Assembly: GCF_019059575.1 (NCBI RefSeq)
Contig: NW_024881627.1
Span: forward strand, 372,001-436,000
Direction: 5' to 3'
Source: Amphibalanus amphitrite
Taxonomy: Eukaryota > Arthropoda > Thecostraca > Balanomorpha > Balanidae
Length of the DNA stretch: 64,000 nt
Part shown: in pieces, positions 1 through 64,000 of the stretch
Position numbering within the stretch: the stretch's first letter is position 1
Layout: every line of letters begins with the position of its first letter
Program-made: the position numbers and the translations under genes
The notes under the pieces: generated by a model
Databases searched by the model: none
What the model was told of the DNA's origin: nothing
What the model saw: only the letters and a program-made list of their open reading frames with translations

Positions 1-2097
1 GTGTTTGATAGATGCTGATTATTTTTGCTGAAATGTGTCGTTAGATATCGTTGCACTCATCTATACAGATGGGCCGGCGTCATGAAGTTACATCGGACAA
101 TGAACGGACAATGAAAAAGATGCAGCAAAAAAAGGCTTTCTTTGGTAGCTTATCTTTTCACGATTAGGAGACTGATGGGAACTATTATTGCTATCACCGT
201 TAGTTCACTTTGTCCGTCACTTGTTCGATTGATATTGGTGACGCCGGCCCGTCGCAGCACCAATTGGTACTGGCGACAGATCTGAGATAGCTCCGGGACT
301 GCTGAGTATGTACGGCGCACGGTACGCCAACTGGTGGACGAGACCAATACACTCAGTCTTTGAGAGAATCAGCGGCGTTTTCTGTATTTCTCCGTTCATC
401 CACTTACCAATAATGGAGTGGTGATGGGCTATGACAATGACTGCTCCAGGTTCGCCACTCACGCTTCCTTCGTGACTGCCCTGCATTCTCCAGCCTGGCA
501 TCATTATTGCGTTGTTAATCGTCATCCACCTCCAACAATACCCACCTTCCGGCTTCCGCGCCTCCCATTTCTCACCATTACCGAGCAGCCGTCTGTGATC
601 GGTCTGAACGGAGCGGGGCTGACCGGCGGCGGCCCCGCGGCGGTCTCCGCTCGTCCCCACACCGTCCCTCGGGACCGGAACGGAACGGCTGACGGAAACG
701 GTCGGCCGGGGCCGCGCCGCTCCCACGTCCGACTCCGAACTGTGCCAGCCGGACGGACCGTTCCCGGTGGGCCGCCCCGCCGCCCGCGCCGGAATCGTTC
801 CCCGGCCGTGGTGGCCGGCCGGTGGCGGCTCGGCGGACGGGCGCGTGCCGACGGTGACGCTGTTTGGTAGCGGTGGTCGGTGACGCTGTCCGGCGGCGGC
901 AGCCGGCGCACGGGGCCGTCCGGACCGGTTCTGGCCATGATTTACCCCTGTTTTGTCGTGACTGTACCGTACTGTTGTATCCTCCGGTGCCGCGATGAGC
1001 GATGTCTGCACTGGCGCGAGCCCAGCGTACTCTGCACAGGTGTGCAGAATGGGAGGAAAGTTGGGTGACAACTTCCGCCACCGAGTCTCAGACGAAGGTG
1101 CTGCCATGCTTGGCTCACAGAATTCAGGCTACTTCGCTGTGAGCGATGAATTGTTCCACGGGCTTGATATTAAAGCCGTACAAGTCTCACAATCGTCCTT
1201 GGCTTTTCCATGGAAACAATAATCCGCTGGTCACCAAATTGATGGGCTTCCTCGCGTCGATTTTCCTTCTTCATAAATTGAAAATAAACCCCGCTGTGTC
1301 TTTTCTTGGAAGAATGTTCAAAAGTATGTTTGCTGACTCCTGGTCCGTGTTTGATTATCGTCGCTACTCTACCGATCGATAGAAAGGTCATTAAAAAGTG
1401 CGTCTCCTTTGTCTATGCGAAACACCCCCGGGCGTATGTGCCCAGGAGGCACGATACGCCACTTTTCGCCACTTCGTAGCAACTAGCATGTCGACATTTT
1501 CGCCACTTACCTAGGTCAGGTGGACATTGGCGTGGCTGTTTGTTCTGATGGACCACTGGGCCGTAATTTGTAGGATTAGACCGGGCGCACAGAGTACCTA
1601 TCCATCACCGTCGTTGTTGGCACACGCTGCCGCGCTGTCAGCGCCTCCGCCACGTCCGTGAACAAACGAGGCCGTCATAACGACCTAGCTAGTTCCAATA
1701 CACAGACGCGTAATTTCGCTGTAACAGCTAGTTCAAAGACAATTGTCGCATAGTTTGCAAAGCTGTAAAGATAAAGGTCGTTTGATCTATAATCGGTCAG
1801 ACCTCAAGTGCTCAATACTTTTTACTTTGTGACTTTGGTACTTGCCGCTGTCGTCAAGTGACATATCGCCATCACCCCATTCGTGTGTGTGCACGGTTAT
1901 TGTGTTTGACAGGGGCTGTGTGAGCGCTGTGGGCCGCGGCTCGGCTGGCTGTGTGGTGCTATGGGCTGTAACATTGACTAGGCTCGTATGGATATCAGTG
2001 GCCGGGGTACCGCGCTGGGGGACGGTTGGTACTCTGCCGACGGGGACTGTATGAGCGCTGAGCGGTCGCCGTCTGGCGGGACGCTCACCGGCGGAGG
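1..2097. other. Gene-free left flank with GC-rich patch
   Basis: No open frame here shows a recognisable domain. A GC-rich block at about 560-950 is open in several frames on both strands, which is what high GC content produces by chance. The overlapping frames share no coding signature. I see no RNA gene. It may include upstream regulatory DNA of the receptor gene that starts at 2098. Confidence 0.5.
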
Positions 2098-3531
2098 ATG
2101 GCCGGCGAGCGGCGTCACTCCAGCCTGCTGCGGCTCAGCCTGGGCACGTGCGGGGTGCTGACACTGACCGGTCTGCACCAGCGGAGCCCCGGGCGCGCCT
2201 GGCGGCTGGCCACGGCGCTGCCGCTCGGCTGCTTTATCGTGCTGCTGCTGACGGCCGCCGCCAGCTACCTGCTCGAACTGCACACCATCTGGGAGGCGCT
2301 GGTGGCCTCCAACGTGCTCAACTTCCTGCTGAAGTCGGGCATCGTGCTGGTGACGTTCGTGGCGCAGCGGGCCGGCCTGCGTCGGCTGCAGGCGCGGCTG
2401 GAGACGCTTGAGGGCAGGGCCGGCCCGCGCGCCGCCGGAGCCGGCATGCTTGACCAGCTGCAGGCCGTCTTCTTCTGGACCCTGGCCATCACTTTCTTCG
2501 TCTTATGGATCTTCTACGAGAGAGCCACCAGTCACGAGCACGAGAACCACTACTTTGTAATCTCCTGGGCGCCGGAGGTGCTGTACAGCCCTCCGTGGAC
2601 GTACGCCAGATACGGGTTCCAGCTGTTTGTCCTCTTCATCGGCACCTGTTTCATGGGCGCCTTCGACAGCTGCTACTTCCTCTGGATGAAGGCGGCGGTC
2701 TTTCATCTGAGGGTGATCAGATCCACGCTGCAGGAATGCTGCCAGAGCCGGGCGACTGATGATTTGGAGGCGGGGTCTGTCCCGAAGACTGCTGCGCGTG
2801 TGGACGGACATCGCTCGTGGACAGGCGACGGTAAGTCTGTCACGGGAACCGACAAGGTGCGGCCTGTGACCGACGGAGCCCCCTCGGCCAACTGGCGACT
2901 GAAGCTGTGGTCCGGTGTGGTCGGCGACCAAAAGGTAACACCCGGTGCAACGCTGTTCCTCACAGCGCCCGCAATCGAGACTCTTCACGACTCGTCCGGA
3001 CAACACGACGGCGGCGACATCTCAGCTACCACACTGCAGGAGCTCAGTGACTACTACGACGATGTCTGTCGCTACGTCACCTCCGTGAACCAGGTGACCG
3101 GCCTGCCGTCGTTTGTCGTCCACGCCAGCACGCTGATCAACATCCTGCTGGACTGCTACCTGGTGCTGCGGCAGGTTCTGCACCTGGACGGCGCCAACAC
3201 GGCGCACGTGCTGTCCTACTCACTGGAGCTGTGTCTGTTCGTGTACCGGCTGTCGGCCTACTCGCTGGGCGGAGACGCGGTGACCCAGGAGTCGGTGGCG
3301 CTGCGCAGACAGCTGCTGGACGTGCCCTGGCGCCGGCTGACGGCGCAGACCAGCCGGCAGCGCGACGAGCTGCTGAGCAAGCTGCAGATGCCGCTGGCCG
3401 TGGAGCCGCTCGGATTCTTCACCATGAAGAAGGGGAACCTGCTGTCGATGACGGGCCTGTTCCTCACCTACTTCGTCATCATCATCCAGATGGTACAGAT
3501 GGCCGGCGTCGACAAAAGCCAACACCCCTGA
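2098..3531 (+). CDS. Gustatory-receptor-like seven-transmembrane chemoreceptor
   Basis: Predicted 477-residue membrane protein, probably a ligand-gated cation channel of the insect-type gustatory/odorant receptor superfamily acting in sensory neurons. Hydrophobic segments lie near residues 37-60, 72-90, 120-141, 176-199, 337-358, 372-393 and 449-469. The last segment carries TYFVIIIQMVQ, which fits the family signature TYhhhhhQF near the C-terminus. The start is the ATG after GCGGAGG, and no better in-frame start precedes the first hydrophobic segment. The family is usually about 400 residues. The excess is a hydrophilic stretch around residues 245-310 that begins with a perfect donor GTAAGT (2831) and ends at an AG (3025). 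Removing these 195 bp keeps the frame, so this may be an unspliced intron and the mature protein may have 412 residues. Sequence divergence is high, so the subfamily is unknown. Confidence 0.8.
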   Translation: MAGERRHSSLLRLSLGTCGVLTLTGLHQRSPGRAWRLATALPLGCFIVLLLTAAASYLLELHTIWEALVASNVLNFLLKSGIVLVTFVAQRAGLRRLQARLETLEGRAGPRAAGAGMLDQLQAVFFWTLAITFFVLWIFYERATSHEHENHYFVISWAPEVLYSPPWTYARYGFQLFVLFIGTCFMGAFDSCYFLWMKAAVFHLRVIRSTLQECCQSRATDDLEAGSVPKTAARVDGHRSWTGDGKSVTGTDKVRPVTDGAPSANWRLKLWSGVVGDQKVTPGATLFLTAPAIETLHDSSGQHDGGDISATTLQELSDYYDDVCRYVTSVNQVTGLPSFVVHASTLINILLDCYLVLRQVLHLDGANTAHVLSYSLELCLFVYRLSAYSLGGDAVTQESVALRRQLLDVPWRRLTAQTSRQRDELLSKLQMPLAVEPLGFFTMKKGNLLSMTGLFLTYFVIIIQMVQMAGVDKSQHP

Positions 3532-3749
3532 AACAGAACTGCATCACAAACTTAGGGTCAAATTCTTAGGTGTATTAGGGTCAAATTTTAGAACATAGAT
3601 CACATATGGACGTGAAATTAGACCTTGTAGTTACAAACATCAAACTCCACTGGCGCAGTTGCATCCCCAGTGCAACCGTCACGTATTTGAAAGCAAGTCC
3701 CACGAGCGAAGTCAAACCTTCACTCGTGTGCAGTTGTGGCCAACGCCTC

Positions 3750-4330
<581 letters not shown>

Positions 4331-4740
4331 CGTCGGTCGGTCGGTCCGTACCGTCCGTCCGTCCGTACCGTCCGTCCGTCCGTCCGTCCGTCCGTCCGTC
4401 CGTCCGTCCGTCCGTCCGTCCGTCCGTCCGTCCGTCCGTCCGTCCGTCCGTCCGTCCGTCCGTCCGTCCGTCCGTCCGTCCGTCCGTCCGTCCGTCCGTC
4501 CGTCCGTCCGTCCGTCCGTCCGTCCGTCCGTCCGTCCGTCCGTCCGTCCGTACCGTCTGTCCGTCTGTCCGTCCGTCCGTCCGTCCGTCCGTCCGTCCGT
4601 CCGTCCGTCCGTCCGTCCGTCCGTCCGTCCGTCCGTACCGTCTGTCCGTCTGTCCGTCCGTCCGTCCGTCCGTCGGTCGGTCGGTCGGTCCGTCCGTCCG
4701 TCCGTACCGTCGGTAGGTCGGTCCGTCCGTCTGTCCGTCA
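4331..4740. repeat. (CCGT)n tetranucleotide microsatellite
   Basis: About 400 bp of GTCC tetranucleotide repeat with interruptions (GTACC, TCTGT and GGTC variants) concentrated towards both ends. The RPSVRPSV frames across it are artefacts. Confidence 0.97.
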
Positions 4741-5319
4741 GGCAGCTGGCGCGGGTCGCCGAGCCGGTATCTGTGTCAGTACTTGCAGCCTAACAGTGCG
4801 CCGAGACGTTAGACGGCCACTGATACACTAAGTGCTGGCATCAGTGACAGAACCGGGTCTCCGTCTCCGTTATGGCTACTCGAGTGTCGTAACGTCACAG
4901 TCCATTGAGGCGTGTGAGCTCGGGTATATAGGTGCAATTGCTTATTGGGAACGTAAGCATAAAATCAACTAGAAAATAGAAATGGCCAAGGCGTGGAAGT
5001 GCCGCATCGTGTCCAGTCCCACTTTCTGAACGTTTAGTTTTACCGCCCAACGATACATCGAACGGTAAAAGAATATATTTTTTCGTCTTTAACCGGCCAG
5101 CTTCGGCAGTGGCTTGGTTTGACAACGGCTTTTGCGTATTGACGTAAACTGGCCATCGCCGTCTGCCCGGCGTGGTGACTGTCAACATCAGCGCGATGCG
5201 CGCTGTTTGCTGTCGGGCCGTCCGTCCGTCTGTTTTTGTCGCACCTGACCGCGGCCGGGTCCTGCGGTTACCAATACCCACCCGTCCCCGCGCGGTGGGT
5301 ATGTGTGTCGACTGCGCCA

Positions 5320-5955
5320 GAGGGCTGTTCACGACGTCGGTTTATCCCGTTTAATAAACCGTAAACATGTTTATTTTTTGAAGGACCAATCAGCGTCGAC
5401 CTGATCCTGACGTCACATCTCATCAATGACGTCAGACCTCCGCCGTAAACCGTTTATGCGGTTGATGCCTCAGAGCATCAACATGGCGCGTAAACGCGTT
5501 TATGTGACAATGATGGCGATGTGCGGCAAACTCGTGAGGCGAGTTGTGAGTTAGGAAAATTGAATTCGGACAGTTCAGGGGTTGGTAGGTGGGTAAATGA
5601 TTTTCAAAATAACTCTGTACGGGTTGCAGAGGACTGGAATGGGAGGTTTTATTATTTCATTGTAATTATGACCTATTTTGAGCATCGTTCTCTGCTAACC
5701 AGCGTCTAGCGTCGTGGGTATTTTGTGATGAAAACTGTCCTTATTCTTGCAATATGTCATGATATGGGACATATTTCCATCAGATCATCTTTTCTTTGCA
5801 CCTTTTACAGCATCTTCTCAACTGCTTATTAGTTGTCACTGTTTAAGTAAACACTCGTGTTTCGTAAACGTAAACGCCGTGTGACGTCACAGCCGGGAAC
5901 GTGCCCCGAGGGCAGTTTATGTAAACCACATAAACCGACGTCGTGAACAGCCCTC
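5320..5955. mobile_element. 636-bp MITE-like element with ~26-bp terminal inverted repeats
   Basis: The left end GAGGGCTGTTCACGACGTC is mirrored at the right end (5930-5955) as an inverted copy of about 26 bp. Related GTTTA/TAAAC-rich sequence lies inside both ends. There is no coding capacity. I could not find a convincing target-site duplication, so the superfamily is open. The element carries three perfect TGACGTCA palindromes. Confidence 0.75.
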
Positions 5956-6081
5956 AGGTGTCGGTCGGACGGCGCGTGGCCACTCTGTGCCCAGCCACCC
6001 AGTTTGGGGCGGTCAGCGGACCCGCTCAGCTGTGACGTCATAACCGACCGTGACGTCATCACCTGGTCAACCGTGACGTCA
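5408..6081. promoter_or_regulatory. Cluster of six TGACGTCA (CRE-type) octamers
   Basis: Perfect TGACGTCA palindromes start at 5408, 5427, 5882, 6033, 6051 and 6074. Three lie in the inverted-repeat element and three just outside it. The octamer is the classical binding site for CREB/ATF bZIP factors. Function here is inference; the nearest recognised genes are several kb away. Confidence 0.5.
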
Positions 6082-6184
6082 TACTGTATGTGGTTTCAGG
6101 AGAGAATTAGTGCGAGACAATAGTTTAAAACATGAAGGAATCCTACTGGAATTGCAGTCACCTAAAATGTAGGCGATTTTTCTG

Positions 6185-6950
6185 CTGTGTTGCCGTCTCC
6201 ACGTTTTGGTGATATCTCCCCTACTGTTTATTGCAGTCTCCATTTATGTTTATACCTACCATCTCTACTGTGTTGCAGTCTCCATGCATGTTGATATCTC
6301 TCTAAGTTATGTGTTACAGTCTCCATGTGTATTGGTGTTATCTTTCTTCTGTGTGTTGCAGTCTTTATATATTGGGGGTTTCTCTCTACTTTGTATTGTA
6401 GTCTCGAAATGTTTGGTGATATCTCTACCGTGTGTTGCAGTCTCCGTATGTGTTGGTGATATCTCTGTACTGTGTGTTGCAGTCTCCATTTCTGTTGGTG
6501 ATATCTCTGTACCTACTGTGTGTTGCAGTCTCCATTTCTGTTGGTGATATGTACCTACTGTGTGTTGCAGTCTCCATTTCTGTTGGTGATATGTACCTAC
6601 TGTGTTCTGTTGGTGATATCTCTCTACCGTGTGTTGCAGTCCTCATATGAATTGTTGGTACTTCCCTACTGTTTACTGTTTTCTTCCATACGGTGTGCTG
6701 CAGTCTCCATGTATATTGGTGATATCTCTGCACTGTGTCTTGCAGTCTCCATATGTGTTGGTGTTATCTTTCTACTGTGCGTTGCAGTCTCCACATATGT
6801 TAGTGATATCTCTCTACTGTGTGCTGCAGTCCCATTACATTGGGGGTTTCTCTCTACTGTGTATGAAAGTCTCCAAATGTTTGGTGATATCTCTCTACCG
6901 TTTGTTGCAGTCTCCATATTTGTTGGTGATATATCTACCTACTGTGGTAT
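6185..6950. repeat. ~42-bp minisatellite, about 18 degenerate copies
   Basis: Repeated unit reads roughly TGTGTTGCAGTCTCC, then a variable segment, then TTGGTGATATCTCTCTAC. Copies vary by substitutions and small indels, and some are truncated. Each copy holds a pyrimidine-rich stretch followed by TTGCAG, so the array presents many 3'-splice-site-like sequences on the plus strand. No exon of a recognised gene adjoins it. Confidence 0.92.
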
Positions 6951-9900
6951 GTTTATTCGGTTGACCTGTGCAGTAAAAAATTGTGTTGTGTACCTATTGG
7001 TTATTTGTGTTCTTTGGTGAAAGTTGTTTGATGTGAAACAGTAACCGTTGCGTTTTTCTGTCTTTGTTATGGGCACTGCCCTTGAGTCCTTCAGTGGATA
7101 GTGTGTTTAATGTTTCCTTTTCTTTAATATTGCTGACATGTCGACTCCCTTTTTCACTTCCATTGTTGGTTCGGCCAAAAGCTTCTGCGTGTTTGACAGT
7201 TTTAGAGATGTAGCTTGTCAGCTTCCTTTTCGTATTTGCCCGGGTCGTGGTGTAGGTCGCAGGCGACAACGGTCTGCCCTTACGTCACTTACCCTCGGCG
7301 CACTCAGGCAGTGTTTGGGTTTACAGAGGGGATGAGCGACTGTTCGCCCGTCATCCGTCTTCTCGGGAGAGTCGTGTCAGCGTGGACACTGGCACATCCC
7401 GCCGACCGGTCTCGGCCGGACCGGACAAATTCATTACTTATCCCGACACCCCGGCGCGGACGCGGATGGGGGAGGGGAGGGGGAGGGTAGGATAGGGTCG
7501 GACGGACGGTACTGGATGCCTGTTTGGAGGGTGGGGCAGGCCGGAGGGGTGCTGAGCACGGCCGAGTAGAAGGCAGGTGGGATGGGAGGTGTAGGCACCG
7601 GGCCCAGCCCAGTGTTTGCTGTTCTCAGCCACCACTGTTACCAGAAGCTGCCCAAAACGGCACGCACCTGACCCTCAGAGAATGGAGCACCGGTCATCCG
7701 CCGACCAGCAGCTTTGTGACCGTGTCTGAGCAGTGTTTGCACGCGCGACGCACGAGCGCCCGGCACGGTGGACTATTGTCCCGCGTCACGGGGACAATGA
7801 GAGGTTAGCTGTCCGGGCAGCTAGTGGTCAGATAGGTGACAGCGGCGATGGGATGCGAGCGAGCGCGACACGTAGTCAAACATTTAACGTGTCACCGTGA
7901 CAAACGGTGGGTATGGAAAGGAAGCAAGGAAGAATATTACGTAGATCCCTGTTATAACTCAGCCTGAGGGGTGCTTAAAATCGCTGCGGGCCTTCACTAT
8001 GATGAAATGAAAAGGAACGACGAATAGTGCGAAAGTAAATTTTACGAGTGAATACAGGCACGTTCCTTAGAATTGGTCGTCACCGTCCCAATAAGATGGG
8101 TGGTCTATCATAATAACATTTTCACTCATCAATAAACGTACGAATGTTTTGCACCAGAAGATGTTTCATGAAGTTCTAGCTAGAAAGGGGCAGAAATATT
8201 GATATTATGTTCTCTCATTCCTTTCCTTTATATTCCAATATTGTGTTTTCATCATTGAACTTTCGAAGCTCATTTTGGTAACATAGTTGATCATACCCGT
8301 TTTAAAAGTTTGGCGATGGACACACAACTTTAATCGCGACCACAGCTTCGATACCATGCTGCAAGTGTTTGAGCCGCATGCATCACTGCCGACTCCGGCC
8401 GCGGCTCGTACCGTCTGTATCAGACGGTAGGTATGCTGCTCCTACCGGTTCATCGCTCAGTTTTGAGGCCGAGTGGCGCAGTCCGTGTGAACAGTACGTG
8501 GGAGCCGGCCGGCTGAATGATGAGGGCTGATGAACAGTTCATGGCGGCGACGGATCCACGTGGCTTATTCACGAACGAATGGCGGGACGATGGCATGGGG
8601 CCTCGCAGCGAAGTGTCTAAGCTTCAACCGAGCAGCGAATAGTTCAACGGAACAACGGAGCATTGTGAAGTGAACGATATACCTATTTTTAATGGCAAAG
8701 TTAGGAACGCAGACGGTTTGAGGAAATTCACGAAGAAATTGTGTGCTTCATAGGGTTTTCATTGAAACCTTATCTTACACACATCAGTTCTGAAAAGTTA
8801 TAATCAACAACCTCACGTCTTCTGATCCATGACACTATGAGCGCGTCTGACCCCGAAAAGCCGCAGGGTTAGGGGGTTACCAGACACAGCCACTAGTTCA
8901 GCTGCTCAGGGAAGGCTGCAGTCGTTTCGCCTCTCTGCGGCCCGCGGATCGGCCTCGGGTCGGCACATCCGCCGGCTCTGCGGCGGACGGTGCCCCCGTT
9001 GCGGATCGGGTTATCACCGGAAGATCCGGCGTCCGACCCGGCTGCAGCCGTGACGCCTCCCGTGACCCGTGCCGTCACCGACACCCGGCAGTGGGTTGAT
9101 CTGTCGGCGGGGTGACGGGCGCCGCCGGGGTCAGCGCCGCGGGCGGACTGCAGGGCTGCAGGGTGGCTGCGGAGGATCCCATGACGCAGGGTCGCAGGTT
9201 TGAGCAGTAGCGAGCCTGTCAAGGACACGGGATAGGCCTTGGAGTCGGCAGATGGGGCCTATTTATGGCTGCACCGCAGACGGATGCATGCACCCAGTGG
9301 AGCCCCATTGTGGTCGGTTAGAACCCCGCACGGAACCCACTGGGGCCTCGACTCAACTAACTATTGACGGCAGGAGAATGTACGGCATTGTTTCTGACAG
9401 GAGGCTTTCGTGTCGTCCCAGCTCGTGTTCGTGCATGGACCCATTGTGATGGAACAAAATAATGCTATCAATCTGGATATTTGCTCCATTAGACGCTTGT
9501 GTATGCATATACTTTCACAGCAGCACGTCAGCTATGGTAAGGTTGCAATGAAATTCGCAGAGTTTCGCAATGATCGCTTTGAAATGTGGCTGATAGAGTC
9601 TATTGTTTGACGTGTAGAGGAAGCACTGATATATTACGTTTCTTGCACGAACTAATATACGTACAATTTCGTGCATATAATAATAATTGTATAAGTAGTG
9701 GAGTAACGTCCTTTTTGGTTTCCCATGGTGATTATAATTTGTGTTCATTTCTTCAATCGTCGTTCATTTTATCACTTTTCTTCAGCACTTAAATTATAGT
9801 GCTTTAACTTGTCATCAAAATTGGTCCTTCCCACCAATAAATCCTCGACCCATTAGGCTCAAATTTGTCTTATGCTCATCCTCAGCCATCTGGTTTTGGC

Positions 9901-10480
9901 CAGTTCCCAGCGCGCCTTCCGTTCTGTTCTGAGTACGCCCATCAATTAGTCAGGAGCTGTCGCCGTGGGCACGGCTGGTGGCTTATCCCTGCTGCGATAA
10001 CCGTCCGGCTCGCGCCCAGCCGGGCCGTCCCCCTCTGGCCGAGAGTGGCCCCCACCGCTCGTAATCGTCGCCGGCAGCCGGGGGACACGGCACGGGCCCG
10101 GCCCGGCCCGGGGGATACGGCACGGGTCCGGCCCGGTCCGGGCGTCAGGGGCAGCACGCGCCACCGGAGCCCGGCGCGACGCGTCCCTGAGCCATTGACG
10201 GGGGTGTTGATACGATTACCCATCGGCCGGCCCCCCGCGGAGTGGCTGACAAGTTTGGCGAGGGGACGACGGGAGAGGGCGGGGAGGAGGGAGGGGACCT
10301 GTCTGGGATCCGCCCAGGATCTGCGAGGACTCGTGGCTGCTGGCACGGTCCAGGTGTGCTCGAAAAGCTGGATCAGATCAGCAGCGGGGTAAACTTAAAA
10401 CTAGATAATTCATGACATCAGAAAATGTGGACGAAGACGTTGGAGGCTGAACGGAGAAGAGGAGAGATACACGACAGAGA
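6951..10480. other. Gene-free spacer
   Basis: I see no exon with a recognisable product. GC-rich stretches at about 8,900-9,230 and 9,950-10,350 are open in several frames on both strands, with no domain and no consistent splice pattern. AT-rich DNA at about 7,900-8,350 has no features. Confidence 0.5.
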
Positions 10481-10483
10481 ACG

Positions 10484-11836
<1,353 letters not shown>

Positions 11837-14800
11837 ATGCCGACAGGAGTGGAGCGCCAGCCGCCGGTGGCCGCCTCGGCCGCGGGCCCAGCGGCGGCGG
11901 GACAGCACATCAAGCCATCCCACTTCTGGTCCTCGTCGTTCGCGCCTCCGTCCGACTACTGGGACCACTCCCAGTCGCACAGTCTGCTGGAGATCGAGAC
12001 GCTGTCGGTGAGCGACCCGCGCGGCGCCGGCTACGCCAGCCTGCCGCCGGCCAGCGTCCGACCCGCCCAGACCCTGGAGCGCGCCTCAAAGTCGTCCAGC
12101 CTCAAACGGCTCTGCGGTAAGGGTGTGACGAGGATGGGCTCCTACCTGGAGACGCTGCACCGTTCGGCGCGGATCGCCGACATCCCGGAGAGCGCCGAGG
12201 AGGGCTCCGAGGAGGTGGCCGGCGCGGAGGGGACGCCGGTGCGCGCGCCTCCGCCGCCGCGGGTCACCGGCCGGCGGCAGGGCAGGGCGCCGCTGCGGAC
12301 CGCGTTCGGAGGTGTCGCCGACGGTCCTCCGGCGGTACCGGCGGGCGGAGGTTCTCCGACAGGACAGGAGCCGAGCAGCTCGGACGAGTCCTCTGAGGAC
12401 AACAGCCAGGGCGCCGGGAGGTCGCCGGTGCCGTCCTCGCACATCTACATCGACATGCCGCCGCGGCGGCGGGCCGCCCCCGCCTGGAACTGCGCCTCAG
12501 GTGAGGGCGGTGTGCCGTCATAACTGGGACCGCAGGGACACCGGTGGGGTCATCTTCCCTCCCGACGAACAAACATCGGTGTTTTAGAGAGCCACCCAAT
12601 CTTAGTAACATATATCGACTTTGGTGCCGAGCTGCATGGAAGCTTTCTTCCGCATTGCAGTAAACTGAATGCATAAATTACATCAACAATAAGAAAGGAG
12701 GAAGTTATCACAATGCGCTAAGTGGTTAACGTTTACAAAAGTGAGTTAAAGGTAGTGTGCCAGCTTTCTTGGACCGTATGGAGTTAATGGCCCAGATAAG
12801 GAGAACCGGATTTTTAGAACTTATCCATACCTTCAAAACTCATGGAAACGTCTTAAATTCTTCAAATTTTGAGTAGGCCCCAGTGCGAAATTCGCCCCGA
12901 CGGGTTGTCGGTCGTACCCCAACCACATTTCACACCACTATGAACAATAAATGCACACACTGAAATCGCTATTACCGATATGCTCATCCAATCAAGTTTC
13001 GATAAACCCGTTCATCATCATCTCCTGCGGTTTCGAACACGCCTGTTAGGTGGCTTCTGATGCTCGTCGAGGTCGGAATTTCCAAATACGCGTGGTGCGT
13101 CGGGCCGCGCGCTCTGACTTCGGCCAAGAAAAATGCGTCAGCTGATCATTGTCATTTCTGCCACTTGCGTGTGGTGAAATGGGGTCATAACTTATAAGAC
13201 GGCTTTTTCATATCAATTATTTTACATAAAATCATATTTCAAACCATAAATAATGTTCGACAGCCAAATAAAAGAAACAATACCAATACGGGCTTACAGT
13301 TTAAGGCTCGACATTGTGTTGTCTACGATTAGACAGCTGATAACTCATTCCCGTACATCGTATGGTCGTAACACTATAATGACCTTTGCTTATTGTCACA
13401 AGTGCGCCGCATTCGCGATTGTTGCCCGACGCCTGTTTGCAGGTGAGCCCACTACAGTTGTTATCAGGGTTGTATACCAATCAAGTCGATTGAATTGATT
13501 GATTTGTTTCAACGCATATTTTGAGTTGATTGGATTGAGTCGATTGACTTTTCGAGATGACTGGTTGACTGACTCGTTTGACTTTAGCGACTGGTTGACT
13601 GATTTGATTCCCAAAAATTAGAGTGACTCGTATGATTGAGTCGATTGAATGGAAAGTTCAAATGTTTTAGTTGACGAAAAATAATGACACCAATTGATGA
13701 CATCAAAGATCACAAAACTACACTGAAAACTGCTTGTCATCACAACTGCAAAATGGGGTACATGGCCAAATAAAGAACAGGGCCTAAACATGAACAGCCA
13801 ACTTTGACTTTCAACTGCAATAACTGCTCCAATCCTGGTGATAGAACTTTTCGATGCACCTACCTACCTTTCTGCACTCAGCAGGAAACTTTTTTTTAAA
13901 ATCCAGATGATAAAGTGCAAGGCCCTATATACTAATAAAGTGTGATTAATTAATAATTCACATCTCCACATCTCCTCAGAAACAACCCACTGAACTCTAT
14001 AAATATCTGAAACCCTGAAACCCCTACAAAAATAACTGAAACAAAAGCGCCGTTTTCGTCTCGCTAATTACGTTTCTGTACCTAATTAATAGCTAATTTG
14101 CTGCATTGTTTAATTTGCAGCAGAACGTTTGTTGATCCTTTTCTCCTGAGAGCCTAAGCATAACATATTTGATATATTTCATTTTCCTTAAAATATTTTA
14201 CCGAATATTATTAAGTGGTTTTATTTCAAATGAAATAATAATTGAAACGAAATTGGTGTTGTACAACCGATTTATTTTATGATGATCTACCATACTACAT
14301 GATAATCAATGACGTCATCTTACCAAAAAATCAAAAGACGTAGAATAAGGATTTATAAAAGGCTAGCATACTTATTGGCAAAACGTTTTCTCGCACCGTG
14401 CCGTTTTCGCGTTTTAATTTTCCTCGTTCCTGCTTCCTTTGTCCTTAACTTATCCTGTGGTTCCAGAGTCCCTGTCCTCTCCATTTCCTTTTAAATATAT
14501 TTTTAATCCTCATCCCTATCCCCCAGTCCTAACAGTTTCAAAATTTGTATTGCAATAATTTTTTTTTTTTGAATTCTTCACATAGGTACCTAGCATTGAC
14601 ATGCCACGTTCAGAGTCGTGGACCGCTAAATACTTCAAATATCTTCTTTCTTAATCTGACAACATCCCACGTCTCAAATGCACATTGTGTGGAAAGATTT
14701 TTCAGGCTGCCCGTCAGTCTCTGTCTAACCGAAACCGTCACATGCAGCCTGCAGGTAAGATATTTATTTCTATTTCCCTATGGTTAATATGTTATTTATG

Positions 14801-17562
14801 CATATTATCCATTAAAATACACATGGTGTAGGTTAAATGGCCAAATCACGAACACTGCCAAAATCTGAGCAGCCAACTTTCAACTGCAATATCTGATATT
14901 TAGTGTAAATGGAGTTGGAATATGGCCAAAATTAAATTGACAACTTTTAGGTGAAAGGTGGTGATTTGGGTTAAGGGGCGAGTCGACTACTGGGTTATTT
15001 TGCACCCATTAAATGAAACTTCTGCTCCAATTCTACCCATTGAACCTCAATATCATGATCCACCTGTCCATCACTAGGTATCCTTCCTAATTACATAGAA
15101 ACTTTGAATGGCATGGCAATTTATAATTTTAAATGACAATATTTTTATGTTTCTTCTGTAGGTAGGTAGGTAGGTAGGTAGGTAGGTACATCAGACTGCT
15201 ATGGACACTTTTCCAAGTTGGTGGGGCAAAAAACCTAATGTATGTCTTGGTTTGAGTCGTTTGATTGAGTTGATTGATTCCTTTTATTGTCGCGTTTGAG
15301 TCGATTGAATCGATTCCCGAAAACTGCTCTGACTTGATTGATTTGATTGGTTTCCCAAATTTGTCGTGATTGAATTGATTGCTATTGATTGAGTCGTATA
15401 CAACCCTGGTTGTTATACATATCTAAAAACCGAAAAACTTTTAGGCGAAAAAGGCACTATTCCAGGCCCATTTTTGATTTTTTTTGCGATATTAGGTAAA
15501 AACAGAAGCTTCTTATCCTAGGAAAAATAAAATGGGAAATCTTTCAAAGGTGGCACACTACCTTTAACAAGCTTTCACTTCTAGGTATATCTGCTTCAGC
15601 CATTTGGAAATGCATTGAGCCGCCCAGACAATGGTGCGTGAAGAGAAAAGTGGCTTAAGTAATTACAGTTCTGGGACAGGGATTAATCAGTACACCACAT
15701 GGCGTAATTTTATGGCGTTTTCACGGCCCAACAGAGCCGCTCTCTCATTACGCTCAGACAAACCTCCTCGTCACTATAAATGATAATGGGTATGTGACTT
15801 TCGTACCACTTCAGTAGCACGCTATACATATGTGCATAAAGCATGTTTTCATTCACATACTCATCTATTCCGATTAGTTAGAGAGCCTATACATATGCAG
15901 AATGCAGTCCGTTTAGTTTTTAGCCACCATTGGCCATATTCCGCCATATGCCTGCAGTGTGATTTATACGGCGTCCGTCATCACCCAGTTTGGTTTACTG
16001 TCGCGCTGCACGTGGCCCTGCCGTGGGCGGGGCGCCGGTAATGTGCGGTTTCGGGTGACCGGGCCGGGCACTGATGACCGTCCCGGTGACCTCTGGTGAC
16101 CCGCCGGTGACCTCCGCGGGTCAGCCAGATCACAGGCCGCCGGTCGGTTGGAGCTCTCTCGCCATCCGGCGCCGGCTGCCGGCCGCGGCGGCACTAAACG
16201 GCCACTAATCGCCGGCTCGTCAACTGCAGGGCGGCTCGGCCGGCCGGCCGGATGGCACAGTGACCCTGTTTTGGGCGCGGAGCGCAGCCGGTCCGGCCGG
16301 TCCCACCTGACAGCCATGTGGCACCGACATGTGTTTACTAGAGAGAGCCGCCGTAATACGGCGATCGGTGTCGCTCCGGCTGTCACTCCGGTGTGATGGG
16401 AAAGTTATCTCTCATGCCGACCTGGAACTCAGCCGACATACTGACCAGTCACCACTGACTGGAAATTTTAGCTCATAAGCCAACCAGCTACTTAGCGTGC
16501 CGGGCTGCCTGAGCTTATATCACCGCTGCATCTTGAAATGACAGGGCCGTGAACCTTGTCAATCATCTGAATGACATTGAATTCCCGCTCTATTTGGAGT
16601 CCGGATCAGATAGGTGCACTGTCCGGGCGCCTGTTACCGCCGTTCGACACTGGTCCATTGTCCGTCAGCATTCACGAGCGCACCCCGTGAAGGACAGACA
16701 GCTGTAGGAGCGACCGGAGCCGGCGCACTTCTATCGGAACAGTGCTACGATATATCGAAGCATTGTTCCGATCAGCGTGACGAACTCTTTGTTATGATAC
16801 CGGGGGGAGCCATGGTCTGCTTAGTGTTCATTCGGTTTGCACAGAGCTCGGGAAAACGAGAGAAAACGAAAACTCGATCGCAAAAAACGAACGATAACAA
16901 GCATCGTTCAGGCTTTCATGTTATTCCGTTACTTCTGAGAACAACTCCATATTTAGGCGTTGCTGTACCGGAGGAAGAATGCTTAAACTGGCGAGGGCTG
17001 GCTAGATGACATGTAATTCGTGACGCGGCCCCTATTTCATGTGCTGCATATATGTGTGCCCTGTCACTATTGCGGTAAAGCTGCGATGGAACATGGTTGA
17101 TTATATACCGTAAGTTGTGGGAAAAGGCGTATTCCACAGACTGCGGTTATGGATGGTAAATAATCCAACTGCATGCATATAGTTAAAAAACTGATGCATG
17201 GTAAAGGCAATCCTGCAATCCTTCATAGTAAGCTCTATGTAACACTGGAGCTCGATGTATGAAGAGTATGTGGGCATGCGAGATCGGCCACGGCTCCGTT
17301 CCAGTTCATATCGCAGTCTCCGTCCGACTACCGTTCCTGGTGTTACCGTCCGGCCGCCAGTTGTAGTTTCCGGCGTCACCGCCGCCGCTAATGGCCGCTC
17401 CAAACGGCGCTGAGCGCCCTGGCCACCACTGCCGCCCGCCGCTGCTGTCCTGGTGGTGGTGGCCCGTTAGTGAGCCATTAGTGGCGCGGGCGGGCCGTCA
17501 CCGCCGGCCACCGCCGCCCCGGACCGTCACACGGGTCCCACGGGTCCCTGAGGGCCCAACGT

Positions 17563-17613
<51 letters not shown>

Positions 17614-20600
17614 TGTCCGTATGACTTCACAACAAAGTCCGTGCGGATATATACGGATGATCGAATCTCACAAAAGCCCCGCAAGGGCCCACGATGATTC
17701 CACGTGTCGCACGTGGGTCTCACGTGTCTCCATGACAATGGGTCACCGGTGACCGATATGTCACGTCGACACGTGTGTGGGTCACGCGATTCCCACGGCT
17801 GATGGCTGACTGCTGGACTCGGCTGGACTCCTTTGGACTCAGTCCACTGAAGGTATACTTCATGGAAGGATTTTTGAAACTGCACAGCGTGTGAATGCAC
17901 TGACATTTGAAGAAGGCCGGCCTGAATGCTACCGGATTAAAGATTATCCGTTTCGTGCCCAAGGCCGATTTTATTATGCACAAAAACCGAGCGCTGCAAC
18001 TGCAACCTCGAACGTATTTGCAGTAAACTATCACTGGATGCAACTGAAGCGCTCATCATATGTGCTTAAAAATGATTAATCTGACAGCCAAATGATGTCG
18101 CACATTTTATGTGGTTTTTAACCAGTTGCGTTCACTTCGGCGACCTTGGGCTGGATGCTCCGACGTACTGAAGACTCACAATTTCGACACGAATTCTACT
18201 GGTCGATTAGCAAGCATTTGGGACGGTCCGACGTCTGTATACCAGTTATACCCCCTTTAATGTCGCGTGGCATCACTGACGAAATCTCCCGCATCTGTGC
18301 TGGTAAGTGCAGCGTCAGCTGCCCTGCAGTTGCGCCGTAAAACCAGCAAAGGATGACCAGACTCCCGCGCTCCTCTCCGGTGTGTGGTGAGCTGCACTGA
18401 GGCGGCTAAGTCGGTCAGGACGACAGCTGGTGTAGCTGAGATCGGGGGCGAGCCGTCACGGTTCGCAGTTGGTGATCAGTGGTGACACAGAGGCGCTGTC
18501 TTCGAACAGCTGCATGCGGGTATGTCCGAGGACGATATATTTGTCAATGCACCGTTGTTCTACATTGATGCAGTTTCAAGTTTCAATGAGTGGCCTCAGC
18601 ACGCTTCGGGCTACTTGCAGTTGTGCTCACACTTCCTCACGCCTCGAACCTCCCAGATCCTCCCGCCAGACTCCTCACGCTTCACTGCATCTCTCCCGAG
18701 CCCAGGCTCCTCTCATCTATCGAGACCTCAGACCGAAGCACACTCCACCGATGGTCGATCACAGTTGTTTGTCTATTAGCCCGGTGGGAGGCGGCGCAAT
18801 TACAGCGGCGACGCCTCCCGTGACGGACCGATGACGGAGCGGTGATGGCACGGCGACGCCTCTGATGACGGAGCGATGTCGCCTGTTATGATGGAGCGAT
18901 GACGCCTCCTGTGATGGCTGGAACGCGTGAGTTGCCATCATTTCGTCACGGCACGACGTTTTCCCGTCCAGCAAGACCGTCGGAAACCACAGACTGCCTG
19001 AACACTGAACAGACCCCATACGCAGTGATGGTTCAGTTTACTGCTGAAATCCAGCGACCCGACACGATCACCACCAATAAAGGGGTTAAATATCTCAGCC
19101 GAGTTTCACTGCACAGGGAAAGCTTTGGTTTCATAATGCCTCCATTGAATAGTTTCGCAATAGAACTTAGCGGCCATCTACTAAAGCAATTATTTTGCCA
19201 TTGCTGGTAGGTTAGGAAACAACATTCACTATTCATGCACGGTCAATACTTATGCTGCCCTAATTTCGCTAGCTTGTGCAGTTACCACATTTACGTCAAT
19301 ATATTGTCAGTCACCGTTCCAAATTGTCATCGCTCTGGTTATTAAGGCCAGCACGACCCGTCGAAAGCCTGCCAACTGGCGCCGGCTTGCCAATAAAACT
19401 CGTGAACAGCGTTCACACAAACATGTTACACTCTGGCGAGCATGAACGCTGTCCCGATTCGCCGGTTCCAGAGAAAAGCCGGTCTATAACCGGCGCCCGT
19501 CTAAGGTTTTATCCCATTGTGATGCGTCACACTGCACGGCGGCGCCATTCTGCAGTTCAGCCGTCCGTTTACAGCGGCACAAGCCGTTATCACGGACGCA
19601 CCTCGTCACAGCCAACTCTGTCACACCCCTCCACCTCTCAGCCGTCAGCCGGCGAGCCGTGGCGGCGACAGGCCATCCCGACCGTCCGCCGAGCGGCGCG
19701 GAACAGCGCGCGGAAACGGGCGGAACAGCGTCGGTTCCGGCCGGCCTGCGGCGGGGTGCGCTCGGCAGCCCGCGCCGTGACCAGGATTTCACGGGCCGAC
19801 TGAGGCCGCCGCTCGTCACCGGAGCAGACGGCCGGCCGCTGACCTCTCTGTGAACGTCCTCTCGGCACCATGGCGGCAGCGCGGGCCGTGCGCCGCGCAC
19901 GTGCGTGCCGACAGGCCGGTGACGCGACCAAAGTGCGCCGGCATGGCTCCGAGAGAGCGTGACTGGCTCACGGAGACGACAGGAAGACGGGACACCGGAA
20001 ACGACACACACTGAACAGCGGCTATCAATCACACGACAAAATACGGTGACAGTGCATAAACATGTTGAACTTGGTGAATGACCACCCTTGGGCTGGAGGA
20101 ATCGCCTGCTGGTGATTTGTTCGTGGTGGCTAATGACTATTGCATGTTGAATGTCAGGTGACATTAATCAATGGATAATTAATTACCTTCTTAATGTAGA
20201 CGGCTAAACTCAGGAGATCGCCTTCTTCTCAACAGCTGTTTTAGAATAACAAGTTTTAGCTTATACACCCTGCATATAAACTTGTTACCCTATACCGGGA
20301 GGGTGCAGATTGAACATCAATCTCCTCATGGGGTCACGTCACAGTTCCGTTACGCTGAAGAGCACTGCGTAATGAAGCGAGGCTGGAGGCATCTGTGATT
20401 GCGAAACATGAGCACCCCATCCCGTGGTTGTGACCCAAAAGCTTCACCAACCGATGACCGCTGATATATAGGGTGAAGAACTCCATTATCGAGCACTGCT
20501 GGTGCAACTCTCGGCTCAGCGGGCATTCCGTTATGCCGTTGGACATAGCCGACTGGTCAGTGCCGTCACATCCACTGGGGATACCGGGGCAGGCAGACTT

Positions 20601-23600
20601 CTATCGGTTATTCGTTACGCTGTGTGGGTACTCAGCGGCGGAACGCTATATGAGCACGTTGCTCTGATCGATTGCAGCGAGCATGGGTACGGTTAGCGGA
20701 CGGCGTCTGCAGTGCATGGAACTTCCGGGAGGGGAGCCATGATGAGTCCAGACATATCCACTTTTATTCTCTTCGTCTTCTTCCCTTTATCTTTTTTTTT
20801 TACTTTGACTGACTTCCCTATCTTCAGCTCAATATCCTACTGATCACCAGCTACGAAGCGTACACAGTCCGAAGTCCAATAAAAAGCATACACATTACAC
20901 TCGAACATAAAAATACCCATAAGACAGGAAATCCTCAGTCAACGCCCTTGATATGATACCCTTGAACTTCAGACCCCGCAGCACCGCTTGAGGGCGACTG
21001 GTGCCGTGGCCTCAGGCAGTTTCCACAATATGCCATAGCAAGGCACCGAGAGCCAGTGCGTCTCAGGCGCAGTCATGATGGCTAATTGGCTGTTTGGTAG
21101 CATGATGTGCGGATTTTAGCCACCATATTTACGACCCATTACACCTGACTGTTCTTCAAGACCGGTTTCATGATGGATACATTTAGTTCCTTGAGCCTTA
21201 TAACCAAAACGGATGACAAAAGCGCCACGTCTGAATGTGGAAATCACATGTAGGTTACGAGGAAAACCTCCAAAACAATGGCGGTTGGATAAAACTGCTG
21301 TCTGCACCTCGGCCGTTAAATATATTACGGCTCGCCGTGCCGACTGTCGCATACGGTCTCGGTCCGCGGCTGTCCATCAGCTCGGTCCGGTGACGTTCTG
21401 GGTCGGGCGCCGGGTCGCGGCTCGGGTGGCGGGTCGCGGGTCAGGTGACGCCACCCGGCCGGCTCGGCCGCTCGGCCGGCGGTGCGCCGACCCGTGCCGC
21501 CGACAGCATCTCGGGAGCCGAGACAATCCCCGAGACTCCGTATTGTTTCCTGCCGGCTGTGACCGGCGCGGCGCGTCACGTGATGCACCTTGTGACGGTG
21601 TGTGACGCTGCCAGGTCAGGTGACGGTCGTGTCACGGCTGGGGCCACCGCTGACCGCTATAGCCGTCGGCGTGCACGGAAGCCGAGCCGGGGAGGCGAGC
21701 CGCGCACTGCGCAGTGGGCTCCGCCGGCAGACAGGCGCCCGTTCAGTCCCACCACGACCACCACGCCCGCTTCCCTGGACTATCGGTGTGGTGGGAAGTT
21801 TGTTTGTTTTGTTGGGTTAGGCCCTTTCGGTCGACAAGACCATTGCAGAGCCGGAAGGATGATAGGAAATAGGGGGAGACATTGGTCTGGGCAGGCACCC
21901 TAGTGAGTCGCCGGGGCTGAGCCCGTCCAGAGGACAGGCCACCCAGCCCCAAGGCACTCACTGCACCCGGCTACGGGGTGCGCTCCCTCGGGAGCAGCGG
22001 TGCCGCTCCAAGGGAGCAGCCCGCATGAGATAAAGTTGCCTGCCCAGCCCGGAAGAGGGTTGTGGCGTGGAGGAGAAAGATTTCAGTATCCTGAGGATAG
22101 AAGCACGGACAGGTCTTTGGGAAGTCACCGCCATATGACTGTCATTCGTACCTGGGTTTGCGGTCGCCGTCAGGACCGGCGGCGCTGTCGGCGGGTTCGC
22201 TCCGGTTCCGGCCGCCCCGCCGCCATGTGCGCAGCCCGTATGATGGTGGTTAGACTGACAGACAGGTGTCAGTGACTCAGGTGATCAGCCCCGCCCGCAC
22301 GGCAGACAGGAGGGACGCCAGCCACCGGTAAATGACCCTTCAGCACGGCAGGCCGGCATTATCAAACGTGCTGTGCGATCGCAGATCGGATACTTTTGCG
22401 GCAGTGTCCCGGACACTTGATGGTTTGGACAGTAGTCACACCCGACAACAGATTCCCAATCCCGGCCAGTTTAGACACACTAACAGCAGTGTTCCGGACA
22501 CTTTGGACACACGGACAGTGGCACTTATAGCACCTCACTTCCAGTGGCTAATTGCGGGACATTCCAAGACGTCACCTGATTGCTCGGTTCCGGCAGTCAT
22601 ATGACGAGCTCGGGTTTTGTGTGGTACTGTTGCGATTAAAGTCGCCGTGTGACAAACAGTGCCAGTTTTTACCGAGCAGGACCCTCCTAACCGCATCAAT
22701 GGGATTTAAACGTTTTATAGCAGCCTGGTTTTTACTGGGATCAATTAGGTACACTGTATTTTACGAGGAAAACAAGCGCTGATGAATTTATACTTATATC
22801 TTGAAGCTAACTGGACATTGCGAAAAACGTTTTTTCAGCACAACAGGATGTAAGCGATAGAGGTATTGTTCGGCGTTCGTTGATCGAACGAATGCATTGG
22901 CCCATATACTGACGGCATACCTTTTATGTATAAATAGAGCTAGAGCTCTTCAAGTGGACACTAACAAATACCTTGCTACATTACTAGCACAATGTTAATG
23001 CGTGGACCCATGCCAAACCGACGTCGAAAGGTCCGATCTCCGCACATCCTCCTGTTAGGGACTTGCGGAGACAATTCATGCATACACGCGCCTCTCGACT
23101 TTTCGTGCCAGCTCTGGCAGCCCTCAGAATGCAGAGCCGGGTCGTATAAATCACCTCCTCAGTCCGTGTTCTCACCGCCGCGTCGGTCCGCGTCTGTCGG
23201 CAGGCTCGGAGCCGGAGAGTGAGGGCCGGCCGGGTGTCCGGCGCCGTCCGGCGCCCTGCTCGGCGGGCCTGCTGCGGCCCTGCAGCTGCCGCGCGCGCCA
23301 CTGCGCCGCCGCCGCCGCCGAGCTCGACCCGTGGGACCACCGCGCCATCGAGTACGTCATGGTGCCCAAGTCGCAGTACCTGTCGCTGTACCGGGCCAAC
23401 CGGCTGCTGCGCGACCCGTGCTGCTGCCAGGGCCTCGGGCGCGCCAGCAAACTGTGCGACAACTGCCTCCGGCCGACCGTGCTGCTCCGCTCACCGTCAC
23501 CCGCCTCGGCAGCCGGGGTGGGCGGCAGCGGGGGTGGCAGCGGCGGGATCACCAGTGACGCCGCCGGCAGCACCAGCAGCAGCGGCGTCAGCAGCATCCA

Positions 23601-24666
23601 CGGCAGGCGGACGGCCGCGCCCGCACCGGCGCCGGCACAGCGAGCGCAGTAAGTCAGCGGCGGGTCTTAAATCTGCGGTACCTGCTGTACCGCATGAAAA
23701 TTTAAAATTGAATTATTTGCTTCAGCTTATTGCCCATGACACAGACTTAGCAAAAACGACTTCAGTGTGCATATATTCATCGACTTTTTAGTTACACCAA
23801 AGCACCTGCTATCGTTCTAAAGGTTGAGAAGCAAGAGTGCAACAAAAAAGCAATGCTCTCGGTAAGCCAGCTCGTGGACGAAAAAAAATGCAATAGAAAG
23901 ATGTCCGATGAACGTTTCCCTCGCAGGACGCTGCTGCCGCGTCTGACCAAGAGTCAGCCGGCGGGGAAGAAGGCGGCGCGGCACACCCGGTTCTCCAGTC
24001 AGGAGCTGCTGCTGGATTACGACTCTGACCAGCAGGTGCTCCGGCGCGAGCCGCCCGTCAGAGAAAAGGCGCACAGGTGGGTGGCGACAACGGCTTGTCC
24101 AAAAACGATTGTCAATGTCCAGATACGACCGATTTCAGAGTATGCCTTCTGTCGCAGCCTAAAAAACGAAATAACGCAGTTTTATATCGCGAAGAATAGA
24201 AATATACATTTTTAATTCGCAGTACAAAACAAAAAGAAAGTGTTGGCTGGGCAGTGGACACTGCTGATGTAACGTGCGTATACCGAAAGTCGCATAGCCG
24301 TGTACTTTTATACTCGTGAGTTGTATAAATGTGAACCGCGAGTCATTAAGGTGTCAGTAGTACGTGAGTGTACCGTGAGTTGTATAACCGTGAGTCGTAT
24401 TACCGCCAATGTCACATCGTATCTCGATTCTCGAGCGTACCGTGAGTCGCATACTCATAACTATGTCGTATAACCGTCCCTGTCTATCCCTTGCCGCCAG
24501 CTCTCGGGCGGGGATCGTGCTGGCCGGTAACTGCCACGTGCCTCTGGACAGTGGCAGCGGCACCACTCTGCGGCGGGGGCCGATGAAGCTCGACTACACC
24601 GACAGCTGGAGGTCGCTGTCGCGCAACACCAGCTCCCCTGCCGGCAGCTGCGGCGGCTCGCGGTGA
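11837..24666 (+). CDS. Uncharacterised Ser/Pro-rich, Cys-cluster protein (4 exons)
   Basis: I do not recognise this gene. Exons are 11837-12500, 23204-23648, 23927-24076 and 24501-24666. Each junction is GT-AG, the phases (1, 2, 2) match, and together they encode 474 residues. The start is the ATG in CGCACCATGC. Residues 1-222 are largely low-complexity, rich in Ser, Pro, Ala and Gly, with an acidic SSSDESSEDNS patch, and look disordered. Exon 2 has the least biased segment: DPWDHRAIEYVMVPKSQY, followed by a cysteine cluster (DPCCCQGLGRASKLCDNC) that could bind metal, then a Gly/Ser-rich tail. Exons 3-4 are basic and polar. There is no signal peptide or membrane segment, so a cytoplasmic or nuclear adaptor-like protein is possible. 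The first intron is 10.7 kb and holds a hAT element; further small exons in it cannot be excluded. Confidence 0.68.
13457..15416 (+). mobile_element. hAT-superfamily element, copy 1, with perfect 8-bp TSD
   Basis: The element spans 13465-15408 (1,944 bp) and is flanked by the exact duplication GTTGTTAT (13457-13464 and 15409-15416). Termini are CAGGGTTGTATAC and its inverted copy GTATACAACCCTG. Subterminal DNA is packed with GATTGA/TCGATTGA motifs, as in hAT transposase-binding regions. CAGGG termini, 8-bp duplications and a BED-finger remnant together place it in hAT. The transposase body is missing, so it is non-autonomous. A nearly identical inverted copy lies at 33302-35244. Confidence 0.95.
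14601..14754 (+). pseudogene. BED-type zinc-finger exon remnant of a hAT transposase (copy 1)
   Basis: The reading frame from the ATG at 14601 encodes [17 protein letters not shown], then an in-frame TAA at 14652, then a segment with CTLC and a later RNRH. This fits a BED finger (C-x2-C ... H), the DNA-binding domain at the N-terminus of hAT transposases. It ends at a good donor, CAG|GTAAGA. The stop codon makes it non-functional as read. The second element copy appears to carry the same stop. Confidence 0.75.
17563..17611. repeat. (CA)n dinucleotide microsatellite
   Basis: About 48 bp of pure CA, in the first intron of the unknown gene. Confidence 0.97.
17698..17775. promoter_or_regulatory. 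Cluster of four CACGTG E-box palindromes
   Basis: Four CACGTG hexamers occur within about 80 bp, next to a GTCACCGGTGAC palindrome. CACGTG is the class B E-box bound by Myc/Max, USF and Clock/Cycle-type bHLH factors. An enhancer role in this intron is inference. Confidence 0.5.
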
Positions 24667-24985
24667 CGGCTGCGGCCCCAGAGAGAGAAGTAACCACAGC
24701 TCTTAGCGACAGTTGCATCTCCCCTGCCGGCAGCTGCGGCGGGTCACGGTGACGGCTGCGGCTCGAGGGAGAGTTGCAAGCCCTGGCTGGAAGAAGCTAC
24801 AGCTCCTAGTGACAGTTATAGCCCCCGGTGGTCAGCAACTGCAGCTTCCATCGGCAGCAGGGACAACTCCCGGCGGGAAGTAGCTGCAGCTCTTAGTGAC
24901 AGCTGCTTCACGGCTGCAGCCTGCAGGTCCCGGCGGAAAGTAGCTGTAGCTCTCAGCGGCATCTGCAGCTCCCATTGACAACTAA
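24637..24985. repeat. Degenerate tandem repeat starting at the stop codon of the unknown gene
   Basis: The last coding bases and stop (24637-24676) recur 87 bp downstream (24724-24763) with one or two changes. Weaker copies built on GCAGCTGC and AGCTCTTAGTGACAG continue to about 24,985. The array therefore includes the end of the coding exon. Confidence 0.75.
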
Positions 24986-27270
24986 CCGGGACATGTTTGT
25001 CAATTACCGCTCGAGTATACATATGTGTGGAGTTGTGGACGAATGTATGAACGCATGAGCATTTGTTTGAAAGGTGAATGCAATGACTGGTGTTAGTTGA
25101 TTGTGTGATATTGAAGTTGTGACTTATTGTTCTATCAATTGTTATCCATACATCGTGATGGTTCCTCTTTATATCCGGTTCGATTGCATTAGCTGCAGCC
25201 CGTCTGCTTTTTATGTGTCGTGTCCTTATGGTCGTATATCTTATATTGGTAGGTATCCTGATAAAAGAAATGCGTTCGTATGCGATAATTAGTGCTTATC
25301 ATGGTGTTGACTACAGAGACACGTGTATCAAACATTGATCGCAAGGCGAAGATGTATGCTGACGTTCATTTACAATTTACAACATAGTTATGCAGTTACG
25401 GTTTCTTTCGGAGGCGTGCTTTCTGCAATGCGTCTTGCTGAGCTATTATCAATACATGTTTTGAGCCGAATAGTTTTATTACTTTTATTGGCTTTCGACG
25501 CTGTCTCTCCTTGAAACTAAGATATGAGATTAATCATCAAAGATATTTTTTATCAAATGTGACCCATGAAGACAAAAATAATTACCTGGTGATCTATCGA
25601 TCATATTGTGAAAAAGATGTTTTGTGCAGCCCATTAGTGAATATTGAGTATGAATGTTCAAATGAAGTTTATCACAATTCACAGTACGACGCAGCGTCGC
25701 GGTGAAAGGACACCGTCCCGCTGTCGGCAGTTTGGTCTCACGATGGATGGCCCGCCGGGGTAACCACGCTCGCTGGCGCGCGGCCCGAGCAGGATTTTCG
25801 GTGGTTGGTTTGAGGCTGAACAGTTCCCGAACGTCGGCAAAAAGCGCCTCTCACACAGGCCGTTTTGGCCCATCCTTTCACAGGCGGTGTGAACACGTGG
25901 GACCGCAGTGATGCAATGGGCGCAAAACACTACTGTGGGCACAACCGCACCAATACGGGCCGCGGTCGGCAGACCACAGCGAACGTAATGTGCCGATTAA
26001 CCATGGCTATTGGCTCTGAGCTCACTCATCAAATAAAATAGCCACCTCAGCGTGAACAATGAACATACCTAATTGCATGGGGCAGAGCCGTGCTTTTACG
26101 AAAAATGGTGTATCTTTTGCTATATTGATCAGTATTAGTGATTTTATCAGTCTCGTGTTTAAATCTCGTATTAAAGGAATGGTCCCATCAATACTCAATG
26201 GTCATTGTATTAAAGGGATGATCTCTTTAATACCATCACACTCATTTATTCACCAAATGGTAGGCGCTTTTTATTTTTTTTAGTTATAGTGATGTCCCTA
26301 AAACTGTGACTTCGGTCTTTCCGGGATTGAGCCTCACAGCCGGCCCATACGTCCAGCTTCCACTGCCGAGACAGCGACAGTCGGAGACGGAGGCGACAGA
26401 CGCGGACCGTCACGCGTATCAGGCGCGCCGCTCTCTCCCGCCGCGGCAGCGATCTCTCGGCATTGTCCCACACCACAGCACCGCCGCGGGGGGTGTCTTA
26501 TGTGGTCTGCACAGTCACGTGATTTCCTCTACCGTCATGTGACCGGCGAGAAGATCGAGTTCGATGAACCGCAGTGCAGCTTCAAAGACCGGCCATAAAG
26601 CACCATTCGGCATGAATTGTTGTGAGCCACGTGTGCTCTCACATTTTATCAACCAGTTCCCACGTAAGTTACCGCGGCGGATAGTCTGAGCCTTCATCAG
26701 GGAACGTCGGTGGTGCGAATCATGAGTTTGCAATGCTGTTGGGTAACTCGAGTTTAACGATGAGAACTGAAAAAAAAAACTTGTTAGGAACAAAAGACGC
26801 AAACATAAGGCCCAAAGAAGCCCGATAACCAGTAACACTTACCATTGAGACGTTATCCATGTCCCGGCATTGCTCGTCTATGGTCGCAGGATGGGCGGAG
26901 TCTGAGACTCTGAATCAGTTCTCTTCCGGTGGCGTCACAGCAGAGGTCGGGGTGCCCATGTTCCAGTACCGGCCCCCGACTGCGACCACGCGCGGTGAGG
27001 TGACCGCGGGCTGTGCCAGCGGGCCCGCGAGCTGCCGCGCCGTTACACGAGCCTTCTGCGCCGGAACTGTCGCACCACTCCGCCCGCGGGGGTCCGCCGA
27101 TTACCAGCTGATAATGACGGTCAGCGAACAGCCGAGTGGTCTGCGCGCCCGCGCCGGGAGGGCCAGTGGATGATTTGTAGTGGACCATTTAGCCGCCGAT
27201 AAACTGGGTGTGCTGGGCGTCATATCTTCGAAATCACAGCCTGCAGCCGGTGGCATTTTTAAACGGTAAC
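24986..27270. other. Gene-free spacer
   Basis: Mixed AT-rich (25,030-25,700; 26,050-26,300) and GC-rich (26,310-26,500; 26,930-27,170) DNA. No recognised exon, RNA or mobile element. Short open frames have no family features. Confidence 0.5.
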
Positions 27271-28151
27271 ACCATGGTATATGCGTTTTGTGCTGATCGA
27301 ATGACTTGGTGCCGTTTTATTATCCCACAATTCGTTTCATGAACCAGGAGCTTCAATGTTCATCCAGCGTTAAGAACCTCGGCGTAATCATGGATCAGAC
27401 TCTATCCTGGGATCTGCATGTGACTCGTGTTACCAGCCGATGTATAGGTATACTCATTGCTCTTTCACATGCTAAACATATCTTACCACCTGATGTCTTA
27501 CCTCGCCTGATCGACGCGCTCGTGTTTTCACATATCCGCTATTGTGTACAAGTTTATGGCAGTGCTAACCTGACTGTGATTGCGAAAGTACAAAAAGTGT
27601 TTAATCTCGCCGCTAGAGTACTGTCAGGCCGCCGCAAATACGATCACATATCTGATGTACTTCGCGATTTGGAATGGCTAGATGCTCAACAGTTTGTGAA
27701 ATTCTCTGACATATGTTTGCTTCATAAGATTTTGACGAGCGGTGAACCATGTGCAATTCGATCTAGTCTTTCATACAATCATGAGACCATCCATCGTACA
27801 ACTCGACAGTCAGATCACTTGAACCCTGGACGTGCTCATAACAACCATGGAAAGAGACTTTTTACATATCGTGCCGCTAGCCTTTACAACCAATTCGTTA
27901 TCAGTGAAAACATCGATGTCACTTCAATACGCATGCTTAAACGCCAGGTTCGTGCCGCAATTTACCGTCAGCACTGGCGGATCCAGGGGGGGGCATTAGG
28001 GGCATATGCCCCCCCCGACAGGAGCCTGGGGAGGGCATTCAGTACAAGTATGCCCCCCCCGTTCAGACTTACACTTCTTACGCCTATAACGAGGAACTAA
28101 ATAAAAATGGTTTAGAAAGCCTTCCTAGTAACTACTTTTGTGATCAGAGTC

Positions 28152-28774
28152 GTTTTAGTCAGCGGCGCGAGAACTTCTTCAAGACTGGGGGGGCTGAACC
28201 ATAATAGAGATCAACCTAGGGTACCCCCAAATCTAGTTTTCTCACCGGTTTTAGGCCACTTATTTTTCAGACTTTGGTCTTTTCAACAACAACAACAACA
28301 AAAAAAAAAAACGAAAAAATGCAAAAAGTGAGTCTTTCCGTCTCAGCTGAGTGAAGAAACTACCGTTCTGGCAACCTGGAATAAAGGTTTTAATCTGTCA
28401 AATGAGTTGCCGAGCCAGTGAAAGAGGTGGATTTTTCACTTACATGCTTTCTTCCTATGTGACCCACAACCCCTAATTTGGGAAGGACAAGCTGCCCAAC
28501 GGTTCCTGGCCTCATCAAAAGTTGTGTGGACCGCCCCCACGGCCGCAGAATTGTGGGGGCAAGCTTCCCCCATTGCCCCCCTCCCCCGGTTCCCGCGCCT
28601 ATGTATGAATCTATGAAATTAGGTATGTTGGTAGATTTCCGATTTCGATTCCTCCAGCTGGGGGGGAGGCTCAAATACATTACGAGCCCCCCCCCCCCCA
28701 GCTTTTCGGCTGGGGGGCTCAGCCCCCGCTAGTCCCCCCCCCCCCCTCCCGGTTCCCGCGCCACTGGTTTTAGT
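28152..28774. mobile_element. Nested 607-bp hAT element with perfect 8-bp TSD
   Basis: The element spans 28160-28766, between exact GTTTTAGT duplications (28152-28159 and 28767-28774). Its termini are CAGCGGCGCGAGAAC and an inverted GTTCCCGCGCCACTG. It has no transposase. Its left interior shares an inverted block (CCTAGGGTACCCCCAAATC) with the right interior of the surrounding element near 30,550, so the two families are related or mosaic. Confidence 0.88.
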
Positions 28775-29159
28775 AACCTCAATTTAGTTGTCATTGCTTT
28801 ATTTTGTCTAAAAATATGCTGCTTCTTAGTTCTAACCACAGGGAGTCATGCCGCTTCAACCCTTTTGACCGTATTGTCTAACGATGGCACTCATATTGCG
28901 CAAATCATGCAGGAATCGGCCGCCGCCTATGCTTGGGAATAGGGATGGTTAGAATATGATTTACCTGTATGGCCGCAGCCAGTGCAGCGTAACCAGGGGG
29001 GGGGGGGCACAAGGGGCGCGTGCCGCCTCATTAGATGCATGGTGCCCTATGGGCCCGAGAGACCCTGCAGTGCCAATTGGCCGCTCAGGGTCCAAGCGTG
29101 CCTTATTTCGACTGAGATAAGACCCGCAGGCCTCGTGAGGGCACCTCACAGAGTCACGG

Positions 29160-30365
29160 GCTCCTGAGTCACATCACACATCACACATCTCCATAAGGGC
29201 CCCACTCCGGCTTCTGAGGGCCCTGTGCTGGCCTCTGAGTGACCTTGCTGACCTATTAAGCGTCAGCTCTAATTAGGGTCCTGGCCCATACCCGCATGGA
29301 ACGGCTCCACAGTTCCACACCAGTGTCTCTGAGGGCCCATAACGGCGCCTGTGAGGGTCTTACACCGGCGCCTTTGAGGGCCCAACACCGCCAATCTGAG
29401 GGACTAACACCAATATTTCTTAAGGCCCTACATCGGCGGCGGCTCTGAGGGCCCCACACTGGCGCCTCTGAAGGTCTTTCACAGGCGCATCTGACGGCTA
29501 CCTACCTGCACTCTGTGGGCCCCACACTGGTGAGTCTGAGGGCTCCCAGTGACGCCTGAGAGTACCACGCCGGTCTCCAGAATCCCGCAAGGCTCCTGAA
29601 ACCCTCTGCTGGCCCTTGCTGGTCTCTTGAAGACCCCTTGCCCCCATGCATGTGTCTCTGAGGAGTGAGGACTCCCACAACGATGCCTTTGAAAGTCTTC
29701 ACCGGCGACTGTGAGGGCACACAGACGCGTCTGAGGGCCTTACACCGCCACCTCTGAGACACCAGTGTCTCCTGAGGCCCACATCGGCGACTCTCAGGGT
29801 CCCACACCGGCGCCTCTGGGGCCCCACACCAGTGCCTCTGGCAGCCAGCCACCGGTAACTCTGTAGGTCCTACACCGGTGACTATGAGGGCCCCACCGGC
29901 GTCTGAGAGTACCATGCCGATCTCTAAGGATTCCACAGGGCTCCTGAAGACACTTGCCGGCCTGTGAAGGCCCATTGTTGACATCATACGGCCTGTTACC
30001 GGCCTCTGAGGGCCCTTTGTCGGTCTCTGAGAGGTCCTACTGGGTTATTAAGCATTCGCATTTCGCACCAACAACTCCAAGGGCCCCACACACAGCCATC
30101 TGTGAATGGTGTGGGCTTAGCGCCACACCAGTGTCTGAGGCACCACAACGACGTCCATGTGAGGGCCTCACACCAGCACCTTAGAGGGCCCACACGGGCT
30201 CCTTTGTGGTTCCTGCACCAGTGCCTCTGAGGGCCCCACACCACTGCCTCTGGGGAACCCACACCGATACCTTTGATGGTCCCACGCTAGCACCTCTTAA
30301 GGTTCCACACCGGCAGCCCTGGGTCGGCTCTATACACCAGTCATTCTGAGGGGCTGAGGGCCCCA
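29160..30365. repeat. Degenerate ~27-33-bp GC-rich tandem repeat
   Basis: Dozens of variable copies of a unit like CTCTGAGGGCCCCACACCGG run through the core of the 27972-30626 element. Open frames across it are artefacts of low stop-codon density. Confidence 0.85.
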
Positions 30366-30740
30366 ACGGCCCCACCAATTTTCGTCGATTTCTGGCGCTG
30401 CCCGGGTATTTGTCCCAAATGCCTCCTCCTCCTGGATCTGCCAATGGGGGTCAGGTGTCCTACCATTTCTGTTTTTTTTTTTTTTTAGAAAAAAAACTCG
30501 TGTCAGGGCTATGACGAAAAATAAGTGGCCTAAATCCGATGAGAAAACAGGATTTGGGGGTACCCTAGGTTTGGCTCCGTGACCTGGTATGCCCCCCCCC
30601 GCGCTGAACCCCTGGATCCGCCAGTGTTACCGTGTGTGATTATCATGTATGACGACGGTCTATGAATAGCCCTGTACTGTGGAATGACCGGATTATGTGA
30701 AATAAATGAAATAAATAAATAAATTATTTATGCATGTAGG

Positions 30741-31151
30741 CATTAGTGACCTCCCGCATGCAATGATGCAAGCATGCCTATTACTCGAGTGAGCCTTTGT
30801 TTAGGCTTTCCTGCGCGGCAGCGCGTTTGTATTTGTAGTTGTATTGCGTTCGCACATATTCTCGAATTTACTATAAAACAACTCGTAACTGTCCGGTCAT
30901 TATATTTCTGTGCTCACCATGGGCATGCTCACATCACCTTAAAACATCAGTACAGCCAGCTTGGCGCGTCAAAACAATAGGTACACTTTCCAATGTCACT
31001 GATAAAAATCTCATAACACAAACACGCATATCCTCTGGCGAATTGGCGCAGATCTATCACTTGGCTGCTCGGAGCAGCGCCGGCACAACATGACTAGATG
31101 GGGCGTCTCGAAATCCATAAGATTCACCGGCGAACGCCTCAGGTAACCCGT
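30741..31151. other. Short spacer downstream of the Dickkopf-like gene
   Basis: No gene seen. It contains the presumed 3' UTR of the minus-strand gene ending at 31152. I did not find a clear AATAAA on that strand. Confidence 0.45.
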
Positions 31152-34100
31152 CTAATCTCGAACACACCTCAGGTTGTCATAAGCTGTCCATAATGTCCAG
31201 TCCTCCCTGAAACAGACGAAACAAGCTGTCAGCATGGAGCAGTTCAGCAATGTCGTTTTCACATGTCATATGACATAAGGGACAAATTTTGCGCGAGGCC
31301 AAACTGCGCGAATTAATCATCAATGACCATCTGCCAAATGATTCGAAAGAAGTAATAGGTATATACGGTTTGTCCCGAAACTAAACGGTGACATATAGCC
31401 GTAGGCACGAAAATTGTTTTAGGTATTTGGATTACGTTTAGGAAACATGCTGATCAAATTATGCCGCAATATCTAAATAATTAAACGGCAACGGCATACC
31501 ATTCGTCAACAGTCAATAAGATATTCATAGTCTTCACCGTTTGAATTTATGAATAACCTCGTTAATTCATTCATTCACTCATTCATTCATTCGCTCATGT
31601 TTTTACCATCAATCGTTTGATCTTTCGTTCATCCATTCCATCAGCATTTGTTTGTTCGCTCGTTCGTTCGTTCGTTCATTCGTTCGTTCGTTCGTTCGTT
31701 CATTCGTTCGTTCGTTCGTTCCCTCTTTCACTCGTCCATTCATTCATTCATTCATTCATTCATTCATTCATTCATTCATTCATTCATTCATTCATTCATT
31801 CATTCATCCATCCATCCATCCATCCATCCATCCATCCATCCATCCATCCATCCATCCATCCATCCATCCATCCATCCATCCATCCATCCATCCATCCATC
31901 CATCCATCCATCCATCCATCCATCCATCCATCCATTCATTCATTCATTCATTCATTCATTCATTCATTCATTCATTCATTCATTCATTCATCCATCCATC
32001 CATCCATCCATCCATCCATCCATCCATCCATCCATCCATCCATCCATCCATCCATCCATCCATCCATCCATCCATCCATCCATCCATCCATCCATCCATC
32101 CATCCATCCATCCATCCATCCATCCATCCATCCATTCATTCATTCATTCATTCATTCATTCATTCATTCATTCATTAATTCATTCATTCATTCATTCATT
32201 CATTCATTCATTCATTCATACATTCATTCATGCATTCATTCATTCATTCATTTGCAACTTTTTTCTTAAGCACAGCATTAATGTGAAGTTACTCACCCTG
32301 GTCTGTGGACGTATTTACACGCTGACCCCCGCTCGCACGGACAGGTGGCGTAGATGGGCACGGGCAGGTTGGCCGGCAGCGCCTGACACCGCTGGCCGAC
32401 CGGGGTGCGGGGCCGACACACGGTCCCAGAGCTGAGACGGGCGCAGCACGAGTCGGAGTCGCAGTCGGTGTCCGAGCGGCACTCGGACACTGCCGGCGGA
32501 GACGGGGGAAGACGATCAGAGACGGTCAGAGACGGGAGGAGACGGGAGGAGACGGTCAGAGACGGGACGAGACGGTCAGAGACGGGTCAGACAGAAGTCA
32601 GAGACGGGTCAGATACTGGACAGAGACGGGTCCAACACTGGACAGAGACGGGTCAGAAACCAGGCAGAGACGGGTCCGATACTAGTCGAAGACGGGTCAG
32701 ATGCGGGTCAGAGACAGGCACGATAGATTAGAGAATAATCAGACCGCGGAAGATACGGATTGAATAAACACGAATCAGCGATGGCCAAGCCATGGACTAG
32801 ATATTCACAAAACAAACTACGCCGAAAGCGGGAAAACAAAAAAACAGACATAGGGAATACAGAACAAAGTACGGGACAAATATAGACGTTCCAAAAACAT
32901 GGCACTGTTTTCACACCCCCTTCGCACCATTCCCTCACTCCCGCCCCCTCCCCCTCCCCCTCCATCCCGTGCGACGTACCCAGCTCCTTCTTCTCCTTGT
33001 GCTGTCGCCTCTGGCAGTGACCCAGTGTACAGGAGCTGCTGCGGCCGCGGCACTGGCCGTCCCGGGAGCACGGCTGGCCGGGCCGCCGGCGCCGCTGACA
33101 CGTGCCAGTCTCCGAGTCACAAAACCTGCCGCGGCCACACACCTGGTCCGACAGACAGCTCCGCTCACTGGAGCGCTCCGAGGCCATCTGAAACAGAGGT
33201 CAGGTCACAGGTCAGGTCACAGGTCAGGTCACAGGTCAGGTCACTGGTCAGGTCACAGGTTATCAGGTCACAGGTTATCAGGCCACAGGTCAGGTCACAG
33301 GCAGGGTTGTATACGACTCAATCAATAGCAATCAATTCAATCACGACAAATTTGGGAAACCAATCAAATCAATCAAGTCAGAGCAGTTTTCGGGAATCGA
33401 TTCAATCGACTCAAACGCGACAATAAAAGGAATCAATCAACTCAATCAAACGACTCAAACCAAGACATACATTAGGTTTTTTGCCCCACCAACTTGGAAA
33501 AGTGTCCATAGCAGTCTGATGTACCTACCTACCTACCTACCTACCTACCTACAGAAGAAACATAAAAATATTGTCATTTAAAATTATAAATTGCCATGCC
33601 ATTCAAAGTTTCTATGTAATTAGGAAGGATACCTAGTGATGGACAGGTGGATCATGATATTGAGGTTCAATGGGTAGAATTGGAGCAGAAGTTTCATTTA
33701 ATGGGTGCAAAATAACCCAGTAGTCGACTCGCCCCTTAACCCAAATCACCACCTTTCACCTAAAAGTTGTCAATTTAATTTTGGCCATATTCCAACTCCA
33801 TTTACACTAAATATCAGATATTGCAGTTGAAAGTTGGCTGCTCAGATTTTGGCAGTGTTCGTGATTTGGCCATTTAACCTACACCATGTGTATTTTAATG
33901 GATAATATGCATAAATAACATATTAACCATAGGGAAATAGAAATAAATATCTTACCTGCAGGCTGCATGTGACGGTTTCGGTTAGACAGAGACTGACGGG
34001 CAGCCTGAAAAATCTTTCCACACAATGTGCATTTGAGACGTGGGATGTTGTCAGATTAAGAAAGAAGATATTTGAAGTATTTAGCGGTCCACGACTCTGA

Positions 34101-37100
34101 ACGTGGCATGTCAATGCTAGGTACCTATGTGAAGAATTCAAAAAAAAAAAATTATTGCAATACAAATTTTGAAACTGTTAGGACTGGGGGATAGGGATGA
34201 GGATTAAAAATATATTTAAAAGGAAATGGAGAGGACAGGGACTCTGGAACCACAGGATAAGTTAAGGACAAAGGAAGCAGGAACGAGGAAAATTAAAACG
34301 CGAAAACGGCACGGTGCGAGAAAACGTTTTGCCAATAAGTATGCTAGCCTTTTATAAATCCTTATTCTACGTCTTTTGATTTTTTGGTAAGATGACGTCA
34401 TTGATTATCATGTAGTATGGTAGATCATCATAAAATAAATCGGTTGTACAACACCAATTTCGTTTCAATTATTATTTCATTTGAAATAAAACCACTTAAT
34501 AATATTCGGTAAAATATTTTAAGGAAAATGAAATATATCAAATATGTTATGCTTAGGCTCTCAGGAGAAAAGGATCAACAAACGTTCTGCTGCAAATTAA
34601 ACAATGCAGCAAATTAGCTATTAATTAGGTACAGAAACGTAATTAGCGAGACGAAAACGGCGCTTTTGTTTCAGTTATTTTTGTAGGGGTTTCAGGGTTT
34701 CAGATATTTATAGAGTTCAGTGGGTTGTTTCTGAGGAGATGTGGAGATGTGAATTATTAATTAATCACACTTTATTAGTATATAGGGCCTTGCACTTTAT
34801 CATCTGGATTTTAAAAAAAAGTTTCCTGCTGAGTGCAGAAAGGTAGGTAGGTGCATCGAAAAGTTCTATCACCAGGATTGGAGCAGTTATTGCAGTTGAA
34901 AGTCAAAGTTGGCTGTTCATGTTTAGGCCCTGTTCTTTATTTGGCCATGTACCCCATTTTGCAGTTGTGATGACAAGCAGTTTTCAGTGTAGTTTTGTGA
35001 TCTTTGATGTCATCAATTGGTGTCATTATTTTTCGTCAACTAAAACATTTGAACTTTCCATTCAATCGACTCAATCATACGAGTCACTCTAATTTTTGGG
35101 AATCAAATCAGTCAACCAGTCGCTAAAGTCAAACGAGTCAGTCAACCAGTCATCTCGAAAAGTCAATCGACTCAATCCAATCAACTCAAAATACGCGTTG
35201 AAACAAATCAATCAATTCAATCGACTTGATTGGTATACAACCCTGGTCACAGGTCAGGTCACAGGTCAGGTCATAGATGAAGACACTGGTCAGATCACTG
35301 ATCAGATCATTCAGCTCAATGACCATGCTACCGTTCAGGTTACCAGTCCGGTCACTGATCAGATCGTTTTTTACCGACGGTGCCAGTGGTCAGGTTACCA
35401 CTGTCGGGTCACCGGTCAGGTCACATCACTGGTCAAATTACAAGTAAAACGGCATTGGATATAGGGTCCAGTTTATGTGAGCGCTCAAAAGGCAAAACGT
35501 CAGCCCTGCAGATGCTAGCATATTCCGGGCATCGCTTTCGGGGGGGGGGGGGGGGGAGGGGACGTTTAATGCCCTCTGCCGAAAACTCCTGAACCAATAA
35601 ACAATCAAGTGAGACTCATCGGAGAGAACACTAGCGAAAAAAAAGAACTGGCAATCACGTTTTTAAGCGACGTCTTAGCTGTTTAGGTATGCGATTTATG
35701 CAACGCTTTGTTTCCAAGAAGGTTGAAGTACCTAAATATATATTTGATGACCTTTTATGATCTCGGTAGTGACCTGATGAGGACATAGCCCCAGAACGTT
35801 TGAAAATAATGGTTCTGTCGATTGGTTCTCCTTTTTTCTTAGTTTTCGATAAAATCAAATGAAGCAAACGTTCTAATTTTAAACTGGCTTGAGCTCTCAT
35901 CTGGACGCCGATAAAAAGGAAACGAAACTTTCAAATATGTTTTATGTAGGAACAGTGAAATATTATACTCTATTTCTCAGGTCCAATTCATTTCGCTCTC
36001 ACGGTTATCCGTATTCGAAAATGGTGCCGTTTACAATTCATTCGCCATTTTTCGTCTAGCAATGCACCTTTTCGGCCATTGCCGGACTCAGGCGATTATC
36101 TTCCTCCAGTGCATGTAACAGGTAGGGAATTCAAACGTCAATACAACTTTTCTCGACAGTAACCACGTTTGCTATCAATAAGAAGGGAAAAGACCGGGCT
36201 CCAGAATCCCTCGGGGCAGCACGCGCCCACCGTACAGATACTGATCGAGGTCTGCCCGTCTGCCGGGACGGATAGCTTATCCGTGGGATAGCCTAAGCCG
36301 CTTTGGCGCTGGCAAGAAAATTACATGACAGGTTACAAGGCGATGAGGACCGACTTGTCAGCTTACTGACAGCCCAGTGTAAATGCCCGTGACCAGAGAT
36401 TCTCACGCCAATAAATGCAGCTTAATTCGTGTACGGTGAATCACGCACCAATGGTGCTGCAGGGAGTCAGCTGGATAACCCGATGCACAGTAGTATTGTT
36501 TGCCCATTTAAAAATTACCACTATTGTTTCAATGGTTATAGGTAAGTGAACAGTCGGTCATTAAAAATTTTGCTTATGACGTATTCAGCATACTGCAACA
36601 TTTACGTTTAAACATGCTCGGATTAATTACTTCCTTCTTCCTTCCTCCCATCCCACGAAGTCCATCTATGTGAAAACAAAACCGAGTAAGCGCCCAAGGA
36701 GCAATGCTAAAAAACAAGCCATATAAGTGTTTTATGAACGTGTAGCGTTGAATTATTTCACTCCGATTCGGGAAAAGTAAACTATAGAAAACCCGATGCG
36801 TAATGTAAATGCCTCTTTCATTATACCGGTAACGGCAACAGCATTCTGAAGCTGTAGCCGGTATAACCCGCAACCCGCAACCCAACATCGCTACTTACCA
36901 TTTCGGCCAGGAGTTTGGCACTGTCCTCTTCAGTAGCACTATCCTCGGATAGCCTGGCACTGTGCCGCGGTACCAGGGAAGCGCTGAACCGCCGGCGACC
37001 GGCGGGTCGGTTCAGATCCTGGTCCTCGGCGCCTCCCTCACCTCCGGGACCGACAGAGGTCACACCCAGGTCCAGACCCAGCTCCAGCTCCAGGTCCAAA

Positions 37101-37354
37101 TCGAGATCCAGCTCGGTCTCCGATCGGCCCGCGGCCCGCGTCCTCAGCTCGCCCACCGACTCACTGGCGGCCCGCACTGGTTCACCTGACCTGAGGTCAC
37201 TGTCACTGGCGGCCCGGTCCGGCCCGGCGCCCCCGACCGAGTCCGTCGGCACCACAGGGTTCGAGAGCAGCAAACTGAACAGATACGCCTCCGAGAGCAG
37301 CACGCACAGGCTGAACACGAGGCAGCCGAGCGCCAGCCGACTGCCGGCCGGCAT
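31152..37354 (-). CDS. Dickkopf-like secreted protein (two colipase-fold Cys-rich domains, 4 exons)
   Basis: Predicted secreted antagonist or cytokine of the Dickkopf/prokineticin fold. Minus-strand exons are 37354-36899, 33187-32980, 32489-32297 and 31206-31152; phases 0, 1 and 2 match and give 303 residues. Residues 1-23 ([20 protein letters not shown]...) are a signal peptide. A long acidic linker follows, with an [17 protein letters not shown] run. Cys-rich domain 1 is at 163-210 with eight cysteines, not the ten usual in Dkk. Domain 2 is at 225-300 with all ten cysteines in Dkk spacing. It includes CCAR, a GQRC motif, [10 protein letters not shown], and a last Cys supplied by the tiny fourth exon just before the stop. 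Vertebrate Dkks bind LRP5/6 and block Wnt signalling. Alternatives are astakine or prokineticin relatives, which share the domain 2 fold but lack a domain 1. The second ATG (37354) was chosen over 37417 because the signal peptide then starts at residue 1. Confidence 0.75.
31560..32260. repeat. Compound tetranucleotide array (TTCG)n/(TTCA)n/(TCCA)n
   Basis: Blocks of TTCG, then ATTC, then ATCC, then ATTC, ATCC and ATTC repeats alternate over about 700 bp in the last intron of the Dickkopf-like gene, ending about 40 bp from the exon-3 donor. The FIHSFIHP and HPSIHPSI frames of up to 272 codons are artefacts. Confidence 0.97.
32500..32735. repeat. Minisatellite of GACGGGTCAGA type abutting exon 3 of the Dickkopf-like gene
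   Basis: Short units built on GAGACGGGTCAGA / GAGACGGTCAGA repeat about 15-20 times in intron 2, beginning within about 15 bp of the exon-3 acceptor (32490-32491). On the gene's strand the array is pyrimidine-rich (CCGTCTCTGACC). Confidence 0.85.
33194..33301. repeat. AGGTCA-type tandem repeat abutting exon 2 of the Dickkopf-like gene (left part)
   Basis: Units of AGGTCACAGGTC and AGGTCACAGGTTATC start 7 bp from the exon-2 acceptor. The array is interrupted by the hAT element at 33302 and continues at 35245-35440. On the gene's strand it reads CCTGACCTGTGA, so it supplies much of the pyrimidine-rich region before the acceptor. Confidence 0.9.
33294..35252 (-). mobile_element. hAT-superfamily element, copy 2, with perfect 8-bp TSD
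   Basis: The element spans 33302-35244 (1,943 bp), inverted relative to copy 1. It is flanked by exact GTCACAGG duplications (33294-33301 and 35245-35252) that are part of the host AGGTCA array. Termini, subterminal GATTGA motifs, the internal GGTA/TACC run and the BED-finger remnant all match copy 1 with only scattered differences that I noticed. Such high identity implies recent mobilisation by a transposase encoded elsewhere. Confidence 0.95.
33956..34109 (-). pseudogene. BED-type zinc-finger exon remnant of a hAT transposase (copy 2)
   Basis: Same 154-bp exon as in copy 1: ATG at 34109, an in-frame TAA after 17 codons, the CTLC...RNRH finger, and a donor CAG|GTAAGA. The shared stop suggests it was already present in the element that spread. 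Confidence 0.75.
35245..35440. repeat. AGGTCA-type repeat, right part after the hAT insertion
   Basis: Continues the exon-2-proximal array with CAGGTCA, CTGGTCAGATCA and GATCAGATC variants, becoming more degenerate to the right. Confidence 0.8.
35441..36898. other. Rest of intron 1 of the Dickkopf-like gene
   Basis: AT-rich intronic DNA with a poly-G run near 35,540. No recognised element or exon. Confidence 0.5.
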
Positions 37355-38742
37355 CGTGTCCGAGTGCTCGACCGTCCACTGGACACGCGCTCCCCCCTCC
37401 ACTCGCTGCGGCCGCATCCAGCCGACTGACCACGGCTCTGGCCGGGCTCCCGTCCGTGCCCTGTCGTCCCCTGCCGCCCCTCCCGGCCCTCCCGGCTCAC
37501 CTGGGAGGCGCCCCGCCGGCCGATCAGGCGCCCATTTGTCAGGGGCTGCTGAGGAGGCGGACCCACTGGGAGGCGCCCATCAGCCGGCGACACTGGACGG
37601 GCGCCCTCACCGCGGGACGCCCCGAGATCGGCCCGGCGCGGCGCCCACCGGAGCTCCCGTAATTGATTAATGAAGCAGAGGTGATTACGGAGCATGATCT
37701 CGACGGGGGGCAGCCGACGACGTCTGCTCGCCAGGGGACAAACAGAGCTGTCTCGTGCTCGCGCTGACCGTCACGTGCCCGCCTCTGACAGAGTGGAGGA
37801 GTGGGGAGAGGGGAGGAGGGGAGGCCATGAGAGAGGAAAAAATGGACGTATAACGCCGGATGTGGAGTGAGAGCAGCCATTAAGTAGGAAAAAGGAGAAA
37901 GATCGGTCCGAAAGAGTGAGTGGGCTGTGGTTATGTTGAAAAAAGAGCTGACAAACATATGTTTAGGTAACCTTATGTGGCGAAATGAATCACGAAACGA
38001 AACCTTCGTTGCGTCCAGGCGTTGACAGTTCACATGGGCATTGACTGCTTCGACAGCTGACTCTCCGAGCATCGAGGAGCGGAGATGATTGTAAGGTCTG
38101 ATCGGTGTGTGCTGCAGGGGAGGGACGGCTAGGGCCTAGGGGACGACTGCCCGGCTACGTCGAACAGGGCGCCACCTGGTGGTGGGAGCCGGGCAGCTCG
38201 GCTCCTCACTACTGTCACCTGGCGGTGAGGTACATTAACATTACGGGTAAAATACTCATAGGCGGATAAAGAGACTTTCGAAGCAGTTGTCAACATTCGA
38301 GGCATTTCTTGATTAAACGTTCGTAAAACACCCTTTTTAAGCAGACAGGTTACCAATGCATGGTGCTATCTCGTATTGCTTTGTGAGGAATTTTCAGGCA
38401 CATAAAGCCGGGTCTTATTTTATCCTCTGCTGCTTATTCTCCTCAATGATGCTTTCACTTTCACCGCGACTGATTGATGAAAAGTTTGCTCCTTGTTATT
38501 GTAAGCAGCGCTTTTGTACGTTTACCGTTTTAGTGAAACGGTTGCCGAGTAAACTGGTGCTCAGTAACGGTATGAAAGGTGAAAACATCTACAAAAACAT
38601 GTACTATTTAACAACGAAGAGATATATTCAAAACGCCATTTTTTGTGTGTTCTATCCAGCTAGGCATGCTTTCACCAGAATTTAGTTTTTCGTAGAACGT
38701 CTACAGTCGATTTAGTAATATAGATGTACGTTTATGCGGTAT

Positions 38743-38923
38743 GCCTGAAACAGACTCTTTCCGCAGTCAGGAAATCGCATGCGAGAGCCTATTCAAATAC
38801 ATGGAAGCACGCTCGCATCAATCGCACGCACCTCCCGGATGCGATTGATGCGGGAAGAATTATAATGTATTTGAATAGGCTCTCGCACCGCGATTTCCTG
38901 AACGCGGAAAGAGTTTGTTTCAG
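38743..38923. repeat. Foldback (near-perfect inverted repeat) element
   Basis: Arms of roughly 60-80 bp (from GCCTGAAACAGACTCTTTCC at left to its inverted counterpart ending at 38923) face each other. Further CGCATCAATCGCA / TGCGATTGATGCG pairing closes the centre. Non-coding. Confidence 0.85.
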
Positions 38924-39227
38924 CCATAAGAATGTTGTTAGCATGGATAATGGATATGTTATATGTTGGAATAGACCGAGTAGGTATGCCAGAGACAGGT
39001 AATAAGAGACTGGAAGATGTATATTATTCAACAGGCCATGCACTTTCACGTCATTATGTGATTGGAGGCATAATATTCGGGTGCATCCCGTCTCACGTAC
39101 TTCGTCACTCACGCGGGTCGCATTGCTGTATGTAAAACATTCATAAATCAACGACACATGACACCGTACGATCACCTCAGCAGGTATCAGTCGCTCGCTG
39201 CCTTCCAGAGTAATACACAATTGAACG

Positions 39228-39233
39228 TTTATT
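39228..39233 (-). terminator. Candidate polyadenylation signal of the protease gene
   Basis: AATAAA on the minus strand, about 160 bp past the stop codon of the clip-domain protease. Confidence 0.5.
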
Positions 39234-39389
39234 GCCCTCATCAGCTCCTGCGACACTCAACAAAACCGTCGAGGTCACGGGCTGTCAGCGAAATTGTCGC
39301 CGCAGTTACAGGCCACATATTCGCCTAACTCTCCTGAACTTCGCTTCAAGTCTCGGTGGTCCAGCAGCGCTCGCCGGTCCGCCGGTGTC

Positions 39390-41546
39390 CTATTCCTTCA
39401 GATTATCCAGCACCCAGTCCAGGTACTCCGTGACACGGGTGTAGATCCCAGGCACGTTCCTCGTCCCACAGCGCACAGAGCCGAACGACACGATTCCGAT
39501 CTGGACAAACGGCAGCCGGCGGCCGGGCATGGAGAGTCCCACCAGCGGTCCGCCCGAGTCTCCCGAACAGGAGTCCTTGAGCCGCTCACCGCCGGCGCAC
39601 AGCTGCGTGCGCCCGATGTTGGCGCGCCGCCGGAAGATGGGCACACACTCCTCGTGGGACAGCACCGGCAGGCGCACCTCCAGCAGCTTGGAGCTGCTCT
39701 CGCCGCCTGCCCAGAGGAGATCAGAGATGGGTCAGAAGGTGCACAACGGGTCGGGCAGGCCGGGTCAGGTCAGGTCAGGTCGAGTCAGGTCAGCTCGAGT
39801 CGGGTCAGGTCAGACCGGGTCGAGACGGGAGAACGGTGAACGGGTGGGTTAGTGCTGAAGCTGCCTAATGCTACATATAAAAAAAAAAATCGTTTAACCT
39901 GGTTCAATGAAATACTTTTTCACCAAAACGTCAGTAAATGTTTCGATAGACGTGTTTCTCGTATTTCTTTTTATCGATGTGTAGGAAATTAAATTCAGTT
40001 TCAAATCGTGCGACAGGAAAGGTCGAGGTGTAGGCTTAGTGTCGGTTGTTATATTTTTACCACACTTAATTGTTTTATCCTCTGTTTCATGTCCTATGTA
40101 AATTGTTATTTATGCAGGAATAATAGCCCCATTATCGGATCATATATCTGGTCGGGTATTGAGGTCGTCGACTGGCGTAGAAATATTGCTGTCATTTATT
40201 GGTGAACCTGGGTGCCTGTCCCAAAGGCCGTTAATGTCCTGGGCGCCTCGTGGTATTGGTGTGCCACATTGGATCCCAGCTGACTTTTTCACGGCCCCTG
40301 CAGACCTCGAAGACCGGGCCCGATGCGGCCGACGGTCGATAGTGCGCGGTGTTGGTGTACACTGTACAGGGCGGCGTCGGCGGCCACTGACGAGCCGCCG
40401 CCAGAGCCGCGCCGGTCGCCACCCGTTATGGCGGGCGCTGCGGACCAGCCACCGGCCACCGGTCGGCGGCTCGTGGCGCCGCTGGTGGCCCGCGGCGCCC
40501 TCCTGGTGCTGCTGTTGTTCCTGGTCTATCTGCAGGCGCTCGAGTACCGCGCGCAGCCGGTGCTCTCCGCCATGACCCGGTGGCGCGCCGCCTTCCCCCG
40601 GCTCACGCTCTGTCCCGAGGGGGAGATGAGAGACCCGTTGATGCTGGAGCTGTACCGGCAGATGGCTGCCGGAAACCTCTCCGTGGCAGAGTACTATCGG
40701 CGCAGCACGCTCGACATGAGAGACTTCCAGCTGAACGTCATGAGGGTACTGGGTGAACTGGCCACCGGTGAGAGCTGGAATGATCGGGAGGTCGCCATCC
40801 CCGGCGAGGGGCAGTTCGGCGCCTGGCGAGAGCGCTACTACCTGTCCAATGAGTACGACGGTCTCGGTTTGACGCCGCTGCGCTGCGTCACCTTCGAGCC
40901 CAGCGATCGCCTGCACGGGTTCCGCAGCTATGGCACCGTCGACGTCGAGTTGGTGCTGCGCGTGCCGGTGCCGTTTTTCAAACGTCACGGCGGAGATGAG
41001 ATGGGTATGTTCGGCGAGGGACGGCGCACCTACCGTCTGTACGTGCACGGCCCCGAGGAGCCCAGCGTCGGCGACCTGGCGCGCGGCGGCGAGTACCCGC
41101 GCACGCCGTTCGTGCCGGTGCCGCCCGGCGGCGGGGTGGTCATCTACCAGGTGACATCTCGTCAGCGGCGGCTGGCCAACGTGCGCCGCCGGCCGTGCCG
41201 CTCGGAGCCGGGCTACTCGCCGGCGCGCTGTCTGAAGGAGTGCCAGTGGCGGCGGCTGGCGGCGCACACCGGCTGTCGGCTGCCGCACATGGTCTCCGTC
41301 GGGGTGTATCTGCCCGAAACGAGCGGCCCCTTAGACCACCTGCCGGCCTGTCGACGGCTGGTCCAGCTAGACGCTTACCAGGGCGGTAATCTGTTTGTCG
41401 GGGCCGGCAACACTGAAGGCTGTCCTCTCAGCTTCGAGTGGAACCACGGGTATGCACAGTGGGAGGCGGCAAGAAGACCAGAGAATCATTCCGGCTCTCT
41501 GCGGTATAGCAGCGAACGACTGATTGATGGTGAAAACACGGCACCA

Positions 41547-41592
<46 letters not shown>

Positions 41593-44500
41593 TGCCGCCG
41601 CCACCGGTAGCACCACCCTTGCCAACGGTTCGCAGAAGCGACACCGCCGAGCAGTTCGTGCCAAATGAACTATTATCTTCCCTGGCCGACTGTGAGTGCC
41701 CCGCCGCCTGCAGTGAGGACACCTACCACCTGCGCTCCGACCAGCTGAGTCTCGGCAGCTCCACCCTGAACACGTGTCTGGTCTACGTGAAGCTGCAGGT
41801 CGACCTGCTGGCCGAGCGCGTCGAGGAGAGCCTGGCCATGAAGGAGGCCACCCTGCTGGCCAACATCGGCGGTTTTGTCGGCGTGGTGACGGGCGCCTCG
41901 CTGTTCGCCGTGGTGGCGGTGCTCGAGCACCTCGTCCGCTGGGTGGTGAGCAGGAGACGCAGGAAGGGCCCAGTGGGCCGCGAGGAGATTCACCACCCAC
42001 CCGCTGGCGTTGTCGAGGTCTGGAGAGAACCACATCACATGGAAACGTTCCCTCAAAATGGACGGCCGAGGGATGTGCGCATCTGGCTGAGGTAGACAAG
42101 AAACTGGAAATGGGCTGGCTCTTATTTTTTGCGCGCAGGAAATGGGCTACGAGTACGTGCATCGAAGATGCACATAACCGGTCCCAGTTGCTGAGATAGA
42201 CGTCAAGTAGATATAATGTGTTATCGAACACAGGTAATGCGTGCCTTTTTTGGGCGCAGTTGAGATGGTCAGCATACCGTCGTATCACATTGTGGCCTAA
42301 GGCCAAATTCGTTTCGATCAGATATACTTGTCATTGAAGATATTGCATTCAAAGGCCCTTGATAGATAAACACTTTCAGTAAAACGTTACGGTGCCCTGG
42401 CAGCGAAAGTAATATGAAGTCCCGAAGTAACTAATAAAAACTTAGGCTTTAAATTCCCGATAACGATAAAAAGAATACAAAAAGTCTTACAGACAATGAC
42501 CAGCAACAGATTGAACTTATCGTGTAAAAAATATATATATATATGTCACTTTACTATAGCAAAGTTAACCGTCACGTGGTAAAAAAACACCATCGTAAAT
42601 ATGAAGGCACAATCAATATTATTAACGTCACTCAAGTAAAGATCACACTGAAAGACCAGAAATAAAAGGCAGATACATTACGTTTCACCATGAATGCTGC
42701 ATTCTGGCCAAGTGCAGTCGGTAAATATTCCGGCCGTCCGGTCCACTCAGGGTATAGGTCCACTCACTACCCGGGCCGCCTGTTTATACACTCACGTGCA
42801 GAGGTGAGTCCGAATCCGACCGCCCACGGACGCTCTCCGACAAACTGCTCCTCTCGCTGGCCGAACGGCAGACACAGCGGAGACACAAACGCTGCGGAGA
42901 GGGCACAGAGTATACGGTCAGCCGCCGGTCGAACGGCAGACACAGGGGAGACACAAACGCTGCGGAGAGGGCACAGAGTATACGGTCAGCCGCCGGTCGA
43001 TCGGCAGACACAGGGGAGACACAAACGCTGCAGAGAGGACACACACACCACAGAGTGCGGTCAGTCACCGGTCGAAATCAGACCAACTTCAGAGTTCAGC
43101 GGTATGAGCGGTTGTAGTATAACGCATCGAGGCTTGATTAACACGAGCGTAAAACTGGTTTCATCAGTGAGCCGTCTATCATTCATGCCATATGTAGAAT
43201 ACGAGTCATAGTTTGGATCAAGTGCCTAACCTATAGTTTGGCTGCCCTTTGGGCCCCTTCATTGGAATGATGATATCGCACTGACTTCAGTTAGTAATGA
43301 GCAGAAATAAATGAGCAGACGCCGCTTATATATAATAATGTAAGTCAATGTAATTACTTATTAGTACCGTACCAATTCCAATGCTGTCTCCGAGGTAGCC
43401 GTATGTCTAATGCCTTTTGACCCGCTATTTATAACATACATCCATTATATGAGCATTACCCTCTGGTGTGAAACAATTATATTTATCGATTAATCCTGGT
43501 AAACATCGGACGCAAATGCATTAATTACATTCGATATTCGAGCCTTATTTTGCAGCTCCCTCGTGACAACACGGTCCCTAGCGCTATGAGCCGTAACGTC
43601 ATCCTCCCTGACCTTACGATTTGTAACGTAACGAGCCGTGCCGTCACACCCGTTCCCTGATCGACCTACTTGTCAGGTTGGCCGGCCGAGACAGCCGAAC
43701 TAGCGCGATGTCGTTCCTGAGACGGATGGGTGAGTCGTACTGGTCATGAGTGATGACCTCCTCAATGTCAAAGTTCTGAGGCGGGTCGGCACACCGCTGC
43801 ATGCCGTCGCTGAGACGCTGAGGGTCAAAAGGGTCACCGTTAGGTCAAATGAGGTCATTGAAAGGTCAGACGAGCTCACCGACAGGTCAGAAGGGTCACC
43901 GATTGGTCAGGCAAGGTCATTGATAGGTCAGACGGGTCACTTGGTCACTGAAGGATTAGGCACCCTTGTCTTAGATCGGAGTGGGGTCATGACCAGGTCA
44001 GGCGAGGTCAAAGTAGGACCCATGACGATTGTAAGCGAAAAACGTTCATGCATCAATAATCAAGGACTATGAAGTCTCTAAGTAACGTGATGCGTTAGTT
44101 CAACTATTTTACGTTAATAAGGAAAAATAAAGCGTTTTCAAATGTTATTCGCCCGTATGACAGCTCAGTAAAGCGGCAATTATCTCCAATGAGGCTCACC
44201 TGACAGTCTAATTCATTGTCGAGATCGTGCTCGCCGAGACGAATGGTAGATCTGAAAAGGATTGTTGGTTGTAAGAAAGTTGTTCTAGCTGAATGGAACG
44301 ATTCCAAATCACTGCTGCATATGATTCATATCAATGTCTCTTCTCCATTACTAATGAACAATCGCTGCAGACTCATGAAAACTTCTGTGATGCATGAATG
44401 ATGCATGCATGCCTTCGCGCCGCCGCCCATTCACAGCGGGAAGTCGGTGTATATTATAGTATTTATAATGTAGGTACTCACAGGGTGAAGTCGGTGGGCA

Positions 44501-47500
44501 GGTTTGTGACGCAGTGGGCCGCCGTCAGCACGTAGCGACTGTTGATGAGAGAGCCGCCGCACCGGTACTCCACCTCCTCCTTACCGGTCACTGTAGCAGC
44601 GACAGCGGCGGGCCAGTGAGAACAGAGGACAGCGAGAGGGGGCAGCTAACAGGTACCGGTCACTGCAGCAGCGACAGCGGCGGGCCAGTGAGAACAGGCA
44701 GGGCAGCGAGAGGGGGCAGCTAACAGGTACCGGTCACTGCAGCAGCGACAGCGGCGGGCCAGTGAGAACAGAGGGCAGCGAGAGGGGGCAGCTAACAGGT
44801 ACCGGTCACTGCAGCAGCGACAGTGGCGGGCCAGTGAGAACAGAGGGCAGCGAGAGGGGGCAGCTAACAGGTACCGGTCACTGCAGCAGCGACAGAGGCG
44901 GGCCAGTGAGAACAGAGGGCAGCGAGAGGGGGCAGCTAACAGGTACCGGTCACTGCAGCAGCGACAGCGGCGGGCCAGTGAGAACAGAGGGCAGCGAGAG
45001 GGGGCAGCTAACAGGTACCGGTCACTGCAGCAGCGACAGCGGCGGGCCAGTGAGAACAGAGGGCAGCGAGAGGGGGCAGCTAACAGGTACCGGTCACTGC
45101 AGCAGCGACAGCGGCGGGCCAGTGAGAACAGAGGGCAGCGAGAGGGGGCAGCTAACAGGCGTCGAGCAGATCAGGGCAGGGAGCAGGCAGGAAACAGTGC
45201 TCGATAGTGAAAAACTGCCAACAACTGACAGCATGCGAGATTGCATAGAATATGCGACGGTTGAGCTTGCAATGCACGCTTGTGTGTTCATGCTGAGCTT
45301 AATTTAACTTGATGGCACAAGTCACAGTTTAGACGTTCATCGTGCTGCTAAAGTGTTTCGATCAGCGTACGAAAAAAGAAATCCTACCACCCGTAGCGGT
45401 GCACCCAGCGGGTGCGCTGTGTCACCCAGTTCCGCTCACCTGTGTACCCCAGAGCAGCGAGCCACGGGTGTCCGCCGATCCGGACCAGCGTGCCGCCGAC
45501 AATACGCTCCGCCAGAATGATACCGCACGTGCCGTCTCCCTGCGGCAGCAGATGTCTGAAACACGGACACAAGTGATAGTCAGTGGCGCAGAGACTCCGA
45601 CTGTTTAAAGGAAATAATTCACTTTCACGAAATTATTTTTTTTGCAATGGATTTATGATTTTTTATGTTCAAAATGATCAGCAAAGAAAATAAAACCTAT
45701 TTATAACAAAAGATTATTTTCTATATTTTGATATAGGAAGAACTTTTCAGTTTCTGTAAGGCACAGGCGATCCAGTATGAAAAGAGCATGGGTCCCGAAA
45801 ATTCTTCAGAAACTAGAGAAATTATCGCGGCCACCGGCATTTGGGCGATCTGCTGCTGCTGAATGTCCTTATTGATCAGTACGAGAATTTCTCTAGAGTT
45901 CTCGTAGATAATTTCTCTAGTTTCTTAAGAATTTTCGGTACCCATGCTCTTTTCATACTGGATGCGAATATATGCAAGGCACTCATCGACACCTTTTTCG
46001 GGACGAGAAATAGAATATCTTTGCCTAGGGTGATCGTTGGGCTGTAAAAGCTCCTGATTTATGCTCGTCTCAGCCCAGGCTACGGAACTGCTATTCCAGT
46101 TCAAAACCCATGTTAAAAAGTGAACTATTTCCTTTAACAGATAACCGTCAAAGTCCGCCTCCGATATTTTACTATAACAAGCAGTCCTTAACCTTCGATC
46201 GTTTAAATACAGCCGAGAGTAACACCGAGTCCAACCGTCTCACAGATGGGCGTTAGTAGCAATGACTGTTTGACAACTGTTTATAGCTCTAACGGTTTAA
46301 CCAAATCACTGATAACACCGATCGTTCAATGCACAACCGTTACTAGCACCGACCATCTAACAGTTAATCGTTAAAACCTCCCGACCGTTTACCAGAAAGT
46401 CTCTAATAACACCGACCATCTAACACACAACCGTTACAATGCCGACCGTGTAGCAAAAATTGCTTGCAACAGCGACACGAAGCAAATGTCAAAAACGCCT
46501 AATGTTGAATATGACTCGGTAAAACACGTATGTAGTAAAGAGCAAGTAGCATACGAATCTTTTCAATTAGCAATTACATATAAATACGCGGACCGGTTTC
46601 GTCTATGAAAGACTTCTTCAGCGCTTTTTTCAAAAACGTATAACGTCAAAAAAAAAAAACGTCAAAAAAAAGCGCTGAAGAAGTCTTTCATAGACGAAAC
46701 CGGTCCGCGTATTTATATGTAATTGCTAATTGAATAGATTCGTATGCTACTTGCTCTTTACTACGTACCTGTCCAATATATCTACATAAAACACGTATGT
46801 ACGTACCGTTTTTTAAAAAGGGCTACGTGATAATACCGACCATTAATATTTCATATAGAACCGCTAGTCGGGCATTGTGCTAAACAGCGTAAGTAGGCCA
46901 TGTCACCGACAAACGAACAAAACCGCAAAATTAGCAACATTGCAAAACATCGGCCCGGTAACGGTCGGCTTTATCGATTGCCGGAGCTGAGTGAATCAGA
47001 TAAACCACTCTGCAGTCCTCACCTGTTGGGGTGGACCTGTGTGCAGTTGTCGCAGACAGGCTCTGGGGAGGGCGTCGCTATGGGTCCCTCGGTGACAGGC
47101 TCGGTGACAGGCTCGGTGACAGGTGGATCAGTGACTGGAGGTTCGGTCACTGGAGGATCAGTCACTGGAGGTTCCGTGACAGGAGGATCAGTCACTGGAG
47201 GTTCAGTGACCGGAGGCTCAGTCACAGGAGGTTCGGTCACCGGCGGTTCGGTGACCGGTTTTCTGGGGACCGGCGGTTTGGTGACGGGCACACGATGAGC
47301 ACAGCAGACAAGCGGTATCCGACCCTGCAACAAACGTGAACATTGATTTGTGTCGCTCATACATGCACATTGCACATTAAACAAATACACTAGACTAGAT
47401 GATCGTCAGATACCAGAATAAAGTCCCTTTGTACCAAACAACATTGCATAGCATTGATCTCGCAATGTTTTTGGACCCATAAGACATGCAACAAAGCACC

Positions 47501-49699
47501 CCTGATAAAATGACACTCAGGCGTATAAAGTACAGCGCAGACCCGCGCGCTGGCGCTGCCGTGTCGGGCCACGGGAAGGGCCGCAGGCTCACCTTGAAGC
47601 CACAGATGCTGCTGCGGATGTTCTGAATGTCCTGCGAGCTGGGCCTGTTCCTGATCATGCTGAGGATGGCCGGACAGTTGGAAGCGGTGACGCAGTCTCC
47701 CGTCCGGTCCCGCCAGTCGGTACAGTCCTCCTGCCGGCGCTCTGCGGACCGGGTACGGCAGATATATCAGAGCTCGGCGAATACACGTATATAGAGACGG
47801 ACAGGCAGAGACAAATAGAGCGAAAAATAGAGACGACAGGGACAGACGTAACCATTATCTGAGCGAACAAAGAGACGGACAGACCCATAGAGACACATTA
47901 TCTGCGCGAATATACAGACGGACAGGCGCATACTGTAGACACATTATCTGAGCGAATGTAGAGACGGACAGACCCATAGAGACACATTATCTGCGCGAAT
48001 ATACAGACGGACAGGCGCATACCGTAGACACATTATCTGAGCGAATGTAGAGACGGACAGGCGCATACTGCAGACACATTATCTGAGCGAATGTAGAGAC
48101 GGACAGGCGCATACTGTAGACACATTATCTGAGCGAATGTAGAGACGGGCAGGCGCATACTGTAGACACATTATCTGCGCAAATATACAGACGGACAGGC
48201 GCATACTGTAGACACATTATCTGAGCGAATGTAGAGACGGGCAGGCGCATACTGTAGACACATTATCTGCGCAAATATACAGACGGACAGGCGCATACTG
48301 TAGACACATTATCTGAGCGAATGTAGAGACGGGCAGGCGCATACTGTAGACACATTATCTGCGCAAATATACAGACGGACAGGCGCATACTGTAGACACA
48401 TTATCTGAGCGAATGTAGAGACGGACAGGCGCATACTGCAGACACATTATCTGAGCGAATGTAGAGACGGACAGGCGCATACTGTAGACACATTATCTGA
48501 GCGAATGTAGAGACGGGCAGGCGCATACTGTAGACACATTATCTGCGCAAATATACAGACGGACAGGCGCATACTGTAGACACATTATCTGAGCGAATGT
48601 AGAGACGGGCAGGCGCATACTGTAGACACATTATCTGCGCAAATATACAGACGGACAGGCGCATACTGTAGACACATTATCTGAGCGAATGTAGAGACGG
48701 GCAGGCGCATACTGTAGACACATTATCTGCGCAAATATACAGACGGACAGGCGCATACTGCAGACACATTATCTGAGCGAATGTAGAGACGGGCAGGCGC
48801 ATACTGTAGACACATTATCTGCGCAAATATACAGACGGACAGGCGCATACTGCAGACACATTATCTGAGCGAATGTAGAGACGGGCAGGCACAAACAGAC
48901 CATGATCTGGCCGCAGATCGGGACGGTCAGACACGGACAGACACATCAGACGGACCGCCGTCAGGCCACGGTATGCATCGTGACGGTAGGTATTTCCAAA
49001 GTAGCTCTCGGTGATCGGTGTCGTGTCCGTTTCACAATAACTGGTCTTGTTCATGACATGATCACGATGTAGAGGAAAATGCCAATAAACGTGACTTGCA
49101 GCATTATTTCTGGGCATGGCCTCACCCCCCCCCCCCCACACACACACACATACAGACTTATGTATAATAATTCTTGAACGTATGTCGTTATGTGTGACAT
49201 ATCGATTGTCTCGCTAGGAAACTACCAAACTTACACACAAATATGTTTTTATGTCGCTCAAGTAAATGTTTTCATCCCGTTAATCTGCATTATTCTCTTG
49301 TCTAAAAACTCTTCAATCGAGCAAGTTGCGTTGTCATTTCTATTTTATTTTCTCCGACGTACCTACGGGTGTTTTAGTAACTGGATCGGAAACGTTTGTT
49401 ATAGAGATATTTGTTTATTGCCCCACATCGTTTAAAAGTTCTGTTGGTCACACATATACGGAAAGTGAAGTTAAGTAACTACGTTTTAACATACAAAGTG
49501 GATAGTTTTAGTCTAGCCAGTTCATAACAGATTTAGACCAATGAATACTGACTTGTCCATGCTATTAAATCAACTGAGACCCCATAAGCTCACCTTCGTT
49601 AAAGTTGATATCGGGTGCTCTCCGGTTCCGACTGAGCGCCTGGGTTGGAACCAGCGCAGACGTCACCAGCAGCACCACACCGGCGAGCAGTGGTCGCAT
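39390..49699 (-). CDS. Clip-domain trypsin-like serine protease (9 exons)
   Basis: Secreted zymogen of the arthropod clip-protease class, which acts in haemolymph cascades such as melanisation and Toll activation. Exons: 49699-49594, 47741-47593, 47324-47023, 45555-45440, 44590-44482, 44251-44200, 43796-43670, 42891-42796, 39706-39390. All junctions match in phase and give 457 residues. A signal peptide (MRPLLAGVVLLVTSALVPTQA) precedes a clip domain with six cysteines (about residues 46-93, ending PLVCC). Next come a Pro/Thr linker of VTEPPVTDPP repeats and the activation site ER|IVGG. The catalytic triad is His250 (TAAHC), Asp307 (NDIAL) and Ser403 (GDSGGP). Asp397, six residues before Ser403, predicts trypsin-like cleavage after Arg/Lys. 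The C-terminus is GIYTRVTEYLDWVL. The usual GWG motif is GFG. A DEG/ENaC gene lies antisense in intron 8, and several introns carry minisatellites beside exons. Confidence 0.93.
39755..39835. repeat. GGTCA-type repeat near exon 9 acceptor of the protease gene
   Basis: GGTCA / GAGTCAGGTCA units occupy about 80 bp in intron 8, starting about 50 bp from the last exon's acceptor. On the gene's strand this is TGACC-rich. Confidence 0.8.
40428..42095 (+). CDS. DEG/ENaC (pickpocket-type) sodium channel subunit, nested antisense
   Basis: Predicted 555-residue amiloride-sensitive-type Na+ channel subunit of the plasma membrane, acting as a trimer. The first transmembrane segment is at about residues 15-38, followed by the post-TM1 FPRLTLC (56-62). 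The extracellular cysteine-rich region includes CRSEPGYSPARCLKEC and the hallmark DCECPAAC-x3-TY. The second transmembrane segment lies near 476-507: ANIGGFVGVVTGAS, with the G-x-S selectivity-filter motif (GAS), then FAVVAVLEHLVRWVV. The ATG at 40428 is chosen because it places TM1 at the usual distance. The longer upstream frame starts with an unlikely leader. An odd (CCG/CCA)n tract at about 41543-41608 encodes some 20 prolines just before the DCECP motif; part of that stretch might be an unspliced intron. The reading frame is otherwise uninterrupted. It lies entirely inside intron 8 of the protease gene on the opposite strand. Confidence 0.93.
42433..42438 (+). terminator. Candidate polyadenylation signal of the DEG/ENaC gene
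   Basis: AATAAA about 340 bp downstream of the channel stop codon, the first clear one on this strand. Confidence 0.45.
42862..43075. repeat. 68-bp tandem repeat that copies the exon-8 3' splice site of the protease
   Basis: CGAACGGCA / CGATCGGCA begin at 42862, 42930 and 42998, exactly 68 bp apart; the third unit degenerates. On the gene's strand each unit contains the CCTCTCCGCAG acceptor (CTCTCTGCAG in the degenerate third unit) and the first bases of exon 8, encoding FVSPLCLP or FVSPVCLP. Only the copy nearest the exon body continues into the full exon. Confidence 0.92.
43815..44015. repeat. GGTCA-rich degenerate repeat beside exon 7 of the protease
   Basis: Units such as AGGTCA followed by 4-9 variable bases and GGTCACCGAT repeat about 14 times in intron 6, starting about 20 bp from the exon-7 acceptor at 43797. 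On the gene's strand this is TGACC-rich. Confidence 0.8.
44582..45159. repeat. 72-bp tandem repeat (8 copies) that copies the exon-5 3' splice site of the protease
   Basis: TACCGGTCACTG recurs at 44582, 44654, 44728, 44800, 44872, 44944, 45016 and 45088. The period is 72 bp, with one 74-bp unit. On the gene's strand each copy reads a pyrimidine-rich stretch, CTGCTGCAG and then TGACCGGTA, the start of exon 5. The first copy overlaps the real exon start (44590). The long frame encoding a 24-residue repeat is a by-product. Confidence 0.95.
45605..46137. mobile_element. 533-bp MITE-like element with ~22-bp terminal inverted repeats and internal foldback
   Basis: TTAAAGGAAATAATTCACTTT at 45605 is mirrored at 46117-46137 with one mismatch. 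Inside, a second inverted repeat (45771-45962, arms about 55 bp, from CCAGTATGAAAAGAGCATGGG) forms a large hairpin. Non-coding, within intron 3 of the protease gene. Confidence 0.8.
46529..46768. repeat. Large near-perfect palindrome (foldback element)
   Basis: Arms of about 115 bp run from GTAGTAAAGAGCAAGTAG inward to GCGCTTTTTT and back, with a tiny A-rich loop. They would form a very stable cruciform or hairpin. A direct repeat, AAAACACGTATGTA, occurs at the left edge and again near 46,790. Intron 3 of the protease gene. Confidence 0.9.
47094..47280 (-). repeat. 18-bp coding repeat (Pro/Thr linker) in protease exon 3
   Basis: Units such as GTCACTGGAGGTTCG, alternating with GGATCA, encode PVTEPP/PVTDPP repeats between the clip and protease domains. 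They are in frame and likely form a flexible, O-glycosylated linker. Confidence 0.9.
47780..48895. repeat. 46-bp minisatellite with 92-bp higher-order structure
   Basis: About 23 units of 46 bp. Two unit types alternate for much of the array: GAGCGAATGTAGAGACGGGCAG and GCGCAAATATACAGACGGACAG, each after the shared GCGCATACTGTAGACACATTATCT. This gives a 92-bp higher-order period. It fills most of intron 1 of the protease gene, beginning about 40 bp from the exon-2 acceptor. Confidence 0.93.
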
Positions 49700-52600
49700 G
49701 GTGACCTCCTGTGTGACTGCTGACCTCTGCTGACCTCTGCTGACCTCCGCTGACCTCCGCTGGTCACCTCAGACACCCGCCGTCGGGATAGCCGTCTGCT
49801 GCCGGGACACACAGAGCGGATCAGTCGCCGAACAGAGCGACACTGAGCGGGTCAGCTACTTCTGTGGGAGAGACACTCGTGGACCGACAGCACGGGCAAT
49901 AAACGGACCGGTTCACTGGCCCCGGCGCGCGAGCGGAGCTCAGCGGGACGGAGCGGCCGGAGAGGACGCGACACCGTGGGTCAGTTACCGGTCAGTTACG
50001 GCTCGCCGGGTCACGTCGTATATAGGGCCTTGGGTCACGTTTTATGTTTAGGTGCTCACCAGTTTTATGAACCCCCACTGAGGACGTGGCTGGTCTCCAA
50101 AGTTGTCCTTAGCAGCCGTCTTCGCTCTCGCTCCCTCACTTCACTTCCCTGACGGTTCACAGCTCCGCACTATCCCTCACACTCTCGACCGTCTCCTCTC
50201 CCTGTCGCACCTCACTGTCAGTGGCTGTTCTCCCTCTGCCTCTCCCTGTCTCACTGCCGCCCGTCCACCCTCGCCCGGCCGTCAGGACCAGACCTTGGGC
50301 CGCCGCTGGAAAAACCCGCCCTTGTACGGCGCGTCGACCTGCTGCTCCCCGTACCTACCTACACCGGTCATCGGAGTAACCCGCCCCGCCGCCGCGCCGC
50401 CGCGGTAATTGGAACGCGATGACGTGTCGGCCGGACACCGTCCTGTCCAAGGCTTTGTCCTGGACAACCAGGGGGGAAGTGAGCTATTTAAGACAGCAAT
50501 TGTCCGTAATGTAAAAACCAGCTTCCGAGCACCGTACAGCACTTGTAGAGCGGTTACATCATACGTGGAATTATTGCTGCAGGCTGCAGAGAATGGGCTG
50601 CCTTATGAATATGATTTCTGACTCGCCGGCTTAACTCCCATGCTTGAGTTTTGAATGCTGGCAAGTCGACCATCCCACTTACTGACGCCCATATGGGCAA
50701 TGAGAGCGCCCTGCAAACAGCACTTTATGTAGAGCCGGAATGCTAATGGCACGCGAAGTAATTAGAGTCAGTTACTGCCCATCAGTTGTACGCAATGTTA
50801 ATGAAGTGGAAGCTCAGGAGTCAGGTGACATTGGTGCCTATACTGGTTGTAATAAATTATATGTGACCCATGGAAATGTCACGGCTGCGTTAAATAACCA
50901 ATAGAACCCGGCTGAATGCCTATAGCGATAGCGCTTCGCGCATCAGTAGCCCGTACATAAATTAACCGCGTAAATCAGCCTTGCAGTCAAAAGCAACAGT
51001 AAATAATGATATGGTTCTGGATTTTCACGTTGCAGTACTGCAGTAGCCAGCAATACGATGCGCAAGAATGCAACTATTGTTATATAAGGAAGCCCATTAG
51101 GTACTCGCAAGCTAAGCACTATTTACGATATATATGTATTTATTAGATCAAATGCTCTCTTTCCACGCAGGGTTTGTCGAATATGGAAAACGAATTCAGC
51201 AAACACTAAGCTAATGGCCTGAGCTTCATTTACAGCGTAACTGCATGGCACATATGTATTTCAGAGCAGCGTAGATGGCTAATGGTCTGAGCTTCATTTG
51301 CAGCGTAACTGCATGGCACATGTTTCGGCGCACGAATAACAGAACCGGGAAATAAACGTTCACCACGCCTCTAATTAATTTAGGTACGTGTAAGCCGGTG
51401 TTTGTTCTTCGTGATGTAATGTGGATGCGTTATAGGGACAGAACCGTACCGTAATGAGCTCCGTATTGATCCTGCGGCGTGCTCGTTAAATATGTTATAG
51501 GTATGTTTAATTTGGGTCTTGCCATTGTTACAATTTGCCATTGCGGAATTTATCGATTGTTATGCTGAGCCAGTTTTCGTCGTTTATACGTCCAGCCGTA
51601 TCATCATATAATGCGTCGTTGGTAATCATGTAAATACACCCGTACCTACCTATATACCTATAAGTACTTATCAAATGTTATCAAGTGCGACAGTTTTTAT
51701 TGCATGAAATTATATATCAAGTATAATCGAGGTCCGACAGACAAGCCTTTGTCGGCCCAGCCCGTCTGTGTGAGCTGCAGCGGCCGGGACCGAGGGTATC
51801 GGCGGCAGGCGGGACGAGCGGTCAGCACTAGCAGGGAGGCAATCAAACGAAAACGCACTCCCAAGTCATTAATGATCACGGAGAAAGTGTTTGCCGTTCC
51901 GCCGTTAACTTGCATGGCGGCCAGCGGGTCGCCGCTGGACAAACGACACGCCCGTCAGCTTATGGCACTGAATATGCAGCGAATGATGATGTGTTTGCAG
52001 TTAGGACTGACGGGGACATGCCATTTGGTCGAGCGGGCGGGCGAATGGTGACACTGACCTTACTGGAATTGACGGGTAGATCCCTCGGGCGACGTCGCTG
52101 CGGTGTTTGGTACGGTCTCCGAGTGCCTCGTGGCCGGGAGTGTCGCTAATTCTAACAGAATTAGGCTCAGTTGATTACTGTTCGCTGGCGGCACAAACAC
52201 TGCCGATGTATGTGTGTGTGCACACAATGGACCACTTAAAGCATGCACCGTACCGGGGACTGACCGTGCGTTATTAAACACTGCACTGTGTGCCGCTGCA
52301 CCAATCGGGATGTTCCGTTTACGGTCCGATTGAAGCACGATAGGCGTCAGGTCCACACACAGACTGTCCACCTCAGCCGTCACTATCTCCAGAAGTTCCA
52401 CAAGCACACAAACCCAGTCCAACGGACCCGGTCTCAGCTCAGTGTGTGGACGGCGGTTACGGTATACGACTGAGGAGGCGGCGCCCGCTGCTCGGCTCGG
52501 TTTGACGAGAGCAGGCGCGCCTCTGTCACATACAACTGTTTATAGTAGCGGCGAGTCTGGTCACCGCCACCGCCCGGCCGGCCGGCAGTCCAGCTCGTGG

Positions 52601-53280
52601 TGACGCGGAAACTCCGGTGACGTCAGAGGGTATGACGTCACTGAGGACCGGCCGGGGCAGTCCGGAGTAGTCGTTCGTTACGTCACCGCGGACAGAGACA
52701 GGTGGAGGAGAGTGGGTCATACGAAGGAGCGTCGAAGGTCGGCGGTCACAGAGGCCGTCTGACGGACCGACATCCGCGGTCCGCAGTTTCCTCCGGAAGG
52801 AGGTGGAGGATGACGTCATCAGAATGAAGGGGGATTAGACATAAGCTGCTGATGTGGGATACGTAAGCATCCTCATATAATGCATAATACATTGTACATA
52901 TTATGTATTATGTATGCGTAATATATAATACATAATATATAATTCATATTAATACATAAATATTAGTACGTAATCTGAACGTAGACATAAAAAACAGACC
53001 CTTGGCTAAACGGTTGACCTCTTAGCCGATAAGTGCGATGGGATCATTATTATTGAAAAAAAAACGTTGGTCCCTTTATAACTATCACAACTCATTGTCG
53101 TCGTAAACACAGTTTTTCACCAATATTTTGTAAACATATATTTCATATTTCCCGACAGTCTCCGTTACATATCCATTTGGCCAACGTGCTGTAAGCTCCA
53201 GTTCTGTTCTTAGAACACTGTGGCAGGGTTGTTGGCCTCTTTCTGTCCATAAGCCACCCTCGCTGGTATCATCCTCGAGC
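49700..53280. other. Spacer upstream of the protease and downstream of the GST
   Basis: No recognised gene. GC-rich stretches (about 49,880-50,020; 50,100-50,400; 52,490-52,800) are open in several frames without domains. Three TGACGTCA octamers lie at 52618, 52633 and 52811. AT-rich palindromic DNA lies at about 52,870-52,970. Confidence 0.5.
50019..50030 (-). promoter_or_regulatory. Candidate TATA box of the protease gene
   Basis: CCCTATATACG on the minus strand about 320 bp upstream of the protease ATG, in an otherwise GC-rich setting. The distance implies a long 5' UTR or a 5' UTR intron. Weak evidence. Confidence 0.3.
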
Positions 53281-56200
53281 TCACGATTTTCTGGCCAGCG
53301 CCTTCTTGAACATGACGCCGAAGGCCTCGGCTCCCGGCTGGTTGGCCTCCGCGTACCCGGGCAGCGTCGTCTTCAGCTTGTTCAGCCAGGCGCTGACGAC
53401 GGGGTAGGCAGACAGGTCCAAGATGCCAGACGCCTGCGAAACAGAGCATCGGGAAAATTAGACACAGGACACGCATCAATCACAATGTTTTTTCAAACTG
53501 GATTTTCTGGACCTCAGCCCGCGATCGCCGGGACTCGATGTGCATGACCTGACATCTATCGTCAGATCGGTGAACTATGCTTACATAGACGGCAGGCTGG
53601 AAGTGGAGACCTTCAGAGGAGCGTCCTCACGGAGCGACCCTCATCGATCGACCCTCCCCCAGCGACCCTCCTCGATCGACCCTCCACGAGCGTCCCTCGA
53701 GCGTCCCTCCCCGAGCATCCCTCACAGAGCGACCCTCCCGATCGTCCCTCACCTCCAGTGTGGACACAGTGACTCCCAGGGCGATGTCGGCCACCGTCAG
53801 ACTGCTGCCGGCCACGAACCCCCGGTCTCCGATGAAGCCCTCCAGCAACGTCAGAGCCTGCTTCGTCTTCGTCAGGGCGGCCTCATCCACCTCTTTGGCA
53901 CCTCCAAAGATGATGGGGTACTGGGGAAGGTGAGGCAGGAGGACTAGTTACTGAAAGAAGTCTGGATCCGACTTCTAGAAAAAGTTTGGGTCGGCGTAAT
54001 ACGCACACTGTACAGCGCTGGAGCGTACCTTTTCGGGTAGCCAGATATATCAATCGTTTGCTAATTAGCATACAATGATGGACATTTATAAAATCCCATC
54101 TACACCATTTTCGAACCAAGTTAAGACAAATGAAGCCCAATTTAAAACTGTTGATTTTTTAATTAAAACAATCGAAAAGTGTGTTAACCCGCGCGGGGCT
54201 GGGGTCTCCAGCCGAACGCGCGGGGCTGGGGGGGGGGGGTAAATTTTACCCCCCTGTTATCTCCCGAACTAATGGTCCGATTTGGAAAATTCAAACGCCA
54301 ATCGAAAGCTCTCATCACGAACTACTAAAAACATGTACTTAATTTAAAGTTTGAGGTCAAAGTCAAGGTCAGGTCAAGGGTACAAATTGCAAGTTTCTAC
54401 AGTATCGGCCTTGCACCGTAGTTGCCGAAGAATGGAGTCATGGACTGAGACTGATCGCCCAAAACGTGTTCTTAGGCTACCAAGACAATATTCGCTGCAT
54501 ACAATATCATTCAGAGGTCAAGGTCAAGGTCAGGTCAGGTCAGGTCAGGTCACCAAAAACAAAATATAGAAAAGGGCATGTGCGACACATGTTTTATGGG
54601 TCATTTTACTCATAGAATTCAATAGGCACACTCAATAAGTGATATGGACCACCTCTGGATGAATTTCAGGTCAAGGTCAGGTCAAGGTCAGGTCAAGTGA
54701 GGTCAAATTTTGAAGTTGGTTGTTAAGGCCTAAAAAGGTGTCTATCTGATGCAGTTTTTCACGGCGAATCGAATGGTGCTATTTTTGTTTTCGTACGAGG
54801 TCTAGAACTTTCAAAAAAGTCATTTTTCAAAAAAATTGTGTGTCGTGACGTCATAAAATTTTGAATAACTCCCACATTTTTGAACCGATTCTTGTAAAAT
54901 TTGGTATGTAGGTGCACATAGACCACTTCTCTGACATATATTCCGGTTTTTTCGATAGACTCAAAATTTTGGATTTTATAATGATTTTCCCAAAAAAGTC
55001 AGTTTTTTGAAAAAAATTTAGGCCAAAATCCAAAATTTTCAAAAAAACGAGATAGCCATTTGATAGACAAAGTAAAATTACGTATACCCCTTTTTTTACG
55101 TCTTGATTCCTTTAAAAATGAAGATGTTAGCGGCGTTTGAACTTTTGCTGTTTTTGAGGCGAAAATGGCGAACATGACGTCACTAAAACGTCAATTTCTC
55201 AAAAATTTTCCGACGGATTTCGCTCAAATTTTCAGGGAACGTGTCAAATTGATGTAAGAAAAGGTACAGAAAGTTTGGCGGCGCTGCGCGCCGCCGTTTT
55301 TGAGATATCGCAAAAATTTGCGAGGGGGGTAAAATTTACCCCCCCCCCCAGCCCCGCGCGGGTTAAAACACGTGACATTCAGCTTAAGACGACCAACACG
55401 TGATTTCGCGTGTCAGTTGTTTTAAGCTCAATGTCACGTGTTTTAACCCACTTTTCGATTGTTTTAATTCAGAAATCTCCAGTTTTAAATTGGGCTTCAT
55501 TTGTCTTAACTTGGTTCGAAAATGGTGTAGCTCTCCCAGGAAAAAAAAAAACGGTTCGATTTGGACTTCCTCAGGAGATGACATTAGTCTTCGCTGCTCA
55601 CCACACATTTTCCGAAGCTGTCGTACAGTGTGCCCATGTCGAAGTAGAGTCTCTGGTCGACCACAGCTCTCTCCTCAGGGTCGGTAGGGTACAGGGAGGT
55701 GTCCTTACCGTATTTGCTCACCAGGTACGTCATGATGGCGCGACTGAAAACAGGCGAGTCGCACATCAGAGAAAACAACAGAGACACAGCTGAACAGTTG
55801 AACACATTTGACGGAAGCCTGGTAAATTTAGATGAGTTTCCATCCGGGACCAGTGACCACCGTCAGGTTTCCTTCGTTTATGGTTATCATACAATCATCA
55901 CTTATCGTTTAGCCTCGTCATAAAACGGTTCTAGTATCCCCAGACCCCTATCCTCGCTGTTATTTGACAGTTATTACAAAATTCGGTGACAAAAGTCATC
56001 GAATAAGTCGTACATTACCTCTCCCATATGACGAACTTTCCGTCCACCAGAGTCGGGATGGTGTGCTGGGGGTTTATCTGTAACATAACACGACATCACC
56101 GTTAGTATGAAAGGTGGGTTCGGGACTGGGTGGAGTGCCGACCTGCGCAAACAAATGATAGATGCTGCCTTTATCGGACCGGCGTCCGGTCAAACACATG

Positions 56201-56764
56201 GAGCGGATCCCTCGGGCCCTTCGGGTATTCATCGCTTGGTTTGCCAGGGCACGGCGCCCACTTAAAAGTACTAGCGAACGTGAGGTTGAGTGAAAGACGT
56301 GACACTGACAGTAGTGGAGCAAACTGCATAATAAGCGCAGCGAGCACCAACCCTTGAACAGCGCACAACCGTGCATGTGTCAGGGATTGCCAAATGTTCC
56401 GGTGTCGACTTTTGTTCGTGTATCGTCCATCACCGCAGCGTGGTAGCCGGGAAGACTGGAAGTGGCTAGGAAATACATCCGCAGTCTCCCCACTGTTTCA
56501 TCGTGTCCAATTCTGATACAAGAGCTATGAATCACGGGTGTCGAATGTCGGACTGTTGGGTATATCGACTATGATAGCTCCGGGGCTACGTCAGCTCAGC
56601 TGTACCACACCGCCATCACTTACGGCGACAAAGTCTTCCTGCAGGTGTTCCCCGCCGAAGAGATCCAGCGATTTGACGTTGACGTCCAGGCCGAGCGTTT
56701 TGATGAGGAGCAGCGCCGCCCGGGCCGGCGAGCTCTTGTCCATGAAGTACAGGTCCAGACCCAT
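53281..56764 (-). CDS. Glutathione S-transferase, Delta-like class (5 coding exons)
   Basis: Cytosolic enzyme conjugating glutathione to electrophiles, used in detoxification. Coding exons: 56764-56624, 56077-56019, 55743-55602, 53920-53753, 53433-53281; phases 0, 2, 0 and 0 match and give 220 residues, the usual size. The thioredoxin-like N-terminal half has the catalytic Ser11 in SSPAR, the cis-proline motif TIPTL (Pro55) and the glutathione-binding ESR (66-68). The helical C-terminal half includes [14 protein letters not shown], the N-capping/hydrophobic-staple region, and [10 protein letters not shown]. SxPxR with Ser rather than Tyr, and the overall pattern, fit insect/crustacean Delta-Epsilon GSTs. 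An acceptor 2 bp before the ATG (exon edge 56766) shows that a 5' UTR exon lies upstream; I could not place it. Intron 3 holds nested transposons. Confidence 0.93.
53620..53752. repeat. Short tandem repeat beside the exon-4 donor of the GST
   Basis: Units built on GAGCGTCCCTC / GATCGACCCTCC repeat about ten times, immediately after the donor of GST exon 4. On the gene's strand the units resemble that donor (GTGAGGGACG), as GTGAGGGATG, GGAGGGACG and ATGAGGGTCG. Confidence 0.8.
54101..55529. mobile_element. Inverted-repeat element (mariner-like MITE?) with TA edges, host of a second insertion
   Basis: CACCATTTTCGAACCAAG at 54103 starts an inverted repeat of roughly 85 bp whose partner ends at 55527. 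TA dinucleotides sit at both edges (54101-54102, 55528-55529), as expected of Tc1/mariner-type insertion. Its unique core is small because a TTAA-flanked element has inserted in it. It lies in intron 3 of the GST gene. Confidence 0.75.
54184..55366. mobile_element. TTAA-flanked non-autonomous element A (piggyBac-like)
   Basis: The element spans 54188-55362 (1,175 bp) between TTAA and TTAA. Its left end is CCCGCGCGGGGCTGG, and its right end is the inverted CCAGCCCCGCGCGGG. CCC termini and TTAA duplications are typical of piggyBac. The left terminus is doubled (a second GCGCGGGGCTGG about 30 bp inside), then a poly-G and a TAAATTTTACC hairpin. The interior has AGGTCA/AAGGTCA runs and A/T-rich DNA without an intact transposase. 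It is related to element B at 60502. Confidence 0.82.
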
Positions 56765-56766
56765 GG

Positions 56767-58791
56767 CTGTGGAGAGAGAGAGGGAGGCGAGAGATGGGAG
56801 AGGGGGAGGGAGAGAGATGAGGGGCAAGTAAAAAACGTGAGAATAAAATGTATGCATTCAATAACATGAGAAACCTGGGGAACGGTGAAATATTTTCATG
56901 CCAAGCGGTTCAACTCATCATGACTCAGCAAAAGCACATCCCAGCCCTTGTTAGCACGCTTTAGGGTAGCAGATGACAAGCCCATCAGATAATTGGCCAT
57001 AACGCTACCCCTTTGTCTCCGTAGCCCCCTCCGCGGTATCGACCGTTGAAGGTACCCGAGTCCCACACCCCACCGCAGCTGAATCCATTCCAAGTTCAAT
57101 AACCCACAACTGGCGGCGCCCGGCCGGCCCCAAGTGATCTTCGTTTCTCCCAACAAAAACCCTAACACCGGTCCTATATAATACTGAACGAGGCCGGTGT
57201 AAATAAATTTTCAAGACCGAGGTCCTTACTGGATTTTTGAACGAGGCCGAAGGCCGAGTTCAAAAATCAGTAAGGACTGAGGTCTTGAAAATTTATCACC
57301 GGCCGAGTTTGGTATGTATTTTACTGTATGCCAACGATAAATTTATTTTCTGGACCGAAGCTCTTAGCAGACTTAGGAACGAGACCATCCCAAAATGTTG
57401 GCTTAAGTGCATTCTGGTAATGCATTTTTGACCGTGGTCAATTTGCTTACACCAGTTATTACCACACCCCTCCGGCTAATGTATTTGAATAGGCCAGGCA
57501 TACAGTAAAATAAAATACCGGCTTTATGGTCCCATACAAGAGCACTAAGAGCAGCACATACCTTCTGTTTGTTCCGCAGCTCAGTAGCTCGTCCTGCACT
57601 CGCTGGCTCTGGTCTCTCTGTGAGCTGAGCGGCTTTTCCCTGACAGCAGTACCGTTGTTTCACACCTCTACCGGCGGCGACGCCCAGCGTGACTGGCGGT
57701 CGGCGAGCCGCGGCGACTCTCCCTCCCCCTCTCCCTCTCCCTCTACCCGGCACGACCGGCTCGGCAGCGGCGGATCCAGGAGACCACCGGCAGGGGCGGA
57801 TCTAGTAGACAAGCCGGCAGTGCAGGACGGCGGGAACGGGTTGCAGGGAAGACGGCAGACGTGGCGCGGTACTCGACTGTGTTGAGTCGTGACCGGCACA
57901 TCAGAGGTGGGGAAAATGACGAACAAAAACCATCAAAGTCGGCTACATTGCAACATAGCGACGTGTGAGCAGCGAAGGTTTAAAAAATACCGGCATCACG
58001 ACACAGGCTGGTTTCCCCCGGTGTCTGTGACTCATACTCGTAGTGCTGAGCTGGTCTGACGGGCGACGGTCAGGGTCTGGTTCGAGCCGATTCAGAGCTC
58101 GGTCGGCTGCAGCCAGTTCCCAGCTGTCTGCCCGGGATTTCCCCATCAGTCGCAAAGGTCAGGACCTGCGCGACCCCACCAGAACTAAACGTCCCAGACA
58201 GGGGTTGTGCCGAGTTGGAACGCAGATCTTATTCTGCTGGTGCGCATTCGTATCAAATTTGCCGGCCCAACTTGCGAACCACGCGACGAAACCCACTTTC
58301 CAACATAAGAGCTTACGAACCGTCTTTGAATGTAATGTAAGAGCAATTTTCCCGAGAAACACACCGGTGTAATTTTGGACAGCGATGTATTAGTACACAG
58401 GGCAAGAGGACCTTACAGCAGCCAGGTAACGTCGGTGTAGATCATATGAATTGAGACCGAAGAGCACAGCTAATCGAACCCGGACACTCTAACCTTCCAG
58501 TTTGGTTCGGTCCGGTCCTATCCACAGTCCGGCCCGGCCCAGTTCGTTCCCCAAGGTCCACTCTCTTCACAGTACGGACCTTTTAGGTCCCGTCTATTCA
58601 CAGACCTTTACGGTTCGGTCCGGTCCCTCTATGGTCCTCCTTGGAGCCACCAGGTCTCCCCAGCCGGCACACATGATGACATTGAGCGCAGACACATCAC
58701 AACCCGCTCCGCTCAGCTAGCCGAGCGGGCGCACACAGATGCCGTGAAACCCACCCCGCTCCCCCTCGCACAGACAGCCCGCCCGCCGCGC
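56767..58791. other. Spacer between the GST and Mi-2 genes
   Basis: Contains the unplaced 5' UTR exon and promoter of the GST and the 3' UTR of Mi-2. A foldback element lies at 57187-57307, within a weaker outer inverted repeat (57310-57331 versus 57497-57519). No other gene seen. Confidence 0.5.
57187..57307. repeat. Foldback element upstream of the GST
   Basis: Arms of about 55 bp (GGCCGGTGTAAATAAATTTTC facing its inverted copy GAAAATTTATCACCGGCC) meet at GAGGCCGAAGGCC. Non-coding. Confidence 0.85.
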
Positions 58792-62720
<3,929 letters not shown>

Positions 62721-62735
62721 CTGGAACAGACAGCC

Positions 62736-63532
62736 GACGGTCACAGTGGCGGATCCAGGTGGGGGGGCTGCGGGGGCTGGCAGCCCCCACCCAAGGAAAA
62801 CTGGCGCCACTGCGCCGAAGGCGCAGTGGCGCCAATTTTCAATTCGCAACTCATCGGAGTGCCGCATACTAGGACTAGGATGCAAAAATCAGTCGAATAA
62901 CGTCGTTTCAGTACGCTCCGCACCGATATTTCCAATCGTGTGGTGTCACTGTACATACTGATCCTGGGCGCCTCTTGTATTCCGTCTAACATTTACCTCC
63001 CACTTGGTACATAATAACATACTCTTCTGAACTCGTGCTTATTCATGGCTGGATTTCGTGTCACAGGGCATGTAAAAAAATATCTGCTGCGGTTGGGATC
63101 TCTGTCACAAACTACCCAATACGTTTTCAGTCGCCGCTCGTCCACGTTTCTCTGGCTACCATCCACCGATGGATCATGGGAAAGAGTGGTTCCTAAAATC
63201 GTCATCGACGAGAGTCGAGAGATAGGCCTGGAAACTTCGGTGAAACTTGTTTTGTATCCAAACGTTGGTTGTTTACCTTTAAATAAAAAGGGAGGTAGGT
63301 AGAGATAATTTTAACAGACTCTGACTCCGAGCCGGTATCGGAGTCGAGGGATGCCAATGAACCGACTCCAACTCAGACTCCGATCAAAACTGCCGACTCC
63401 AACTGACGCAACCCTACGCAACTAACAAAAAAGATCCACGATGCGACTATGGCGCCCATCCGGGGCGTGGCGCCCAATTATGACCTGCAGCCCCTCCCCA
63501 GTGAAAATCCTGGATCCGCCACTGGACGGTCA
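62736..63532. mobile_element. 781-bp hAT element with perfect 8-bp TSD next to a Mi-2 splice site
   Basis: The element spans 62744-63524, with termini CAGTGGCGGATCCAGG and the inverted CCTGGATCCGCCACTG. It is flanked by exact GACGGTCA duplications (62736-62743, 63525-63532). CAGTGGCGGAT ends are typical of a hAT subgroup. Non-coding interior; it includes a perfect hairpin (TTGGCGCCACTGCGCC, GAA-type loop, inverted copy) at about 62,802-62,836 and a GACTCCGA-rich stretch. It lies in the intron just upstream of the 62720-62529 Mi-2 exon. Confidence 0.92.
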
Positions 63533-63554
63533 GTCCGTTGTGATAATGTGTTAA

Positions 63555-63977
63555 AGTTCGTTTTTTTTTTTAAGTTCGACCCTCACTGTAATCGTCTCTT
63601 TGTACACAGCACGAGAATTGCTAGCTGAATTGCTGAGAAAACTGGTTAGCGCACATTGTATTGGAGTAATGAATAATAATTGCCAAATTAATTTTAAACG
63701 CCGATAATATACCGTCATGTTAGACGCCCTGCAATCTACTGATAAGGTCAGTTATCATTCCTGGCAAGTCGTCTATCCCTGTGGTTTTGTAAGCATAAGC
63801 AAATACGAGCTGCAAGTCTGGGAAAATACATATCAGATAGAAATCATTTTGATGAATTTGATCGTCTGTGAAATCAATGTGCACCAACCAGTTTTCTCAG
63901 TAATTCAGCCAGCAATTCTCGTGCTCTGTTCAAAAAGACGTTTACAGTGAGGGTCGAACTTAGAAAAAAAACGAACT
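63555..63977. mobile_element. 423-bp MITE with ~93-bp terminal inverted repeats
   Basis: AGTTCGTTTTTTTTT...AAGTTCGACCCTCACTG at left is mirrored at right over about 93 bp (63555-63647 against 63886-63977), up to the AAAACTGGTT edge. The centre of about 235 bp is AT-rich and non-coding. The flanks are TA-containing, but I cannot fix a duplication. It lies in a Mi-2 intron at the window edge. Confidence 0.85.
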
Positions 63978-64000
63978 ATACCACGTCGGAAGGTCGCCAC

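Follow-up and report, generated by a model that had tools for sequence, protein, structure and literature searches.

Boundary-spanning minisatellites in a predicted CLIP-domain protease gene share features with the mirages of amphioxus

Canestro 2002 is said to be the first report, from amphioxus, of the tandem repeats over intron/exon boundaries known as 'mirages'. They occur in Adh3 and in the globin genes BflGb6 and BflGb9, with units of 10–72 bp in Adh3 and 150–160 bp in the globins (PMC3087553). That paper describes them on both acceptor and donor sides, homogenised inside the cluster but not at its boundary, unstable in length, and with AG/GT signals retained in many copies; Adh3 data and globin RT-PCR suggested that they leave regular splicing undisturbed (PMC3087553). 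Other tandem duplications have been linked to the gain of introns. In the potato RdRp gene the copied block is reported to be mostly upstream intron-exon structure (PMC4974935), and a Drosophila survey describes introns gained by exonic tandem duplication (PMC2891723). Variable internal tandem repeats are also reported in human segmental-duplication genes, in a survey of repeats contained within exons (PMC2812944). A narrow literature search returned titles and abstract openings in which no arthropod boundary-spanning minisatellite was named, which is weak evidence of absence.

The window analysed here, a stretch of 64 kb, contains a predicted protease gene in which two introns end in minisatellites that run into the following exon (Table 1). 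With a probability of about 0.83, these arrays are mirage-type minisatellites – tolerated short tandem duplications whose unit spans the intron/exon edge, and in which mainly the last acceptor is used. The predicted gene has nine coding exons and GT-AG introns, and its spliced ORF encodes 464 amino acids with the Pfam domains CLIP (2e-11) and Trypsin (2.7e-51). At a cut-off of 1e-40 there were two solved relatives only, 2xxl (6.6e-55), a Gram-positive-specific serine protease, and 2olg (1.1e-51), pro-phenoloxidase activating enzyme-I; insect proteases are among the best PDB matches. The exon boundaries are our own prediction, and follow a spliced reading frame whose product can be aligned to solved CLIP/trypsin proteases over both junctions of interest. 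Acceptors 44590 and 42891 are supported because the alignment to 2xxl crosses both joins; it has a gap of two residues close to the exon 4/5 join and is gap-free at the exon 7/8 join. As fixed by this homology, the predicted true acceptor is the last copy in each array (exons 5 and 8). The spliced frame thus agrees with the earlier sequence-only reading, in which only the last copy is joined to a full exon.

The unit-by-unit comparison also bore out the claim that each repeat unit carries a pyrimidine tract, an AG and the first bases of the exon, making a complete-looking 3' splice site. For the exon-5 array, Tandem Repeats Finder gave a period of 72, 8.0 copies and 98% matches. The eight copies that had been described are present, but one unit (44727–44654) is 74 bp rather than 72 bp, the other seven being 72 bp, and the exon head is short. 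Each unit carries a branch-point-like motif and pyrimidines and ends in CAG plus the opening 9 nt of the exon (TGACCGGTA), with CTCAC 27 nt 5' of the exon start in 8/8 copies. The first exon base of the true acceptor, in the last copy, is at 44590, and the seven decoy starts are at 45096, 45024, 44952, 44880, 44808, 44736 and 44662. Apart from the 74-bp indel unit, the units differ from the first at 0–2 bases: three of the 72-bp units are identical to it, two differ at one shared position, and the unit next to the exon has two changes. The outermost exon-5 unit shows no divergence, and the indel is in an inner unit. When microhomology was looked for at the exon-5 breakpoints, no common run was found at the junction.

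The exon-8 array (period 68, 2.8 copies, 95% in Tandem Repeats Finder) does have the 68-bp unit first proposed for it, while the count of about three resolves into two decoys and the real site. The two extra 68-bp copies each include about 26–30 nt of exon, with 1–2 differences from the real exon. Both have CGTTTGTGTCTCC and about 13–17 more exon bases, followed by an intron tail ending CTCTCCGCAG. In two of the exon-8 copies CTGAC precedes the exon start by 27 nt, and in the outermost by 34 nt. The breakpoints have 8/11 bases in common (intronic TTCGACCGGTG, exonic TTCGGCCAGCG), a level reached by 377 of 200,000 random pairs, the 11-base span having been picked after the match was seen. Such a match would fit an initial duplication through microhomology or slippage, with unequal exchange acting later. 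Inner units of the arrays are nearly identical, with divergence in the exon-adjacent exon-5 unit (two private changes) and in the outermost exon-8 tail. The copy numbers in the assembly may be wrong, although neither array contains N.

Table 1. Positions of the predicted protease gene, its exons and the edge-spanning repeats within the window
Feature	Position	Strand	Evidence
CLIP-domain trypsin-like serine protease gene	39390..49699	(-)	Spliced ORF, GT-AG introns, Pfam, PDB relatives
Protease exons 1–3	49699-49594, 47741-47593, 47324-47023	(-)	Predicted
Protease exons 4–6	45555-45440, 44590-44482, 44251-44200	(-)	Predicted
Protease exons 7–9	43817-43670, 42891-42796, 39706-39390	(-)	Predicted
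True exon 5 of protease, TAAHC motif inside	44482..44590	(-)	Homology, spliced frame
True exon 8 of protease	42796..42891	(-)	Homology, spliced frame
Exon-5 acceptor array, eight copies of intron tail + CAG + TGACCGGTA	44582..45159	(-)	Tandem Repeats Finder, unit-by-unit comparison
Exon-8 acceptor array, 68-bp unit, decoys 43027 and 42959, real 42891	42855..43043	(-)	Tandem Repeats Finder, unit comparison
Diverged outermost intron tail of exon-8 array, begins at TTCGACCGGTG microhomology	43028..43076	(-)	Unit and breakpoint comparison
Exon-5 donor edge, one copy 47 bp downstream, decoy exon end 44435	44431..44496	(-)	Score 14, weakest case, lost at cut-off 15
CHD-like acceptor edge of exon at 59449, one copy 63 bp upstream with 29 exon bases, decoy 59512	59421..59515	(-)	Edge search
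CHD-like donor edge (59293), exon 59449-59293, copied 68 bp downstream, decoy exon end 59225	59217..59310	(-)	Edge search

Where the two ends of a duplication lie in the intron and a few bases inside the exon, the last acceptor and the whole exon would stay intact, and selection would tolerate such an edge duplication for that reason. Unequal exchange or slippage may then have multiplied the inner copies and evened them out. The spliceosome most likely picks mainly the last acceptor, because only the last copy adjoins a full exon and has the donor at the usual exon length away. If another copy served as the acceptor of exon 5 or exon 8, the product would be truncated or frameshifted, so that each array would be at best a source of splicing noise, possibly one that depends on copy number.

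Nearby copies were searched for at 36 predicted splice edges (19 acceptors and 17 donors) in the protease, GST and CHD-like genes. Beyond the two arrays already reported, three edge-spanning copies were found, at the protease exon-5 donor, a CHD acceptor and a CHD donor. At the CHD acceptor the copied intron tail aligns as well, with a score of 15, whereas shuffles average 4.6 and none of 2000 reach 15. CTAAC occurs at 19 nt for the real CHD acceptor, and a search for yUnAy within 50 nt of its decoy gave no match. The boundary-spanning repeat at this exon, at 59449, amounts to one extra copy. In all, the window holds five edge-spanning events, one of them weak, in two genes.

The window also contains a 7tm_7 chemosensory receptor gene, the GST gene (which we presume to be delta-like) and a nested channel gene with a proline run. 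The receptor and the GST, together with the CLIP and trypsin domains and the insect proteases among the PDB matches, suggest an arthropod-like genome. TGACC/GGTCA repeats were considered as an intron-end branch-point satellite and rejected. At protease exons 7 and 9 they sit a short way 5' of the acceptor, but in the CHD-like gene and GST intron 3 they cluster hundreds of bases from an acceptor; this judgement covers the three annotated genes.

The sequence-only reading had proposed a duplication process that starts at exon edges. In the version considered here, something coupled to transcription or splicing, such as nascent-RNA/DNA hybrids or nicks made where introns end, would make tandem duplications in this genome begin preferentially at exon edges. 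Tandem events with a score of at least 14 were counted in three gene bodies after removal of low-complexity segments of period 1–3, which gave 18 events; 15 were left when three coding events (one in protease exon 3, one in CHD exon 2 and one in the nested channel gene, its proline run) were dropped. Five of these 15 non-coding events span an edge with 3 nt on each side, against about 1.2 expected (P about 0.005, post hoc), under a null model that scatters the events randomly over introns and lets them reach up to 35 nt into an exon. This is a hint of such targeting, and two genes and both edge types are involved. The strength of the hint varies with the settings. If 20 or 60 nt of exon overlap is allowed, P for the five events is 0.0003 or 0.041, and score cut-offs of 12–25 give edge counts from 5/15 to 3/7, with P from 0.005 to 0.029. 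When 4 nt on each side are required, 4/15 events are edge-spanning (P 0.026), the CHD acceptor falling one ungapped base short. Without the two reported arrays, which had prompted the test, 3/13 remain, with P of 0.016, 0.076 and 0.25 for 20, 35 and 60 nt of overlap.

A position-based control gave no excess. A copy scoring at least 14 on the expected side was present at 7/36 edges (29/36 had none), compared to 14.5% of 1500 random positions from the same gene bodies (binomial P 0.26), and copies spanning 8 nt on both sides were found at 3/36 edges, compared to about 10% of random positions. The random-position matches probably stem largely from the area of the big arrays. In a proximity test, eight hand-picked intronic arrays were nearer to splice sites than after shuffling within the same introns (Fisher P 4e-5; with the two reported arrays removed, P for the other six is 0.008). 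Two of the eight, in GST intron 3 and CHD intron 2, are near no splice site. The repeats themselves are certainly beyond chance, and their placement on exon edges suggestively so. Taken together, the event, position and proximity tests are suggestive only with respect to edge targeting; they are post hoc and draw on one window, and selection by itself may leave such duplications behind. Targeted duplication is an unlikely explanation of the arrays, and its odds were cut slightly because the position-based result showed no excess. A little more doubtful still is the reading that this arthropod-like genome seeds tandem duplication preferentially at exon edges, its genes continually forming arrays of ready-made splice sites as raw material for new introns and exons.

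How the copied splice sites would behave bears on a second alternative, in which the decoy acceptors send transcripts to mRNA decay and protease output is set by copy number. Acceptors were scored with a matrix built on 16 of the 19 acceptors predicted in the window, those at the three edge repeats being left out. Decoys scored 4.4–5.2 for exon 5 (real site 4.1), 5.5 and 5.3 for exon 8 (real site 5.3) and 4.3 for the CHD acceptor (real site 2.6). This matrix is crude and discriminates weakly, as 7–13% of the 613 intronic AGs, a set that includes the decoys, equal or exceed the scores of the examined decoys. By this weak measure, all ten decoy acceptors examined keep their splice signals, with CAG and real-like scores.

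Translation from the decoys gave damaged proteins. All seven exon-5 decoys read GYTVTGTC*, a stop after the five codons V-T-G-T-C. Exon-8 decoy 43027 leads to a stop at residue 364, and decoy 42959 to a frameshift with loss of the GDSGGP-containing end and a stop at residue 485, so the catalytic end is lost with both. The exon-5 donor decoy gives a stop at residue 262; in the partial CHD model, the acceptor decoy gives an early stop at residue 372 and the donor decoy an altered end, 452 instead of 466. Judged from these scores and translations, the decoys look usable and their products do not, as simple alternative sites. The suggestion that the copied acceptors could feed alternative splicing was therefore not borne out in its simple form: useful isoforms are not expected from them as simple alternative acceptors, because all nine give a premature stop or a frameshift. 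Appreciable misuse of the decoys is possible, since their scores match those of the real sites. Usable-looking decoys with early stops or frameshifts speak for regulatory arrays. However, there is no sign of maintained function, the product of exon-8 decoy 42959 ends in the last exon, where decay is unexpected, and amphioxus mirages are reported without interference in regular splicing (PMC3087553). A regulatory role is accordingly considered improbable. Least probable of all is an artefact in which one edge, or a pair of alleles, was wrongly assembled into several copies, an idea favoured by the high identity of the inner units and by the report of one amphioxus mirage apparently misassembled in the draft genome (PMC3087553), but opposed by the private changes in some units, the 74-bp unit among them, and by the diverged CHD copies, which are not an identical-sequence repeat.

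Read as mirage-type minisatellites, the arrays satisfy those features of the amphioxus mirages that sequence can test (PMC3087553). As there, the repeat unit includes the intron/exon boundary (exons 5 and 8, and the CHD exon at 59449), and both acceptor and donor edges are hit, the donor copies being those at 44435 (weak) and 59225. Inner units are homogenised and the boundary unit is excluded, while the outermost exon-5 unit here is not diverged. Unlike the amphioxus cases, these lie in other genes and apparently in another phylum, the gene content being arthropod-like. Length instability and RT-PCR belong to the amphioxus work, whereas the present arrays are known from the sequence of one haplotype.

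The arrays resemble the human repeats (PMC2812944) in being minisatellites that may alter gene structure at exon-intron boundaries; the human case concerns recent paralogs and exon-contained repeats. With the potato RdRp gene (PMC4974935) and the novel Drosophila introns (PMC2891723) they share a tandem duplicate that brings ready splicing signals. In those reports the new intron is spliced, while here translation from the acceptor copies hits a stop codon or loses the frame, and each copied acceptor used alone breaks the predicted product. Edge repeats are a trap for gene prediction and short-read assembly. If they are common outside amphioxus, they would offer a general, testable way for splice sites to turn over and introns to be gained, as well as a natural experiment in the choice that the spliceosome makes among eight near-identical acceptors. 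What appears to be new is the lineage and the presence of five cases (one weak) in 64 kb, of a kind already described in amphioxus.

One exon of the CHD-like gene, 59449-59293, has copies of both its acceptor and its donor edge. At the predicted GST gene, an array of GTGAGG-like motifs begins at the exon 4 donor (5' splice site); this array was left out of the count of edge-spanning repeats, those whose unit crosses an intron/exon boundary.

Clusters of TGACC repeats are found in GST intron 3 and in the CHD-like gene, away from acceptors (3' splice sites), unlike those at exons 7 and 9 of the predicted protease gene. In protease intron 1, the 46/92-bp array ends 86 bp upstream of the exon 2 acceptor and holds numerous CAGs. 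Many copies of the ~42-bp array resemble a 3' splice site, with pyrimidines followed by GTTGCAG.

Repeats and genes of the window, with strand and basis of assignment
Feature	Position	Strand	Basis
7tm_7 chemosensory receptor match, single open frame	2062-3528	+	7.6e-14
~42-bp array, 18 diverged copies, 68% matches	6186-6946	+	tandem repeat search
TGACC repeats, directly upstream of protease exon 9 acceptor	39730-39812	-	
Intronless open frame, amiloride-sensitive sodium channel family	40284-42095	+	Pfam ASC 1.2e-14
TGACC repeats, directly upstream of protease exon 7 acceptor	43823-43947	-	
Coding tandem repeat, protease exon 3	47088-47258	-	
46/92-bp array, ~23 copies, protease intron 1	47828-48890	-	tandem repeat search
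Array, period 28, 78% matches, GST exon 4 donor	53625-53753	-	tandem repeat search
CHD-like gene, C-terminal part	58792-62720	-	Pfam CHDCT2 1.5e-77

The coding repeat of protease exon 3 encodes a V-T-E/D-P-P linker that joins the CLIP and trypsin domains. The sodium-channel-like frame lies within protease intron 8, on the strand opposite to the protease gene. The CHD-like gene presumably resembles Mi-2.
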